A stretch of 64,000 nt of DNA from Ornithinibacillus sp. 4-3 (GTDB lineage: Bacteria > Bacillota > Bacilli > Bacillales > Amphibacillaceae), in NCBI RefSeq assembly GCF_040958695.1, contig NZ_CP162599.1, positions 158,001-222,000 of the forward strand, in the 5' to 3' direction. A model generated the notes under the pieces. That model was given only the letters and a program-made list of their open reading frames with translations. It had not been told where the DNA came from and ran no database searches. Position 1 is the stretch's first letter. The number at the start of each line of letters is the position of its first letter. The position numbers were made by a program, and so were the translations under genes. Below, piece after piece: positions 1 to 64,000 of the stretch.

Positions 1-695
1 TACATGGCTGGCCTTTAAGCCATAAACAGTTTGAATATCAGTTTAATGTTCTTCCAGCTATGGGTTATCGTTGTATTGGTATTGACTGGAGGGGCTTTGG
101 AAATTCAGATAAACCAATAGGTGATTATACATTTAACAAACTTGCAGATGATATCCGTCGAATAGTTGCTTCACTCCAATTAAATAACTTTACGCTTGTT
201 GGTCACTCTACTGGAGGAGCTATCGCCATTCGGTATATGTCCCGTCATAACAATTTCGGAGTATCAAAGCTTATTTTAATTGATGCGGCTGCTCCAACTG
301 GATTTACTACAGAAACGGCTAATAATTTTCTTAAAGACGTCTTAAATGACCGACCTAAAATGATACAGAATGTAATAGATAGTTTTTTCTTTCAGTATAT
401 AACAAAGTCATTTTCCAATTGGTTTTTGCAAATGGGATTACAAGCAGCAAGTTGGTCGACAACTGCTATTATAACTACCTTAAGGGATGAACAACTATAT
501 GCAGATCTTCCAAAAATTTATGTTCCTACTTTAATTATCCACGGTATCCATGATAAAGTTATTCCATTTTCTCAAGCTGAAACACTAAATGAAAAAATAA
601 GCAATTCACGGCTTGTTCCTTTTCAATATAGTGGTCATGGGCCTTTTTGGGAAGAACGTGATAAGTTTAATCAACTATTGACACAATTTATTTAG
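1..695 (+). CDS. alpha/beta hydrolase, 5'-truncated by window edge
   Basis: The reading frame is open from the left edge, so the gene starts outside the window; the first ATG inside the window (60) is internal. The frame read from base 3 begins HGWP, the usual oxyanion-hole motif of alpha/beta hydrolases. It continues with a GHSTGG nucleophile elbow (serine nucleophile), an acid loop HGIHDKVIP and a catalytic histidine in SGHGPFW, so the Ser-Asp-His triad is complete. No signal peptide can be judged. It resembles the cytoplasmic haloperoxidase/esterase-like family; the substrate cannot be inferred. A hairpin at 879-923 lies downstream. The last third of the gene's end region is repeated as a fragment near 2485-2678. 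Confidence 0.85.
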   Translation, partial: HGWPLSHKQFEYQFNVLPAMGYRCIGIDWRGFGNSDKPIGDYTFNKLADDIRRIVASLQLNNFTLVGHSTGGAIAIRYMSRHNNFGVSKLILIDAAAPTGFTTETANNFLKDVLNDRPKMIQNVIDSFFFQYITKSFSNWFLQMGLQAASWSTTAIITTLRDEQLYADLPKIYVPTLIIHGIHDKVIPFSQAETLNEKISNSRLVPFQYSGHGPFWEERDKFNQLLTQFI

Positions 696-797
696 TTTAG
701 GCATTGTCCATTTAATATATCCTTTTTATTCATACAAGTAATCCTCTTAAGCCCAAGATATATACTTATTTGATTTTTCTATGATAATGATAGGGAA
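603..797 (+). repeat. direct repeat copy 1 (hydrolase 3' end plus downstream)
   Basis: This stretch, spanning the last ~30 codons of the hydrolase and ~100 bases after its stop, is repeated in the same orientation at 2485-2678 with scattered substitutions. The MarR/CPBP gene pair lies between the copies. Confidence 0.85.
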
Positions 798-878
798 ATC
801 AATAAAACAATTCCTCACCATCATTTGGATAAAGTGATCCTTAATATTTTTATTTCCTAGCAACGGAGTTTTTGTGTT

Positions 879-923
879 AAAAAATGCCTAATTCCACGAA
901 AAAAAGTGGATTTAGGCATTTTT
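879..923. terminator. bidirectional Rho-independent terminator
   Basis: The arms AATGCCTAATTCCAC and GTGGATTTAGGCATT pair with one mismatch around an A-rich loop. A T-run follows on the plus strand and an A-run precedes, so it can serve both the upstream hydrolase and the convergent CPBP gene. Apart from this hairpin and the repeat copy, I see nothing coding in the 433-base gap 696-1128. Confidence 0.8.
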
Positions 924-1128
924 ACTTCAACTTCAATATTACTCAATTGTCAAATCAATTTGTAGAATCGAAGAAGGATTTGGTATGATAGCAAATTTTA
1001 TGATGAAGAAATCATCACTTTATCTTTTTCCATATTTATGGAAGGAAAATCTTTTTCTTTTAAAATCAAAAACTAAAACGCTGCAGATTTTAAGTCCCAT
1101 CCTAAGGATGTAGTTTAGTTTATTTTAA

Positions 1129-1833
1129 TCATTTATTCTGTTCACCTTTTAAAAATTTAATTTCAAACGGATATAAGATTAAATGAAAGCACATATGAAC
1201 TAGTATCGCAGCAAGGATACCATTATTATAAAATTGCCATCCACAAATAATACCTACAAGCATATTACCAATAAAGATGTAACTATACAGTGTAAATGAT
1301 TTTCCAGCTACTGAGGAACCTTGATAGTGCGCTAGTGTAAAAATCAAACTAGATACAACAATAGATATCCATACCGATATTCCTTCTGTTAGGAAAGATT
1401 GTGTTGCCCAAAGTAATAAACTCATTATTCCCCAACGAAAGATTAGCTCTTCCACTACACTTGCATATAGTATTCGATTCACGATGCCAATTGAATTTCT
1501 ATGTTTTTCAATCTTATAAAAAGCTTTACCTAAAAGAGGTTTATAGAAGACATAATAGATTAAAATATGTGTAATTGAACATCCAATACCTACTAAGGTA
1601 GCTTCTATCCAACTACTAATATAGATATTCTCCGCATGAAGACTTATTTTATTAATTAATGCGACACCCAAAGCTACAAATACACTTAGGAATACAAGTT
1701 GTAAAATAATAACTACAGTAATGGGCGCTTCTCTTTTTCCCGAAGTCGTTTTATTATTAAGCAAAATGGAAGAAATAATTGTACCAGGGATAGAGATAGA
1801 AACAAGAATTATAAACACTACCCAATTAAACAT
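1129..1833 (-). CDS. CPBP family intramembrane metalloprotease
   Basis: A multi-pass membrane protein of the CPBP (CAAX protease / bacteriocin-processing) family. It has the three signature motifs: EELIFRW (EExxxR), FTLAHYQG (FxxxH), and a final HMCFHLILYP segment (HxxxB type). These are the metal-coordinating residues of the glutamate-type intramembrane protease. About seven hydrophobic segments are visible. I place the start at the ATG at 1833, with a GAGGA Shine-Dalgarno, overlapping the MarR stop by 8 bases. A longer frame begins at a TTG at 1875 but would overlap MarR more and has a poorer ribosome site. Translational coupling to the MarR gene is likely. Members act in protein processing, immunity or toxin tolerance; the substrate here is unknown. 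Confidence 0.85.
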   Translation of the reverse strand: MFNWVVFIILVSISIPGTIISSILLNNKTTSGKREAPITVVIILQLVFLSVFVALGVALINKISLHAENIYISSWIEATLVGIGCSITHILIYYVFYKPLLGKAFYKIEKHRNSIGIVNRILYASVVEELIFRWGIMSLLLWATQSFLTEGISVWISIVVSSLIFTLAHYQGSSVAGKSFTLYSYIFIGNMLVGIICGWQFYNNGILAAILVHMCFHLILYPFEIKFLKGEQNK

Positions 1834-2278
1834 GATTAGAATCCTCAGTAATGATATTATACAATTTTTGGGCAAAATCCCTAAATTGCTTTGTTTCTTT
1901 TAAGGATAATTTAGAATAATACTTTTCTATAACCAAGTCATCCATTTCATCATATTTTTTAAAAAATTCCTTTCCTTTCCCGTCGATTCTTACCAAAATT
2001 TCCCTTCTATTTTGTGGGTTGATACTTCTTGAGACATAGTTTCCTTGCTCTAATTTATTAACAAGCTGACTTACTGAACTTATTGATAGCTGTAATTTTT
2101 GAGATATGTCTTGAACTTTTGCTGGTTCAATCTCATGAATAAGATGGAGTACCATAAACTGCTTTGGAGGGAGTTCAATATCTAATAAAGAGTAATAATT
2201 AATTACTAAATGATGGTTGATTTTATCAAATAATGAGAAACCCTCTTTAATGAAATCACCTTGGTTCAAATTATTCAC
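1826..2278 (-). CDS. MarR family transcriptional regulator
   Basis: A 150-residue protein with the MarR winged-helix domain in roughly residues 30-105. The recognition helix region reads DISQKLQLSISSVSQLVNKLEQ and the wing NPQNRREILVRIDGKG. It is the first gene of a two-gene operon with the overlapping CPBP protease. Upstream sits a consensus sigma-A promoter with a long palindrome just downstream of the -10 box, the expected place for an autorepressor operator. The ligand is unknown. MarR proteins usually act as dimeric repressors released by small phenolic, oxidative or antimicrobial signals. Confidence 0.9.
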   Translation of the reverse strand: MNNLNQGDFIKEGFSLFDKINHHLVINYYSLLDIELPPKQFMVLHLIHEIEPAKVQDISQKLQLSISSVSQLVNKLEQGNYVSRSINPQNRREILVRIDGKGKEFFKKYDEMDDLVIEKYYSKLSLKETKQFRDFAQKLYNIITEDSNHV

Positions 2279-2287
2279 CCCTTAGCA

Positions 2288-2363
2288 TTTATATACTTAA
2301 ACAGTTTATTAACATAAATTGTTTAAGTATATAAATTATAATAACATGTACTTGAATTGTCAA
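2288..2363 (-). promoter_or_regulatory. consensus promoter and 21-bp palindromic operator of marR-CPBP
   Basis: On the minus strand there is a perfect TTGACA (2358-2363), a 17-base spacer and a perfect TATAAT (2335-2340). Immediately downstream, 2288-2308 and 2315-2335 are 21-base inverted arms with one mismatch and a 6-base spacer, overlapping the -10. This is the classic geometry of a MarR autorepression operator. Confidence 0.85.
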
Positions 2364-2484
2364 GAGAGCTGATGTATTTTTTGTTGTAGATTGATGTATC
2401 CATACAAAAGGAGTACTAAGATCATTGCAGTTAGACTGCTATCATGAACAAGTTCTTTGATAATCTTGATGGGACATATCCGAT

Positions 2485-2678
2485 AATTCACAGCTTGTTC
2501 CTTTTCAATATAGTGGTCATGGGCCTTCTTGGGAAGAACATGATAAGTTTAATCAACTATTGACACAATTTATTTAGTTTAGGCATTCTCCATTTAATAT
2601 ATCCTTTTTATTGATACAAGTAATCATCTAAGCCTAATATACACACTTATTTGATTTTCCTATGATAACGATAGGGAA
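2485..2678 (+). pseudogene. duplicated 3' fragment of the alpha/beta hydrolase gene (repeat copy 2)
   Basis: The fragment matches 603-797 in the same orientation, including the SGHGP histidine region, the LTQFI-stop end and ~100 bases of 3' flank, with point differences. It has no start and no hydrolase core, so it cannot be functional. It marks the far boundary of the MarR/CPBP module and implies duplication or insertion at the 3' end of the hydrolase gene. Confidence 0.8.
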
Positions 2679-2685
2679 TATGATA

Positions 2686-2715
2686 TTGTTTACGCTTCGC
2701 GGTTGCTCCTATAAT
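2686..2715 (+). promoter_or_regulatory. promoter of thioredoxin-like gene
   Basis: TTGTTT, an 18-base spacer and TATAAT lie 45 bases upstream of the start, followed by an AAGGAGATGATTTG ribosome site. Confidence 0.5.
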
Positions 2716-2759
2716 AAAATTAAGTATTAATACTACAAAATTTTAAGGAGATGATTTGA

Positions 2760-2996
2760 ATGACAAAAGCTGTTTTTTATCATGCAGGATGTCCAGTTTG
2801 TGTGGATGCGGAGCAAGTAGTTCTTGACTATCTTGACAAATCAAAAATTACTATAGAAATCGTGCATCTTGGTACAGATCAAAATCGAATTGAAGAAGCG
2901 GAGAAGGCGGGTGTGAAATCCGTTCCAGCATTATTAATTGGCGAAAATGTATATCATATCAATTATGGCGCGAGTCTAGATGAGGTTAAAGGATAA
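2760..2996 (+). CDS. thioredoxin-family / glutaredoxin-like small protein
   Basis: A 78-residue cytoplasmic thioredoxin fold. The redox motif CPVC lies near residues 11-14, followed by an alpha helix, and the cis-proline loop is VKSVPALLI. It is shorter than thioredoxin (~105 residues), like the small glutaredoxin/NrdH-like proteins of bacilli. The start follows a strong AAGGAG site. It stands alone between the decayed hydrolase fragment and a terminator. The role is presumably thiol-disulfide exchange, but the partner is not evident. Confidence 0.85.
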   Translation: MTKAVFYHAGCPVCVDAEQVVLDYLDKSKITIEIVHLGTDQNRIEEAEKAGVKSVPALLIGENVYHINYGASLDEVKG

Positions 2997-3004
2997 TATC
3001 AAAA

Positions 3005-3036
3005 AGAAGGTGCTCCTGAGCGCCTTCTCTTGTTTT
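3005..3036 (+). terminator. Rho-independent terminator
   Basis: AGAAGGTGCT and AGCGCCTTCT pair around CCTG with one G-T wobble, followed by CTTGTTTT. Confidence 0.8.
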
Positions 3037-3072
3037 AGATTTATATTATACCTTTACGATACGCTTAGATGC

Positions 3073-3969
3073 CTAACTAAAGCTTTTACCCTTGACTGTT
3101 GTAATCAATTGTTCCATAAAGACACGACTAGCTGCACATAAGTATTTATTCTTTCGATAAATGATACCAATCTGAGTGGTAATTACCGGATCTTGAATCG
3201 GAATCGTTTGAATTTGTGGATGATCAAGATAATCTAAGTAAGCTTTTGGTAATATCGTGATGCCAACGCCCTCGCTAACCATATTGATGATTGTTTCCAT
3301 TGTCGTTATTTCTAGTAAAGGCTGGGGAGTGAAACCCATGGAACGACACTGCTCATTAATCACTTGTCGCAAGAAATAGGTGTCAGGTAATAAGACAGAA
3401 GGCGTATCTTTGAGAATATAAGGTGTTACAAATGCTTCTTCCGCAATGGGATGACCGATAGGTGCTGCCAAAGCAAGATTTTCTTTATAGAGCGGAATCA
3501 CTTCCAGGTCTTCATGCTCCATAGGTAAAAATACAATACCCAAATCAAGTTCATTTTGTAGTAGCCCTTTGTAAATATCACCAGTCCGTAGCCCATGCAC
3601 AGAGAGCTCTACATTGGGATAATCATGCTGAAATCCGATAACAGTGGGGGGAAGCAAGTAATTAATAACCGTTAGAAGTGCACCAATTTTCAGTGTGCCT
3701 CTCTTTAGTCCTTGCAGTTCGCTAATCGCCGCACTTGCCTGTGAAAGTTCATGAACCACATTGTAGCTATGATGTAGCAATATTTTTCCTGCTTCTGTGA
3801 GCGCGTTTTTCTTACCAATGCGATCAAACAAGGGCATACCCACCTCATGCTCTAGCAAGCGAATTTGTTGACTTAGAGAGGGCTGGGCGATGCCAAGCTT
3901 TTCGGCAGCACGAGTAAAATGTAGTTCTTCACATAAAGTCATAAAATATTCCAATTGCCTTAGTTCCAT
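3073..3969 (-). CDS. LysR family transcriptional regulator
   Basis: A 298-residue LysR-type regulator. The N-terminal winged helix-turn-helix contains MELRQLEYFMTLCEELHFT and AAEKLGIAQPSLSQQIRLLE. The C-terminal effector domain spans about residues 90-290 with the usual two alpha/beta lobes. It resembles the CynR/CysL-like group, but no cognate operon is adjacent: the divergent neighbour is a MOSC protein more than 360 bases away. An inverted repeat (4008-4016 with 4042-4050) lies in its own upstream region and could be the autoregulatory site. The effector is unknown. Confidence 0.9.
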   Translation of the reverse strand: MELRQLEYFMTLCEELHFTRAAEKLGIAQPSLSQQIRLLEHEVGMPLFDRIGKKNALTEAGKILLHHSYNVVHELSQASAAISELQGLKRGTLKIGALLTVINYLLPPTVIGFQHDYPNVELSVHGLRTGDIYKGLLQNELDLGIVFLPMEHEDLEVIPLYKENLALAAPIGHPIAEEAFVTPYILKDTPSVLLPDTYFLRQVINEQCRSMGFTPQPLLEITTMETIINMVSEGVGITILPKAYLDYLDHPQIQTIPIQDPVITTQIGIIYRKNKYLCAASRVFMEQLITTVKGKSFS

Positions 3970-4007
3970 TTGGCTTCCTCCTGAATTTACTTCTAAATAA
4001 TAGGCAT

Positions 4008-4050
4008 ATTCTATTATTATATACTAATCTATAACAATATCTAATAGAAT
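4008..4050 (-). promoter_or_regulatory. inverted repeat upstream of the LysR gene
   Basis: ATTCTATTA (4008-4016) and TAATAGAAT (4042-4050) are perfect 9-base arms, 39-81 bases upstream of the LysR start. A LysR binding role is inferred. The rest of the 368-base gap 3970-4337 shows no gene or clear structure. Confidence 0.4.
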
Positions 4051-4337
4051 CAAGAGAAGGGGAATGGAACAAGTTTATAGCTAGGGCGGGCTTTTAGGTT
4101 TGTTACACAAATTCTTTCTCCAATTAAGAAGGAATACTTAGTTTACTGTGAGCAGTCTATTCATTGTGAAAGTAACTTGGAAGGTTACACAGGAGACATG
4201 CTTCTAGTAAAAAGGAAGGATATAATCATGCTATTCCATTTCTGTGGACGAAAGTTGAGTCCATAAAATATTTTAATATAGCTTGGAAAAATTAGTAGTT
4301 CATCTCTAGTACTTTAACCAAAAGGAGTTTGATATTG

Positions 4338-5048
4338 ATGAGTCAACCTATCATAGAAAAAATAATGGTTGGTAAGCCAAAATCTTATGGGCAAAAAGAA
4401 GCAAAACAACCAATGGACCGTGAGTGGACTAGTGCGATTGTGAAGGAAGCTGTCCAAGGTAAGGTTTGGGCGGGAAAAACAAATATTCATGGGGATGGGC
4501 AAGCCGACCTCAAACATCATGGAGGACCAGAAAAAGCAATATTTGTCTATCCTATCTCTCATTATGATTATTGGCAAAAGAAGCTGCAAAAAAACGACTT
4601 TACTATTGGTGCTTTTGGTGAAAACTTAGCTGTTAAACACATTACTGAAGCCGACCTGTGTATCGGTGATATTTTCCATATCGGTGAAGCTATCGTACAA
4701 GTTTCACAACCTAGACAACCTTGTTGGAAGCCAGCGAGGCGCTGGAAGGTTAAAGACTTAGCTTTACAAATACAACAACAAGGCATGACAGGCTGGTATT
4801 TTCGTGTTCTTAAAGAAGGTGAAATTCAAGCAGGAGATTATCTTCGACTTCGAGAAAGGCCTTTTTCTGAATGGACAGTAGCTAGATGTAATGATATTAT
4901 GCATAACCAAAAACATGATTTGGAATTAGCAGCTAGACTTGCTGCTTGTGAACTTCTTGCACCTAACTGGCGTAATACTTTAAGCAAACGAGCACAGGTT
5001 GGGGACAAGTTAGATATTCGTAATCGGGTAATCGGTCCAAATGAATAA
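4338..5048 (+). CDS. MOSC domain-containing protein (YiiM/YflK-like)
   Basis: A 236-residue MOSC (molybdenum cofactor sulfurase C-terminal) protein. It has the conserved HHGGPEKA motif (about residues 60-67) and the single conserved cysteine in QPRQPCWKP (C129) that marks MOSC sulfur-carrier or Moco-binding proteins. The C-terminal ~70 residues match the extra helical domain of the YiiM group, linked to detoxification of N-hydroxylated bases with molybdenum cofactor. I chose the ATG at 4338, with AAAGGAG 11 bases upstream. A TTG three codons earlier is too close to that site. It is monocistronic. Confidence 0.85.
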   Translation: MSQPIIEKIMVGKPKSYGQKEAKQPMDREWTSAIVKEAVQGKVWAGKTNIHGDGQADLKHHGGPEKAIFVYPISHYDYWQKKLQKNDFTIGAFGENLAVKHITEADLCIGDIFHIGEAIVQVSQPRQPCWKPARRWKVKDLALQIQQQGMTGWYFRVLKEGEIQAGDYLRLRERPFSEWTVARCNDIMHNQKHDLELAARLAACELLAPNWRNTLSKRAQVGDKLDIRNRVIGPNE

Positions 5049-5310
5049 CCGTAATGGTGGCAGACATTCTTAAAGTGTGTCGCAGTGAAATATAGATTTA
5101 ATTGCCATAATATGATCACTACTAATATATCATTCCACTTTCAACATGCATTAAAAGATGCAATTCTTCATCATTCTATTTTCAAGAAGAGGAATAGATC
5201 TTCGGATTTGAGAAAAAGTAAGTGTAATTATAGGATTTATAAGCAAACTACTTAAGAACAATAATCCTATATACAAAAGAAGTATCTATTTAACAAAAAG
5301 GAGAATGATG

Positions 5311-6084
5311 ATGAATAAAGTAGCTATTGTTACTGGTTCTGCTGGAGGTTTGGGGAAAGGCATAGCAGAGAGATTATGCACAGATGGTTTTAAAGTGGTA
5401 TTACATGATATAAATGAAGCATTGCTTAATGAAACAGTTGCAGAATTCAAAGAAAAAAACTTTGAAGTTATCGGTGTCAAAGGTGATGTATCTATCCGAG
5501 AAGACCAATTTAATTTAGTTAAAGCAGCAGTGGATGAGTTTGGTCATGTAGATGTATTGGTAAACAATGCAGGTATAGAAGCAGTTTCTCCAATTCTGAA
5601 AATCACGGAAGAACAGCTTGAACGATTATTTAAAATTAATGTGAATGGTGTAGTCTATGGTACACAAGCGGCAGCTGAGCAGTTTATCAAGCAGGAAACA
5701 AAAGGAAAGATAATTAATGCTTGTAGTATCGCTGGTCATGAATCATATGAAATGCTAGGCACATATTCTGCAACGAAGCATGCTGTAAAATCTTTCACAC
5801 ATTCAGCTGCTAAAGAATTTGCTAAGCATAAAATAACAGTAAATGCATATTGTCCTGGTGTTGCAAAAACAAAAATGTGGGATAGAATTGACGAAGAAAT
5901 GGTTAAATACAGCGATGATTTAAAGCCAGGCGAAGCTTTTGAGCAATTTTCTGCAGGAATTGCCTTGAAACGATTTCAAACACCTAAAGATGTTGCTGAT
6001 CTAGTTTCTTTCCTAGCGTCTGATGACTCTGATTATATTACTGGTCAAGCGATTGTAACAGACGGTGGTTTAGTATATAGATAA
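5311..6084 (+). CDS. butA: short-chain dehydrogenase, acetoin/diacetyl reductase (2,3-butanediol dehydrogenase) type
   Basis: A 257-residue classical SDR. It has the Rossmann motif [10 protein letters not shown] (8-17), NNAG (85-88), and catalytic Ser139, Tyr152 and Lys156 (YSATK). The C-terminal stretch [17 protein letters not shown] and the SDYITGQ end are characteristic of acetoin reductase / meso-butanediol dehydrogenase (ButA/BudC). Predicted reaction: NADH-dependent reduction of diacetyl or acetoin. Three in-frame ATGs occur (5305, 5308, 5311); the last has the best spacing from AAAAAGGAG and matches the usual N-terminus. A strong terminator follows, so it is monocistronic. The exact substrate is inferred; the SDR call itself is certain. 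Confidence 0.85.
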
Positions 6085-6169
6085 TAACTCGCTTCATAGC
6101 TTTACTAAAGTCTTCTCTTCTACAGAGGAAGTTTGGCCAAATCTTATTGAAAAAAAGTTATATATATAT

Positions 6170-6214
6170 AAAAGAGCCATTCAAAGTTGATTTCCAACTT
6201 TGAATGGCTCTTTT
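6170..6214. terminator. strong terminator between butA-like gene and ppdK
   Basis: Near-perfect arms AAAGAGCCATTCAAAGTTG and CAACTTTGAATGGCTCTTTT with a 4-5 base loop; suited to the plus-strand gene and possibly the convergent ppdK. Confidence 0.9.
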
Positions 6215-6321
6215 GTAGTATTTATCTTTTAGATGCACGGCTTTACAGATGGGGAATAAATGCCTGTCATTTTTAGTAAAAGATGTATTCATTGACTTCC
6301 TTCATCATCTACTCAAACATC

Positions 6322-8931
6322 CTAGCTTTCAATACTCGCCTGCGCTACAGCTAAGCGTGCAGCTGGAATTCGATATGGTGAGCAAGAGACATAATCAATA
6401 CCAATTTTTTGGAAGAATGGGATTGATTTTGGATCTCCACCTACTTCCCCGCAAATACCAATCAATATATTTTCTTTTGTTTCTCGAGCTTTTTGGACCG
6501 CTATTTTAATTAATTCCCCTACGCCGTTTTGATCAAGCGTTTGAAAGGGGTCTTGTGTGATAATATCTTTTTCCTTATAAGTATTAATGAATTTTCCAAT
6601 ATCATCTCTTGAAAAGCCATATGTCATTTGGGTTAAGTCATTTGTTCCAAAGCTAAAGAAATCAGCATTTTTAGCAAGCTGGTCTGCAATTAGACAAGTT
6701 CGAGGTAATTCAATCATTGTGCCAATTTCATAAGAAATAGGCTCCATTTCATGTTGTTGGAATACTGCCTCAATCTTATCGATTAACATGTCTTTTAAAA
6801 AGGTTAACTCTGATTCCTCAGCAATTAAGGGAATCATGATTTCAGGAACAATGTTATGTCCTTCTTGTGTTAATTGGATAACACTATTAAAAATAGCTTC
6901 TACCTGCATTTGGTAAATTTGTGGTTCGGTGATTCCTAATCGACATCCGCGATGGCCTAGCATAGGGTTCGTTTCCTGAAGTTGCTCAATTTGTTTTTTG
7001 ATAGCAGAAGCAGGCTTATCTAGTTTTTTAGCTAATTGTTCCATTTCAGTTGTCTCATGCGGTAAGAATTCATGCATTGGTGGATCAAGTAAACGAATAA
7101 CTAGTGGTTTGTCTTGAACCGTTTGGAACATTTGATAAAAATCATCCTGTTGAAAGGCAAGTAATCGTTCTAACGCTAGTTTCATTTCGCCTTCATTCTT
7201 TGCTAAAATTAAACGTCTCATTTCTAGAACTCGTTCTTCTCCAAAAAACATATGCTCCGTTCTAGCTAAACCAATACCAGTTGCTCCAAATTCCATAGCA
7301 GTTGCTAAATCTTGAGGTGTTTCAGCATTTGCTCTCACCTTTAATGTAGCAAATTCATCCGCCCAAGTAAGTAATACTTGAAGGTTCTGATCATTGTCGG
7401 CAATTACGGTTGGAATACTACCTAAATATACATTTCCAGCACTTCCATCAACAGAGATAATATCTCCCTCAGTTAATTTCTGATCTCCGCAAATAATTGT
7501 TTTTGCTTCTTCATTAACAGAAAAGGCTTCACAACCTGTTATACAACAAGTTCCCATTCCACGAGCAACTACAGCAGCATGAGATGTCATGCCTCCGCGG
7601 CTAGTAACAATAGCCTCACTAACAATCATTCCTTCGATATCTTCTGGAGAAGTTTCTTGACGTACTAAAATTACTTTTTTACCGAGATTATGATATTCCT
7701 TTGCCTTTTCAGCAGTAAAAACAATTTCACCTGTAGCTGCACCTGGGCTAGCAGGCAATCCTTGTGCTAATAATGGAGCATTTTCAACTTTTGTAGCATC
7801 GAAGATAGGATGAATTAATTGATCAATGGTATCTGGTGTAACACGTAAAAGGGCTTCTTTTTTAGAAATAAGTTTTTCTTCTACTAAATCTAACGCGGTT
7901 TTTAAAGTAGCTTTAGCCGTACGTTTCCCATTTCTAGTTTGAAGAATAAATAATTTACCATTTTCAATCGTAAATTCGATATCTTGCATATCTTTATAGT
8001 GCTTCTCTAGAATATTGGCATATTTGACAAAGTCAGTATAGGCTTCAGGGAGTATGTCATTTAATACTTCGATTGGTTCTGGTGTCCGAATTCCAGCAAC
8101 TACATCTTCACCTTGGGCATTAATTAAAAACTCACCGAACATTTTATTCTCTCCAGTAGCTGGATTTCTAGTGAATACTACTCCAGTACCACTGGTATTA
8201 CCACTATTACCAAAAACCATGGATTGAATGTTTACAGCAGTTCCTAAATGATGAGGAATATCATGCAATTCACGATAAACCTTTGCTCGTTGATTATTCC
8301 ATGATTTAAAAACAGCTTTAGTTGCTTCTGTTAATTGATCTATCGGATTTTGTGGAAAAACAATATTATTTTCTGCATATAGTTGTTTATAAGCTTCAAT
8401 TAATTGTTGGTGTTCATCCACTTCAAAATAATCAACTTGTTTATCCAACTGTATTTCCATTTTCTGAAGCAATAAATTATATTTTTCCTTATTAATATCA
8501 TAAACAACATCGCCAAACATTTGTAATAACCGACGGTAACAGTCATAGGCAAATGCTGTGCTAGTTAGTTTAGCTAAAGATTGCACTCTAGAATCATTTA
8601 GCCCTAGGTTCAAAATGGTATCCATCATACCAGGCATGGAGGAGGCAGCACCACTTCGAACAGAAACGAGTAAAAGATTTTCATTTTTCGTGAAGGATTT
8701 TCCCGTTTGATTTTCTAGTTTATCAATTGCTTTTAAAATTTCATCTTTTAAATCTGAATCGAAAAAGGAAGGCGTTTTTAAATAGTTCATACAGCTTTCA
8801 GTAGTTATGGTAAATCCCGGTGGAACTGGTAAACCAAGATTAGTCATTTCAGCCAAATTTGCACCTTTACCTCCTAGAAGTTCTTTCTCATCACTGCGAC
8901 CTTCTTCAAAAAAGTAAACTAACTTTGTCAT
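6322..8931 (-). CDS. ppdK: pyruvate, phosphate dikinase
   Basis: An 869-residue enzyme converting PEP, AMP and PPi to and from pyruvate, ATP and Pi. The N-terminal ATP-grasp domain has GGKGANLAEM and the SVRSGAASSMPGMMDTILNLG segment. The swivelling phosphohistidine domain has GGMTSHAAVVARGMG (catalytic histidine) and the regulatory threonine two residues before it. The C-terminal PEP/pyruvate barrel has GTNDLTQ and the near-terminal GICGEVGGDP. Length is normal for the family. The start is the ATG at 8931 behind AGGAGGCATTAT; the frame extends 27 codons upstream without a ribosome site. It is divergent from ccpN-yqfL, whose products control PPDK by transcription (inferred) and by phosphorylation (known family function). 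Confidence 0.97.
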   Translation of the reverse strand: MTKLVYFFEEGRSDEKELLGGKGANLAEMTNLGLPVPPGFTITTESCMNYLKTPSFFDSDLKDEILKAIDKLENQTGKSFTKNENLLLVSVRSGAASSMPGMMDTILNLGLNDSRVQSLAKLTSTAFAYDCYRRLLQMFGDVVYDINKEKYNLLLQKMEIQLDKQVDYFEVDEHQQLIEAYKQLYAENNIVFPQNPIDQLTEATKAVFKSWNNQRAKVYRELHDIPHHLGTAVNIQSMVFGNSGNTSGTGVVFTRNPATGENKMFGEFLINAQGEDVVAGIRTPEPIEVLNDILPEAYTDFVKYANILEKHYKDMQDIEFTIENGKLFILQTRNGKRTAKATLKTALDLVEEKLISKKEALLRVTPDTIDQLIHPIFDATKVENAPLLAQGLPASPGAATGEIVFTAEKAKEYHNLGKKVILVRQETSPEDIEGMIVSEAIVTSRGGMTSHAAVVARGMGTCCITGCEAFSVNEEAKTIICGDQKLTEGDIISVDGSAGNVYLGSIPTVIADNDQNLQVLLTWADEFATLKVRANAETPQDLATAMEFGATGIGLARTEHMFFGEERVLEMRRLILAKNEGEMKLALERLLAFQQDDFYQMFQTVQDKPLVIRLLDPPMHEFLPHETTEMEQLAKKLDKPASAIKKQIEQLQETNPMLGHRGCRLGITEPQIYQMQVEAIFNSVIQLTQEGHNIVPEIMIPLIAEESELTFLKDMLIDKIEAVFQQHEMEPISYEIGTMIELPRTCLIADQLAKNADFFSFGTNDLTQMTYGFSRDDIGKFINTYKEKDIITQDPFQTLDQNGVGELIKIAVQKARETKENILIGICGEVGGDPKSIPFFQKIGIDYVSCSPYRIPAARLAVAQASIES

Positions 8932-8955
8932 ATAATGCCTCCTATTTTTTAAATA

Positions 8956-9006
8956 TGTGTCACATTTAACTGATTTAATCTTAATATGACATAATATATT
9001 TGTCAA
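8956..9006 (-). promoter_or_regulatory. ppdK promoter with candidate CcpN operators
   Basis: On the minus strand, TTGACA (9001-9006), a 17-base spacer and TAAGAT (8978-8983). Two plus-strand sites match the B. subtilis CcpN consensus TRTGHYATAYW at 10 of 11 positions: TATGACATAAT (8985-8995), inside the spacer, and TGTGTCACATT (8956-8966), just downstream of the expected transcription start. The consensus comes from recall of the published CcpN work; binding here is inferred. Confidence 0.65.
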
Positions 9007-9041
9007 TATCATAAATGATACGTCATATATAAGACATGTTA

Positions 9042-9069
9042 TTGAATAATTATCTTATATATGTATAAT
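9042..9069 (+). promoter_or_regulatory. ccpN-yqfL promoter
   Basis: TTGAAT, a 16-base spacer and a perfect TATAAT, 48 bases upstream of the ccpN start. Confidence 0.65.
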
Positions 9070-9116
9070 AAAACGCATAATGATATAAGAATTTCATTAT
9101 ATTTGAGGAGGAAATA

Positions 9117-9746
9117 ATGAAGCTGAGTGAAAGGCAAGAGCACATAATAGAGATAGTCAAAGAACATCAACCAGTTAGTGGTGAAAAAATTTCGAAATTA
9201 TTAGATGTATCAAGAGCAACATTGAGATCTGATTTATCCTTTTTAACGCTTGCTGGAATCCTACAAGCTACACCTAAAATTGGTTATACATATACTGGAG
9301 CGGATTTAGAAGCTTTATTTTTTTTCAAAACATTTAGTACAAAAGTCAATGAAGTGATGATGCCACCTTTACTGATTAATAATAATACTTCCATTAGAGA
9401 TGCAATTACGACCTTATTTATGTATGATGTAGGTTCTCTATATGTTACAGATGAAGAGAAGCTTTTAGTCGGAGTTTTATCTCGTAAAGACTTATTAAGA
9501 GCATCATTGAATACGAATATTGATAATACACCTGTAGCTGTCTGTATGACTCGAGTACCTCATATTAAAACTTGTTCTAAGGATATGGATATTTTAGAAG
9601 CGGCTAGTATTCTTCAAGATTTTGAGGTAGATTCATTGCCGGTAGTTGATGAGACCAATGATAGACAGGTAATTGGTAAAATTACTAAAACTAGAGTGTT
9701 AAATTTTATTACTCAACAAGCTAGAAATGTAGAATTAAATAGATAA
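9117..9746 (+). CDS. ccpN: CcpN-type transcriptional regulator (HTH plus two CBS domains)
   Basis: A 209-residue protein. The N-terminal HTH_11 domain (about residues 1-60, KISKLLDVSRATLRSDLSFL) is followed by two CBS domains (about 78-135 and 143-205), the architecture and length of B. subtilis CcpN (YqzB). CcpN represses gluconeogenic genes such as gapB and pckA during glycolysis; the CBS pair senses adenine nucleotides and metabolites. The start follows GAGGAGGAAATA. The gene is 12 bases from yqfL and divergent from ppdK, so ppdK is a likely extra CcpN target in this organism. Confidence 0.93.
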   Translation: MKLSERQEHIIEIVKEHQPVSGEKISKLLDVSRATLRSDLSFLTLAGILQATPKIGYTYTGADLEALFFFKTFSTKVNEVMMPPLLINNNTSIRDAITTLFMYDVGSLYVTDEEKLLVGVLSRKDLLRASLNTNIDNTPVAVCMTRVPHIKTCSKDMDILEAASILQDFEVDSLPVVDETNDRQVIGKITKTRVLNFITQQARNVELNR

Positions 9747-9758
9747 AGGGGACTAATT

Positions 9759-10586
9759 ATGAGAAATGAAATCGTTATTTACACCATTTCTGATTCACTA
9801 GGGGAAACTTCGCAAAAATTTTTATCAGCTGTATTAGCACAATATCCAGATTTAACCTTTAATATTAGCTATAAATTCCCTTTTGTGAACAAAGAGGAAG
9901 AGTTACTTGGAATTTTACGGGATGCGCTGAATGATAAGGCGCTTGTTATAAGTACATTAGTGAATAATGAATTGGCAGAGGCAGCAAGAAAATTTAGCAG
10001 TCAAAATCATTTACTCTATCTGGATTTAATGAGTCCCTTTTTCGACATTATTAGATCCATGACAGGAGCTAATCCAATAGAAAAACCAGGTACTGTACAT
10101 AAGTTAGATACGGAGTATTTTAATAAAATAGCGGCTATTGAATTTGCGGTGAAGTATGATGATGGCAAGAACCCCCAAGGATTTCTAGATTCAGATATAG
10201 TCATACTAGGAGTTTCCCGTACTTCAAAAACCCCGCTAAGTATGTATTTGGCAAATAGAGGACATAAAGTTTCAAATCTCCCGCTAATTCCCGAGGTTCC
10301 TTTACCTCAAGTTTTAGCAGAGGTAGATAGAAAAAGAATTATTGGTTTAATTTGTCATCCAGATAATCTATCTAGAATTAGAAGTAATCGTTTAGATTCT
10401 TTAGGATTGAATCATACTTCCAGCTATACAAACTTAGAAAAAATTTATGCTGAATTAGAGTATTCAAAACAAGTATTTAAAGAATACGGTGCTTATGTAA
10501 TAGACGTTACAGACAAGTCAATCGAGGAAACAGCCTATATGGTAGAGGAATATTTGAAAAGCTTTGAGGAGCTAGGTCAAAGCTAG
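9759..10586 (+). CDS. yqfL: pyruvate, phosphate dikinase regulatory protein (kinase/phosphorylase, DUF299)
   Basis: A 275-residue PSRP/RP-family bifunctional enzyme. It inactivates PPDK by ADP-dependent phosphorylation of the active-site threonine and reactivates it by Pi-dependent phosphorolysis. The P-loop-like motif GVSRTSKTP lies at residues 151-159, and the N-terminal SDSLGETSQK motif is typical. It forms an operon with ccpN, and the presence of ppdK across the promoter region supplies its substrate. That is notable because B. subtilis has the same ccpN-yqfL pair but lacks ppdK. Confidence 0.95.
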   Translation: MRNEIVIYTISDSLGETSQKFLSAVLAQYPDLTFNISYKFPFVNKEEELLGILRDALNDKALVISTLVNNELAEAARKFSSQNHLLYLDLMSPFFDIIRSMTGANPIEKPGTVHKLDTEYFNKIAAIEFAVKYDDGKNPQGFLDSDIVILGVSRTSKTPLSMYLANRGHKVSNLPLIPEVPLPQVLAEVDRKRIIGLICHPDNLSRIRSNRLDSLGLNHTSSYTNLEKIYAELEYSKQVFKEYGAYVIDVTDKSIEETAYMVEEYLKSFEELGQS

Positions 10587-10598
10587 TTTTAATATAAA

Positions 10599-10851
10599 CA
10601 AAGAGATTGGGACAAACGGAAAAACAAAGCTTGAAATCCGAACTATATTCAAATGAAGCGGAGGAAATATACGTAGACTCCTGTGGGAAAGCGAAGTGTG
10701 AAGACCCCACAGGAAAAGTGTATTTCTTTTCCAAGGAGGCTGAGGACAAGCCCACAAAAAGCGAAGTATATTTCCGAAGCGGTTATTTACACAATTTATG
10801 TTCGGAATTAATTAAGTAATAAAATCTTTTGTCTCAACCTCTTTCTTAGAT
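10599..10851. repeat. palindromic intergenic repeat with nested stems
   Basis: The ends AAAGAGATTGGGACAAA and TTTTGTCTCAACCTCTTT pair with a few wobbles. Inside, AATCCGAACT pairs with TGTTCGGAATT, GAAGCGGAGGAAATATAC with GTATATTTCCGAAGCGG, and CTCCTGTGGG with CCCCACAGGA. So the whole ~250 bases can fold into a nested cruciform or RNA. The AGACTCCTGTGGGAAAGCGA core is, from recall, a family of interspersed repeats in Bacillaceae genomes. A 70-codon frame inside is a by-product of the symmetry, not a gene. Confidence 0.8.
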
Positions 10852-10870
10852 AAGCTTTATAAAATAATTT

Positions 10871-11605
10871 TTATATTTTGCTATACCCTAGCTTTCTAGA
10901 AACACTTCTTCCAGTTTTCATAATTTGCTCTGCCAAATAATTCAACCGCTCTTTCGTAAGATTAAAATCAACAAATCCAATACTTACTGCACCTATCACC
11001 TTATTCAAGTGATTAAATACGGGGGCAGCTACAGAGGATGTGCCAGGAGTCCGTTCGCTGTGACTCTCACTAAATCCTTGCTGTTTTATGAGATTCAATT
11101 GGTTTTGGAATGCTTCTCTTTCCTTTATTTCTACTAAAGCATTAATAATTTCCTCTGCTTGATATTTAGGCATATTCGCAAGCATTGCTTTGTTTGCTGC
11201 CCCAATATTCATCGGAATCCGTATACCTAACTGATCATAGATACGAATTTGTTTTTGTGAATCTATCCGTTCTATGATTAAGGCAGATAAGCCATCTGGC
11301 TTGTTAAAATAAACGGTCTCTCCTGTTTCATACATCAACTTTTCCAATTCAGTGCGAACTACTTCGCTAAAATCCAAATTATCATATAGCTGTAAACCAT
11401 ACTTTAGCCATGTATTGCCTAGTCGGTAAAATTTTGTCCCTTGATTTTGCTCAATTAATCCATGTTTTATCATTCCGTTTAAAAGCCTATGCATTGTACT
11501 GAGTGGAAGGTTGCATCGCTTGGAAAGTACTGATATAGAAAGTTCTCTCTCCTCGCTAGATGATAATATTTCTGTAATTTGCATTATCCGATCGATCGTT
11601 TGCAT
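10871..11605 (-). CDS. IclR family transcriptional regulator
   Basis: A 244-residue IclR regulator. The N-terminal winged helix (residues 1-65) contains LSKRCNLPLSTMHRLLNGM; the effector domain (about 75-240) has the typical NIGAANKAMLANMP, SERTPGTSSVAAPVF and INIL-like segments. I use the ATG at 11605, preceded by AAGGGG; an ATG six codons upstream (11623) has no ribosome site. It is divergent from the DDAH-rocB-opp cluster and is the obvious candidate regulator of it. A perfect palindrome typical of IclR sites lies directly before the DDAH ribosome site. Confidence 0.9.
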   Translation of the reverse strand: MQTIDRIMQITEILSSSEERELSISVLSKRCNLPLSTMHRLLNGMIKHGLIEQNQGTKFYRLGNTWLKYGLQLYDNLDFSEVVRTELEKLMYETGETVYFNKPDGLSALIIERIDSQKQIRIYDQLGIRIPMNIGAANKAMLANMPKYQAEEIINALVEIKEREAFQNQLNLIKQQGFSESHSERTPGTSSVAAPVFNHLNKVIGAVSIGFVDFNLTKERLNYLAEQIMKTGRSVSRKLGYSKI

Positions 11606-11731
11606 CGAATCTATCCCCTTCATTTAATTTGTTGATACTTCATAGTAATCTAAAAATTTAGATCAGCCAGTATTGACAATAGGTTGTTAAGGCTATTATA
11701 ATCATTTTAATATTTCCTGTAAAAAGAAAAG

Positions 11732-11750
11732 TTTTCCGTTAAACGGAAAA
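11732..11750. promoter_or_regulatory. perfect 19-bp palindrome, candidate IclR operator
   Basis: TTTTCCGTTAAACGGAAAA is a perfect inverted repeat centred at 11741 and abutting the GGAGGG ribosome site of the amidinohydrolase gene. The TTCCG-N5-CGGAA form resembles operators of IclR-family proteins, and an IclR gene is divergent. Binding is inferred. Confidence 0.7.
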
Positions 11751-11762
11751 GGAGGGTGAAAG

Positions 11763-12635
11763 ATGGCTTATAGTAATTCCATGTTTAAAAAAATGAAGCA
11801 TGTTATTGTAAAGCATCCAAAAGATGCCTTTATTAGTCAAGAACATTTAAGCAATGAATGGAAAACATTCAATTATATAGAAGAGCCAGATTATAAAGAG
11901 GCAATACAAGAATATGAGCAATTTTTGTCTATTTTAAAAGAACATGTCGAACAAATAGATTTTTTGCCTGCATCTAATAAGACAGGCCTTGATTCATTGT
12001 ATGCACATGACCCTGTTAAGTTTACAAATGAAGGCGCAATTATATTAAAATCTGGAAAAGCGCTGAGACAACCTGAAGCAGAGGTTTTTCAAAAATTTTT
12101 GGAAGAAAAAAATATCCCGGTTATTGGTAGACTTTCCGGTGGTGCAGTATCAGATGGTGGAGATATTGTGTGGCTGGATGATCGGACATTGGCAGTTGGG
12201 CGAGGATATCGTACAAATGATGAAGCAATCAGGCAGCTAAGAGCAATGACAGAGGGAATGGTTGATGAGTTTATTGTTGTGCAGTTGCCACATGATCAAG
12301 GCGAAGAAGAATGTTTACATCTAATGTCCTTTATCAGTATGGTTGATAAAGACTTGGCCGTTGTTCATTCCCGTCTAATGCCTGTATTTTTTAGACAGTT
12401 ATTAATCGAGCGTGGAATTCAATTGATTGAAGTCTCCAAAGAAGAATATGATAATCTAGGCTGTAATGTACTAGCATTGGCACCAAGAGTTTGTGTTATA
12501 TCAGCTGGTAATGAGGAAACGAAAAGGAAACTAGAAGAAGCAGGGGCTACGGTATATGAATATAAAGGTACGGAGATTTCCTATAAAGGAACAGGTGGTC
12601 CTACATGTTTGACAAGCCCTGTTGTGCGAGTATGA
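11763..12635 (+). CDS. dimethylarginine dimethylaminohydrolase-like amidinohydrolase
   Basis: A 290-residue protein of the guanidino-group modifying superfamily (DDAH, arginine deiminase, amidinotransferase). Catalytic features are YAHDPV (Asp83), GGAVSDGGDIVW, His186 in EECLHLMSF, and the nucleophile Cys282 in GGPTCLTSPVVR. DDAH enzymes hydrolyse N-methylated arginine to citrulline plus methylamine; plain arginine or another guanidine is possible. The start follows GGAGGGTGAAAG. The gene opens a block with rocB and peptide transporters, which supports a role in catabolism of arginine or methylarginine from peptides. Substrate choice is inferred. Confidence 0.85.
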   Translation: MAYSNSMFKKMKHVIVKHPKDAFISQEHLSNEWKTFNYIEEPDYKEAIQEYEQFLSILKEHVEQIDFLPASNKTGLDSLYAHDPVKFTNEGAIILKSGKALRQPEAEVFQKFLEEKNIPVIGRLSGGAVSDGGDIVWLDDRTLAVGRGYRTNDEAIRQLRAMTEGMVDEFIVVQLPHDQGEEECLHLMSFISMVDKDLAVVHSRLMPVFFRQLLIERGIQLIEVSKEEYDNLGCNVLALAPRVCVISAGNEETKRKLEEAGATVYEYKGTEISYKGTGGPTCLTSPVVRV

Positions 12636-12862
12636 TAGAAAATGTTTAAATAGATAATCGTACAATAGAAAGAAGTTACTTAAATGGTCTGACAATAAGT
12701 GATTTAAGAAAGCATAGCCACGAAACATTACTTTTTCAACATGATGCTATAATTCGACACAATGAACAGATTTGTTTTATGTCGATTCCCGATGTTTTAA
12801 ATTGTCGAGGAAAAATTTTTTATCAATAAAGAGAAATTTAGGATGGGAAAGAGGTCAGGATA

Positions 12863-14491
12863 ATGATAGAGAGAAAATGGGGAACCCCCGAAAGTTTAAA
12901 GGAATTGCTTTTGGAAGTTGTCAGTTGGAAAAGCATGACATTAACAGAAGGAGAACGTCAATTTCCAGTAAAACTGAAGAAGAAACTGGAAGCAGTTCCC
13001 TATTTTCAAGAGAATTCTAATTATCTGGCACTTCATGAGGCTGACTTAGGAAGGAAGTTTTTAACAGCCCTTTATAAACATCCTGAAGCAAGGGAGACCA
13101 TCTGTTTAATCAGTCATTTTGATACAGTGAATACAGAAGAATATGGAGACCTTGAGCCACTGGCAACACAGCCCGAAAAAATAACAAAAGCTTTACATGA
13201 TCGGAAAAATGAATTGCCACAGGATGCACGAGAAGATTTGGAGTCAGGTGAATACTTATTTGGTCGTGGTACGATGGACATGAAAATGGGGTTAGTCCTT
13301 CATATGTCTCTTATTGAAAAAGCAAGTGTGGAGAAATGGCCAATTAATTTATTGCTATTGACTGTTCCTGACGAGGAAGTTAACTCTTCAGGGATGAGAT
13401 GTGCCGTGGAAACATTAATCACTTTACAACAGAATTATAATTTAACCTATAAATTATTCCTGAACAGTGAGCCAGTTTTCACAGAGGAATCAAATCAGCA
13501 TTATTTGTATACTGGTACCATTGGGAAAATGTTACCTGCAGCTCTTATTTATGGAAAAGAAACACATGCAGGGAAACCATTGAGCGGCTTAACATCGCCT
13601 TATATAACATCTTATCTGACACAAGAAATGGAATTTAATGATTTATTTCAAGAGACTTCCTATAGTGAAACATCACCTCTTCCAGTGACTTTGCAACAAA
13701 AGGATCTAAAGATGGAATACTCGACGCAAACACCATACCGCTCAGCAGCATTATATAATATTTTTTTGATGGAGCGGAATGCAAATGAGGTGTTTCATTT
13801 ATTCGAACAGGTGGCTGAAACTGCAGCGAAGAAATGTAATGTTGACTACCAGCAAATTTGTCAAAAACAGCAAATGAATCCAATTGGCGAAGTAAAGGTA
13901 ATTCGTTATAAGGATTTACTAGACTGCGCCATACGCAAATTTGGAGTTGAATTTATCGAGCAGATAAAAGAAGATGTACATGCTCATGAAGAATGGGATG
14001 ATCGCGAAAAATCATTGCGCATAACGGATAGATTGATGATCGAATGTCAGGAATTAGGTCCAGCAATCGTTGTTTTATTAGCACCTCCTTATTATCCAGC
14101 AGTTAATTCAACAGGAAATGAATTAATTGAGACTTGTACGGATTTTGTATCTAAAACAGCAGCAGAGAAATTTGGGCTTTCGATAGAACGAAAACACTAT
14201 TTTAATGGTTTATGTGATTTGAGTTATGTAAACTATTCTGGATCTAGTCAGGGATGGACTTCTTTTGAGGAAAATACGCCAGTCTGGGGAAATAGCTATA
14301 CGATTCCATTTGAAAGTATGAAACAATTAAATGCACCAGTATTAAATGTTGGACCGTTAGGAAAAGATGCACATAAACGTACAGAGCGATTGCATATGCG
14401 AAATGCGTTTGAAGAAGTACCAATTATTTTAGAAGAGATGATTGGGATGATAGCTGAAATATATGGAAAAGATATGGTAAAAATTCGCTGA
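12863..14491 (+). CDS. rocB: arginine utilization protein RocB (M20 family)
   Basis: A 542-residue M20-fold metallohydrolase closely matching RocB of the arginine degradation pathway (B. subtilis ~566 residues). Metal/catalytic features are SHFDTVNTEE (His85, Asp87), GRGTMDMKMG (Asp139) and the VPDEEVNSSG glutamates (171-172). The C-terminal half has the family-specific LCDLSYV and NVGPLGKDAHKRTERLH segments. The biochemical function of RocB is not settled. It lies downstream of the DDAH-like gene with a 227-base gap in which I see no clear terminator. Confidence 0.93.
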   Translation: MIERKWGTPESLKELLLEVVSWKSMTLTEGERQFPVKLKKKLEAVPYFQENSNYLALHEADLGRKFLTALYKHPEARETICLISHFDTVNTEEYGDLEPLATQPEKITKALHDRKNELPQDAREDLESGEYLFGRGTMDMKMGLVLHMSLIEKASVEKWPINLLLLTVPDEEVNSSGMRCAVETLITLQQNYNLTYKLFLNSEPVFTEESNQHYLYTGTIGKMLPAALIYGKETHAGKPLSGLTSPYITSYLTQEMEFNDLFQETSYSETSPLPVTLQQKDLKMEYSTQTPYRSAALYNIFLMERNANEVFHLFEQVAETAAKKCNVDYQQICQKQQMNPIGEVKVIRYKDLLDCAIRKFGVEFIEQIKEDVHAHEEWDDREKSLRITDRLMIECQELGPAIVVLLAPPYYPAVNSTGNELIETCTDFVSKTAAEKFGLSIERKHYFNGLCDLSYVNYSGSSQGWTSFEENTPVWGNSYTIPFESMKQLNAPVLNVGPLGKDAHKRTERLHMRNAFEEVPIILEEMIGMIAEIYGKDMVKIR

Positions 14492-14500
14492 CAGAGAATC

Positions 14501-14537
14501 AAAAAATACAGACAAAATAGATGTCTGTATTTTTTTG
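14501..14537 (+). terminator. terminator after rocB
   Basis: AAAAATACAGACA and TGTCTGTATTTTTTT pair around AAATAGA-like loop bases, with a T-run. Confidence 0.85.
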
Positions 14538-14834
14538 TGCGCTAGATTACTTATCACAACGAAAGAAGCATAATTAGCTCATTTAATATCAAACATCTAA
14601 CACAAGACAAAATCTAAATATTTTTGTCATTTCTCCAATTCATGTTAAGAAACTCCATCATTTGAGAATTTTTTAATAAAAAATATCAAACATCGATAAA
14701 CCCTTTTCACCCTTCACTAATTAGATTTAAAAAGCGGTTGTATGAGGTGAATAGTCATTAATTTTTATTTTTCTACATACATAAAAGTAGTGTATCTTTA
14801 ATAAAAATTTACTAATGATTTTGAATTAATTAAA

Positions 14835-14908
14835 TTGGCAAAAAATAAAATACTGTGCTAAAATAGCACGTGAATTGAATTCTGGAACAATATTTCAATA
14901 TATGAAAT
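14835..14908 (+). promoter_or_regulatory. promoter and 19-bp palindrome upstream of opp operon 1
   Basis: TTGGCA (14835-14840), an 18-base spacer and TAAAAT (14859-14864). The palindrome ATATTTCAATATATGAAAT (14890-14908) follows, about 25 bases past the -10, ending just before the GGGGGAG ribosome site. The identical 19 bases occur at 21223-21241 before the second opp operon. The remainder of the 431-base gap after rocB is AT-rich without recognisable genes. Confidence 0.7.
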
Positions 14909-14922
14909 AAGGGGGAGTTTTT

Positions 14923-16584
14923 TTGAAGAAAAGGTGGATTTTGTTACTTTTGGTTGGAATGCTTACTGTATTAGCAGCTTGTGGATTTTCAGGGCCAGAA
15001 GAAAGTGAAGATGCTGAAGGGCCAGATGATGGAAATGATAGTACTGAAGAACCTGCTAGTGCTGAGGCTGATTCAGAACAAGTGCTTAATTTAACAACAA
15101 CCTCAGAGATTGCTTCTCTAGATATTAAAGAAGAGCATGGAGTATTAACGCCAATAGCAAATACGAGAGAAGGATTATATTATATAGATAGGGATCACCA
15201 ACCTGCATTAGCTGGTGCTGAGAGTCATGATATCAGTGATGATGGTTTAGTTCATACATTTACGATTCGTGATAATGTTTGGTCGAACGGAGATCCAGTA
15301 ACAGCACATGACTATGAATACTCATGGAAGCGAATGGTTGGAGAAGTTGGATATTATGCTTATTCATTTGCGAATGCAAATATTGCTAATGCACAAGCGA
15401 TTATGGATGGAGAAGCCGATGCTGATGAGCTTGGAGTTGAAGCGACAGATGATAAGACACTTGTCGTAACATTATCTGAACCATATCCATCATTCACACA
15501 ATCACTAGCATTCCCAGCATTTGGACCAATTAACCAAGCGTTCCAAGAGGCAGCGGGTGATCAATATGGGCAAGAAGCAGATCAAGTTCTTTCAAATGGG
15601 CCATTCTATATTTCTGAGTGGAATCATGGTCAAGGATGGCAATTTAAGAAAAATGAAACTTATTGGAATGCGGATGAAGTAACGCTTGAGGAAGTTAATG
15701 TAAGCGTTGTCAAAGAAGAGTCGACAGCTGTAAACTTATATGAATCTGGGGATAGTGATCTAGTAGAAATTTCAGCAGCATTTATTGACAACTATTCATC
15801 TGATGAGAATTTTTCAACAGAACAAACCGCGATGATTCGTTTCTTACGTTTTAACCATAACCATGAAGCGTTAAGTAATGTGAATTTACGTCGTGCACTT
15901 GATATGGGATGGGATAAACAATCTTTAACAGATATCGTATTAAAAAATGGGTCAATTCCAATGAATTACATCGTTCCTAATATTCATATTGGACCAACAG
16001 GGGAAACATTCCGTGATATTAATGGGGACTTCGGCGGAACACTTGAGGAAGCACAAGATTATTATGCAACAGCTTTAGAGGAGCTGGGTGTATCCACACT
16101 TGAATTAGGTCTTTTAACAGCGGATGATACAGATGATCGTGCGACAGCTGAATATTTGAAAGATCAATGGGAAAGCAATTTAGAAGGACTTACAATTAAT
16201 ATTGTTCTTCAGCCATTCCAAAGTCGTTTAGATATGGAAAAAGCGATTGACTATGATATTTCAATGTCGACCTACACACCGTCTTTCCCAGAGCCACAGC
16301 AGTATATAGGTATGTGGGAAACAGGTGCCAACTTTAACCGAATGGATTATTCAAACCCAGCTTTAGATGAGCTAATTAATGCTGCCAGGGTTGAGCTTGA
16401 TGAACAAAAGCGTTATGATTTACTACTTGAAGCAGAACAAATTTTATTTGAAGAAGATCAAGCAATCGCACCAATGTACCAAAATTCACGTGCTCTTGTA
16501 ATGCAGCCATATGTAAAAGACCTAGTTTATCATCCAACTATTCCTGATTATGATTTACGCTGGGCATATATTGAAGGGAAGTAA
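14923..16584 (+). CDS. oligopeptide ABC transporter substrate-binding lipoprotein (OppA type)
   Basis: A 553-residue extracellular lipoprotein. The signal peptide KKRWILLLLVGMLTV ends in the lipobox LAAC (Cys20), followed by an acidic Ser/Asp/Glu linker. The SBP_bac_5 domain fills the rest, with WSNGDPVTAHDYEYSWKR and the C-terminal NSRALVMQPYVK typical of OppA. The start is a TTG behind GGGGGAG. It is first in an A-B-C-D-F operon. A hairpin after it probably keeps expression of the binding protein above that of the membrane parts. Confidence 0.93.
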   Translation: MKKRWILLLLVGMLTVLAACGFSGPEESEDAEGPDDGNDSTEEPASAEADSEQVLNLTTTSEIASLDIKEEHGVLTPIANTREGLYYIDRDHQPALAGAESHDISDDGLVHTFTIRDNVWSNGDPVTAHDYEYSWKRMVGEVGYYAYSFANANIANAQAIMDGEADADELGVEATDDKTLVVTLSEPYPSFTQSLAFPAFGPINQAFQEAAGDQYGQEADQVLSNGPFYISEWNHGQGWQFKKNETYWNADEVTLEEVNVSVVKEESTAVNLYESGDSDLVEISAAFIDNYSSDENFSTEQTAMIRFLRFNHNHEALSNVNLRRALDMGWDKQSLTDIVLKNGSIPMNYIVPNIHIGPTGETFRDINGDFGGTLEEAQDYYATALEELGVSTLELGLLTADDTDDRATAEYLKDQWESNLEGLTINIVLQPFQSRLDMEKAIDYDISMSTYTPSFPEPQQYIGMWETGANFNRMDYSNPALDELINAARVELDEQKRYDLLLEAEQILFEEDQAIAPMYQNSRALVMQPYVKDLVYHPTIPDYDLRWAYIEGK

Positions 16585-16593
16585 TTGACAAGA

Positions 16594-16635
16594 AAAGAAG
16601 GAGGACGTATCAAATCGATACATCCTCTTCTTTTT
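16594..16635 (+). terminator. intra-operon attenuating hairpin after oppA
   Basis: AAAGAAGGAGGACGTATC pairs with CGATACATCCTCTTCTTTTT (with wobbles) around AAAT. It lies between binding-protein and permease genes, so it likely allows partial read-through. Confidence 0.75.
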
Positions 16636-16666
16636 CTTCAAAGTGCATGAAGAGGGAGTGGTGAAG

Positions 16667-17599
16667 ATGAGTAAGTATATTTTAAAGCGTTTAGGCTATA
16701 TGTTCACTGCATTATTCGTAATTGTTACATTGACATTTTTATTAATGCAACTTCTACCCGGAACCCCATATGGAAATGTAGATGAGTTAACGGATAATCA
16801 AATTGAATTATTAGATAAGCGGTATGGCCTTGATCAACCAGTTGCTATCCAATATGTTAAGTATATTGGAAATTTAGTAAAAGGTGATTTAGGAATTTCA
16901 TTTACATATACGGGACGTTCAGTAAATACGATTATTGCTGAACGAATTGGCCCGTCCGCTTTAATTGGTATGCAAGGACTCGTGTTAGGAATAATTGTTG
17001 GATTAACATTGGGGATTGTGTCTGCTCTTAGACATAATACATTTTTAGATTATGGCTCTGTAGTTGTTGCTGTTCTAGGAATGTCCATTCCATCCTTTAT
17101 TTTCGCAGCATTGATGCAATATTATATAGGTGTACAGTGGAAGCTGCTACCTCCGGCCCTATGGAATGGGTATGCGAATACGATTATGCCTAGTATTGCA
17201 TTATCGGTTACGGTGATGGCAACGGTTGCTCGTTTTATTCGTTCGGAAATGCTAGAAGTCCTAGGCCAGGATTATGTAATTACTGCTCGAGCAAAAGGGA
17301 TTAGTCAATTTAATGTAACAGTGAAACATGTTATTCGTAATGCGCTTATTCCCGTTTTAACGATGCTTGCACCATTGACTGTAGGCCTCTTAACCGGAAC
17401 ATTAGTAATTGAGAAGATATTTGCTGTTCCTGGGATCGGAGAACAATTTACGATGTCGATTTTAGTAAATGATTATAGCGTGATTATGGGAATCACCATT
17501 TTCTATAGCTTTTTATTTGTTGCGATTATTTTTATTGTGGATTTAATGTATGGCTTATTAGATCCTCGTATTCGCCTTGATGGGAGTGATCGCTCATGA
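16667..17599 (+). CDS. oligopeptide ABC transporter permease (OppB type)
   Basis: A 310-residue inner-membrane permease with six membrane segments, an N-terminal KYILKRLGYMFTALF anchor and the EAA loop TARAKGISQFNVTVKHVIRNALIPV. The ATG at 16667 is preceded by GAGGGAGTGGTGAAG; an in-frame ATG eight codons earlier lacks a ribosome site. Its end overlaps the next permease start by four bases (ATGA). Confidence 0.93.
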   Translation: MSKYILKRLGYMFTALFVIVTLTFLLMQLLPGTPYGNVDELTDNQIELLDKRYGLDQPVAIQYVKYIGNLVKGDLGISFTYTGRSVNTIIAERIGPSALIGMQGLVLGIIVGLTLGIVSALRHNTFLDYGSVVVAVLGMSIPSFIFAALMQYYIGVQWKLLPPALWNGYANTIMPSIALSVTVMATVARFIRSEMLEVLGQDYVITARAKGISQFNVTVKHVIRNALIPVLTMLAPLTVGLLTGTLVIEKIFAVPGIGEQFTMSILVNDYSVIMGITIFYSFLFVAIIFIVDLMYGLLDPRIRLDGSDRS

Positions 17600-18606
17600 C
17601 ACAGCAAAATAGAGATATTTCTGATGATTTGTTTACTCCAGATCCAATTGTTGGGAAAAAGGAATTACAAATTTCAGATGAACCTCAACTTAGTTTTTGG
17701 AAAGATGCATGGGTACGACTGAGAAGAAATAAAGGCGCTGTTATTAGTATCTTTTTACTACTTTTTATCATCGTCATGGCTTTTGTCGGACCGATGTTGA
17801 ATGATTATACGTATAAAGATCAAAATGTTGCACATTCCCATATGCCGCCAAAAGTCGCTGGACTTGAATGGTTAGGATTTGATGGGATCGATCGAAACGG
17901 AGTCGATCTTTATGCAGAACGTAATTTCGATGGAGCATACTGGTTTGGAACAGATCAGTTCGGTCGTGATATTTGGACACGTGTTTGGGAAGGAACAAAA
18001 ATATCGTTATATATTGCATTTTTAGCTGCATCCCTTGATTTAATCATTGGGGTAATTTATGGAGGAATCTCTTCTTTTTACGGAGGGCGTGTCGATAATG
18101 TCATGCAGCGAATTATTGAGGTTTTAGTTGGGATCCCAAACTTAATCTTAATTGTTTTGTTTATTTTAATTCTTGAACCGGGTATTTTATCTATCACGCT
18201 CGCACTCGTTATTACTGGGTGGGTTAATATGGCCCGTGTCGTGCGGGGGCAGCTACTACAGTTAAAAGGTCAAGAATTTGTATTAGCGTCTCGGGCATTA
18301 GGAGCGAGTGACTTTAAGCTTATTTCGAAACATTTACTCCCTAATGCACTCGGTTCCATTATTGTTACATTAATGTTCACGATTCCAACAGCTATTTTCT
18401 TTGAAGCGTTTTTAAGCTTTATTGGACTTGGACTTCAGCCACCACTCGCATCACTAGGAGTGTTAATTGATGATGGGTATAAAACAATGCAATTGCTTCC
18501 TTATAAAATGGTTTATCCAGCAATTATCATCAGTGTGATCATGATTAGCTTTAACGTGCTGGCAGATGGATTGCGAGATGCATTAGATCCGAAAATGCGG
18601 AAGTAG
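17596..18606 (+). CDS. oligopeptide ABC transporter permease (OppC type)
   Basis: A 336-residue partner permease with a long cytoplasmic N-terminus. An OppC_N segment is followed by a ~90-residue extracellular loop containing FGTDQFGRDIWTRV and five further membrane segments. The EAA loop is ASRALGASDFKLISKHLLPNALGSI. Translationally coupled to the preceding permease through ATGA overlap. Confidence 0.93.
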   Translation: MTQQNRDISDDLFTPDPIVGKKELQISDEPQLSFWKDAWVRLRRNKGAVISIFLLLFIIVMAFVGPMLNDYTYKDQNVAHSHMPPKVAGLEWLGFDGIDRNGVDLYAERNFDGAYWFGTDQFGRDIWTRVWEGTKISLYIAFLAASLDLIIGVIYGGISSFYGGRVDNVMQRIIEVLVGIPNLILIVLFILILEPGILSITLALVITGWVNMARVVRGQLLQLKGQEFVLASRALGASDFKLISKHLLPNALGSIIVTLMFTIPTAIFFEAFLSFIGLGLQPPLASLGVLIDDGYKTMQLLPYKMVYPAIIISVIMISFNVLADGLRDALDPKMRK

Positions 18607-18617
18607 GAGGAAAACAT

Positions 18618-19640
18618 GTGGAGAAGATTTTAACGGTAAACAATTTAGATGTCTCCTTTAAAACATATAACGGGGAAGCAAATGTATTACGAGGAGTGAA
18701 TTTCTCATTGGAGAAAGGGGAGACACTTGCAATTGTAGGTGAATCCGGCTCTGGAAAATCCGTTTCTGCTCGAACAATCATGCAATTGCTGCCTAAGCAA
18801 AACAGTGTGGTAAATGATGGAGAAGTTATGTTTGAAGGGAAGAACTTGCTCAAATACAGTGAAAGAGAGATGCGAAAAATTCGAGGATCTGCGATTTCAA
18901 TGGTCTTTCAGGATCCGATGACATCCTTAAACCCAACGATTTCAATTGGTAAGCAAATCATGGAAGGGCTACTGGAACATCAACCTTTAACAAAGAAAGA
19001 AGCATACAATGTTGCTGTAGGACTTATTGAAATGGTTGGAATTCCAAATGCAGAAACCCGAATGAAAGAATACCCCCATCAATTTTCAGGAGGAATGCGT
19101 CAACGGATTGTTGTAGCAATGGCGATTGCATGTAAACCAAAAATCCTTATTGCTGATGAGCCAACAACAGCATTAGATGTAACGATTCAAGCGCAAATTC
19201 TTGATTTAATGAGGGAATTACAAAATGAACTCGATACCTCGATTATTATTATTACACATGATTTGGGTGTTGTTGCAAATATGGCACAGCGCGTGGCAGT
19301 TATGTACGCAGGTCGAATCGTAGAAATTGGAACAGTGGACGAAATATTTTATGAGCCAAGACATCCTTATACGTGGGGATTATTAAGCTCGATGCCAAAA
19401 TTACATGAAGACGACAAAGAGCCTCTTGTGCCAATCGTCGGGTCACCTCCTGATTTAGAGCAGCCTATAAGTGGATGCCCATTTGCGCCAAGATGTCCTT
19501 ATGCGATGAAAGTGTGTCATTCACATGTGCCAGATCCATTTGAAGTATCAGATACACATGCTTCAGCTTGTTGGTTATTAGATGATCGGGCACCACGTGT
19601 GGAGATACCCGTAGGAATGGATGTGAGTGTAAATGAGTAG
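18618..19640 (+). CDS. oligopeptide ABC transporter ATPase (OppD type)
   Basis: A 340-residue ATPase with Walker A GESGSGKS, Q-loop FQDPMTSLNP, signature FSGGMRQR, Walker B ILIADEPTTALD and H-loop ITHDLG. The C-terminal oligopeptide-transporter extension has the cysteine cluster CPFAPRCPYAMKVC that binds an iron-sulfur cluster in this family. GTG start after TAGGAGGAAAACAT. Overlaps the next ATPase by eight bases. Confidence 0.94.
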   Translation: MEKILTVNNLDVSFKTYNGEANVLRGVNFSLEKGETLAIVGESGSGKSVSARTIMQLLPKQNSVVNDGEVMFEGKNLLKYSEREMRKIRGSAISMVFQDPMTSLNPTISIGKQIMEGLLEHQPLTKKEAYNVAVGLIEMVGIPNAETRMKEYPHQFSGGMRQRIVVAMAIACKPKILIADEPTTALDVTIQAQILDLMRELQNELDTSIIIITHDLGVVANMAQRVAVMYAGRIVEIGTVDEIFYEPRHPYTWGLLSSMPKLHEDDKEPLVPIVGSPPDLEQPISGCPFAPRCPYAMKVCHSHVPDPFEVSDTHASACWLLDDRAPRVEIPVGMDVSVNE

Positions 19641-20610
19641 TCAGGAAAAATTAGTTGAAATAACGAATGTAAAAAAGCATTTTCAACTGAAGAAAAAAAC
19701 AACTTTGCAAGCGGTTGATGGTGTCTCTTTTGATATATATCGAGGTGAAACACTAGGAGTGGTGGGTGAATCTGGTTGTGGAAAATCAACACTAGGTCGA
19801 ACAATTATTAGGCTATATCAACCAACATCAGGTGAGGTGCTGTTTAAAGGAAAAGATGTTGCAGGCAAATTATCGAAAAAAGAAGAACGGACGTTTCAAA
19901 AAGAAGTACAAATGATTTTCCAAGATCCATACTCTTCGCTTAATGCTCGAATGACAGTAAGTGAAATTGTATCGGAAGGGATTCAAATTCATGAACCAAA
20001 TTTGCCCAAAAAGAAGGTTGATGAACGTGTTTCTGAGTTGCTAGATAGTGTTGGCTTACATAAGCGATTCGCAAATCGCTATCCGCATGAATTTAGTGGA
20101 GGACAACGGCAACGAATTGGGATTGCTCGTGCATTAGCAGTTGACCCTGAATTTATTATTGCTGATGAGCCAATTGCTGCTCTGGATGTTTCTATTCAAG
20201 CGCAAATTGTTAACTTACTAAAAGAGCTACAAGAAGAAAAAGGTTTAACCTATTTATTTATTGCTCATGATTTATCTATGGTAAAACATATTAGTGACCG
20301 AGTTGCAGTAATGTATTTAGGTGGAATGGTTGAGCTCGCAACGAGTGATGAATTATACCATGACCCACTTCATCCCTATACAAAAGCTTTATTATCTGCG
20401 ATACCTGTTGCTGATCCAAGAATTGAGAGAACACGTGAACGAATTATTTTAGAAGGAACAGTACCAAGTCCAGTTAATCCACCAAGTGGCTGCCGTTTTC
20501 GAACACGTTGTCCACTTGCAATGGATATTTGTTCACAAGAAGTTCCAGAGTGGAAGGAACAGAAACCTAATCACTTTGTAGCATGTCATCTATACAACGA
20601 TGTAAATTAA
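19633..20610 (+). CDS. oligopeptide ABC transporter ATPase (OppF type)
   Basis: A 325-residue second ATPase with [42 protein letters not shown] and a C-terminal [14 protein letters not shown] cluster. It pairs with the preceding OppD-type ATPase in a heterodimeric motor. Confidence 0.94.
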
Positions 20611-20635
20611 TGAAAAAGAGGGAGGGTGTGTAATC

Positions 20636-21022
20636 ATGAAAAGATGGTGGCAAATAGGCATTATTGTAGGTCTAATAGCTATAGGTTCCTATGGTTATAT
20701 CGCCCTCACATCAGAACAAACTTCTTTAATTGATTGGCTTGATATGATTTTTATTATCGCTCTTATTTTTTTAGTTAGTGGTGCAGGACTTGTATTTATT
20801 TATAGTATGCCCTTTCAACGCCTCTCGTACAATTTCACATACTTTTTCTCGAAACTAAAACAGGGAAGTAAGATGGCAGATGAAATTGAACGAAAACAAA
20901 AAAATTATAAAGGCGATGAATTAGAGGAAAAGGAGAGACCTAGATGGACGACATCCCTTCTCTTATCAGGCATTATCCTAGCAGCATTTTCTATGATTTT
21001 ATCGTTGATGCAAAGCCTGTGA
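20636..21022 (+). CDS. DUF3899-like small membrane protein
   Basis: A 128-residue protein with membrane segments near residues 4-24, 35-58 and 105-126 and a charged cytoplasmic stretch (ADEIERKQKNYKGDELEEKE) between. It looks like the DUF3899 family, often found at the ends of bacillar opp/app operons. It follows OppF by 25 bases with its own AGGGAGGGTG site, so it is likely co-transcribed. Function unknown; an accessory role for the transporter is a guess. Confidence 0.75.
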   Translation: MKRWWQIGIIVGLIAIGSYGYIALTSEQTSLIDWLDMIFIIALIFLVSGAGLVFIYSMPFQRLSYNFTYFFSKLKQGSKMADEIERKQKNYKGDELEEKERPRWTTSLLLSGIILAAFSMILSLMQSL

Positions 21023-21168
21023 TGAAGGGAAATTTGAGATGTATCCATCTAGGAAATTTTGCAGACTAAAAATGATTTTTCAATGTATCTTTATTTTCAT
21101 TAATTCTCAAAAATAGTTAAAGAAGATCTCCACAATCCAAATTAACTAATAATTTTAAATAAAATAAA

Positions 21169-21241
21169 TTGACAAAAAATATTTATGTGATAGTATGTTT
21201 GTATATCAAAAATAATGAAATGATATTTCAATATATGAAAT
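21169..21241 (+). promoter_or_regulatory. promoter and 19-bp palindrome upstream of opp operon 2
   Basis: TTGACA (21169-21174), a 16-base spacer and TAGTAT (21191-21196). The palindrome ATATTTCAATATATGAAAT (21223-21241) follows and is identical to 14890-14908. The distance from the -35 to the palindrome differs by only one base between the two operons (56 versus 57). Confidence 0.7.
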
Positions 21242-21349
21242 TCTAAAACGTATATATCATAGAGTACATGCAAATAGATCACATTCACATATTAGAACGG
21301 ATAACAAAATACAATGTTTCAAATTTTTGTAAGTAAAATAGTGACCAAA

Positions 21350-21368
21350 ACTACCTTTTAAAGGTAGT
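21350..21368. promoter_or_regulatory. second perfect palindrome in opp2 leader
   Basis: ACTACCTTTTAAAGGTAGT is a 19-base sequence with perfect 8-base arms in the 466-base gap 21023-21488. It would lie in the untranslated leader of opp operon 2. There is no T-run, so a protein-binding site or RNA hairpin is more likely than a terminator. Confidence 0.5.
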
Positions 21369-21488
21369 AAACTCATCTGTGAAAGCGAATACATTTTTAT
21401 TTGAATATTGAAAAATTAGTTCTATAGAAAAGGATTTAGTACATATATATAAAGTAGACTCAACTATAGTAATGGGGTGTAAATTAAA

Positions 21489-22502
21489 TTGAACAAGACT
21501 TTATTAGAAATTAAAAATCTTAAAACATCGTTCAAAATAAATGATGAATATTATGCGGCTGTCGATGATGTGTCGTTGAATGTTAACGGTAATGAAGTAC
21601 TCGCTATTGTTGGAGAGTCAGGTTGCGGAAAAAGTGCATTAGCTTTTTCGATAACAGGATTACATACACGTGCGAAGATTGAAGGAGAGGTTATTTATAA
21701 GGGAAACGATATTGCTAACATAGGTCATAACAAAATGAATCGTTTGCGTGGAAGTGAAATTGGAATGATTTTTCAGGATCCATTAAAAGCATTAAATCCC
21801 TTAATGACAGTAGGAAATCAAATTGGAGAAACAATACTATTACATCATAAACACCTCTCGAAAAAACAACGATATAAAAGAACGATAGATTTATTAAAAA
21901 AAGTGGAAATACCCCGTCCCGAGTATACATATAATCAATATCCTCATGAGTTATCGGGTGGAATGAGACAAAGGGTTATCATCGCTACTGCAATTGCAAA
22001 TGGACCTGAATTATTAATAGCTGATGAACCCACCACAGCACTCGATGTAACTATTCAATCCCAAATTTTAGATTTAATGAAAGAATTAAAACAAGAAATT
22101 AATGCAGGTATTATGCTTATCACTCATGATTTAGGCGTTGTAGCAGAAATGGCAGATAGAGTAGCCGTGATGTATGCAGGTCAAATTGTAGAAATTGCAG
22201 ATGTATATACACTGTTTCAAAATCCATTACATCCATATACTAAATCATTATTTCAGTCCATACCAGCTGGTGATAATGTTAAATCAAAATTACATGCAAT
22301 TCACGGTATAGTACCTCCCCTGCAAGATTTACCACGTAATGGCTGTCGGTTTGCTGCCAGAATCCCATGGATCGATGAATCGGCTCATGAAGAAAATCCA
22401 GAGTTAACAGAAGTTGAACCAGGTCATTTTGTAAGATGTTCTTGTTATAAACATTTTTATTTCCCTGCGAGTAAGGAGGAAAGTCTTCATGACATTACTT
22501 GA
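21489..22502 (+). CDS. peptide ABC transporter ATPase (OppD/DppD type), operon 2
   Basis: A 337-residue ATPase with [45 protein letters not shown] and ITHDLG. The C-terminal cluster reads GCRFAARIPWIDESAHEENP: the usual CxFxxRCPxAxxxC cysteines are mostly replaced (only one Cys here plus CSC near the end), so the iron-sulfur cluster is probably lost. TTG start behind GGGGTG. First gene of an operon ordered D-F-B-C-A, unlike operon 1. Overlaps the next ATPase by 14 bases. Confidence 0.92.
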   Translation: MNKTLLEIKNLKTSFKINDEYYAAVDDVSLNVNGNEVLAIVGESGCGKSALAFSITGLHTRAKIEGEVIYKGNDIANIGHNKMNRLRGSEIGMIFQDPLKALNPLMTVGNQIGETILLHHKHLSKKQRYKRTIDLLKKVEIPRPEYTYNQYPHELSGGMRQRVIIATAIANGPELLIADEPTTALDVTIQSQILDLMKELKQEINAGIMLITHDLGVVAEMADRVAVMYAGQIVEIADVYTLFQNPLHPYTKSLFQSIPAGDNVKSKLHAIHGIVPPLQDLPRNGCRFAARIPWIDESAHEENPELTEVEPGHFVRCSCYKHFYFPASKEESLHDIT

Positions 22503-23427
22503 GGTAAAAGACTTAAAGATTCACTTCCCAATAAGGGGAGGAATTTTTAAAAGAATAGTAGATCATGTGAAAGCTGTTGATGGAGTTACTTTTCATATTG
22601 AGCAAGGAAAAACATATGGACTTGTTGGAGAGTCTGGGTCTGGTAAAACTACTACAGGTAGAGCAATTATTGGTTTGAATGATATTACTTCAGGAGAAAT
22701 TCTTTTTCAAGGAAAAAATATAACAGATTTTAAACGTTCTGATTTTGATATCAGAAAAGATATTCAAATGATTTTTCAGGATCCCTTTTCTTCATTGAAT
22801 CCTAAAAAAAGAGTGAAAGATATCATTGCTGAACCTCATCGGAATGCATATAAGTTATCAAAGGAAGAAGAGAAGAAACGCGTATATGAATTATTAGAGC
22901 AAGTGGGGCTAAGCGCAGCTAGTATTTATAAATATCCGCATGAATTTTCAGGGGGACAGCTGCAACGTATAGGAATTGCTCGGGCCATCGCGCTAAACCC
23001 TAAATTAATTATTGCTGATGAACCTGTTTCGGCATTGGATGTTTCTATTCAAGCACAAGTTTTAAACTTCATGCAAGACATACAAAAGGAATTGAATTTA
23101 ACTTATTTAATCATTAGTCATGACTTAGGAGTTATTAAACATATGAGTGATCATATTGGGGTTATGTATAAGGGGAGATTTATTGAGCAAGGATTGGCTG
23201 ATGAAGTTTTTGAAAATCCCCAGCATATTTATACAAAACGACTTATATCTGCAATTCCAGATATCAATCCTCAGAATCGAGAGGAGCAAATAAAGATTCG
23301 TCAAAAGATCCAAAAGGAATATAAAGATTCCTACGATTATTACTTTAATACAGATGGTTTGGCTAGGGAGTTAGTAAAAATCTCTGAAACACATACCGCA
23401 GCTATACCTAAGAAAGGAAGTAAATAG
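22489..23427 (+). CDS. peptide ABC transporter ATPase (OppF/DppF type), operon 2
   Basis: A 312-residue ATPase with GESGSGKTT, FQDPFSSLNPKK, FSGGQLQR, LIIADEPVSALD and ISHDLG. The C-terminus is lysine-rich and lacks the cysteine cluster seen in the operon 1 partner. It starts at an ATG behind AAGGAGGAAAG, inside the preceding gene's 3' end. Both ATPases of this operon therefore lack the full Fe-S motif. Confidence 0.92.
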   Translation: MTLLEVKDLKIHFPIRGGIFKRIVDHVKAVDGVTFHIEQGKTYGLVGESGSGKTTTGRAIIGLNDITSGEILFQGKNITDFKRSDFDIRKDIQMIFQDPFSSLNPKKRVKDIIAEPHRNAYKLSKEEEKKRVYELLEQVGLSAASIYKYPHEFSGGQLQRIGIARAIALNPKLIIADEPVSALDVSIQAQVLNFMQDIQKELNLTYLIISHDLGVIKHMSDHIGVMYKGRFIEQGLADEVFENPQHIYTKRLISAIPDINPQNREEQIKIRQKIQKEYKDSYDYYFNTDGLARELVKISETHTAAIPKKGSK

Positions 23428-23428
23428 C

Positions 23429-24391
23429 ATGTGGAAATTTATAATACGAAGATTACTCATCATGATTCCTCAAATAGCTATTTTAAGTATTTTTATTTTT
23501 ATTCTAGCTAAATTAATGCCTGGGGATGCTTTAACTGGAATGATAGAACCAGGCGTAGATCCAGCTAGACTTGTAGAGTTAAGAGAACAATTGGGATTAA
23601 ATAATCCTTGGTATGTGCAATACATCGATTGGGTTAAAAATATATTTCAAGGTGATTTTGGGCGATCCTTTCAATTTAAAGTACCTGTTACAACTGTAAT
23701 TGGGGAGCGGCTTGCTAATACATTTTGGCTATCATTAGCCACCTTAATTTTAACGTATTTATTAGCTATCCCGCTTGGTATTATCAGTGGAAGATATAAT
23801 GATACTTGGATTGACCGTCTTGTTACTGGTTATACATATGTAGGGTTCGCCATTCCAATCTTTATTTTCGGATTAATCATGGTTTGGGTTTTTGGATTCC
23901 AATTAAATTGGTTTCCAACTAGTGGAAGCGTTTCTCCTAATGCGGTTCCAGGTACCTTTGATTATGTGTTAAGTAAAATTAGACATTTATTACTTCCGGC
24001 ATTATCAATGAGTCTAATCGCTGTTGTCGGAACAGTGCAATATTTGCGAAATGAAATTATTGATACAAAGCATAAGGATTTTATTATAACAGCAAGATCT
24101 AAAGGGGCTTCAGAATCAAGAATATATAATCGTCATATTTTAAGAAATTCATTAATACCTATTGCCGCTTTTTTTGGTTATGAGATAACAGGATTAATTG
24201 GAGGCACCATTTTTATTGAAAGTATTTTTAGTTATCCAGGTATGGGGCAATTATTTATCCAGTCTATCCATTTACGAGACTTTAGTGTAGTAACAGCACT
24301 TGTTTTATTATTTGGTGTAGCAGCAGTTTTAGGTGCTTTGCTTTCCGATATTATATTAAGCTATGTTGATCCACGTATCCGCATAAAATAA
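23429..24391 (+). CDS. peptide ABC transporter permease (OppB/DppB type), operon 2
   Basis: A 320-residue permease with six membrane segments, N-terminal FIIRRLLIMIPQIAIL and EAA loop TARSKGASESRIYNRHILRNSLIPIAA. Starts one base after the preceding stop, with the ribosome site AAGGAAG within that gene. Confidence 0.93.
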   Translation: MWKFIIRRLLIMIPQIAILSIFIFILAKLMPGDALTGMIEPGVDPARLVELREQLGLNNPWYVQYIDWVKNIFQGDFGRSFQFKVPVTTVIGERLANTFWLSLATLILTYLLAIPLGIISGRYNDTWIDRLVTGYTYVGFAIPIFIFGLIMVWVFGFQLNWFPTSGSVSPNAVPGTFDYVLSKIRHLLLPALSMSLIAVVGTVQYLRNEIIDTKHKDFIITARSKGASESRIYNRHILRNSLIPIAAFFGYEITGLIGGTIFIESIFSYPGMGQLFIQSIHLRDFSVVTALVLLFGVAAVLGALLSDIILSYVDPRIRIK

Positions 24392-24415
24392 AGAAATGAA
24401 TTTGAGGTGATAACA

Positions 24416-25318
24416 ATGGGGAATGCTTCAACTGCAGAACAAACCCATCAAAAAAGTAAAAGTCCAAATGGTGCTCTAATTATATGGAGAGAAGTAGTTC
24501 GAGATAAGATAGCCTTAATTTCATTAATATTTCTAGTGTTAGTAACGTTATTTGTGTACGGAGCTGCTATTATCCTAGATCACGATGAAATTGTTAAGGT
24601 AGATTTATTTTCTATTTATGAAGCCCCGTCAGCCGAATTTTGGCTAGGAACGGATTATGGGGGTAGGGACGTATTTGGACAATTAATTATTGGAACACGT
24701 AATTCCTTAACCATTGGATTTATTGTAACAATTTTAGCAGGAATTATTGGAATAGTGGTAGGGATAGTTTCTGGTTATTATGGTAAAAACGTTGATAATG
24801 CTCTTATGCGTGTTGTTGACTTTTTCATGATCTTACCGTTTCTAATGTTAGTAATTGTATTTGTTTCTATTGTTCCTAAATATAGTATTCTTTCATTTAC
24901 TTTGATTATGACAGCTTTTCTCTGGATGGGTAAAGCCCGACTTATTCGTTCGCGTACTTTACAGGAGACGGAAATGGAATACGTGCAAGCATCTAAAACA
25001 TTAGGGTCGTCTAACCTTAAAATCATGTTTACTCAAATCATGCCAAACTTGATGTCATTAATTATTGTAAATATGACGCTAAGTTTGGCGAATAATATCG
25101 GCCTTGAATCAGGACTCTCTTTCTTAGGTTTTGGTTTTCCAGAGGATACACCAAGCTTAGGAACACTTCTAAGTTATTCAACAGATCCACAAACATTAGA
25201 ACATAGGTGGTGGATATGGCTACCAGCAGGAATCTTAATCTTATTATTAATGTTGAGTGTTAATAATGTTGGTCAAGCGTTAAAGCGTGCCACTGATGCA
25301 AGACAGCGAAAGGAGTGA
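24416..25318 (+). CDS. peptide ABC transporter permease (OppC/DppC type), operon 2
   Basis: A 300-residue permease. An extracellular loop contains LGTDYGGRDVFGQLI and the EAA loop is ASKTLGSSNLKIMFTQIMPNLMSLI. I chose the ATG at 24416 with GAGGTGA seven bases upstream; the GTG at 24407 belongs to that ribosome site. Confidence 0.92.
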   Translation: MGNASTAEQTHQKSKSPNGALIIWREVVRDKIALISLIFLVLVTLFVYGAAIILDHDEIVKVDLFSIYEAPSAEFWLGTDYGGRDVFGQLIIGTRNSLTIGFIVTILAGIIGIVVGIVSGYYGKNVDNALMRVVDFFMILPFLMLVIVFVSIVPKYSILSFTLIMTAFLWMGKARLIRSRTLQETEMEYVQASKTLGSSNLKIMFTQIMPNLMSLIIVNMTLSLANNIGLESGLSFLGFGFPEDTPSLGTLLSYSTDPQTLEHRWWIWLPAGILILLLMLSVNNVGQALKRATDARQRKE

Positions 25319-25385
25319 TGCATTTTTCACGCCCCATGTGTATGAGTTGTTATGAACCACAAATAAAAAGTAAGGAGTTGATGGC

Positions 25386-27239
25386 ATGAAGAAAAAGCAT
25401 TTATTTAAATTGTTGATTTTATTGATGGCTGCTTGTTTGATGTTAGTAGCATGTTCTGATGACTCATCAAATGATACTGATTCAAATGACAATGCTCAAC
25501 CTGATTCGAATAAAAATGACAATGATACTGATTCAGATGATGATGCTGAACCTGATTCAGATAGTGATGGCACTTATTCTATTGAGGATTTTAAGGCAAC
25601 AAAAACAAATGAAGGCGAACCAATGGATGGTGGAGAAATTACTGTAGGATTAGTATCAAGTACTCCATTCGCAGGTACACTTCTACATGTGTTTTATGTA
25701 ATGTCTATTGACGATACCATTATGGGATGGTTTCAAGATGGAATTCTAGAAAAGGATGAAAACTTTAATTATACGCAAGATGGACCTGCTACATTTGAAA
25801 TTGATGAAAGTAAAAAAGTATGGACCATAACAATTAGAGATAATGTTAATTGGCACGATGGAGAGCCTCTAAAAGCAGAAGATTTAGAGTTTGCATATGA
25901 GATAATCGGTCACCCGGATTATGAAGGTTCATGGTATGGATCAGATGAAAGAAATGTGGAAGGTATGGAGGAATATCATGCAGGTGAAGCAGATTCGATT
26001 TCCGGAATTAAAGTAATTGATGAAAAGACGATAGAAATAACATTCTTAGAAGCAGATCCATTTGTAGATATTTGGAGAAGCCCTGTACCAAAACATATTT
26101 TTGGTGATATGACATTAGATGAGATGGCTGCAGCTCCAGAAGTACGCGAACGCCCTATCGGTTATGGACCATTTAAAGTAGAGCGTATCGTACCAGGGGA
26201 ATCTGTAGTCCTTACTAAAAATGAGGATTATTGGCGTGGAGAACCAAATCTAGATCAAGTAACATTGAAAGTTATCGATCCAAGCAACGTAGTTCAAGAG
26301 GTAAAGACTGGTGGAGTGGATATAACACCTTTTGAAATTACAGCATATCCAGATAATGATGATTTAACCAACGTAGAAATATTAGCTGATACATCAAATG
26401 GTATCCAATTTATTGATTTTGTCATGGGAACTTGGGATGAAGCAACGAACGAAGTTAAACCTGATCCATCTATGAAAATGGCGAATAAGAATTTAAGGCA
26501 AGCAATGTGGCATGCTGTTGATACTGGAAGAGTAGTGGAACAATTTTATCATGGATTAATCCCTAAGGGAACAACAATGATTGCACCTTTCTATGGAGAG
26601 TATCATGATACAACAAATCCTGGTCGAGAATATGATCCAGAAAAAGCTAATCAATTACTAGATGAAGCCGGTTATGAATGGGCTGATGGAGAAGATTACC
26701 GAACAGATCCTGATGGAAATGAATTAACAATTATATTCGCAGCTACTTCCGGTGGCGATATAGCGGAACCAATGGCTAAGTATTATATGCAGGCATGGGG
26801 CGAAATAGGGCTCAATGTTGAATTATATAATGGACGTTTGATGGAAACTAATAACTTCTACGACATGCTTAACTCTAGAGATGATTACGAAGTAGATGTA
26901 GTTCTATCAAGCTTTGGTCAATTCAGTAACCCAGATCCAAGAATTTTTAATGGGAAAGACAGTATGTTCAACTATCCTAGATACCAAAGTGAGGAATCTA
27001 ACGCACTACTAGAGGCAGCTGGAAGTATAGAAGGATTTGATAATGATTTTCTCATCGATACTTATAATAAATGGCAGGAATTGATGGTTGAAGAAGTACC
27101 ACGTTTCCCAACAAGATATGGTACAGCAATGAGAGCTGTTAATAATAGAGTTGTAAACTATACAATAGATAGAGCGGAGAAAATTTATTATCATCAGCTT
27201 GGAGTAACACAAGATGAGCCATATGTTGATGGTAATTAA
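25386..27239 (+). CDS. peptide ABC transporter substrate-binding lipoprotein, operon 2
   Basis: A 617-residue lipoprotein with signal FKLLILLMAACLMLVAC and lipobox LVAC. A highly acidic linker follows, in which a 17-residue unit beginning DTDS is repeated (DNA 25473-25523 and 25524-25574, 51 bases each). The SBP_bac_5 domain follows, with NVNWHDGEPLKAEDLEFAYE. It is longer than OppA of operon 1 and not closely similar to it, so the two systems probably take different peptides. It is the last transporter gene, followed by a hairpin and a peptidase-like gene. Confidence 0.92.
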   Translation: MKKKHLFKLLILLMAACLMLVACSDDSSNDTDSNDNAQPDSNKNDNDTDSDDDAEPDSDSDGTYSIEDFKATKTNEGEPMDGGEITVGLVSSTPFAGTLLHVFYVMSIDDTIMGWFQDGILEKDENFNYTQDGPATFEIDESKKVWTITIRDNVNWHDGEPLKAEDLEFAYEIIGHPDYEGSWYGSDERNVEGMEEYHAGEADSISGIKVIDEKTIEITFLEADPFVDIWRSPVPKHIFGDMTLDEMAAAPEVRERPIGYGPFKVERIVPGESVVLTKNEDYWRGEPNLDQVTLKVIDPSNVVQEVKTGGVDITPFEITAYPDNDDLTNVEILADTSNGIQFIDFVMGTWDEATNEVKPDPSMKMANKNLRQAMWHAVDTGRVVEQFYHGLIPKGTTMIAPFYGEYHDTTNPGREYDPEKANQLLDEAGYEWADGEDYRTDPDGNELTIIFAATSGGDIAEPMAKYYMQAWGEIGLNVELYNGRLMETNNFYDMLNSRDDYEVDVVLSSFGQFSNPDPRIFNGKDSMFNYPRYQSEESNALLEAAGSIEGFDNDFLIDTYNKWQELMVEEVPRFPTRYGTAMRAVNNRVVNYTIDRAEKIYYHQLGVTQDEPYVDGN

Positions 27240-27277
27240 GAGATAACAGAAAATATTTTTTGGTTTAGAGGTTTAGT

Positions 27278-27323
27278 TTTGTATCTGTTCATATACTTTA
27301 CTTAGTGTGTGGGCAGATACAAA
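27278..27323 (+). terminator. intercistronic hairpin after binding protein, operon 2
   Basis: TTTGTATCTG and CAGATACAAA form a perfect 10-bp stem with a 26-base loop, followed by TATTTAT. Its place after the binding-protein gene parallels the hairpin in operon 1; it may attenuate or stabilise the mRNA. Confidence 0.5.
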
Positions 27324-27383
27324 TATTTATGATTTTGAGTGTTGTTCATTTTTGAAAGGTAACTAAAGGGGGATAAAACCTAG

Positions 27384-28781
27384 ATGCAAGAAACAAAAAG
27401 CCTAGAAGAAGCTGGTCAAAAGTTAATTGAAAAATATAAAGTTCCAGGAGCTATAGTATCCTTATCAAAAAATGGAGAAAAAATTTACAGTTCTGCAATG
27501 GGATATCGTAATCGTGAAGAAGAATTATTAGTAACAGGTGATACTGCTTTTGGGCTCGCCTCTGTTACAAAATCATTCACATGTGCAGCAATCATGCATT
27601 TACAAGAAAATGGGAAATTAAATGTTCTGGATAAAGTGAGTACGTATTTGCCTGAGTTCCGTATAAAGAATAAAGAAAAGCTAGATAAAATTAGGATTCA
27701 CCATTTTATGACCCATTCCTCAGGCTTACCACCGATGTCTGCTTTAGAGTATGCGATGAAAAAGCCGAGCGAGGATAATCCATCTGAATATGTTCATGTT
27801 GGTGATAACAAAGAACAACCTATTCTGCACACATATGAAGATTTGATGGAATATATAGCAGATCAAAATGTAGAGTTATTTGCAGATTCGGGAGTTCAAT
27901 TTAGTTATTCTAATGAAGCATACAGTTTATTAGGAGCAATTATAGAACGGGTGAGTGGACAATCGTATGAATCATATGTTTATCAATATATTGTTGATCC
28001 ATGTGGAATGAAACATACTCGCTTTACATTTGAGGAAATGGAAGGGCATGATAACTGTACAATCTCCTATGGAAAAAAAGGAGATAAAAAGGAAATTGAG
28101 GCTGATAAAGATTGGATAACTAGTAGTTCCATGCAAGCTACTGGATTTTTAAAGTCTACTGCAAACGATATGTTGCAATACGCAGAGCTATATCTAAATA
28201 AAGGATTAGTTAATGGAAAACGGATACTTTCTGAGGAAAGTATCAATGAAATGTTAAAGCCTCATATGAAGGTATATCAGGACCAATATTATGGATATGG
28301 TCTTGAAATAATTCCAAATTATTTTGGTCATACCTATATCGGGCACGGGGGAAGCTTAAGAGCTGTTTCATCTAGATTTGGTTTCATATTAGAAAAAGAG
28401 TTAGCAGGAATTGTGCTTACTAATTTAATTGGAGTTCCAGCGGCTAAATTATTAAGAAATGCATTTAATATCCACCTTGGCGAGGATATGGATGCAAATC
28501 ATGTAAATTATGAGGAATATGACATAGATCTTGCTGTACTTTCTTCCTATACAGGGAAGTACAAATCAGATGAAGGAGCAGATATTACTTTAGAAATGAA
28601 AGATGGGAAACTAGTTTTTATCAATGAAGATGGCGAATATCCTACAAAATTTATAAGTAAAACAGAGTTAATTACAACGTTTGAGGAATCAGAAGGAATG
28701 ATGGAAATTCTAGTAGATGAAAAAGAGCAACCCTATGCATTGTTCTGTTCTTTACGCGTAGTCCCAAAAGTAATTGAATAA
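27384..28781 (+). CDS. serine beta-lactamase-fold hydrolase (class C / penicillin-binding-protein-like)
   Basis: A 465-residue beta-lactamase family protein with SVTK (Ser60, Lys63), YSN (Tyr175) and HGG in YIGHGGSLRA, the three active-site motifs of class C and esterase/aminopeptidase relatives. There is no signal peptide, so it should act in the cytoplasm. The C-terminal ~100 residues form a beta-rich extra domain as in DUF3471-like or D-aminopeptidase relatives. Its place directly after a peptide transporter suggests it hydrolyses an imported peptide, D-amino-acid peptide or ester. A true antibiotic beta-lactamase is unlikely. Start ATG after AAAGGGGGAT. Confidence 0.85.
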   Translation: MQETKSLEEAGQKLIEKYKVPGAIVSLSKNGEKIYSSAMGYRNREEELLVTGDTAFGLASVTKSFTCAAIMHLQENGKLNVLDKVSTYLPEFRIKNKEKLDKIRIHHFMTHSSGLPPMSALEYAMKKPSEDNPSEYVHVGDNKEQPILHTYEDLMEYIADQNVELFADSGVQFSYSNEAYSLLGAIIERVSGQSYESYVYQYIVDPCGMKHTRFTFEEMEGHDNCTISYGKKGDKKEIEADKDWITSSSMQATGFLKSTANDMLQYAELYLNKGLVNGKRILSEESINEMLKPHMKVYQDQYYGYGLEIIPNYFGHTYIGHGGSLRAVSSRFGFILEKELAGIVLTNLIGVPAAKLLRNAFNIHLGEDMDANHVNYEEYDIDLAVLSSYTGKYKSDEGADITLEMKDGKLVFINEDGEYPTKFISKTELITTFEESEGMMEILVDEKEQPYALFCSLRVVPKVIE

Positions 28782-28803
28782 TAAATATATTTTGTTTTTA
28801 ACT

Positions 28804-28840
28804 GGTTCTTGCTGTAATCTAAAGCTAGAACCTTTTTTCT
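28804..28840 (+). terminator. terminator after opp operon 2
   Basis: GGTTCTTGCT and AGCTAGAACC pair with one mismatch, followed by TTTTTTCTTTT. Confidence 0.8.
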
Positions 28841-29014
28841 TTTAACTGATGGGATGATGAATGTATAAGAATAGATTCAATTCACACCATCTACCATCCC
28901 TATATTATCTGAAAAAAGGGAATAGAGGAAACAGAACAGTGAATTCCCTGTTCTTAAAGGGACAAGCAGAATTCCTAGAAATAATAAGGCATTGTAAATA
29001 AGGAGGCATACAAA

Positions 29015-29464
29015 ATGAATTTTCGAAAAGCTCATAAAGAAGATTTACCAGCAATTGTCCGTCTACTAGCAGATGACGAATTGGGATCTAAGCGTGAAAG
29101 GTATGAGGATCCATTACCAGACGTATATTATGAGGCTTTTGCTGCAATTGAATCCCAAATAGGTAATCAAATTTTATTAGCAGTTGAAGAAGATAAGGTC
29201 ATTGGCTGTATTCAATTAACAATGATTCCTGGATTAGCGAGACAAGGAATGAAGCGTGCACAAATAGAAGGGGTGCGTGTGGATAAGGATTATCGTGGGA
29301 AAAGAATAGGAGAAGCTTTATTTAAAGAAGCAATTGCTGTTGCAAAAGCTGAAAATTGTGGCCTTGTACAATTGACAACAGATAAGGCACGTAAGGATGC
29401 TTACCGTTTTTATGAAAGATTAGGTTTTACTGCAAGTCATGAAGGAATGAAGTTGATTTTCTAA
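29015..29464 (+). CDS. GNAT family N-acetyltransferase
   Basis: A 149-residue GNAT domain. The acetyl-CoA motif A reads VRVDKDYRGKRIGEALF, and motif B is KDAYRFYERLGF with the expected YxRLGF. The substrate is unknown; N-terminal residues resemble small-molecule acetyltransferases of bacilli. Start behind AAGGAGGCATACAAA. Confidence 0.88.
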   Translation: MNFRKAHKEDLPAIVRLLADDELGSKRERYEDPLPDVYYEAFAAIESQIGNQILLAVEEDKVIGCIQLTMIPGLARQGMKRAQIEGVRVDKDYRGKRIGEALFKEAIAVAKAENCGLVQLTTDKARKDAYRFYERLGFTASHEGMKLIF

Positions 29465-29505
29465 TTTTACTGCAGAGGATAGAGCAGGTAAGGAGAGTAT
29501 ATAAG

Positions 29506-30309
29506 ATGGAGACACAGGATAGAGCCATTCATGATGCTATTTTGTTTATTCAAGAAAATCTTGATAAAGATTTGTCACTTGAGAAACTCGCAAATGAGGC
29601 AGCCTATAGTCCTTATCATTTTTCTCGTATGTTCAAAAAGCATGTAGGCGTACCTCCAAAATATTATGTTTCCAGTATGCGATTACAATTAGCAAAACGA
29701 TTGTTATTGGATACAAATTTTCCAATTAGAGATATTGGTTTTGAAGTTGGTCAACAGAGTCTGGGCACGTTTACAACACGTTTTACAAAAAGTATTGGAA
29801 TCACACCTGCAGCATTTAGAACAGCTCAAACGAATTCAAATCAGTATATGACAGATTTAAAATCCAATAAACGATTAACTACCGAAAGGCAAAATAGCTC
29901 CCCTTATCATCAAGTAGTTGGTTCTATCCATGCTGAGGAAAATTTTGATGGTATTATTTTTATTGGAATATTCTCAAAGCCAATACCAGAGGGACTCCCT
30001 ATTCGTGGTACGCTATTGATGACGACAGGTGAATTTGAGTTAAATCATATTCCTGTTGGTACCTATTACCTGATGGCAACGGCGCTATCATGGGGAATAG
30101 ATTCTAAATCTATTCTTATCCCACAAGAAACATTGCGTGTTCGTCATCCAATTCCAATTCATTTGGATGGTAGGAATATCTTATCGTCCATTCACCTCAC
30201 TATGCATAAACCAGCAATAACAGATCCACCAATTCTTATTTCGCTGCCTTTATTAATGAAACACTTTTTACAACGTTCACCAATTTCCCATGGAAAAGAA
30301 GGAATATAG
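29506..30309 (+). CDS. AraC family transcriptional regulator
   Basis: A 267-residue protein with the AraC DNA-binding domain at the N-terminus (about residues 8-105). The two helix-turn-helix motifs are SLEKLANEAAYSPYHFSRMF and the IRDIGFEVGQ...FTTRFTKSIGITPAAFR segment. The C-terminal ~120 residues look like a beta-rich sensor (GTYYLMATALSW) of unknown ligand. DNA-binding first and sensor second is the reverse of classical AraC, as in MarA/Rob-type regulators. Start after AGGAGAG, 41 bases from the GNAT gene, possibly co-transcribed. Confidence 0.85.
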   Translation: METQDRAIHDAILFIQENLDKDLSLEKLANEAAYSPYHFSRMFKKHVGVPPKYYVSSMRLQLAKRLLLDTNFPIRDIGFEVGQQSLGTFTTRFTKSIGITPAAFRTAQTNSNQYMTDLKSNKRLTTERQNSSPYHQVVGSIHAEENFDGIIFIGIFSKPIPEGLPIRGTLLMTTGEFELNHIPVGTYYLMATALSWGIDSKSILIPQETLRVRHPIPIHLDGRNILSSIHLTMHKPAITDPPILISLPLLMKHFLQRSPISHGKEGI

Positions 30310-30378
30310 CAATTGAGAAGAAATTTGATATTCACATCTTTGTTATACTAGGAAAAAACTTGGAGAGGTGAGTGTATC

Positions 30379-30741
30379 ATGTCAGTAACAAAGCAGCTTA
30401 TGGAAAAAATCAATCATGCTTTTGCCAATGGTGATGTAGATTCCATGATCGAATTGGCTACAGAGGATATTGTGATGAATGAAATAGGACATGGTATTAG
30501 TGAAGGAAAGGCCGCTTATATTGAAAAGATGGAACCGATGCGTGGGTATAAAGCAGATGTTTATGAGGTCCATCGAACATTGATTGAGGGAAATACCGCT
30601 GTAATAGAAGGAGAAATGGAATTTGTGGAAGGTGATGAAAAAGTTATTTACTGTTTTACAGATTGGTACGAATTTGAAAATGAGAAAATTAAAAGTATCA
30701 CCGTATTTATGATTAAACAAGCAAATACTGACGAAAATTGA
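30379..30741 (+). CDS. SnoaL-like / nuclear transport factor 2-fold protein
   Basis: A 120-residue single-domain protein with the NTF2-like cone pattern: an N-terminal helix (NHAFANGDVDSMIELATEDI), then strands ending EGDEKVIYCFTDWYEFENEK. No enzymatic residues can be assigned. It ends 10 bases before the PhnB-like gene and is probably in the same operon. Confidence 0.75.
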   Translation: MSVTKQLMEKINHAFANGDVDSMIELATEDIVMNEIGHGISEGKAAYIEKMEPMRGYKADVYEVHRTLIEGNTAVIEGEMEFVEGDEKVIYCFTDWYEFENEKIKSITVFMIKQANTDEN

Positions 30742-30751
30742 GGTGAATAAG

Positions 30752-31171
30752 ATGGTTATAGGTGTTCATGTATACTTGAAAATGAATGGTAATGGACAAG
30801 AAGCAGTAGAATTTTATAAAGATATATTCGAAGCGGAAGTATTAGGGATTAGGACATTTGCTGAATTACCTGAGAATCCAGCGTTCACAATTCCTGAAGA
30901 GGCTAAGAACCGGGTTCTTCATGCGCATTTGAATATTGGTAATACGGAACTTTTACTATCAGACACTTTCCCAGGACAAACAGTTGAAGCAGGAACAAAT
31001 ATGGATGCCTGTGTGACTTTACAAAATGCAGAGAAAGCAAAAGAGGTTTTTGAGAAATTACAAACAGATGGTGAAATATTGATGCCGCTCGCTCCAACAG
31101 ACTGGAGCCCTGCTTATGGACAAGTGAAGGATAAATTTGGAATTACTTGGCAAATTTCAACAAACAGCTAA
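30752..31171 (+). CDS. VOC superfamily protein (PhnB-like)
   Basis: A 139-residue glyoxalase/bleomycin-resistance fold of the PhnB subgroup, with the conserved YLKMNGNGQEAVEFYKDIFEAE start, VLHAHLNIGNTELLLSD and the end YGQVKDKFGITWQI. The ATG at 30752 lies 6 bases after GAGGTGA; a GTG at 30743 is part of that site. The specific ligand is unknown. A bidirectional hairpin separates it from mrpG. Confidence 0.85.
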   Translation: MVIGVHVYLKMNGNGQEAVEFYKDIFEAEVLGIRTFAELPENPAFTIPEEAKNRVLHAHLNIGNTELLLSDTFPGQTVEAGTNMDACVTLQNAEKAKEVFEKLQTDGEILMPLAPTDWSPAYGQVKDKFGITWQISTNS

Positions 31172-31179
31172 TATATAAA

Positions 31180-31226
31180 ACACCGCTATAGCCGAGACTT
31201 TTGAGTCTTGTTATAGCGGTATTTTT
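31180..31226. terminator. bidirectional terminator between PhnB-like gene and mrpG
   Basis: ACCGCTATA with TATAGCGGT and AGACT with AGTCT form a long stem; T-rich stretches on both sides suit the two convergent transcripts. Confidence 0.85.
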
Positions 31227-31234
31227 AAGAGTTC

Positions 31235-31570
31235 TTATTTATTTTTTAAATCATCTTTCACACTTTGCTTAGCTAATTTCACGCCTGTATAATAAGCTGC
31301 TCTACTAATTAGATGAGCTGCAACTGGGGCAGTAATAAAGATAAATATTATACTTAGAACTACTCTAGCATTAAATTCGCCATCATGTGCATAAAAGTAG
31401 ATTAATGTTCCAGTAAGTGCAAATAATACACCAAGTGTAGTTGATTTTGAAGCTGCATGGTTTCTTGTATAAACATCAGGTAATCTTAAAACACCAATAG
31501 CAGCAACTATGCTTAAAAAGGTTCCTATTAAAACGAAAATGATGATCAACCATTCAGCGGCGGCGTTCAT
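31235..31570 (-). CDS. mrpG: Na+/H+ antiporter subunit G
   Basis: A 111-residue subunit with three membrane segments, the last gene of the Mrp operon. Conserved LRLPDVYTRNHAASKSTTLGV matches MrpG/MnhG. I start it at the ATG at 31570 behind GGGGAGG. The frame runs 28 codons further upstream within mrpF, but the N-terminus MNAAAEWLII is what the family shows. It overlaps mrpF by 17 bases. Confidence 0.93.
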   Translation of the reverse strand: MNAAAEWLIIIFVLIGTFLSIVAAIGVLRLPDVYTRNHAASKSTTLGVLFALTGTLIYFYAHDGEFNARVVLSIIFIFITAPVAAHLISRAAYYTGVKLAKQSVKDDLKNK

Positions 31571-31838
31571 ATTCGATAGCCTCCCCTTTTTGTAAGAATT
31601 TAGAGAATGAAACCGTACCAATGAAAGCCAGGATTCCGAACAATAGGATGACATCTAAAAAAGCTTTCGTATGAAACAGCATGGATGCAACTCCTGTAAT
31701 AGCCGCTAAGTTGATTCCCATCGCATCTAATGCAACAATGCGGTCTGGAACAGATGGACCTTTAATCACTCGGATAAGCAAGAGTACAGAGGAAAGCGAA
31801 AAGCCAGTTAAGGCAATTTTTAAAACAATATCAAGCAT
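31554..31838 (-). CDS. mrpF: Na+/H+ antiporter subunit F
   Basis: A 94-residue subunit with three membrane segments and the conserved RVIKGPSVPDRIVALDAMGIN motif. Its start overlaps the mrpE stop by one base, so translation is coupled. Confidence 0.94.
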   Translation of the reverse strand: MLDIVLKIALTGFSLSSVLLLIRVIKGPSVPDRIVALDAMGINLAAITGVASMLFHTKAFLDVILLFGILAFIGTVSFSKFLQKGEAIEYERRR

Positions 31839-32317
31839 TAGCGACTCACCTCCGAAATTGCTTTCTCAAATGAAAGCTTAATACTTTCTACAGCTTCATC
31901 AACATCTTCAATGTCCATGGAATGAATGTAGAGCACTTTATTATCATCAGATACATCAACAACGAGTGTACCAGGGGTTAATGTAATTAAACTGGATAGT
32001 AGCGTAACTTCCCACTCAGTTTCGAGCTCTGTTTCAAATGCAAAGATACCAGGTTTGATATCATCTAAATTTGGTTTAAGTACGACTTTTAATACAGCTA
32101 GATTAGCAAGAACTAATTCTTTTAGAAAAAGGATAGTGAGCCAGATAACTGCAAATACTCTATATAAATAAAAGCGAGTGTTGAAAAATCTACGCATGAC
32201 AAAAATAATGAGTAATCCTAGTAGATAGCCAATAATAAATGTAGACAATGTAACAGAGCTTTCAAAAAACATCCATAATGCTGCTAGCAAAAAGTTCAAT
32301 AATATTTGAAAAGCCAT
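31838..32317 (-). CDS. mrpE: Na+/H+ antiporter subunit E
   Basis: A 159-residue subunit with two or three N-terminal membrane helices and a cytoplasmic domain containing LSSLITLTPGTLVVDVSDDNKVLYIHSMD, the MrpE signature. A 112-base gap with a hairpin separates it from mrpD, the only non-overlapping junction in the operon. Confidence 0.94.
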   Translation of the reverse strand: MAFQILLNFLLAALWMFFESSVTLSTFIIGYLLGLLIIFVMRRFFNTRFYLYRVFAVIWLTILFLKELVLANLAVLKVVLKPNLDDIKPGIFAFETELETEWEVTLLSSLITLTPGTLVVDVSDDNKVLYIHSMDIEDVDEAVESIKLSFEKAISEVSR

Positions 32318-32354
32318 TATGCATTCCTCCTTTGTCTCTAGGAAAATTTCGAAT

Positions 32355-32407
32355 GATGTGCCACTTAGTACTCTATAAATACATGTTCAAGAATTAAGTG
32401 ACACATC
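32355..32407 (-). other. hairpin in the mrpD-mrpE gap
   Basis: GATGTGCCACTTA (32355-32367) and TAAGTGACACATC (32395-32407) form a 13-bp stem with one wobble and a 27-base loop. There is no T-run on the transcribed strand, so mRNA processing, stability or translational tuning is likelier than termination. Confidence 0.5.
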
Positions 32408-32429
32408 AAGATTTTTGCTAATTTATCCT

Positions 32430-33911
32430 TTATTTATATAAAACAGCATCAATATAAATAGAAGGATTGATGAGCACTTCTACAGCCTGCGTAATATAGA
32501 CATTTACATATTCAGAGAATACACCATAGCAGATAGAGACAACCATTAGTAGAATGATCGGAACCATTAATTTGCCGATGCTTGCATTCGTATTAATCTG
32601 ACCGCTTTTTGATTCGCCCCAGAAGCTATTAATGAATACTCTCATCAATGAATATAGGACAGCTAGACTGGAGAATAGAATAATCAATGCTCCAATCACA
32701 TCATTAGCTTCAAATCCTCCTCTTGCTATCAAAATCTTCCCAACAAAACCACTTAATGGTGGAATACCTGCAAGTGCGAGAATGGAAATAAAGAAAGTCC
32801 AACTAAGTAATGGGTAATGTCGGATTAACCCACTAAATTTCTGATAATTGCCTGTCCCTGTAATGATAATAATAACACCAGCAATCATAAAGAGCGCTGC
32901 TTTAATTAACATATCATGGATTAAATAGAAGACAGAACCGCTCAAGGCATCAGCATTCATAACCCCAATACCATAAGTAATAACTCCGATAGCAATAATG
33001 ATATTGTAAATAATAATCTTTTTAATATCTTTATAGGCAATGGCGGCAATAGCGCCAAGCACTACGGTTATTAATGACAAGACGATAAGTAGTGTATGTG
33101 TAAACCCTTGATCATGATAGAAGAACAGGGTATATGTTCTTAAGATAGAATATACACCTACTTTGGTTAATAAAGCCCCGAATAACGCCAAGATTGGAAC
33201 TGGTGGCGCATAGTAGGAACCTGGTAGCCAAAAGAAGAGCGGGAATATACCACCTTTTAAGCCAAATACAATTAAAAAGAGTACTGCAATGACAGATAGA
33301 ATACCAGGTTGATTTACTTCTGCAATTCTTTCTGAAATATGAGCCATGTTTAAGGTTCCAACCACAGAATAAAGATAAGCAACTGCAATAACAAATAATG
33401 CAGAGGATGTGATATTCACAAGTAAATACTTAATGGATTCACGTAATTGTATTTTTGTTCCACCAATAACAATCAATGCATAGGAGGACATGAGCATTAC
33501 TTCGAAAAAGACGAACATATTGAATATATCACCTGTAGTAAATGCTCCGTTTACACCCACCATCAAAAATTGAACGATAGAGTAGTAATAGTATTTTTCA
33601 CGTTCCTTCCCAATAGTGTCAAAGGAATAAAGAATACAACAAAGTGCAATAAAAGAGCCAGTAGCAACCAGTAGGGCAGATAACATATCGGATACAAGTG
33701 TGATACCGAAGGGTGCTGGCCAGTTACTAAGGTCTAGTGTCTGAATACCACTCTGATGGATTTTATGAATCAAAATCAAGGAAGTAATGAATGTTCCTAT
33801 CATAGAAATCACAGAAATCCAACGCTGAATGGCAATTTTATTAGCAAAAAAGATCAAAATGACAGCAGTGACAAGTGGAATGATAATCGGTAGTATTAGT
33901 AAATTAATCAT
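32430..33911 (-). CDS. mrpD: Na+/H+ antiporter subunit D
   Basis: A 493-residue proton-translocating subunit homologous to NuoM/N of complex I, with about 14 membrane segments. Functional residues are visible: [13 protein letters not shown] (TM5 Glu), [22 protein letters not shown] (TM7 Lys) and [13 protein letters not shown] (TM8 Lys). Starts inside the mrpC stop region (8-base overlap). Confidence 0.95.
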
Positions 33912-34245
33912 CTTTTTCAGTACCTCTCATCTCTTCGACATTGTCCGTGCCAAGCTCTTGATAGGTGCGATAAGCTAGAACAAGGAAAAAAGCTGTTACA
34001 CCGAAGCTAATAACAATTGCTGTAAGCACAAGTGCTTGAGGTAGTGGATCTGTATATGCTTCTGCATTTTCTCCAAGCAGTGGCACTGTACCACGCTTTA
34101 ATCCTGCCATTGTTAAAAGCATCAAATGTGCACCATGGCTGAGTAAGCCTGTTCCAATAATAATTCGTAATAAACTTTTTGATAACATTAAGTAAACGGC
34201 ACTAGCAAAGAGTAGACCGATTAATATCGACATTATAATTTCCAT
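33904..34245 (-). CDS. mrpC: Na+/H+ antiporter subunit C
   Basis: A 113-residue NuoK-like subunit with three membrane segments and the [20 protein letters not shown] motif. Its N-terminus [10 protein letters not shown] matches MrpC of bacilli. The start overlaps the mrpB stop by one base. Confidence 0.95.
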
Positions 34246-34667
34246 TATTCGCTCTCTCCAATCGTTTGAATAATGGTCATCGTAGCACCAACGACAACTA
34301 GGTATACGCCAATATCAAACAAAACAGCTGTATGTAAGGATGTTTTGCCGAGTAATGGTAATTCAAAATAGTCAAATGCATGGGTTAGGAAAGGAACGTC
34401 AAAGATGAATGCTCCTACACCTGTCCCAACAGCAAATAAAAGTCCAATGGCAATCATGTATCTGTAATTAATAGGTAAGCTATTCGCCACTGTTTTAATA
34501 TCATAAGCAAGCAATAGTAAAACAATTGCACCAGAGGTCAATAAACCACCAACAAACCCGCCTCCAGGATTGTAATGACCTGCGAAAAATATATGGAGAG
34601 AGAAAAGTAAAATGATAAAAGAAACGACTTTGGTTGCAGTTTGTAAAATCATGTCATTTGAGCCCAT
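34245..34667 (-). CDS. mrpB: Na+/H+ antiporter subunit B
   Basis: A 140-residue subunit with four membrane segments and the MnhB signature [25 protein letters not shown]. Starts directly after the mrpA stop. The C-terminal part of mrpA and mrpB are related domains. Confidence 0.95.
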
Positions 34668-37070
34668 CTACTTTTTCCTCCTTGAGAGTCTTAGTCGAAT
34701 CATACCGTATATACCAAGAGCGGCAATACCTAATACGGCTATTTCAAACATTGTATCTAATCCACGGAAGTCAACAAGGATAACGTTAACCATGTTACCT
34801 CCACCAGCTTTTTCTGCTGTGTTTTCAATATAATACTGTGAAATGGATTCAAAAAGTTTTGTACTATGTGCTGATAGGGTAACTAATGTCACAATAACCC
34901 CTACACCACCTGCTATAATAGCATTTGTCAATTTAAATTTTATACGCTCTTCTTTTCGACTTAACTTCGGCAGGTGATAGAAACAAAGTAAGAATAAAGC
35001 AACAGAAATTGTTTCAATAACAAGCTGTGTGAGGGCCAAATCAGGCGCTCTAAATAGGATGAAGAATAATGCAACAGTATATCCAACTGCTCCAAGTGCA
35101 ATAATTGATGTAAGTCTTGTTCTCGCCATCAGAATAGTGAAAGAGGCTGCTACAACAATAAAGGCAAGCACCAATTCATATACTCCAACAGGAGCTACAT
35201 TACTTGTATCAATTGCAAATGCATTTTTGCTGATAAGAGAAAAGCTTAGAATACTAATGAGACCAATAAAGATATAAATCATATATTGTCTAATTGATCC
35301 TGTCATATAAAAGCTTGTTGCTTTATTTGAGCTAGATTCTAATCGCATTAATCCAGCATCATACATATTGTTTAACGTAATTTTTTTCGGAAGTTTTTCA
35401 TATACTTTTTTCCATTTCGGTAATGTCACATACAATAATATTCCGACGGTAATGATTCCAATGGTCATCCATAATGCTGGAGTGAAGCCATGCCAGAATG
35501 AAATGTGAATATCAAATGTCTGACCTGCTGCAATCAGCTCAGGCATAATCGAACTAGCAGCCGGTTCAATAATTGATTCAGAAAGTATATTTGGAAATAA
35601 CCCAAAAACAATAACAAGAGCAGCTAAGATAATTGGAGAAATTAACATGCCAATTGGTGCTTCATGTGGTTGTACTGGTAATTTCTCAGGCTTATATTTA
35701 CCTCTAAATGTTTTAAATAAGAAAATCATGCTGTAGATAAAAGTGAATACACTTGCTATCCATGCAAGTACAGGGAAAAGCACTCCCCATGTTTCTAACT
35801 GGAATATGTTAAGTGATAATATATCTACCATGCTTTCAAGGAACATTTCTTTACTCAGGAACCCATTAAATGGAGGCAAGCCTGCCATCGAAAAGGAACC
35901 GATTAAAGCAATGGTAAATGTAATAGGCATGATTTGCATAAGCCCACCTAATTTACGAATATCCCTTGTTCCTGTTTCATGATCGACAATCCCAGCGACC
36001 ATAAATAGGCTTCCTTTGAATGTCGCATGGTTCACTAAATGAAATACTGCTGCTGCAGTGGCAGCCATATAAATATTCGTGTCAAGCTCTGTAAAATGAA
36101 GTGCAGCCGCACCGACTCCAAGTAAGCTCATAATTAATCCGAGCTGACTCACGGTTGAAAAAGCAAGAATAGCTTTTAAATCGGTTTGTTTCACTGCATT
36201 AATTGAGCCCCATAAGAGTGTTAAGATACCTATTCCACCAACAAGCCATAGCCAAATTCCTTGTTCAGCAAAAACAGGGCTCATACGCGCAACTAAATAA
36301 ATTCCTGCTTTCACCATCGTTGCCGAGTGCAAATATGCACTGACAGGTGTAGGTGCTTCCATTGCATCTGGTAGCCAAATGTGAAAAGGAAATTGTGCTG
36401 ATTTCGTAAAAGCTCCAAGAAGAACTAATACAAGCGCTACAATAAATAATGGATCTGAGCTTATTTCGCTAGCCATGGAAATAATTTCTCTAACACTGAA
36501 GGAACCTGTCATCACGTGTAGTAATAGAAATCCTCCAAGCATCGCAAGTCCACCAAATACGGTAATTAACATCGACTTTTGTGCACCGTAGCGTGAACGC
36601 TCTCTCTCAAACCAATATCCAATTAATAGGAAGGATGAAAAAGAAGTTAGCTCCCAGAATACATAAAGAACGATTAAGTTATCAGAGAGTACGACACCGA
36701 GCATCGCTCCCATGAACATAAGTAGATAAACATAGAATGTACTGAGGTTTTCTTTTTCCTTTGATAGGTAAAAGATGGAATAAAGCACAACCAATGCGCC
36801 AATACCAGTAATGAGTAGAGCGAATAGCAGTCCTAATCCATCTACATAGGCTGTAAAATTAATACCTAAAGAAGGGATCCAATTCATCGTTTCTTGAATG
36901 GACTCCTGATTTCTCATGACAGGAATAAGCTGTAAAAAGTAAATGAATAATACGATTGGGAGTAAAAGCACAAACCAGCCTGTATGAAGTCCGTGGATTT
37001 TCTTACTTAGGAAAGGCACAATAATTGCTAATAAGAGTGGTGCGATAATAACAAGATGTAAGACAGACAA
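34668..37070 (-). CDS. mrpA: Na+/H+ antiporter subunit A
   Basis: An 800-residue NuoL-like subunit fused to a MrpB-like C-terminal domain, typical of Mrp group 1. Key residues are in FWELTSFSSFLLIGYWFER (TM5 Glu), KSAQFPFHIWLPDAMEAPTPVSAYLHSATMVKAG (TM7/8 Lys and His) and NHATFKGSLFMVAG (TM10). I place the start at the TTG at 37070, giving MSVLHLVIIAPLL, which aligns with MrpA N-termini and has AAAGGAGAAG just upstream. A TTG six codons earlier overlaps that ribosome site. First gene of mrpABCDEFG, the multisubunit Na+(Li+)/H+ antiporter for alkaline pH and Na+ homeostasis. Confidence 0.95.
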   Translation of the reverse strand: MSVLHLVIIAPLLLAIIVPFLSKKIHGLHTGWFVLLLPIVLFIYFLQLIPVMRNQESIQETMNWIPSLGINFTAYVDGLGLLFALLITGIGALVVLYSIFYLSKEKENLSTFYVYLLMFMGAMLGVVLSDNLIVLYVFWELTSFSSFLLIGYWFERERSRYGAQKSMLITVFGGLAMLGGFLLLHVMTGSFSVREIISMASEISSDPLFIVALVLVLLGAFTKSAQFPFHIWLPDAMEAPTPVSAYLHSATMVKAGIYLVARMSPVFAEQGIWLWLVGGIGILTLLWGSINAVKQTDLKAILAFSTVSQLGLIMSLLGVGAAALHFTELDTNIYMAATAAAVFHLVNHATFKGSLFMVAGIVDHETGTRDIRKLGGLMQIMPITFTIALIGSFSMAGLPPFNGFLSKEMFLESMVDILSLNIFQLETWGVLFPVLAWIASVFTFIYSMIFLFKTFRGKYKPEKLPVQPHEAPIGMLISPIILAALVIVFGLFPNILSESIIEPAASSIMPELIAAGQTFDIHISFWHGFTPALWMTIGIITVGILLYVTLPKWKKVYEKLPKKITLNNMYDAGLMRLESSSNKATSFYMTGSIRQYMIYIFIGLISILSFSLISKNAFAIDTSNVAPVGVYELVLAFIVVAASFTILMARTRLTSIIALGAVGYTVALFFILFRAPDLALTQLVIETISVALFLLCFYHLPKLSRKEERIKFKLTNAIIAGGVGVIVTLVTLSAHSTKLFESISQYYIENTAEKAGGGNMVNVILVDFRGLDTMFEIAVLGIAALGIYGMIRLRLSRRKK

Positions 37071-37167
37071 GAAAACTTCTCCTTTCAATAATGATTAATA
37101 TGTAATAAATATAGAACATTTAAAGCATGAATATCGCTTGATCTTAGGAATTTACCAAGCAAATGAG

Positions 37168-37251
37168 AAAAAGTCTGCTACCAATGGGCATACTAATCCC
37201 ATGGTGACAGACTCCTCCTGTGTATTCAATATTTAGCTATCAAATATTATA
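37168..37251 (-). promoter_or_regulatory. mrp promoter and terminator-like leader hairpin
   Basis: On the minus strand an extended -10, TGTTATAAT (37246-37254), begins a leader of about 170 bases. GTCTGTCACCATGGG (37212-37198) pairs with CCCATTGGTAGCAGAC (37188-37173), with an internal loop and a bulge. TTTTT (37172-37168) follows directly. This is an intrinsic-terminator shape about 100 bases before mrpA, so an attenuator or riboswitch-type control of the antiporter is plausible (inference). Confidence 0.65.
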
Positions 37252-37370
37252 ACATATGTTTTACAGTTAAAGTAAATAAAACGAAGCCCCTTTTCTATAT
37301 AAAACGGATTGCTTGAACTTTAGAATGTAGCAAGCTAGGCTTTAGATAATAAAGAAAGGAGCGTAAACAG

Positions 37371-38213
37371 ATGACAAACCAAATTCCAGAAATCACATTA
37401 CACGATGGGGTGCAAATACCTGCTGTTGGTTTTGGTACTTATAAGCTAAAGGGACATCATGGTGCACAAGCGATTAATCACGCTATTGCTAATGGCTATC
37501 GTTTGCTTGATTCTGCCTATAATTATGAGAATGAGGCAACTGTTGGTGAGGCCATTCGTAGAAGCTCTGTACCGCGTGAGGAATTATTTATCACTTCAAA
37601 GCTCCCAGGACGTTATCATCATTATGAGGACGCGATTATTACGATTCAAGAGTCTCTATTTCGAGCAAATTTAGATTATTATGATCTATATCTTATTCAC
37701 TGGCCAAATCCGATTCAGGATAACTATATAGAAGCATGGCAAGCACTTATTGATGCACAGAAATTTGGTTATATACGTTCTATTGGTGTATGTAATTTCT
37801 TACCAGAACACATAGAACGTCTAGAAAAAGAAACAGGGATTTTACCAACAGTGAATCAAATCGAATTACATCCACAATTTAACCAACTAGAGCAGCTGAA
37901 ATGGCATAAAGAACATCAAATTATTACAGAATCATGGAGTCCGCTAACTAGAGGAAGCCAATTACTACAAGATAAAAGAATCCAAAAAATTGCTGATCAG
38001 TATCATAAAACAGTCTCACAAATCATTCTTCGTTGGCATTATCAGCTTGGTGCAATTGCTATACCTAAATCAGTTTCTCCAGTCCGACAGAAAGAGAATA
38101 TTTCTATTTTTGATTTCCAATTAAGTGAGACTGAAATGATGATGATTAATCAACTTACCCAACCAGATGGAAGAATAAAGGACCAAGATCCTGCTGTGTA
38201 TGAAGAGTTTTAA
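37371..38213 (+). CDS. aldo/keto reductase (YvgN/YtbE-like)
   Basis: A 280-residue NADPH-dependent AKR barrel. The catalytic tetrad is Asp47, Tyr52, Lys77 and His110 (LIHWPNP). The cofactor-binding end is AIPKSVSPVRQKENI. It belongs to the AKR5 branch of bacilli, which reduces glyoxal, methylglyoxal and other aldehydes. Start behind AAAGGAGCG. Monocistronic with a strong terminator. Confidence 0.92.
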   Translation: MTNQIPEITLHDGVQIPAVGFGTYKLKGHHGAQAINHAIANGYRLLDSAYNYENEATVGEAIRRSSVPREELFITSKLPGRYHHYEDAIITIQESLFRANLDYYDLYLIHWPNPIQDNYIEAWQALIDAQKFGYIRSIGVCNFLPEHIERLEKETGILPTVNQIELHPQFNQLEQLKWHKEHQIITESWSPLTRGSQLLQDKRIQKIADQYHKTVSQIILRWHYQLGAIAIPKSVSPVRQKENISIFDFQLSETEMMMINQLTQPDGRIKDQDPAVYEEF

Positions 38214-38236
38214 TTGTAAAGTGACGATCAGTAATT

Positions 38237-38283
38237 AAAAGCCTAATTTCCCATTTATAATATGAGAAATTAGGCTTTTTTTA
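38237..38283. terminator. bidirectional terminator
   Basis: AAAAGCCTAATTTC and GAAATTAGGCTTTTTTT pair; the stem serves the aldo/keto reductase and reaches the stop of the convergent DUF418 gene. Confidence 0.88.
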
Positions 38284-39468
38284 CGTGGAAGCATTATTAC
38301 TTGTTGGATGACGATAGATTAGATAGCGCATATACTTTTCCAGTGGACCTGACATTTGATGATGCTCCATAAAATAGGCTGTAAATAAAGTAACAACCCA
38401 GATGAGAATCCCGATTAGTACAGAAGTTGTAACTGTTAGAACTGCACCTAAATTAAAGGCTATAGGGGATAGGAGGATCACAATGGACACTTCATGTATA
38501 ACGAAAAAAGTTAATGAACGTTTCCCCAATGCTGCGATGGATTTTACAATAAAGCCTTGTTTTTTAATCCAGACTCCTAGTAATCCGAATAGTGCAGCAT
38601 AGCCTATACCAGCAGCAAAACCAGTGATTACATGAATCCCATATACTACCCCTGCAATAAAGAAACTAGGAAACCAAAAGTCATTAATCAATACTAGTGG
38701 TATAGCGCCAAGGAGTGAGATGCTTAGACCGGCAATCGTTAATTGTTTTAGTAGCTTTAGATGAGGTTGTGGTTTGATCAATATATTTAAATTTCCTAGC
38801 CAAATTCCTATTAGTACAGAAGGAATTACTGGAAAGAATACATGGGTAAATAAAGGAATGATTGGTATACTTATTAACCGATCCAGCACGGTATTGAAAT
38901 ATGTTTCTTGACCAGTTACTGACTCGAGCAATCCATAAGACTGATTCTCAAATAGAACGCCTCCCCATAGAAATGGTATATAGATAGCGCATATAAGGAT
39001 AGAAATAATCACATATTTTTTAATCTTTGTATTGTCTTTTTTTAAGGTAGAAACTAATAGAAGTCCCGCAATACCATATGTCATTAATATATCCTGTCCA
39101 CCCGCAACTCCTGCGAGGACAGCTCCAAATAAAATTAAATACCAGCATCTTCTTTTGATAATCCGCTTTGCTTCCTTATCACCTTTTCTTTCTTGTTGCT
39201 TACGATAAATCATGACCAGACCATACCCAAACAATACTGCGAATAATGGGCGTGCACGATTATCTACAATAATCTCCATTAAAAAATTTAAGAAATGATC
39301 CAAAGTGGTACTACCAGCTACTTTTGTTAATACACCCGGTTCTATCATATATAAAAACAGGGGCACATGTGAAAGAACAATCAATAAGAGCATGAATCCT
39401 CGTGCGAGATCTAAAGAAAGCGCACGTTTCTTTTGAGTTCCTCTAGTAGCTGCATTTAGCTCAGACAT
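38281..39468 (-). CDS. DUF418 / YeiB-family membrane protein
   Basis: A 395-residue polytopic protein with about ten membrane segments. Motifs include SLDLARGFMLLLIVLSH at the N-terminus, NRARPLFAVLFGYG, and a C-terminal DUF418 region with GKRSLTFFVIHEVS and SGPLEKYMRYLIYR. Related bacillar proteins are YxaH and YrkO. Distantly acyltransferase-like; no function is established. Start follows AGGAGG-like GGAGGATTGGT. Monocistronic. Confidence 0.85.
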   Translation of the reverse strand: MSELNAATRGTQKKRALSLDLARGFMLLLIVLSHVPLFLYMIEPGVLTKVAGSTTLDHFLNFLMEIIVDNRARPLFAVLFGYGLVMIYRKQQERKGDKEAKRIIKRRCWYLILFGAVLAGVAGGQDILMTYGIAGLLLVSTLKKDNTKIKKYVIISILICAIYIPFLWGGVLFENQSYGLLESVTGQETYFNTVLDRLISIPIIPLFTHVFFPVIPSVLIGIWLGNLNILIKPQPHLKLLKQLTIAGLSISLLGAIPLVLINDFWFPSFFIAGVVYGIHVITGFAAGIGYAALFGLLGVWIKKQGFIVKSIAALGKRSLTFFVIHEVSIVILLSPIAFNLGAVLTVTTSVLIGILIWVVTLFTAYFMEHHQMSGPLEKYMRYLIYRHPTSNNAST

Positions 39469-39725
39469 ACCAATCCTCCTAATTTTAAATACCTAGAGCT
39501 GTGTGACAAATAAATGTACTTGTAATTTCTTTCCCTATTTTCACGTCCATTCTACATTAAAAAAGTGAAAAATAAAAACTATTCTATCATTTCAATTTGG
39601 TCATTGGGTTTTCCTGCTGGGGCTATTGTTTGTATCGTTGCCACCAATCTGCTTAAAAATTGCTTTCAAATTTAAGCGAAAAATTGCTATGATTGTAGAA
39701 AAGAATAGCAAGGTGAGGTTTTATT

Positions 39726-40667
39726 ATGGAATTACAGAGTTTCCATATTCATCCATATATAGAAGCAGGAAATATTGTTTGCCCTGAGATTAAGCTATCG
39801 TATGAAAAAGGAAAAACAATTGGTATTTATACAGATGCTAAAAGAGTGCAATATTTATTAAGAAATTTTATGAAACAGCAAAACACATATGTACATGTGA
39901 AAGAGGATGCGTTATATCGTAATTTGACAGTAAAAGAGCATATTAAGTTTTTCAAGAGATTATATGGATCAAAAGAGCCTGTTGAATCATTATTAATGAT
40001 GGTTGGCTTAGATAATATTGCAAGTACCCGTGTAAAGAATCTAACAAAGAGTGAATATCAGCTCCTACAATATATAAGGTTTTATCTTAATTCTGCAAAT
40101 ACGCTTATCTTAGAAGAACCGCTACAAAACATAGAAGAGTATCCAAAACAGTTAATGATTAAGATTCTTGAAAATTTACCTTCTAAAATGACGATTTTAC
40201 TATCTAATAATTTAGAGGATTTGCTTATTTCGTGTAACGAAGTTTATCGATTAGATGTAGAGGGATTAAGGCAATTAGATACAGATAGTCAAGATTCGAT
40301 AGGTTCTGAACCAGTAAATACTTTACCAATGAAAGTTGATAAAATTCCAACAAAGAAAAATGATAAAATTATTTTATTTAACCCGCCAGAAATTGATTAT
40401 ATTGAAAGCGTAGAAGGGGATGTCCATGTATATGTTGGAGGAGAAGCATATCCCTGTGCGCTCACTTTAACAGATTTAGAAAACCGTCTTATGTCACTTG
40501 GATTTTTCCGATGTCATCGTTCTTATATTGTAAATTTACAAAAAGTGCGGGAAATTATTACTTGGACACGAAATAGTTATAGTTTGTCGATACATACGAC
40601 AACAAATACAACCGTCCCATTGTCCAAAAATAAATTACCAATTTTAAAGAAATTAATCGGAATTTGA
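39726..40667 (+). CDS. degenerate ABC ATPase domain fused to LytTR DNA-binding domain
   Basis: A 313-residue two-domain protein. Residues ~15-180 follow the ABC ATPase layout but the catalytic motifs are broken. The Walker A position reads GIYTDAKR (second Gly and Ser/Thr lost), the signature is LTKSE instead of LSGGQ, Walker B is LILEEP, and the H-loop His is Asn (LLSNN). Residues ~215-312 are a LytTR domain (IDYIESVEGDVHVYV, LMSLGFFRCHRSYIVNL). It probably binds DNA and senses or couples to the adjacent ABC transporter. The start follows AAGGTGAGG. The next ABC genes begin 150 bases downstream on the same strand. Confidence 0.85.
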   Translation: MELQSFHIHPYIEAGNIVCPEIKLSYEKGKTIGIYTDAKRVQYLLRNFMKQQNTYVHVKEDALYRNLTVKEHIKFFKRLYGSKEPVESLLMMVGLDNIASTRVKNLTKSEYQLLQYIRFYLNSANTLILEEPLQNIEEYPKQLMIKILENLPSKMTILLSNNLEDLLISCNEVYRLDVEGLRQLDTDSQDSIGSEPVNTLPMKVDKIPTKKNDKIILFNPPEIDYIESVEGDVHVYVGGEAYPCALTLTDLENRLMSLGFFRCHRSYIVNLQKVREIITWTRNSYSLSIHTTTNTTVPLSKNKLPILKKLIGI

Positions 40668-40817
40668 TATATTTCCCCGGAAATAAATTAGCTTATTTTG
40701 TCTTTCAATAACTCCATTTAGACTCCAATATACTCTTTTCGTCTCTTTTATAATGTGAGAATTGTAATTTACCTTTACAGTAAGGTTAAGCAGAAAACGA
40801 AAGAGGAGCTGAGGAGT

Positions 40818-41666
40818 TTGGCGAATGTAATTGAAGTACAAAGTGTACAGAAGAAATTCGGATATAAAAATGCATTAGAAAGTGTAACTTTCTCCATTGA
40901 AAAAGGGGAAATATTTGGATTTCTTGGACCGAGTGGGTCCGGAAAAACAACAATGATCAAAATCTTAACTGCACAGCTTTATCATGATCAAGGTAAAGTG
41001 GAGGTTTTTGAAAAACCTGTAAAGGAAATGGCGAAAAATGATAATCGGAAGCGTTTTGGCATTTTAACAGATAATAGTGGGTTATATGTTCGATTATCTA
41101 TTGAAGAAAACTTATTACTCTACTGTGATTTGTATGGTGTTCCGAAAACAGCAATAAAAGAAGCATTAGAATTTGTAAAGCTTTATGAGGATCGGAAAAA
41201 ACGAGTAGCAATCTTATCAAAAGGAATGACGCAGCGTGTTTTATTAGCACGTGCAATTTTGCATAAACCATCTCTATTATTCTTAGATGAGCCAACTTCG
41301 GCACTTGATCCAGCAAGTACAGCACATATTCATAATGGATTACGTCAGTTAAATAAAATGGGAACAACGATATTTTTGACTACGCATGATATGCAAGAAG
41401 CAGAAAGCTTATGTGACCGAGTTGCCTTCCTAGATAAAGGAGAAGTACGTGCTATTGGTACTCCAAGTGAGTTAAAACAACAATATAGTGAAAAAACAAT
41501 CACTGTTGAGCTTACAGATGGCACATTTCAAGTTATAGAAAACCATCCTAGTCAAGCGAAAAAGCTTTACGAATGGATGGAAACAGGAGAAATTTTGCGC
41601 ATCCATACAAATGAACCGAATTTAGGAGATATTTTTATGCAAATAACAGGGAGTGATTTACAATGA
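40818..41666 (+). CDS. ABC transporter ATP-binding protein
   Basis: A 282-residue CcmA/NatA-type ATPase with intact GPSGSGKTT, LSKGMTQR signature, LLFLDEPTSALD and TTHDMQEAE. I choose the TTG at 40818, nine bases after AAAGAGGAG, giving MANVIEVQSV; the frame is open further up to a GTG at 40755 with no ribosome site. Overlaps the permease start by four bases. With the permease it forms an exporter, and the preceding pseudo-ABC LytTR protein is its likely regulator. Confidence 0.9.
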   Translation: MANVIEVQSVQKKFGYKNALESVTFSIEKGEIFGFLGPSGSGKTTMIKILTAQLYHDQGKVEVFEKPVKEMAKNDNRKRFGILTDNSGLYVRLSIEENLLLYCDLYGVPKTAIKEALEFVKLYEDRKKRVAILSKGMTQRVLLARAILHKPSLLFLDEPTSALDPASTAHIHNGLRQLNKMGTTIFLTTHDMQEAESLCDRVAFLDKGEVRAIGTPSELKQQYSEKTITVELTDGTFQVIENHPSQAKKLYEWMETGEILRIHTNEPNLGDIFMQITGSDLQ

Positions 41667-42346
41667 TAAGTACTTCAATAACTAGAATTCAAGCAATTTT
41701 CATGAAAGATTATCGAGAATTTTCGCGAAATTATGCAGTCTCCGTTATGATGATTATGCCTATAGTAATGGCTTTTATTTATAAAGATATGACTATAGAT
41801 GTTATCGAGAAGATGTTTTTCCCAACATCAATTGGTCTTGGAATGGTTACCGCATTCGTTCAAGCATGTTTAATTGCAGAGGAGAAGGAAAGAAATACAT
41901 TACGAAGTTTATTATTATCACCTGCCTCTTTAATGGATATTCTAACAGGAAAAAGTCTTCTTGTTGCGGTTGTCAGCACGTTCACATTAGGGCTTAGTTA
42001 TTTCATTTTAGATTTCATGCCTAGTATTTATTTTATTCTTGCACTACTTCTTTCTATTTTCTTTTACGCAGCACTTGGTACGATATGTGGTTTATTTGCT
42101 AAATCAACAATGGAGGCAACATTTACTGTACTTCCTGCAGCAATTATTTTCCCATTTGGTCCGCTTGTGATGTCTTTTGCAGAACGTTTTCCTATATTTG
42201 AATTAGCTAAATGGTTGCCAAGCTCGCAATTATTTGAGATTGCAAATGGAGAAAATTTAGTATCCGCATTTTTAATTATTATTGCATGGACAGTTGTTGC
42301 TTGGATCGTAGCAGTAATTTTATGTAAGAAGCGAATGGTTGATTAA
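41663..42346 (+). CDS. ABC-2 type transporter permease
   Basis: A 227-residue permease with six membrane segments and the ABC-2 signature EEKERNTLRSLLLSPASLMDILTGKS. It is about the minimal length for a half-transporter. Coupled to the ATPase by ATGA overlap. The substrate is unknown; LytTR-linked ABC-2 exporters are often involved in peptide or drug efflux. Confidence 0.88.
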   Translation: MISTSITRIQAIFMKDYREFSRNYAVSVMMIMPIVMAFIYKDMTIDVIEKMFFPTSIGLGMVTAFVQACLIAEEKERNTLRSLLLSPASLMDILTGKSLLVAVVSTFTLGLSYFILDFMPSIYFILALLLSIFFYAALGTICGLFAKSTMEATFTVLPAAIIFPFGPLVMSFAERFPIFELAKWLPSSQLFEIANGENLVSAFLIIIAWTVVAWIVAVILCKKRMVD

Positions 42347-42368
42347 TAATTATTTATAGATATGATGC

Positions 42369-42404
42369 AGCCTTAGAGAGATTTTTCTCTAGGGTTGTTT
42401 TTAT
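42369..42404 (+). terminator. terminator after the ABC exporter
   Basis: AGCCTTAGAGA pairs with TCTCTAGGGTT through wobbles, followed by GTTTTTATTTT. Confidence 0.65.
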
Positions 42405-42494
42405 TTTAAAAAATTAAAGCCAAATGACTTAGTCAATTGTCTAATAAATAGAGCAACACTTCAAAGACTAGTGTGAAAAGTTGGGAAGATAGGG

Positions 42495-43024
42495 GTGAGG
42501 AATATTAACAAATTAGTAAAAAAGCACAAAAAGGGGATGATAAGGCGTTTATCAACCTCTTCAAAAAATACGAAGAAGATATTTATCGCATGGCGTATGT
42601 ATATGTGAAGAATTCAGATGATGCATTGGATGTAGTACAGGAAACAGCTTATAAATCATTTACACAAATTAAAACATTAAAGAATCCAGAATATTTTAAA
42701 ACATGGTTGATTCGTATTGCGATAAATATTTCACTGGATTTTTTAAAAAAACAGAAGAAAATTGTTTATTTAAATACAGAGCATACAGACAGCTTATCGA
42801 CTAATCCAGAAGATGCTTCACTACAAATTACACTGGAATCCTTAATGGAGAGATTGACTGAGCAGGAAAAAAGCATTGTATTACTAAGGTATTATGCCGA
42901 TCAGACAATGAGTGAGATTGCCAAAACATTAGATATTCCTTTAGGAACAGTGAAGACGGTTTTGTATCGTGCTTTAAATAAATTGAGAACTCAAATGACG
43001 AGGGAGGATATATATGAGCAATGA
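42495..43024 (+). CDS. ECF RNA polymerase sigma factor with anomalous 5' end
   Basis: The sigma-70 regions 2 and 4 are intact: YEEDIYRMAYVYVKNSDDAL and VVQETAYKSF, then LTEQEKSIVLLRYYADQTM and IPLGTVKTVLYRALNKL. The first ATG in this frame (42590) would remove the start of region 2. In-frame codons back to 42512 read SKKAQKGDDKAFINLFKKYEE, clearly sigma-like, but no ATG/GTG/TTG exists before a stop at 42506. Two explanations fit: an ATT start at 42512 (GGGGTGAGG 11 bases upstream), or a GTG start at 42495 followed by a -1 shift at A_AAA_AAG (42518-42524), giving MRNINKLVKKAQKGDD. It overlaps its anti-sigma gene by 11 bases. Confidence 0.85.
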
Positions 43025-43904
43025 AATTAAGCGTGAAATGAAAAAGATTGATATTCCCAAAAATTTGCATGAACAAACAATTCTAGGTGTTAAACAAGCA
43101 AAACAGGAACACAAAAAGGGTAAGAGGCTTTCTAAATGGATTTTAAGTGCAGCAGCCTTCCTGATTATTGTAGGAGGTATGTTTACAGTAGCTGGTTCGC
43201 CATTAACAGAGGCAATGGAAACCTTATTAGGGAAGTTTATTGGTAAAGAAATAATGGATGAGGCACTTGAAATACATCCTGAGGAGTTTGAAATGGCTTT
43301 TCCACAAATGGAGCAGCATCTCAAATTAGCTGAAGAGCATCTTTCACCAGAGGATTTTGAAAAATATGGACAGCTAATAAAAGAACATATGGAAATACTT
43401 CTAAATTGGGATAAGCCTGATGCAAATAGACAGGAGCTAGAAAAGCGCGAAGAAGAACTTATAAAAGAATTAGAGAAGTACGGGATAGATGATCTGACAA
43501 CACATACGTTGGAAGAAGCACAAGCGATGGTTGATTATACGCTGAAGTACCCTACTTATCTACCTGAGGGTTACGAGGTAATGTATGAATCAATCACAAC
43601 AGATGAAGCAAATGTAGGAAAAGATCCGCTTGTTTTATTAGGATTTGTTAATAACTCAACAGAGGGCACTCTATATACACTGACAAGAAAAATAGATACA
43701 GAGCAAGAGAATGAATTAGAATGGTATGCTCATATCGATACGTATCAGCATAATGGTTATACCTTTGAACATGCCTATGACGAAATAGATGGTGATGTAC
43801 AAGGAATGCGTGTTCAATTCCCTGAGGAAGAATATGAAATTATTATCCATAGTTCTGTATCGAAGGAAGAGATGGAGAAGGTATTAATGTCAATGATTGA
43901 ATAA
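43014..43904 (+). CDS. membrane-anchored anti-sigma factor (putative)
   Basis: A 296-residue protein. A basic cytoplasmic N-terminus of ~40 residues (EIKREMKKIDIPKNLHEQ) is followed by one membrane segment (about 42-62, WILSAAAFLIIVGGMFTVAG). A ~230-residue external domain follows, highly acidic and helical first, then beta-rich (PTYLPEGYEVMYESI) like DUF4367-type domains. Position after and overlap with an ECF sigma gene mark it as the cognate anti-sigma. The external domain presumably senses envelope stress. Confidence 0.8.
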   Translation: MSNEIKREMKKIDIPKNLHEQTILGVKQAKQEHKKGKRLSKWILSAAAFLIIVGGMFTVAGSPLTEAMETLLGKFIGKEIMDEALEIHPEEFEMAFPQMEQHLKLAEEHLSPEDFEKYGQLIKEHMEILLNWDKPDANRQELEKREEELIKELEKYGIDDLTTHTLEEAQAMVDYTLKYPTYLPEGYEVMYESITTDEANVGKDPLVLLGFVNNSTEGTLYTLTRKIDTEQENELEWYAHIDTYQHNGYTFEHAYDEIDGDVQGMRVQFPEEEYEIIIHSSVSKEEMEKVLMSMIE

Positions 43905-43906
43905 GA

Positions 43907-43940
43907 GAAAAGGAGCTTATTGCAAGCTCCTTTTGTTTTG
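43907..43940. terminator. terminator between anti-sigma and methyltransferase genes
   Basis: AAAAGGAGCTT and AAGCTCCTTTT form a perfect stem around a short loop, followed by GTTTTG. Confidence 0.85.
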
Positions 43941-43942
43941 CT

Positions 43943-44542
43943 TCAAGTCATTTGATAAATAATGAATTTTCCATATTTATTATGATCTCTTGGCACTTTG
44001 ATTTCATTGATCCATTGGAATGGAGTACTTGTTTGCAGAAATTGCTCAAAGATGGGGAGAGGATAGTATAAAATCAATTTTATTTTTCTTTCCTGACTTT
44101 GGTGGGATTTTATAATATTCATGATGACTTGCTTAAATATATTTACAGAAAAAGGATTAAAGAAATAGAAAACATTTGCATTTGCATCGATAGAATATTC
44201 TTCAGCAAATGCATGTTGGAATGTTAACGGCGCTTTAATATGTTGGTACTTTTTTTCATAGGATTTCTTATTCGTTACGGCTTCTTGAAATGTTTTATCA
44301 TGTGCTTCAATACCTGTAGTAGGAATATGAAATCTATGATGAACATAAAAAGTAACCCGACCGCTTCCACAGCCAAAATCTACGAAATGATCATCTGGTT
44401 CTAATTTATGTTGTTCAAATAGAGTTTCTAAAGCAGCATATGACGTTGGTTCATAACGATTGTATGAGGAATGGATAATTCCCCAATCTCGAATACCGCT
44501 CGTTTGAATATGTAAATGGCGATCTCCATCTTTTTCTTCCAT
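43943..44542 (-). CDS. class I SAM-dependent methyltransferase
   Basis: A 199-residue Rossmann methyltransferase with motif I VDFGCGSGRVTFYVHHRF and motif II near GIEAHDKTF; NVFYFFNPFSVNIF is the motif IV region. The target molecule is unknown. It lies 24 bases downstream of rarD on the same strand and is likely co-transcribed. Confidence 0.85.
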   Translation of the reverse strand: MEEKDGDRHLHIQTSGIRDWGIIHSSYNRYEPTSYAALETLFEQHKLEPDDHFVDFGCGSGRVTFYVHHRFHIPTTGIEAHDKTFQEAVTNKKSYEKKYQHIKAPLTFQHAFAEEYSIDANANVFYFFNPFSVNIFKQVIMNIIKSHQSQERKIKLILYYPLPIFEQFLQTSTPFQWINEIKVPRDHNKYGKFIIYQMT

Positions 44543-44566
44543 TATATAATGCTCCTATTCTTAATC

Positions 44567-45484
44567 TTAAGGTTTACTTGTTAGTAATTGACGACGATGT
44601 CGAACGGCTTCTGTATAGGCAGATACAGAGAAGATGATAATAGCAATCCAGATACAACTAAATGTAATGAAATGTGTATTTGTAAAAGGTTCATTATACA
44701 CATACACACCGATAACTAAGGTGATTGTCGGTGATAAGAATTGAATAAAGCCCATCATATAAAGTGGGATTTTTTGCGCGCCCTTCGCAAAGAAAATGAG
44801 TGGCACAGCTGTAGCAACTCCACTTAAAACTAGTAAAATATCTGTTTTTAAATCTATCTGTAAAAATGCTGTGTCTGTAGAGGTAAATAGATAACTATAG
44901 TAAATGACTGCAACAGGTACAAGCAGTAATGTTTCTAATGTTAATCCTCTTACAGCAGCTAATGGAATTTTCTTTTTCAAAACACCGTAGATTGCAAAGG
45001 TAACTGCCATACCTAATGCTAACCATGGAACAACACCAGCGGTAATGACCATATACAACACACCAATGGCTGCGATAATTACGGAACAAGTTAAGGCTTT
45101 AGATAATTTTTCCTTGAAGAAGATCAGCCCACATAACACAGAGAGAAGTGGATTGATGTAATATGCTAAGCTTGCCTGCAGAATTTGGTCTTGTTGTACA
45201 GCCCAAATATAGAGAAACCAATTCATTGAAACAACGATAGAGGCAATGAAAAGTAGAACTAAAAGGTTTTTGTGCTTCCACAAATATTGCAAATCCTGTA
45301 CGAATGCTTTTCTTTGCCCAATGATAAGAATAAAAATAGTGGTTAAAGCAAATGACCAAATGATTCGGTTCATTAGAATTTCCATACTGTCTACATGACC
45401 AAGTGTTTTCCAATAAAAAGGAAATAGTCCCCAAAGGATATATGCGCCAATGGCAAAGAGAATGCCACTTTTTTGATTGTCCAT
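44567..45484 (-). CDS. rarD: EamA family transporter RarD
   Basis: A 305-residue ten-helix drug/metabolite transporter of the RarD subfamily. It has the characteristic N-terminus GILFAIGAYILWGLFPFYWK, EILMNRIIWSFALT and AVQQDQILQASLAYYINPLLSVL. The transported substrate is unproven (chloramphenicol sensitivity and amino acid links are reported for relatives). Start behind GAGGTGAATC. Confidence 0.9.
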   Translation of the reverse strand: MDNQKSGILFAIGAYILWGLFPFYWKTLGHVDSMEILMNRIIWSFALTTIFILIIGQRKAFVQDLQYLWKHKNLLVLLFIASIVVSMNWFLYIWAVQQDQILQASLAYYINPLLSVLCGLIFFKEKLSKALTCSVIIAAIGVLYMVITAGVVPWLALGMAVTFAIYGVLKKKIPLAAVRGLTLETLLLVPVAVIYYSYLFTSTDTAFLQIDLKTDILLVLSGVATAVPLIFFAKGAQKIPLYMMGFIQFLSPTITLVIGVYVYNEPFTNTHFITFSCIWIAIIIFSVSAYTEAVRHRRQLLTSKP

Positions 45485-45873
45485 GATTCACCTCACGTGC
45501 GATGCTTTCTATGTATAATTTACTGAAATATTTCCATAGCTATTGTAGCATGAAATTTAGCATAGGGAAGCGAAAGTGTTTCAGAATATAAAGTATTTTT
45601 GAAAAGGGTAGGAATTCTGAAAAAATAAAGGATTTCTACTCTTTTAATATGCTTCATCTGTTTAGGATAACAAAATATAACTACTGCAATGACATGTTTC
45701 TTTGTTAATAAGTCATAATGGAACTCTTTTGTAAGTATAAGGATGGGTTTTCCATATTTTTATGTCGTAAGGTTTTATGTAGCTGTGAAGTATAGTAAAA
45801 TGTTATATAATTATTTGATTTTTTTAATAAATGTTTTAAGCAGTAATCCAGACGATGAAAGGGGTGTGAGCCT
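45485..45873. other. 389-base intergenic region without recognised gene
   Basis: This lies between the divergent rarD and DUF2339 genes, so it must contain both promoters. It is AT-rich; I see no consensus -35/-10 pair, no long palindrome and no coding potential beyond short chance frames. Confidence 0.6.
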
Positions 45874-48117
45874 TTGGAGAAGCATTTGGAACAACGTGTA
45901 GAAAAACTAGAAGCAGAGGTAGCCAGACTTTCTGAGGAACTTTCCTATCTGAAAGCACAGGGAGAGCAGCAAGATGTGCCTGTAGAGGTAGAACAGGTAG
46001 AAAAGCAAAGCGTTGATGATCCGCAAACCGTGCATATAGAGCAAGAGAAGACAGAGAAACAGTTAGTTAAAGTGGAAAAGCCAGAAGTGGAGAAACAAGA
46101 GACTTCTTCCAGCAAGAAAGCTGCAGAAGTCGAACCACCACGACGAAAAAGTATGCTTGAAGAATTACGTGAAATATTTGTTAACACGGATACAGATGGC
46201 GAAAAGAACAATGAGAAGCAGTCAAAACCACAGAAAACCTTCGAAGAACGCATGATGACAATGCTACCGAGAATATTTATGATTATTTTAATTCTTGGAA
46301 TTTTATGGGGATTAAAATTAGCTAGTGATTATGGCTATTTGACCGATGCATTAAAAATTTTTGGATCCTATGTATTATCGATAGGAATTGGTGTTGGGGC
46401 TTATTATTTAGAGAAAAAGAAATCTGTAGCAAATGCAATCATTATTGCGATGTATGGAGGAACATTTATCATCGGAATTTTGGCAACCGCAGCAGGAGCT
46501 GTTCTCTATGAGTTATTAAGTTTAACCATCGCCCTTGTTATTGCTTTACTGTATATTGCTTACGGTATTGCGATGAGTTATTTGAGAAAAAGTGAAGTAC
46601 TTACTGGGTTTGTATTATTTACGTCTTTATTACTTCCTTATTTATTAGAGTATATGAAGTTTAATGGTTTATTTATTGTCGCATACATTGTAATGATATT
46701 TATAATGATTCAATTTGTTATTTGGAAGCACCATCAGCATATTGCTCTGTATCTTGGTGCACTTTGTTCTTTTATTGCTCTTCAGATTGTATGGGCAACA
46801 GATTATAGTTCTACTACTTATTTTGCGATTGGATTCCTTCTAGTTATTGGAACCTTCTTAACAAGCTGGATGCAGCTATATGAGCAAGTTTCTAAGCAAT
46901 GGATGCGCTTCAAGGAAGGTGCGCTGTTCACGGTAAGTGCTATTATGTTATTTCAATATAATAATATTATTGCTGCGGAAGAGATGCGTATACCGTTTTT
47001 ATTAGCGGTGTTAATTCTCTATGCAGTATCGGCATTTCAATTGTTTAGCAAGCAGTTTAAACGTGCGTTTGATGTAGTTGCTACATTTTCCATTATTATA
47101 TTGGTCAATACCATTACAGTGATGGATGCTTTGGAAGATTATCAATCTATTATGTTTGTGTTGGTTGCTTTTGCAGGAATGATGCTGGGAATTCGCTTAC
47201 GGGCACCAGTGATGAAAGTAATGAACAGTATCTTATTACTTTCTGCAGTAGTGAACTTCAATAGTAGTGCGAGTGTTAAACCATTTTTCCAAGTTGATCA
47301 TATGGCATGGTTACTAACTCTTGTGGCAATTATTGCAGCCTATATTTATGCAAAGGCGCAGCAGAAAGAAGCATTAACTAAGTTTGAAGAAGCGATCAAA
47401 AAATATCATGTGATGGATATTATTTTAGCAGGCTATGTTATTTTTGTTTTAATGTATATTATTAAGCTTGATTTCTCTTATATCTCTATAGACCAAAATA
47501 TTCCAACCATGGCCTATTGTTTAACTGCTGTTGCCACATTAATTGTACTAACACTAGATAAACGTTGGACAGGGAAGGTTGTTCCAGTTATCTTACTTAT
47601 TCTTTATTTAGGAGAAAGTTTGAATTTAGGTACGTTCTGGTTCACACAGCAACCGAATGTCGCATTACATTTCATGACATATATTGTCTTCATTGGAGTA
47701 ATGCTTGCGTTATTAGCAGATCTTTATGCAGAAGGAAAGATTTATTTGAATTGGCAACCATATTTGAAGAAGCATTTACAAATTATTTTTATGGTTGGGA
47801 TGTTAATTTCAATTTATTATCTCATTGACTTTTCAAGTTTTCTGTATAGAGTCGAGTTAATTACGAATGGTGTTTCGGTTATTTGGAACACGCTAACATT
47901 ATTTATTGTAGCTAGCCTAGCACTAGTAATTGATCGTAAAAAGCAATGGAAAGTCTTGAAAAACTTTGGGTATATCTTATTGTTTATCGCACTGTTCAAA
48001 TTGATTTTCTTCGATTTAGCAGCACTTGAATTATTTATTCGAGCAATATTATTCATTGTAATTGGTGCGATTGGTATGGTTCTCTCAGGAAAACTGTTAA
48101 AGAAAGATAATACTTAA
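45874..48117 (+). CDS. DUF2339 large membrane protein
   Basis: A 747-residue protein. The N-terminal ~45 residues form a coiled coil (EQRVEKLEAEVARLSEELSYL). A charged, Glu/Lys-rich disordered linker follows to about residue 125, then some 20 membrane segments fill the rest. This matches the DUF2339 family. TTG start after AAAGGGGTGTGAGCC. Function is unknown; a cell-envelope role is only a guess. Monocistronic. Confidence 0.85.
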   Translation: MEKHLEQRVEKLEAEVARLSEELSYLKAQGEQQDVPVEVEQVEKQSVDDPQTVHIEQEKTEKQLVKVEKPEVEKQETSSSKKAAEVEPPRRKSMLEELREIFVNTDTDGEKNNEKQSKPQKTFEERMMTMLPRIFMIILILGILWGLKLASDYGYLTDALKIFGSYVLSIGIGVGAYYLEKKKSVANAIIIAMYGGTFIIGILATAAGAVLYELLSLTIALVIALLYIAYGIAMSYLRKSEVLTGFVLFTSLLLPYLLEYMKFNGLFIVAYIVMIFIMIQFVIWKHHQHIALYLGALCSFIALQIVWATDYSSTTYFAIGFLLVIGTFLTSWMQLYEQVSKQWMRFKEGALFTVSAIMLFQYNNIIAAEEMRIPFLLAVLILYAVSAFQLFSKQFKRAFDVVATFSIIILVNTITVMDALEDYQSIMFVLVAFAGMMLGIRLRAPVMKVMNSILLLSAVVNFNSSASVKPFFQVDHMAWLLTLVAIIAAYIYAKAQQKEALTKFEEAIKKYHVMDIILAGYVIFVLMYIIKLDFSYISIDQNIPTMAYCLTAVATLIVLTLDKRWTGKVVPVILLILYLGESLNLGTFWFTQQPNVALHFMTYIVFIGVMLALLADLYAEGKIYLNWQPYLKKHLQIIFMVGMLISIYYLIDFSSFLYRVELITNGVSVIWNTLTLFIVASLALVIDRKKQWKVLKNFGYILLFIALFKLIFFDLAALELFIRAILFIVIGAIGMVLSGKLLKKDNT

Positions 48118-48118
48118 A

Positions 48119-48279
48119 GAGGATGTTTAAAAAGTCCAACAAAAATGACACATCGAATTTCTGTGTTAGCTTGCTTTTCCGTTGCTCATGTATTAAAACC
48201 ATACATTCCGCTACTCTAAGCTGCGCTGCCTTGAACTTCTCGGTCCTTTTTCCTGACCTTTTTGAACACGCACTTAAAA
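48119..48279. repeat. ~160-bp palindromic intergenic repeat
   Basis: AGGATGTTTAAAAAGTCC at the left end pairs with the GACCTTTTTGAACACGC right end. The interior (CAACAAAAATGACACATCG... and ...TTGAACTTCTCGGTCC) is non-coding. From recall, the GTTTAAAAAGTCC unit is a common interspersed Bacillaceae repeat. It sits between convergent genes. Confidence 0.65.
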
Positions 48280-48281
48280 CG

Positions 48282-48320
48282 AAAAAATGCCTATTGGAAA
48301 TATACTCCAATAGGCATTTT
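48282..48320. terminator. bidirectional terminator
   Basis: AAAATGCCTATTGGA and TCCAATAGGCATTTT are perfect arms with a 7-base loop and A/T runs on both sides. Serves DUF2339 and the sensor kinase gene. Confidence 0.88.
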
Positions 48321-49695
48321 AAATTTTAATAGTAATCTGTGTTCCTTGTCCTAATTCACTAGCTAATTCCAAAGTAGCACCATGTGCATAAATGATGTCA
48401 CGAGCAATTGCTAGACCAAGTCCAGTTCCACGGGAATTTTGTTGTGTATTCGTCCCTCGATAATATCGATCAAATATTTGTTTCTGATCTTCTTGGGGAA
48501 TTCCTTTTCCATTATCTTGAATAATAATGCTGTTTTTCGTAACAATTACTTTAATATCTACCTGGTCATTATGAATAAGAGCGTTATGAATAAAGTTAAG
48601 CAATGCACGTTTTATTAAGTGTTGATCAATTTCTCGCCAAATATTCTCATCCATACACTCATACATTATATTCGCATACTGAAATTGTGGATCATTTAGA
48701 ATATCTATCAAAAGCTCACGAATAAAGACAGAGATATTTGTATTTTCTAATTGTAAAGCAATCTCTTCATTACGCAGCCTTTGTGTTAAATTAAAGTCCT
48801 CTAGGAGTGATTGAATATACTCTGCCTGATTTTGAATGATATCGATATATTGGTCATGATTCTCGGATGATTTATCTAGCCCACGTAAAAGATCCGAAAA
48901 GCCAACAATAGAAGCAAGTGGTGTTTTAATATCATGTGAAATATTAGTAATCCACTCATTACGCATTTTTTCTAATTGGTTTCTTTCTTTTTCATGTTTA
49001 TCTAATGTCTCAGCTACATTATTTAAATTCGAAAAAACTTCTTTAAATACACCAGGTGGTTCATTTTCATCCTTTTGAAATACTCGATTTTTAAAGGCGC
49101 GAATTCGATCCATAATTCTGTAGAGAGGGGCAGTAAATATATTGCTAAGCAAAAGGCCAATAATAATTAAAATAATAAGATTGGTAAGGCCCACAATTAA
49201 GAGAAATTTTATTAGATTAGTAGTTGTATATTTTAAATCTAGGATGTGAACATAGCGATTTACCCTTATATCTTGAACACCAACAATATAGCTAAAATCT
49301 TCAACCTGTCCAATCAGATACAGGTTCAAATCATTATCTAAATATTTATATTTATGCATGATATCAAAAATATTATAATGTGTACTAATATGTTCTGGCT
49401 TATGGAAAGCGGCAATTTCTGAGCCATTATCATCTAAGATTTGTAGCCATGCGTTTTGTTTAGAAAGTTGCTCTTCTCCTTCTTTGGAAAGAGAAAACTC
49501 ATTATTATCATCTATCTGGATATAATTTGTAAAGGAGCGTGCGTATTTTTCATAGTTTTCTTCAACAAAAACAGCAAAATCTTTTTGTTCTTGATAGTAA
49601 ATTGCTAGTCGTAATAGAATGATATTGAACAGAAATAAAATAAAGAAAATGCCAATAACAGAGAAGACGTATCGTGATGTGATTTTCCATTTCAA
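48319..49695 (-). CDS. sensor histidine kinase
   Basis: A 458-residue membrane kinase. TM1 lies at about 10-32, an extracellular sensor domain at ~33-160, and TM2 at ~163-187. A HAMP-like linker and the H-box ISHDIKTPLASIVGFSDL follow, with N-box LLNFIHNALIHND, G1 IQDNGKGIP and G2 GTGLGLAIA. It lies 15 bases after the response regulator gene. The stimulus is unknown. Confidence 0.93.
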   Translation of the reverse strand: MKWKITSRYVFSVIGIFFILFLFNIILLRLAIYYQEQKDFAVFVEENYEKYARSFTNYIQIDDNNEFSLSKEGEEQLSKQNAWLQILDDNGSEIAAFHKPEHISTHYNIFDIMHKYKYLDNDLNLYLIGQVEDFSYIVGVQDIRVNRYVHILDLKYTTTNLIKFLLIVGLTNLIILIIIGLLLSNIFTAPLYRIMDRIRAFKNRVFQKDENEPPGVFKEVFSNLNNVAETLDKHEKERNQLEKMRNEWITNISHDIKTPLASIVGFSDLLRGLDKSSENHDQYIDIIQNQAEYIQSLLEDFNLTQRLRNEEIALQLENTNISVFIRELLIDILNDPQFQYANIMYECMDENIWREIDQHLIKRALLNFIHNALIHNDQVDIKVIVTKNSIIIQDNGKGIPQEDQKQIFDRYYRGTNTQQNSRGTGLGLAIARDIIYAHGATLELASELGQGTQITIKI

Positions 49696-49710
49696 ATGCG
49701 TATCACCTCT

Positions 49711-50421
49711 TTATGCCTCGTTTGCATGAGGGAAAAAGCGGTACCCAAACCCCTTTACGGTGATTAAATGCTTAGGAGCAGTGGGAGTTACTTCGATCTT
49801 TTCGCGTAATCGACTAATATGAACCATTAATGTGTTCTCACCACTTAAATATTCTTCTTCCCATACTGTTGAGTATATCGTTTCTTTACTCAAAATACGA
49901 TTGGGATTATGTAAAAAGCATAACAATAGACCAAATTCTTTTGCAGTAAGTTTTAGTTTTTTTCCATTTTTGAATATTTCTGTTTCATCTTCATTGATAG
50001 AGAAGCAACCAATTTGTTGTTGTTGCTGTACTTTTTTCTCTAATGAATATATTCCTACTCGGCGTAATTGTGCTTTTACGCGATAGGCTAATTCCCGTGG
50101 GAGAAATGGTTTGGTAACATAGTCGTCCCCACCAATAGAAAGTCCGAGAATTTTATCCACTTCTTCTGACTTTGCTGATAAAAATATAATCGGAATATGT
50201 GAATTTTCTCTAATAGAACGACATAATTCATACCCACTGCCATCAGGAAGCATGACATCAAGAATAACAAGATCAGGTTGGTGATCTTTAAACTGCTTGA
50301 GCCCTTCTTCGAAAGTGTGAGCGATTAATATGTTAAAACAGCCTTCGTTTTCTAAAGTTGTTTTAATTAGGTTACTTAAATCGGAGTCATCTTCAACAAT
50401 TAGAATACATGGAGAAGCCAT
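49711..50421 (-). CDS. OmpR/PhoB family response regulator
   Basis: A 236-residue regulator. The receiver domain has the acidic pair EDD, phosphoacceptor Asp in VILDVMLPDGSG, SAKSEE and the KPF lysine. The winged-helix output domain has LTAKEFGLLLCFLHNPNRIL and HISRLREKIE. I use the ATG at 50421; a GTG three codons earlier is possible. Direct repeats TTAAGGTT spaced 11 bases (50535-50553) upstream are a candidate autoregulatory site. Confidence 0.93.
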   Translation of the reverse strand: MASPCILIVEDDSDLSNLIKTTLENEGCFNILIAHTFEEGLKQFKDHQPDLVILDVMLPDGSGYELCRSIRENSHIPIIFLSAKSEEVDKILGLSIGGDDYVTKPFLPRELAYRVKAQLRRVGIYSLEKKVQQQQQIGCFSINEDETEIFKNGKKLKLTAKEFGLLLCFLHNPNRILSKETIYSTVWEEEYLSGENTLMVHISRLREKIEVTPTAPKHLITVKGFGYRFFPHANEA

Positions 50422-50534
50422 AAACTTCACTCTTTCATTTTGTTTTTCTACAGCTGACTCGTTTAGTGAGTCAATTAGGAATTAATTATCATCTTAACAT
50501 ACCTAACGGGGGTCTTTTTTCATGCTTAGAAAAG

Positions 50535-50553
50535 TTAAGGTTATTTTAAGGTT
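50535..50553. promoter_or_regulatory. 11-bp-spaced direct repeat, candidate response-regulator box
   Basis: TTAAGGTT ATT TTAAGGTT: two identical octamers one helical turn apart, between the response-regulator gene and the EamA pseudogene. This is the typical layout (TTAAGG-N5-TTAAGG) for OmpR-family dimers. Binding inferred. Confidence 0.5.
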
Positions 50554-50673
50554 GGTTTAGCAGGAAAAGTTACAAAGTGAAGGTATGTTGCTTTTTCAAT
50601 CTATCTAATCTATGGTAAAAGATAATTAGATGTTAGTTATCAAACTAGTTAAATTACCCTATTGGAGAAAAAA

Positions 50674-51607
50674 ATGAATAAGAAAATACTTGGAGCATTA
50701 TTTTTATCATTGGCAGCCAGCATATGGGGTGGGATGTATGTTGTTGTGAAGGTTGTTGTAGAAATTGTCCCGCCATTTGAATTAGTATGGATGAGATATT
50801 TCATTGCAGCTATTGCATTGCTGATTATGGCTCTAATAATGAAGCAATCATTAAAAATTGCGCGAAGAGACTGGGGAATATTATTTCTTGTAGCACTTAT
50901 CGGTAATACTATCTCCATTGTAACACAAGAGATAGGGACCATGTTTTCTACAGCGAAAATGGGAGCAATTATTACAGCAACTACTCCTGCTTTTATGGTA
51001 ATATTTTCCCGCCTTATCTTCAAAGAAAGTATTACCATAAAAAAGAGCATCTCTATTGTCTTAGCTACAGTTGGTGTATTTATTATTGTTGGAATAGATA
51101 CAACTGGTGAGACAACACAATTAGAAGGAATTTATTAATTGCGGCACTTACATAGGCATTAATGTCAGTTTTAATTAAAAAGGTTCCAACACATTATTCA
51201 CAGATTGTTTTTACGATGTATAGCTCGATTATAGCAGTGGTTTTACTGTCACTAATTCTTTTATCAAGGCTAGAAATGTTAGATCCTGAACGGGTTTTCT
51301 CTTTTGATATGATGAGCGGCTTAATTTATCGTGTTTCCGACAGAAGACTCCCACTTCAATCAGACTTCGAGGTTGATAAGTGGGGGTAGTTCAATTAGGA
51401 ATTATTTCAACCGCATTAGGCTTCTTATTATGGAATAAAGGTCTCCAGCTGATGAATGCTTCAAGTGGGGGACTGTTCTTCTTTTTTCAGCCGATCGTAG
51501 GTGCTTTTCTTGGTTGGTTATTGCTTGGAGAAACCATAGGATTACCTTTTTTCATCGGAACATTGCTTATTTTTAGTGGTGTATTTCTCGTTATAAAGGA
51601 AGCATAA
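50674..51607 (+). pseudogene. EamA/DMT family transporter, broken
   Basis: Three fragments of one ten-helix EamA transporter lie in series. The first frame (50674-51138) breaks by loss of one T near 51131. In the shifted frame there is also a TAG at 51153-51155. The second fragment (up to 51329) ends in GLIY, then a 65-bp mobile element intervenes. The third (51395-51607) resumes LGIISTALGFLLWNKGLQL. Removing the element joins GLIY directly to LGIIST, as in intact EamA proteins. Three independent lesions make it a clear pseudogene. Start ATG at 50674 behind TTGGAGAAA. Confidence 0.9.
51330..51394 (+). mobile_element. 65-bp IS200/IS605-type micro-element (left end joined to right end)
   Basis: It begins CGTGTTTCCGACAGAAGA directly after TTTAT and ends GATAAGTGGGGGTAGTTCAA. 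Both ends match the ends of the tnpB-remnant element at 62534-63028, which also follows TTTAT. The right part folds into a hairpin (CCCACTT with AAGTGGG). No target duplication is seen, as expected for single-strand IS605-type transposition. It carries no gene. Confidence 0.85.
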
Positions 51608-51622
51608 TGTTACACAGCCCCA

Positions 51623-52813
51623 CTACTTGGAGGCTGTGTCTACTTGTAAGTAATCAATTGTTGCGGATGCTAAAATCTTTGCACCATTTAATAATGCTTT
51701 TTCATCTATATCCCATTTTGGATGATGGTATGGATGGGTAAATCCCTTTTCTTCATTAGCAGAGCCAGTGAAGAAATACACACCTGGAATTTCATTTAGA
51801 AAATAAGAGAAATCCTCTGCGCCCATATTCGGTTTCATTTCTAAAATATTCTCTACAGGGATAACATCTTCAGCTGCCTGGCATAGTAATTGATTAATTT
51901 CTTTATGATTCTTCGTCGCCGGATAGCCAAAATCATACTTGACTTCATAGGTTGCACCAAATGCTTTAGAAGTGTGTTCAGTAATTTGTTTTACCCACTG
52001 ATGCATTTCTTGACGAATATTTTCATCAAATGTACGAACAGTTCCTTTGATTACACAAGTTTCAGGAATGACATTTGATTTCTGTCCTGCTTGAAAGGAA
52101 CCGATAGTAAGTACAGCTGGAAGCAATGGATCAACTTTGCGACTCACTACATGATGCAAGCTACTAACAAGCTGGCTACCGATTTGGATAATATCTGTTG
52201 TGTCTTGAGGGAAGGCAGCATGGCCACCATTTCCTGTTAAAGTAATCGTGAAGTCATCACTGGCTCCTAGAATATAGGAATCATTATGCCAAATATGATC
52301 TACAGGAATATAGTTTTCCATATGCGTTGCAAAAATTACATCTACTCCATCTAATGCACCATCCTCAATCATCGTTTTAGCGCCACCAGGGTCTTGTTCT
52401 TCAGCATGCTGATGAATAAAGACAATATTTCCAGTAAGCTCATCCTGCATCGATTTAAATGCTTTTGCTAGTCCTAAGGCAATCGCTGTGTGCGCATCAT
52501 GACCACAAGCATGCATGATACCTGGATATTTTGATTTATATGGCACATCATTCTCTTCTTCAATTGGCAGGGCATCAAAATCAGCACGAATAGCTACTGT
52601 TTTACCAGGGTATTTACCCCGTAAGGTCGCTACTACACCATTACCACCTACATTTGTGCGCACTTCTAAGCCTAAACGTTGTTGATAATCAGCAATGACC
52701 CGGGCAGTACGTTCTTCTTGAAAAGAAAGCTCTGGATACATGTGAAAATCGCGACGTAATAAAACCATTTCATCATATAAATTATCTAAATGTGTAAAAA
52801 TTTTATCTTTCAT
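51623..52813 (-). CDS. M20 family amidohydrolase (N-acyl amino acid / hippurate hydrolase type)
   Basis: A 396-residue M20D metallopeptidase. Metal ligands sit in MHACGHDAHTA (Cys and His), HQHAEEQDPGGA (Glu pair) and the C-terminal YHHPKWDID (His). The dimerisation/lid domain GGHAAFPQDTTDII lies in between. It cleaves N-acyl or amide bonds of small amino-acid conjugates; the exact substrate is unknown. Start follows GGAGAGATAAA. An 8-bp stem hairpin (51612-51639) overlaps its stop. A terminator (52841-52892) separates it from the opuC operon. Confidence 0.9.
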   Translation of the reverse strand: MKDKIFTHLDNLYDEMVLLRRDFHMYPELSFQEERTARVIADYQQRLGLEVRTNVGGNGVVATLRGKYPGKTVAIRADFDALPIEEENDVPYKSKYPGIMHACGHDAHTAIALGLAKAFKSMQDELTGNIVFIHQHAEEQDPGGAKTMIEDGALDGVDVIFATHMENYIPVDHIWHNDSYILGASDDFTITLTGNGGHAAFPQDTTDIIQIGSQLVSSLHHVVSRKVDPLLPAVLTIGSFQAGQKSNVIPETCVIKGTVRTFDENIRQEMHQWVKQITEHTSKAFGATYEVKYDFGYPATKNHKEINQLLCQAAEDVIPVENILEMKPNMGAEDFSYFLNEIPGVYFFTGSANEEKGFTHPYHHPKWDIDEKALLNGAKILASATIDYLQVDTASK

Positions 52814-52840
52814 TTTATCTCTCCATTATGTTTTCATTTG

Positions 52841-52892
52841 AAAAAAGAGCGATCCAAGTCTTAAAGAAGACTTTCTAGATCGCCCTTTCTTA
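52841..52892 (-). terminator. terminator of the opuC operon
   Basis: On the minus strand GGCGATCTAGAAAGTCTT pairs with AAGACTTGGATCGCT around CTTT, followed by CTTTTTTC. Confidence 0.85.
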
Positions 52893-52914
52893 TGGGAACT
52901 TCTTAAGATGCATT

Positions 52915-53556
52915 TTACGCTGTTCGAGCTTTTGCTCGTTTTTCTAATATTCCTAAGATAAGATCAGCTATAATAGCCATAATAGTTGCGGGAATAGCTC
53001 CAGCATAAATTTTTATATTGTTTTGCATGCTGATTCCAGATATGATTTCTGAGCCTAATCCACCAGCACCAATATATGGTCCAATACAAGCAACAGCAAT
53101 GGCAATAACAGCAGCAACACGTAAACCAGCCATTAAAAATGGAATAGATAATGGGAGTTCTACTTTACGTAGTAGCTGGAATGCTGTCATCCCAAGTCCA
53201 CGACCAGCTTCAACAATACTATCATCTAGTTCCTTAATTCCGACATAGGTATTTCTAATAATCGGTAGTAGGGAATAGAAAAATAATCCGTATACCATTG
53301 TTTGGAATCCCATGCCAAAGTAAAGCATTAATATCGCTAGCATAGCCAAGCTTGGAATTAACTGTAGTACATTGGCAATCGACATAATAATAGGTGCCAA
53401 TCGCTCTACTTTTGCAGCAAGAATCCCTAGAGGAATCCCGACTACAAGAGCTAATGCTAATCCATAAATGACCATCAATATATGAGTTCCCGCCAGATCT
53501 AATAATGTTGAGCTATTGTCTGACATATATTTGAATAGTTCTTTAAAAAACTCCAT
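52915..53556 (-). CDS. opuCD: glycine betaine/carnitine/choline ABC transporter permease
   Basis: A 213-residue permease with five or six membrane segments and the EAA-type loop EAGRGLGMTAFQLLRKVELPLSIPFLMAGLRVAAVI, typical of OpuC/OpuB permeases. It is the distal gene of the operon, following two binding-protein genes. Confidence 0.93.
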   Translation of the reverse strand: MEFFKELFKYMSDNSSTLLDLAGTHILMVIYGLALALVVGIPLGILAAKVERLAPIIMSIANVLQLIPSLAMLAILMLYFGMGFQTMVYGLFFYSLLPIIRNTYVGIKELDDSIVEAGRGLGMTAFQLLRKVELPLSIPFLMAGLRVAAVIAIAVACIGPYIGAGGLGSEIISGISMQNNIKIYAGAIPATIMAIIADLILGILEKRAKARTA

Positions 53557-53576
53557 GTATATTCACCTTATTCTTT

Positions 53577-54494
53577 TTAGTCCAATAAACCTTTTTCTTG
53601 TAGAAATTCTTTCGCAACTTCAGCAGTTGGACGATTCTTTAGATCTACTTCTCCGACTAATTCTGTCATTTCTTCTGCTGTGATAGAGTCAACCAGTGAC
53701 TCCAAAATTTCTGCTACTTCTGGATATTCTTCTACAATCTCTTCTTTCGTAACTATTGAGCTTTCATAAGGAGGAAAGAATTGAAAATCATCTTCAAGTA
53801 AAACTAAATTATGCTCATTGATCTGTGGATCAATTGTATACGCAAGGATGATATCTAAATCCCCACTAGAGATTCCTTCATACATTAAAGATGCATCCAT
53901 TCCACGAACATCTTTAAATTCATATCCATATGTTTCGCTGTAAGGACCATAACCATCAATATCCCTTTCTCTCCAAGTAGTATCTGCACCCATCTCTATA
54001 TCTGCAGCTAATGGAGCTAAATCTGACATTTTTGATAAATTATGCTCCTCCGCGAATTCTTCTCTAACGGCTAGCCCATATTGATTGGCAAAGCCAATAG
54101 AGTCGTACCACTCGAAACCGTGGTGCTTTTTAAATAAATCCTGCACTTGTTCCATGGTTTTTTCGGGATCTGTTGTAAATTCTACTTCGTCCTCATCAAA
54201 CCAGTTGTTATATATTTCACCTGAAAGTAATGAGGCAATATCAAACTCATCTTGAATCATTGCATGAATCACTTGTGGACTGGCTTGAATATCTTCTGTA
54301 ATTTCTACTTCATGAATTGTTTGATCTTCAATTAACTGTTTTACAATTTGCCCCATAATTTTAGGATCTGACCAATTTTGTGCTCCGAACTGGAATATTT
54401 TTCCGCCAGCTTCATTTGTGTCTTTGTTTCCACCACATGCTACAAGAAAAATAACAAGCAGGCTAAAAGTTACAATGATGCCGATTCTTCTCAA
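53577..54494 (-). CDS. second osmoprotectant-binding lipoprotein (OpuCC paralogue)
   Basis: A 305-residue OpuAC-domain lipoprotein with signal GIIVTFSLLVIFLVAC and lipobox LVAC. It is closely similar along its whole length to the neighbouring OpuCC (shared segments such as KLIEDQTIHEVEITEDIQA-like and STAEVAKEFLQEKGLLD). It differs at the N-lobe loop: GAQNWSDPK here versus GAQTYTDPK in the neighbour, and DIASLLSGEIYNNW versus DFALMFSGEVYNNY. Because aromatic residues form the ligand cage in this family, specificity may differ. TTG start after AGGAGCATACATC. It arose by tandem duplication. Confidence 0.9.
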   Translation of the reverse strand: MRRIGIIVTFSLLVIFLVACGGNKDTNEAGGKIFQFGAQNWSDPKIMGQIVKQLIEDQTIHEVEITEDIQASPQVIHAMIQDEFDIASLLSGEIYNNWFDEDEVEFTTDPEKTMEQVQDLFKKHHGFEWYDSIGFANQYGLAVREEFAEEHNLSKMSDLAPLAADIEMGADTTWRERDIDGYGPYSETYGYEFKDVRGMDASLMYEGISSGDLDIILAYTIDPQINEHNLVLLEDDFQFFPPYESSIVTKEEIVEEYPEVAEILESLVDSITAEEMTELVGEVDLKNRPTAEVAKEFLQEKGLLD

Positions 54495-54513
54495 GATGTA
54501 TGCTCCTAACTTT

Positions 54514-55428
54514 TTAATCTAGTAGTCCTTTTTCTTGTAAAAACTCTTTCGCAACTTCGGCAGTTGAACGACCATCAAGATCTACTTCACCGATTAATTC
54601 TGTCATTTCTTCTGTTGAAATAATCCCAACAATCGAATCGAGAATTTCGGCTACTTCTGGGTACTCTTCTACAATATCTTCTCTTGTAACAATTGAACCT
54701 TCATAAGGAGGGAAGAATTGTAAATCATCTTCTAGTAAAATTAGGTTATTTTCATTAACATGTGGATCAACTGTATAAGCGGTGATTACATCAACATCTC
54801 CACCAGAAATTCCTTCATACATTAAAGATGTATCCATTCCAAGAACATCTTTAAATTCATATCCATATGCTTCACGGTATGGTCCATATCCGTCTATTTC
54901 TCTTTCTCTCCAAGTAGAGTCAGCACCCATTGTCATATTAGCAGCTATTGGAGCTAAATCAGACATTGTTGATAAGTTATTCTCTTCAGCAAATTCTTCC
55001 TTAACAGCAATTCCATACTGATTAGCAAAACCAGCAGTATCATACCAAACAAAACCATAATGCTCTTTAAATAAATCTTGTGCTTGTTGCATTGTTGCCT
55101 CTGCATCGGTTGTAAACTCTATTTCATCATCATCAAAATAGTTGTTGTATACTTCTCCTGAGAACATTAATGCAAAATCAAACTCTTCTTTTTCTAATGC
55201 ACCGATTACCTGAGGAGTAGCTTGAATATCTTCTGTAATTTCTACTTCGTGAATTGTCTGATCTTCAATCAACTGTTTTACAATCTGCCCCATAAGCTTA
55301 GGGTCTGTATATGTTTGTGCACCAAATTTGAATATTTTACCACCAGCTTCATTTGTATCATTGTTTCCACATGCTACTAGAAAAATAGCTAGTAAACCAA
55401 TTGATAAAATCATACTAATTTTTTTCAT
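54514..55428 (-). CDS. opuCC: glycine betaine/carnitine/choline-binding lipoprotein
   Basis: A 304-residue OpuAC-type substrate-binding lipoprotein with signal KKISMILSIGLLAIFLVAC and Cys at the lipobox LVAC. The start is set at the ATG 55428 preceding the signal peptide; the frame also has an ATG at 55458 overlapping the opuCB stop but with no ribosome site. Tyrosine-rich candidate ligand positions include QTYTDPK, VYNNYF and ITAYTVDPH. Followed 19 bases later by its paralogue. Confidence 0.92.
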   Translation of the reverse strand: MKKISMILSIGLLAIFLVACGNNDTNEAGGKIFKFGAQTYTDPKLMGQIVKQLIEDQTIHEVEITEDIQATPQVIGALEKEEFDFALMFSGEVYNNYFDDDEIEFTTDAEATMQQAQDLFKEHYGFVWYDTAGFANQYGIAVKEEFAEENNLSTMSDLAPIAANMTMGADSTWREREIDGYGPYREAYGYEFKDVLGMDTSLMYEGISGGDVDVITAYTVDPHVNENNLILLEDDLQFFPPYEGSIVTREDIVEEYPEVAEILDSIVGIISTEEMTELIGEVDLDGRSTAEVAKEFLQEKGLLD

Positions 55429-55450
55429 TAATAAACGACACCTTTCTTTT

Positions 55451-56095
55451 TTATGCATTTATAGTAAATTTGCGTTCAATTTTTCCGAAAATAAGATCTA
55501 ATAATACAGCTAAAAGCACTGCTAATATTGTCCCTGTAAAGATCATCTGTTGGTTATTAAGACCAATTCCTGATAATACCAAGTCACCTAATCCACCAGC
55601 GCCAATAACCGCTGCTAGCGTAGTCCAACTGATGATATATACAGTAGTAATACGAATCCCTGACATGATATAAGGGAAAGCCATTGGTAATTCTACTTTA
55701 AAAATACGTTGAAATTTGTTGTATCCCATTCCTTTTGCTGCTTCTACCGTATCCGGATCAATAGACATCATCCCTGAATAAGTGTTACGAAGCAGGGGTA
55801 AGAGCGCATATAAAAATAGTGCTAGTACTGCTGGTTTAAAACCAATTCCAAGAAGTGGAATCATAAGCGCAAACATAGCAATCGTAGGAATGGTTTGTAA
55901 AATATTTGCTATGTTAAAAATAGAGTTTCTAAGAAAGTTACTTTTCATCTTAGTCATAAAAACAGCAATAGGAATAGTGATGATAACAGCTAATGCAATT
56001 GCTAGAAAGGAAATTTGAATATGATCTAGCAAATGCTTAAAAATATCATCATACCTATCCTGCCAATATTCAATGTAATCCGAAATCATATCCAT
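55451..56095 (-). CDS. opuCB: glycine betaine/carnitine/choline ABC transporter permease
   Basis: A 214-residue permease with loop EAAKGMGYNKFQRIFKVELPMAFPYIMSGIRITTVYI. It pairs with OpuCD to form the membrane channel. Starts with one-base overlap of the opuCA stop. Confidence 0.93.
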   Translation of the reverse strand: MDMISDYIEYWQDRYDDIFKHLLDHIQISFLAIALAVIITIPIAVFMTKMKSNFLRNSIFNIANILQTIPTIAMFALMIPLLGIGFKPAVLALFLYALLPLLRNTYSGMMSIDPDTVEAAKGMGYNKFQRIFKVELPMAFPYIMSGIRITTVYIISWTTLAAVIGAGGLGDLVLSGIGLNNQQMIFTGTILAVLLAVLLDLIFGKIERKFTINA

Positions 56096-57216
56096 TACTG
56101 ATCACCACTCTTTTGATCGAGAATATCGTAGATATCCCGAACAAGAAGGTCTTTGTCTAGCATCCCAATCAGTTCTTTTGATTTTGATAACACTGGGAGA
56201 GAAGAAAGATTAGAATTTGAAAAAGCCTCGTAAGCCTTTTTCCCATCCATTTTTGGAAATAAAGTGGTAGTCGATTGTACGATATTTTCTATCGGATCAT
56301 CGACCTTCTGGAGAGCTGTAAATAAATGAAGCATCCCTACAAATTTTCCTTCATTATTCACAACTGGCAGTGCCTCCAATTGATGCTTCATCATAACATC
56401 AATGGCATCAGCGACTGTTGCTTCTGTTGTAATAGAAGTGAAGTCATTGCTCATTAATTTAGATACTGCTGGTAAATCAAATCCATTATTAATACGTTTA
56501 CTACCAATAAAATCTTCTACAAATTCATCAGCTGGATTGGAGATGAGCTCTTCTGGTGTTCCGTTTTGAACGACATGCCCATCCTTCATTAAAATAATTT
56601 GATCGGCAATTTTTAGCGCTTCATCCATATCATGTGTAACGAAAACAATGGTTTTTTGAATATCTTCTTGTAATCGAACAAGCTCATCTTGTAGCTGTTC
56701 ACGACTAATAGGATCAAGGGCGCTAAATGGTTCATCCATTAGAATCGTTTCTGGCTCTGCAGCTAATGCGCGGATAACTCCAATACGTTGCTGTTGTCCA
56801 CCACTTAGTTCTGATGGATAACGATCTTTATACATCTCTGGATCTAGATTTACCATTTCTAATAATTCAATTACACGATTATAAATGCGTTTTTTGTCCC
56901 ATTTTAAAAGCTTTGGAACAGCAGCTACATTTTCAAAAATCGTCATATGTGGGAATAAACCGATATTTTGGATAACATATCCCATTTTACGTCGCAGTTG
57001 AACAGGGCTTAATTCCTGAATATTCTGTCCGTTGAGAGTAATCGTCCCACTTGTATGCTCTGTTAGACGGTTTAGTAATTTCATGGTTGTTGTTTTTCCG
57101 CAACCACTAGGTCCAATTAAGACATTTATTTTTCCTTGTTCAAAGGTTAAATTAATATCTTTCAGAGCGTGAACCCCGCCTTCATACGTCTTATTCACTT
57201 TTTCTAACCGTATCAA
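56095..57216 (-). CDS. opuCA: osmoprotectant ABC transporter ATPase with tandem CBS domains
   Basis: A 373-residue ATPase. Residues 1-240 hold GPSGCGKTT, Q-loop VIQNIGLFPHMT, ELSGGQQQR, ILMDEPFSALD and VTHDMDEAL. Residues ~255-370 are two CBS domains that gate OpuC-type transporters in response to ionic strength or nucleotides such as c-di-AMP (family knowledge). First gene of opuCA-CB-CC-CC'-CD. Confidence 0.95.
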   Translation of the reverse strand: MIRLEKVNKTYEGGVHALKDINLTFEQGKINVLIGPSGCGKTTTMKLLNRLTEHTSGTITLNGQNIQELSPVQLRRKMGYVIQNIGLFPHMTIFENVAAVPKLLKWDKKRIYNRVIELLEMVNLDPEMYKDRYPSELSGGQQQRIGVIRALAAEPETILMDEPFSALDPISREQLQDELVRLQEDIQKTIVFVTHDMDEALKIADQIILMKDGHVVQNGTPEELISNPADEFVEDFIGSKRINNGFDLPAVSKLMSNDFTSITTEATVADAIDVMMKHQLEALPVVNNEGKFVGMLHLFTALQKVDDPIENIVQSTTTLFPKMDGKKAYEAFSNSNLSSLPVLSKSKELIGMLDKDLLVRDIYDILDQKSGDQ

Positions 57217-57250
57217 AACTTTTACCTCGCTTTACTATTTTCGATTTTTG

Positions 57251-57546
57251 CGGAGTATATCTTTAACAACTGAACTCCTTGTTTTATCAACTAGCAACCA
57301 ACAAAGGAAAGCCGTAGCCTCCCTGTTGATGAAGTCTCATTTTTATCTACCTATTAAGTGTAAGGGAAAGCGTGATGAATAGAAAATCGCGTATAGTGGT
57401 GTATCTCTGTAAATATCATAAACATTTTTGTTTATACCAACTATAAGTCCCTCATTCTTATTATTACTCCTGTTTTCTTTCGTATACGCTCTTATTTGCG
57501 GATGTGGGGGTGAAAAAAGTTGTGATAGAATAAGAATATACTCCGT
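57251..57546. promoter_or_regulatory. divergent opuC/regulator control region with mirrored decamer
   Basis: ATATACTCCG occurs once upstream of each divergent gene in the same orientation relative to it: at 57537-57546 for the regulator and, on the minus strand, at 57260-57251 for opuCA. Each is about 30-45 bases before the start codon. It could be a shared operator or overlap the two -10 elements (TATACT). The rest of the 360-base gap shows nothing else clear. Confidence 0.5.
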
Positions 57547-57576
57547 AATTTAACGAGAGAAGGGGTGGTTTTTATA

Positions 57577-58110
57577 ATGAATAAAAAATTAGAGGAAATT
57601 CAAGATAAATTCATCCAACAGATAATGGCAAATATGAAATCATATGGATTTCCCAGTACGATTGGTCATGTACTAGCAGTTATTTATTATGAGAATAAGC
57701 CATTAAGCTTGGACGAGCTTTCTGAAAGAACGGGTATGAGTAAGACAAGAATGAGCCAGGTGGTTAGAGAGATGGTACACTTAAATATTGCTGAAAAAGT
57801 GTTTGTAAAAGGAACTCGAAAAGATTATTATCGTGTGGAGGAAGATTATTATCGCACATTTATTTCTTTGTTTACGTCAAACTGGAAAACAGTTGCAATG
57901 CGAAACACCCGAACTGATCAAACTATCTACAAAGACTTACAAGAATTACATGCATCTGATGATTTATCAGAAGAGGAACATCAATTAGTAGAGATGTATA
58001 TAGAAGATACAAAAGAATCAATGGCATACTTTGACTGGGTCAATCGCCTAGTTGATTTTTTTGAATCAGAGGAAGTCTTTAAGTATGTCCCTAAGAAAAA
58101 AATTGAATAA
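57577..58110 (+). CDS. GbsR/MarR family regulator of osmoprotectant uptake (OpcR/GbsR type)
   Basis: A 177-residue MarR-fold protein with HTH LSLDELSERTGMSKTRMSQVVREM and wing FVKGTRKDYYRVEEDYYRTF, closely similar to the GbsR/OpcR group. These repress choline and betaine uptake or synthesis genes and respond to choline. Divergence from opuC indicates it controls that operon. I use the ATG at 57577 (AGAAGGGG upstream); a GTG at 57565 is too close to that site. Confidence 0.9.
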   Translation: MNKKLEEIQDKFIQQIMANMKSYGFPSTIGHVLAVIYYENKPLSLDELSERTGMSKTRMSQVVREMVHLNIAEKVFVKGTRKDYYRVEEDYYRTFISLFTSNWKTVAMRNTRTDQTIYKDLQELHASDDLSEEEHQLVEMYIEDTKESMAYFDWVNRLVDFFESEEVFKYVPKKKIE

Positions 58111-58287
58111 ATAACCTTATAGATAAGGAGTCTATTTTTTTGATTCCTTATCTTTGTCGATCTATCCTAAAAAATGCGACGATTAAATTAACTTCAAATA
58201 TTCTCCTTCATTCCCACATGGAATCTCCTATATCCATTTATTCCCATAGATAAAATAGAAGATAAACTTTTCGGAGGTACGCTTATA

Positions 58288-58854
58288 ATGAATATTGAAA
58301 CATTAGATCGTTTGAATCGAGCTATTCAATTTGCTACAAATGCTCATGAAGGACAGTATCGAAAGAATACTACAATTCCTTATATCACCCACCCATTTAT
58401 GGTAGGAACACTTTTGACAGAAGCAGGCTGTGCATCAGAGCTTATTATGGCTGGGTACTTGCATGATACATTGGAAGACACAGCTGTAACAGAAAATGAG
58501 ATTTTAGAAAACTTCGGGGAGGAGGTCCTTGAATTAGTAAAAGGAAGCTCTGAACCAAATCGAGCATTAAGCTGGGAAGAACGCAAGAAACATACTATTA
58601 AATTCCTGCTTTCTACAGCAACTGAAGAAATGTGCATGGTCGCCTGTGCGGATAAACTACATAATGTTCGTTCCATTGTTTTGGATTATGCCATTCACCA
58701 TGATGCTATTTGGTCACGCTTTAATCGTGGTAAGGAACAACAAGCATGGTACTATACCTCGCTTGTGGATGTACTAACAAAAAGAATTCCAGATTTTCCA
58801 CTGCTGGCAATGCTTGAAGTTGAGGTAAATAAATTGTTCAAAAAGAGCACATGA
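58288..58854 (+). CDS. HD domain hydrolase, MESH1/SpoT-like small alarmone hydrolase
   Basis: A 188-residue HD phosphohydrolase matching the hydrolase half of Rel/SpoT proteins: RKNTTIPYITHPFMVG (His35), LHDTLEDT (His59-Asp60, Glu63-Asp64) and ACADKLHNVRSI (Asp, Asn). No synthetase domain is present. Predicted to hydrolyse (p)ppGpp or a related nucleotide with Mn2+. Start behind CGGAGG. Monocistronic. Confidence 0.88.
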   Translation: MNIETLDRLNRAIQFATNAHEGQYRKNTTIPYITHPFMVGTLLTEAGCASELIMAGYLHDTLEDTAVTENEILENFGEEVLELVKGSSEPNRALSWEERKKHTIKFLLSTATEEMCMVACADKLHNVRSIVLDYAIHHDAIWSRFNRGKEQQAWYYTSLVDVLTKRIPDFPLLAMLEVEVNKLFKKST

Positions 58855-58882
58855 CTGAGTAAAAATCATGCGCTCTCTTTAT
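58840..58882. terminator. bidirectional terminator
   Basis: AAAGAGCACATGA and TCATGCGCTCTCTTT pair with one mismatch around a short loop. It overlaps the HD gene stop and precedes the paiB stop. Confidence 0.75.
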
Positions 58883-58884
58883 TT

Positions 58885-59502
58885 TTATACTTCTCGTTGC
58901 TTAGCAAGTATTTTTGCCATTTGCTCGGCATCCGTACTTCCCTCTTTCTTCAGGTTTTCAATAATATTTTTATAATCCTCATCGGTACGATTTTGGCTTA
59001 GTTTGTAAGCAGCTTGTAATTCTTCAATCTTAATTTTAAATCCAACAACACCCTTCATTTGATTCTCAAACCCTTTAGGAGAAGTGTTGCCCCATAATAC
59101 ACCATTTTCACGATGTTTTTCATATTTTTCTAGTAAAGAAGACAGATCATTGCGTAGCTCATCTGTTTCAATTACGCGAAGAGAACCATAGACATGGACG
59201 GATTGATAATTCCATGTTGGAGCATTTACTTCCTTATACCAGGAAGAAGAAATGTAAGAATGAGGTCCTGGAAAAATAACAAGCACTTGTTCATTTTGCT
59301 CGAATGACTTCCATTGCTGATTTCCTAATGCCATATGACTAGAAAGATAGTAATCCTCTTCATCCTCTACTAACTGAAAAGGCAAATGTGTTGCGATTGG
59401 TTTGCCATTTTCTGTAGTAACAAGGATCCCAAAGGAATGCTCTTTAATAAACTCCCAAACTTCCTTTTCATCTTTTACTTTAAAATGCCCTGGAACATAC
59501 AT
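58885..59502 (-). CDS. paiB: FMN-binding negative transcriptional regulator PaiB
   Basis: A 205-residue split-barrel flavin-binding protein with YVPGHF start, ATHLPFQLV, VLVIFPGPHSYISSSWY and TWNYQSVHVYG, all PaiB signatures. PaiB represses sporulation and degradative-enzyme genes in B. subtilis, next to the acetyltransferase PaiA, which is not adjacent here. ATG at 59502 after AAGGGG. Confidence 0.9.
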   Translation of the reverse strand: MYVPGHFKVKDEKEVWEFIKEHSFGILVTTENGKPIATHLPFQLVEDEEDYYLSSHMALGNQQWKSFEQNEQVLVIFPGPHSYISSSWYKEVNAPTWNYQSVHVYGSLRVIETDELRNDLSSLLEKYEKHRENGVLWGNTSPKGFENQMKGVVGFKIKIEELQAAYKLSQNRTDEDYKNIIENLKKEGSTDAEQMAKILAKQREV

Positions 59503-59693
59503 TTTTTCCACCCCTTGTTGTTTATGCTTACCTCTAATGAAACCATAGATTTATTATTTTTTAAAGTGAATTTTCAGAAACATCGATAAAACCATTCATA
59601 TTTGCTTTACAATCATTAATATTGCATGATGAAAGTAATTAGAAATCCATATATAAATTACAGCAATTTTGCTTTGAAAAGGAGGGCTCATGC

Positions 59694-60383
59694 TTGCAGC
59701 AAAGGACAATTTTAATAATTGACGATGAAAAAGAAATTGCCGATTTAGTAGCTATTCATTTAAAACAAGAAGGGTTTCAAACAATTCTTGCTCATGATGG
59801 TGAGGAAGGTTTAAAGCGATTTCGTGAGCATGCTGTCGATTTAATTATTCTAGATATTATGATGCCTAAATTAGATGGTTATGAAGTGCTTAAGCAAATT
59901 AGGCTGACAGATCAAATACCGATTATTTTCCTGAGTGCAAAAACATCTGATTTTGATAAAATTAGTGGACTTGTTATTGGAGCAGATGATTATATGACAA
60001 AGCCATTTAATCCATTAGAGCTAGTGGCACGGGTAAATGTGCAATTGCGCAGAATCAAGCAATGGGAGAAACCGCAAGCGGATGATACAATCACTTTAAA
60101 GCATGTAGTTATTGAACCAGATAAAAGAAATATATATGTGGAAGGAGAGCTCGTCACATTAACACCAAAGGAATTTGATATTTTAATGTTACTTGCTACT
60201 TCTCCAAATCAAGTTTTTAGTTCGGAACAAATTTTCCGTAAAGTATGGAAGGAAGACTATTTTGAAGGAGCAAATACGGTAATGGTTCACATCCGTACAC
60301 TACGTAAGAAGCTAAAAGACACAAGTAGAGTAAAGAAGCTTATTGAGACTGTATGGGGAGTAGGATATAAAATCAATGACTAA
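59694..60383 (+). CDS. OmpR family response regulator (VanR-like)
   Basis: A 229-residue regulator. The receiver has IIDDEKEIAD, phosphoacceptor Asp in LIILDIMMPKLDGYE, SAKTSD and KPFNPLE. The winged helix has LTPKEFDILMLLATSPNQVF and MVHIRTLRKKLKD. TTG start after GGAGGGCTCATGC. Overlaps the kinase start by eight bases. Likely controls the following vanY/vanZ-type wall genes. Confidence 0.93.
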   Translation: MQQRTILIIDDEKEIADLVAIHLKQEGFQTILAHDGEEGLKRFREHAVDLIILDIMMPKLDGYEVLKQIRLTDQIPIIFLSAKTSDFDKISGLVIGADDYMTKPFNPLELVARVNVQLRRIKQWEKPQADDTITLKHVVIEPDKRNIYVEGELVTLTPKEFDILMLLATSPNQVFSSEQIFRKVWKEDYFEGANTVMVHIRTLRKKLKDTSRVKKLIETVWGVGYKIND

Positions 60384-61467
60384 ATTCTTTTATAGTTTCC
60401 GGATGCGAATTATTTATCTATTTATATTAAGCTTGTTGCTTGCTGCAACAATCACGTTTCTACTTTATAAAGTACTTCAATTTTATTATACAAATAATGT
60501 TTATTATGGCGATTTTCTTATGTATGTACGTCAAGTGATGGTTAATATTGGTGATATTAATGTGTTTTTAATTATTTTCGTTCCATTAGCCATTATCATT
60601 TTCAATCTGCTTACACGCACATATACAAAGTATTTAAAAGAAATTTCTCTGGGAATTAACCATTTGGCAGCGGGCGATTTTTCCCATCAAATAAAAATTG
60701 AATCAAAGGATGAATTTAAACAAATTGCTTCTGATATTAATGAAGCAAGCTTAAGACTAAAACAAGCGATTGAGGCAGAGAAGCTATCTCGTATAAGCAA
60801 AGAAACGTTAATTGCCAACCTAGCGCATGATTTACGTACACCATTAACTTCAGTAATTGGTTATTTAAATTTGCTCAAAAGTGGACAATCTGTTGGTAGT
60901 AAACACACAGAGGAATATGTGAAAACAGCTTATACAAAGGCGAAGTATTTAGAAGAATTAATAGAGACATTATTTGATATCTCTAAACTAGACTTATCTT
61001 TAGATATGGTGGATGAGACAGAAATTAACATACAAGAGCTACTACATCAATTAATTGAAGAAATGTACCCACTTGTAAACGAAGCAAATGCTGTGGTAGA
61101 TGCACAGATACATAAAGCTATATTTGTAAGAGGAAATGGAAATGAATTAGCTCGTGTGTTTGAAAATTTACTTAGCAATGCACTTCGATATGGGGATGTT
61201 TCTGAACCGATTGGCATTGAACTTTTAGAAATAGAAACTAATGTGCATATACAAGTAAGTAATAAGGCAGAAAAACTTACGGAAGAAGATATGGCCCATC
61301 TTTTTGATATGTTTTATACAGTTGATCAAGCGAGAACAAGTGATAGGAAACAAACAGGGCTTGGATTATTTATTGCCAAAACAATTATTGAAAAGCACCG
61401 TGGCCTCATCTCTGCTCGTTTTGAAAATGAAAAGATCTATTTTGAGGTTGTTTTGCCAAAAGCTTAA
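60376..61467 (+). CDS. sensor histidine kinase (VanS-like)
   Basis: A 363-residue kinase with TM1 ~10-34 and TM2 ~55-75, separated by a short external loop, then HAMP (ISLGINHLAAGDFSHQIKIE). The H-box is NLAHDLRTPLTSVIGYL, N-box RVFENLLSNALRYGD and G2 GLGLFIAKTI. The small sensor loop suggests intramembrane or VanS/BceS-like sensing of the envelope. Coupled to the regulator. Confidence 0.92.
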   Translation: MTKFFYSFRMRIIYLFILSLLLAATITFLLYKVLQFYYTNNVYYGDFLMYVRQVMVNIGDINVFLIIFVPLAIIIFNLLTRTYTKYLKEISLGINHLAAGDFSHQIKIESKDEFKQIASDINEASLRLKQAIEAEKLSRISKETLIANLAHDLRTPLTSVIGYLNLLKSGQSVGSKHTEEYVKTAYTKAKYLEELIETLFDISKLDLSLDMVDETEINIQELLHQLIEEMYPLVNEANAVVDAQIHKAIFVRGNGNELARVFENLLSNALRYGDVSEPIGIELLEIETNVHIQVSNKAEKLTEEDMAHLFDMFYTVDQARTSDRKQTGLGLFIAKTIIEKHRGLISARFENEKIYFEVVLPKA

Positions 61468-61479
61468 GAAAAACTTAAG
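61463..61479 (+). promoter_or_regulatory. CTTAAG direct repeats, candidate response-regulator box for vanY
   Basis: CTTAAG at 61463-61468 and 61474-61479 are spaced 11 bases and overlap the kinase stop codon, 68 bases before vanY. The layout matches OmpR-family binding sites. Binding by the adjacent regulator is inferred. Confidence 0.5.
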
Positions 61480-61546
61480 AAATTTCATCAGATTAATTTA
61501 AGTTCTTCTCTTCATACTGGTTTTATCGGTAAGGAGGAAGAGGAAT

Positions 61547-62329
61547 TTGAAAAAGATAATTGCAATTATATTTATTTTACTTTGTGCGGTACTATTTTTT
61601 TATAATCGCATGCCTGCTTTTGAAGAAGAAATTTCATTAATTGAGCATTCTATTTCAGAAGGGCAACTTATTTTAGTGAACAAAGCAATAGCAGTTCAGT
61701 CTGAGCCAGATAATTTAAAATTACTTCCATCAGACTTTGCAGAAAATGTTGTTATTAATGAAGACTATTATTTACAAACCGAGGTTTTGCAATCATTGTT
61801 TGAGATGTTTGAAGCTGCCGCTGAGGATGGAGTAGAAAACTTTCAAATCAATAGTACTTATCGTAATCAAGAACAACAAGCAGGGCTTTTTGAAGAACAT
61901 GGTTCGGATTATGCACTGCCAGCAGGCTATAGTGAACATCAAACAGGACTAGCCATTGATATTGGATCGACAGTAGATAGAATGGAAGATGCAAAAGAAG
62001 GGAAATGGCTCGCAAAAAATGCTGCAAACTTTGGTTTCATTTTACGTTATCCAGAGCATAAAATAGATATTACGGAAATTGCCTATGAACCATGGCATTT
62101 TCGCTATGTAGGATTACCACATAGTAAAATCATGCAGAAGAAAGATTTAGTCCTTGAGGAATATCTTGATTTTATAAAAAGAAAAGGATCTTACATGCAA
62201 CGTATCCAAGGTGTGAAATACGTTGTACAGTACGTAGAAGAAGTAGAAGAGGCAAAAGCTCCTGTTGGTACATATGAAATATCTGGAAATAATGTGGATG
62301 GCTATATTATTACTACGAGATTGGAATAG
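61547..62329 (+). CDS. vanY: D-alanyl-D-alanine carboxypeptidase, VanY family
   Basis: A 260-residue M15B peptidase with an N-terminal membrane anchor (about residues 3-20). Zinc and catalytic residues are SEHQTGLAIDIG (His131, Asp138) and YEPWHFRYVG (Glu181, His184). It removes terminal D-Ala from peptidoglycan precursors outside the membrane. TTG start after AAGGAGGAAGAGG. It follows a two-component system, the arrangement seen for glycopeptide-response vanRS-vanY sets, but no vanHAX ligase genes are present, so a wall-remodelling role is likelier than vancomycin resistance. Confidence 0.9.
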   Translation: MKKIIAIIFILLCAVLFFYNRMPAFEEEISLIEHSISEGQLILVNKAIAVQSEPDNLKLLPSDFAENVVINEDYYLQTEVLQSLFEMFEAAAEDGVENFQINSTYRNQEQQAGLFEEHGSDYALPAGYSEHQTGLAIDIGSTVDRMEDAKEGKWLAKNAANFGFILRYPEHKIDITEIAYEPWHFRYVGLPHSKIMQKKDLVLEEYLDFIKRKGSYMQRIQGVKYVVQYVEEVEEAKAPVGTYEISGNNVDGYIITTRLE

Positions 62330-62372
62330 TAGTATGTTAAAAGATTTAAAAACAACTTAATACTATATAAAT

Positions 62373-62424
62373 TAAAATCCCCTTAAACATAGATAGAAAT
62401 CTGTCGGTGGTTTAGGGGGATTTC
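62373..62424 (+). terminator. terminator after vanY
   Basis: AAATCCCCTTAAAC pairs with GTTTAGGGGGATTT (one bulge) around a 22-base loop, followed by CTACG rather than a long T-run. Confidence 0.6.
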
Positions 62425-62533
62425 TACGCATCTTCTATTTTTTCAACTACTATTTGGGTTGAGATACATTTTATTATTTATTTAACAGATTGAAAGAATT
62501 AGAAACCTAATTATATTGTAGCTTGTCATTTAT

Positions 62534-63028
62534 CGTGTTTTTGACAGAAAACCCCCACTTCAAAGAACGAGAAATTCAATAACTTGGTAAATAAGTGGTA
62601 CATGAATGTTGGTTGTCTATCGACAAAACACCTACTATCCTGGTCTGCCTTTGTAACTAAATTAGAATACAAAGCGAAATGGTACGATAAAACACTCGTG
62701 AAAATAAGTAGATGGTTTCCGTCTAGCCAGATCTGTTCCGATTGTGGACATCGAGCTGGCAAGAAAACGCTTGAAATCAGAAAATGGGCTTGTCCTGTTT
62801 GTCATGCACAGTACGATAGAGATATCAATGCTAGTAAAAATATCTTAGCGGAGGGTTTAAGTAGCTTAAACTCAGCTTAAATGAAATATAGAACCGTAGG
62901 GACTACGGGGATAGCTTGGTTCATAAGAGAAACCTCTGTTGACAAAGAAATACGTCAACAAGTAAGCCCTGTTCCCAAGAATCTCCCACTTCAATCAGAT
63001 GTGAGGTCGATAAGTGGGGGTAGTTCAA
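62534..63028 (+). mobile_element. IS200/IS605-family remnant with internal deletion
   Basis: The element starts CGTGTTTTTGACAGAAAA immediately after TTTAT and ends GATAAGTGGGGGTAGTTCAA, the same ends as the 65-bp element at 51330-51394. No tnpA remains. Only the C-terminal part of tnpB (62584-62880) and the ~148-base right end are left. The right end is the expected omega-RNA scaffold region, with the flanking bases from 63029 onward as the would-be guide. It lies between vanY and the VanZ-family gene. Confidence 0.85.
62584..62880 (+). pseudogene. tnpB: tnpB C-terminal fragment
   Basis: About 97 residues of TnpB remain (full length ~370): SWSAFVTKLEYKAKWYDKTL, the zinc ribbon CSDCGH...CPVC, and the RuvC-III motif YDRDINASKNI. 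The RuvC-I aspartate and RuvC-II glutamate regions are deleted, so no nuclease activity is possible. Confidence 0.9.
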
Positions 63029-63108
63029 GTATGAGTTAGTGAATTATATATTTTGAAATAGTGCAGTTGGCTTAGTAGTAATCAAATGAGTACAGAAGGA
63101 GGAGTATC

Positions 63109-64000
63109 TTGTCTATTCATTTAATTCCTATATTATCTTCATTAGCCGTGTTTTTCATTTTAGCAAATTTATTTTCGTTACCATGGATCATTTATCAATA
63201 TCGAAAGCATGGTTATTTTAACTTCTGGCGTTCATTTATTTTAGTAAGTTTTCTTTTTTATTTAATGACAGCATTCTTTTTAGTAATTCTACCACTGCCA
63301 CAAACAATGGAAAATTGTAGTGATATGGTAAATCAAATGTTTTCACAGCTAAAACCATTTCAATTTTTAGATGATATTGCTAGAGAAACAGGAGTTGTTT
63401 GGAATTCCTTTACTACATATAAGTTATTGATTGGAGCACGTAGTGTATATCAAGTCATTTTTAATATCTTTCTTTTGATTCCGTTAGGTGTATATTTAAG
63501 ATTTTATTTCCAAAAGCGTGGTAAATGGTATGTAGCATTCCTTTTTGGATTTGCATTATCATTATTTTTCGAAGTAACACAGCGGACAGGGATTTTTGGC
63601 ATTTATGAATGTCCATATCGTTTTTTTGATGTTGATGATTTAATGTTAAATACACTTGGGGCAACTATTGGATATTTCTTGGCACCCATATTATTATTCT
63701 TTATTCCATCCAAAGCAAAAATTCAAGCGGCTGATTTAAAGTATAGGCAGGAAAGCCAGGCATCTTATGGTATCCAATTAGTGGAGATGCTCATTAACAT
63801 CATTGCTACTACATTTATCGCTAGTTTGATTGCCTTTTTCTTTTCTGAAATAGTAAGTGTTTTGCTCACGTTATTTTTACTCATTGTTGTTTTACCATAT
63901 TCTTCAAAAGGAATAACAATTGGTGGATTAATCTTGCGCGTACGTATGAAGTTAGAAGTAGGGATATGGTGGAATTTAGTGAAGCGTTACTTTATTTTAA
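63109..64000 (+). CDS. VanZ family membrane protein (3' end beyond window)
   Basis: The frame is open from a TTG at 63109, behind GAAGGAGGAGTATC, to the window edge (297 codons so far). Four to five membrane segments are seen, with VanZ motifs IFNIFLLIPLGVYLRF, SLFFEVTQRTGIFGIYECP and RFFDVDDLMLNTLGATIGY. After ~residue 200 a second pair of membrane segments and GGLILRVRMKLEVG resemble an RDD-type domain, so it is probably a VanZ-RDD fusion. VanZ proteins give low-level teicoplanin or lipoglycopeptide tolerance. Likely originally linked to vanY before IS insertion. Confidence 0.85.
   Translation, partial: MSIHLIPILSSLAVFFILANLFSLPWIIYQYRKHGYFNFWRSFILVSFLFYLMTAFFLVILPLPQTMENCSDMVNQMFSQLKPFQFLDDIARETGVVWNSFTTYKLLIGARSVYQVIFNIFLLIPLGVYLRFYFQKRGKWYVAFLFGFALSLFFEVTQRTGIFGIYECPYRFFDVDDLMLNTLGATIGYFLAPILLFFIPSKAKIQAADLKYRQESQASYGIQLVEMLINIIATTFIASLIAFFFSEIVSVLLTLFLLIVVLPYSSKGITIGGLILRVRMKLEVGIWWNLVKRYFIL

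Follow-up and report, generated by a model that had tools for sequence, protein, structure and literature searches.

The window, that is, the whole 64,000-nucleotide stretch of Ornithinibacillus sp. 4-3 DNA analysed here, carries an ECF sigma factor gene, a probable anti-sigma factor gene that overlaps its end, and a probable promoter upstream. The features of the locus are listed below.

42416..42425, forward strand: probable -35 element (AAAGCCAAAT) of an autoregulated ECF promoter, assigned by comparison across homologues
42439..42446, forward strand: probable -10 element (GTCTAATA) with GTCTA, kept in homologues
42492..42498, forward strand: Shine-Dalgarno-like (SD) GGGGTGA, containing the GTG 42495-42497 that the earlier note took as the start
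42504..42506, forward strand: probable start codon ATT, 5 nt past the SD and in the frame of the GTG; the homologous position holds ATT, ATC or ATA in most relatives and TTG, ATG or GTG in others
42504..42608, forward strand: frame entered from this ATT (or from the GTG), ended by TGA 42606-42608 unless the ribosome shifts
42509..43024, forward strand: ECF sigma factor reading frame (Sigma70_r2, Sigma70_r4), open from stop to stop over 171 codons
42512..42514, forward strand: alternative ATT in the sigma frame, poorly spaced at 13 nt from GGGGTGA
42518..42524, forward strand: slippery heptamer A_AAA_AAG, with six A against seven in the in-frame relatives that have GTA AAA AAA G
42531..42561, forward strand: hairpin with a 1x1 internal loop between its two stems of 6 bp, separated from the heptamer by 6 nt
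42590..42592, forward strand: first ATG of the sigma frame and start of the 144-aa database proteins, in which the beginning of region 2 is lost
43014..43904, forward strand: probable anti-sigma factor, with an 11-nt overlap with the sigma stop and DUF4367-named relatives

The product of the sigma frame is an ECF sigma-70 protein, with Pfam matches to Sigma70_r2 (49.6 bits) and Sigma70_r4 (55.8 bits) above their cut-offs and a TIGR02937 match of 99.3 bits against a cut-off of 42.9. The best NCBIfam match of the 171-aa frame is TIGR02954 (Sig70_famx3) at 169.6 bits, below the curated cut-off of 188.5, and SigV (NF053879) gives 153.5 bits, below 190. The protein thus resembles TIGR02954/SigV-like factors in its best NCBIfam matches and its linked anti-sigma gene, and differs in that both scores are sub-cut-off. 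The anti-sigma candidate has 296 aa and no Pfam match of its own; its database relatives include DUF4367-named proteins, with 36-54% for most of the 15 non-self matches. Elsewhere in the window, the gene at 39726-40667 encodes a protein with a LytTR DNA-binding domain at its C-terminus and weak similarity to ABC ATPases in its N-terminal part, and it lies directly 5' of an ABC ATPase (40755-41666) and a permease (41663-42346); it looks like an ABC-LytTR fusion regulator of the adjoining transporter. We also note that 2278-3073 and six more gaps of >350 nt are without an ORF of at least 80 aa.

The probable promoter was assessed across 122 homologues of the sigma gene. GTCTA occurs within 130 nt upstream in 112 of these, and in the alignment of the 112 on GTCTA the -35 positions are A 98%, G 94%, C 100%, C 79%, A 96%, A 96% and A 93%; a stricter -35/-10 pattern is found in 79/122. 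The ECF-type arrangement of AAAGCCAAAT and GTCTAATA suggests that the sigma gene is autoregulated. The median distance from GTCTA to the conserved Leu of the N-terminal L-V-K-K-A-Q-K-G motif is 49 nt among the homologues. It is 73 nt in the window and longer still in L028 and L077, so that these three have a longer leader between promoter element and start than most homologues.

The homologue set was obtained from 204 matched loci, which left 183 without duplicates and 122 with at least 150 bits and a match reaching the first 8 query residues; weaker family matches near 1e-31 to 1e-33 are included only in part. The third codon before the conserved Leu lies about 5-6 nt after the SD. It is ATT in 48 homologues, ATC in 27, ATA in 4, TTG in 21, ATG in 11, GTG in 1 and another codon in 10. 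ATG, GTG and TTG are absent between the in-frame stop and the Leu in 30/122; two of these are frame-broken genes, and 26 of the remaining 28 have ATT, ATC or ATA at -3. When the stretch searched after the in-frame stop is lengthened to codon +12, 18/122 are without a canonical codon, and 16 of the 18 have ATT, ATC or ATA at -3. The stop is in many homologues the TGA of the SD itself, which leaves no upstream codon usable as a start.

Start labels, which rest partly on our own rule of SD pairing energy, divide the 122 into 78 ATH (ATT, ATC or ATA), 42 NTG and 2 broken genes. Ten of the 78 ATH rows are ambiguous, with a canonical codon at -5 to -1, and ATH at -3 is missing in three; the start position is an Ile codon in the other 75, while the -4 and -5 codons vary. 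ATA makes up 4 of these 75 codons, whereas in the gene bodies it accounts for 280 of 1048 Ile codons (26.7%). An ordinary Ile codon would not be expected to show such a depletion (p 6e-6 by Fisher's test, the rows not being independent). A canonical codon lies within 10 codons in 46 labelled homologues, as GTG at -6 in 31 of them, and there the ATH codon has the better SD pairing by more than 2 kcal/mol. On the tree the start label changes 14 times versus about 35 times for shuffled labels, and a stop and a canonical codon in frame just upstream of the start replace each other in 10 switches. ATH is found in 70/86 rows of one large group and 8/36 of the other, and it spans 27 family and 49 genus labels, counts that are approximate because coded and NCBI names are mixed. 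At the family level, then, an ATH codon lies behind the SD with no better-placed canonical codon, and it is highly probable from this comparison that an ECF sigma subfamily widespread in Bacillota initiates at AUU/AUC. An SD spacing one base shorter brings the GTG of the SD into frame, and gene callers then choose it, as in P0006 (176 aa) versus P0005 of the same species (173 aa). The subfamily also has a typical Bacillota-like member in Arthrobacter beigongshangensis REN13 (L036), a placement due to either transfer or contamination.

The GTG at 42495 does open a frame other than that of the sigma factor, as the earlier note stated; it encodes 37 aa and stops at 42606-42608. Translation probably does not begin there, because the GTG sits inside GGGGTGA and ATT 42504, in the same frame and 5 nt after the SD, is better placed; the SD pairing of the homologues likewise prefers the ATH codon. 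By its position and SD spacing, ATT 42504 is the probable start of the window's gene, and the window's five clade-mates on the tree are all ATH (SH-aLRT 99). The ORF check of the window also bore out that the sigma frame is open 5' of its first ATG, with TAA at 42506-42508 and no ATG, GTG or TTG before ATG 42590. The suggestion of an ATT start is thus supported by the comparison as far as the rare codon is concerned, but the likely codon is the one at 42504 in the GTG frame rather than that at 42512.

The register of the heptamer allows a -1 shift into the sigma frame, as had been proposed. On its own it is unremarkable, since in-register A_AAA_AAG occurs 3 times in the 51 window ORFs of at least 150 aa and is not avoided in other genes. 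The seven-A form GTA AAA AAA G is present in frame in 12/122 homologues, while the window has six A after GT, and the loss of one A from this Lys-Lys run offsets the sigma frame from the AUU frame by one base. The comparison therefore points to the one-base deletion that had been offered as an alternative, and, judged from the relatives, this base loss is a derived state specific to the lineage. The broken form occurs in 2/122 homologues (the window and L133), and a search of 159 family genomes gave just these two cases. L133 breaks in the same way as the window and is 45% identical to P0006; its sister L102 has ATT and an unbroken frame. Common ancestry of the two broken genes is unsupported, as they are placed apart on the tree, each nearest to rows that are in frame. 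A frameshift conserved across the family was likewise rejected: relatives read the sigma factor in a single continuous frame, the site together with both frames being confined to the 2/122 homologues and 2/159 genomes. This outcome of the proposed comparison of 5' regions argues against family-wide recoding, yet many orthologues are without an ordinary ATG start.

In one genome of a congener of G022 the frameshift was not seen, the nearest homologue being 39% identical, and in one genome of a congener of the window (G001) a close homologue was not found. No relatives of the sigma gene were confirmed in viral contigs, and the protein database gave no candidate for the frame-0 peptide. Other irregular N-termini occur among the homologues. 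L043 (Rummeliibacillus suwonensis) lacks one base in a CAAAAAGGG run close to its start, a little later than the window's site, and an ATG within its SD leads into the sigma frame and gives the protein another N-terminus. L177 and L197 (G337, G238) are conserved except at the N-terminus, which deviates from LVKKAQKGD, possibly through a pair of compensating frame changes.

The hairpin region was examined because the earlier note had already pointed to a TGATAA/TTATCA repeat there. The repeat exists (42538-42543/42549-42554), but it forms the upper half of the larger hairpin 42531-42561, which has a predicted energy of -11.5 kcal/mol (z -3.31; 2/200 shuffles as good). Against synonymous recodings it is more stable (P 0.0017) and ranks 1 of 122 homologues; by raw energy it ranks 6 of 122. 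The five nearest in-frame relatives have -4.1 to -7.7 versus -11.5 in the window. Nothing comparable is seen in L133 (-5.8, rank 63 of 122; P 0.67 versus synonymous recodings). A spacer range of 5-8 nt is given for frameshift sites in the consulted part of PMC4066793; a structure at this distance is present in the window, at 6 nt, and absent from L133. Among the 150 of 225 tRNA candidates that were scored, 44 of 45 matches could be typed and two were tRNA-Lys, both UUU. A pattern for Lys UUU/CUU tRNAs, which is the better test, returned just two tRNA-like sites, the same two. Both the stable hairpin and the lone tRNA-Lys(UUU) suit -1 slippage.

These observations can be combined in a model in which an autoregulated ECF sigma factor of the Bacillota subfamily would initiate at AUU/AUC behind a strong SD. 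The example of Streptomyces sigR suggests that the rare start would hold sigma at a lower level than the co-transcribed anti-sigma factor and render sigma sensitive to IF3. In the window's lineage one A appears to have been lost from the Lys-Lys run, and ribosomes from AUU 42504 would move -1 at A_AAA_AAG to give full-length sigma, helped by the hairpin 6 nt on and the lone tRNA-Lys(UUU). Of the three alternatives set out earlier (-1 shift, ATT start, deletion), the rare start and the base loss both appear to be real, and slippage could join them. We assign a rough probability of 0.45 to the reading that rare start and -1 shift together yield full-length sigma in the window; use of the -1 shift there, judged from sequence features, likewise falls a little short of even odds. 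The fuller picture is more tentative: a doubly attenuated ECF sigma factor, with an AUU start and then a hairpin-stimulated -1 shift after ~7 codons, the AUU/AUC start being old across much of Bacillales-type Bacillota.

Frameshift use is plausible, and its main rival is recent loss of function, in which the rare start is real, the lost A is an inactivating or strongly weakening homopolymer deletion and the slippage is incidental. We regard this as a serious contender, if the less favoured one. The relatives are in frame, a deletion-prone A-run was affected at two separate places on the tree, and 3/171 homologues (L011, L055, L140) have a stop or frame break at another point of the gene, by a test blind to short N-terminal breaks. 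The substitutions among P0002-P0004 (P 0.165 for purifying selection) are compatible with neutrality. The 171-codon open frame, the anti-sigma gene and the promoter elements are nevertheless intact, the downstream hairpin is exceptional, and close relatives that differ at 5 to 7 of 144 residues keep the frame open.

A sequencing or assembly error in the poly-A run, the true gene being an ordinary AUU/AUC-start member, is unlikely. Single-base homopolymer errors are common, and the assembly is one contig. Among the best 120 of 971 database matches, however, P0001-P0004 (97-100% identical) are all called without the N-terminus, which is weak evidence against an error, and the next match is 70% identical. 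P0002 (144 aa; longest contig 15056) shows full identity and P0003 and P0004 97%, and the three lack the N-terminus though callers use the SD's in-frame GTG elsewhere, as in P0006. From the length of the called proteins alone, we infer that the frameshift may be common to P0002-P0004. Direct initiation in the sigma's own frame is very improbable: ATT 42512 is in frame and the 144-aa form is called in databases, but that ATT lies 13 nt beyond GGGGTGA, and initiation at ATG 42590, which has no visible SD, would cost the protein roughly 11 residues at the beginning of the Sigma70_r2 match. Transcriptional slippage was not favoured either, six A being a short run for it.

Relative to the frameshift model, dnaX-type programmed -1 frameshifting is alike in A_AAA_AAG, a short spacer followed by a hairpin, and a lone tRNA-Lys(UUU). 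In dnaX the SD lies about 10 nt upstream of the heptamer. In the window it lies 17 nt upstream, beyond the stimulatory distance, and the shift differs further in occurring after ~7 codons, in restoring a single product and in not being conserved across the family. The lone tRNA-Lys(UUU) of E. coli is described in the accessible portion of PMC5009743. For the rare start, the excerpt of PMC5472188 describes Streptomyces sigR, whose GTC start is repressed by IF3 and keeps sigma below anti-sigma. Both systems have a non-canonical start codon in a sigma gene with the anti-sigma gene next to it, but here the codon is AUU/AUC, the family is a Bacillota ECF subfamily, and the upstream GTG/ATG candidates mostly overlap the SD. 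According to the available section of PMC13009471, infC (IF3) starts with AUU, AUC or AUA, as do S. aureus cvfC1 (AUU) and ccpN (AUA). The infC of the window's genome reads GGAGGTGG-6 nt-ATT AGC AAA GAT, and there too an in-frame ATG directly follows the SD. It shares with the present genes a strong SD followed by an ATH codon; it differs in that a sigma factor is encoded here and an autoregulatory IF3 loop is not evident. In the open-licence literature, no ECF sigma family with an AUU/ATT start or a programmed frameshift was found beyond sigR, and the text of PMC3711429 does not mention sigma, Bacillus or transcription factor.

If the AUU/AUC start is real, many annotations misplace the start for a whole stress sigma subfamily that would be restrained at its start codon, like sigR but with AUU/AUC and in another phylum, and IF3-controlled sigma output would become testable in laboratory Bacillus. 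The window holds a candidate frameshift-dependent member of this subfamily, in which, if the double attenuation is true, two brakes would hold sigma far below anti-sigma and tie its output to the fidelity of both initiation and elongation.
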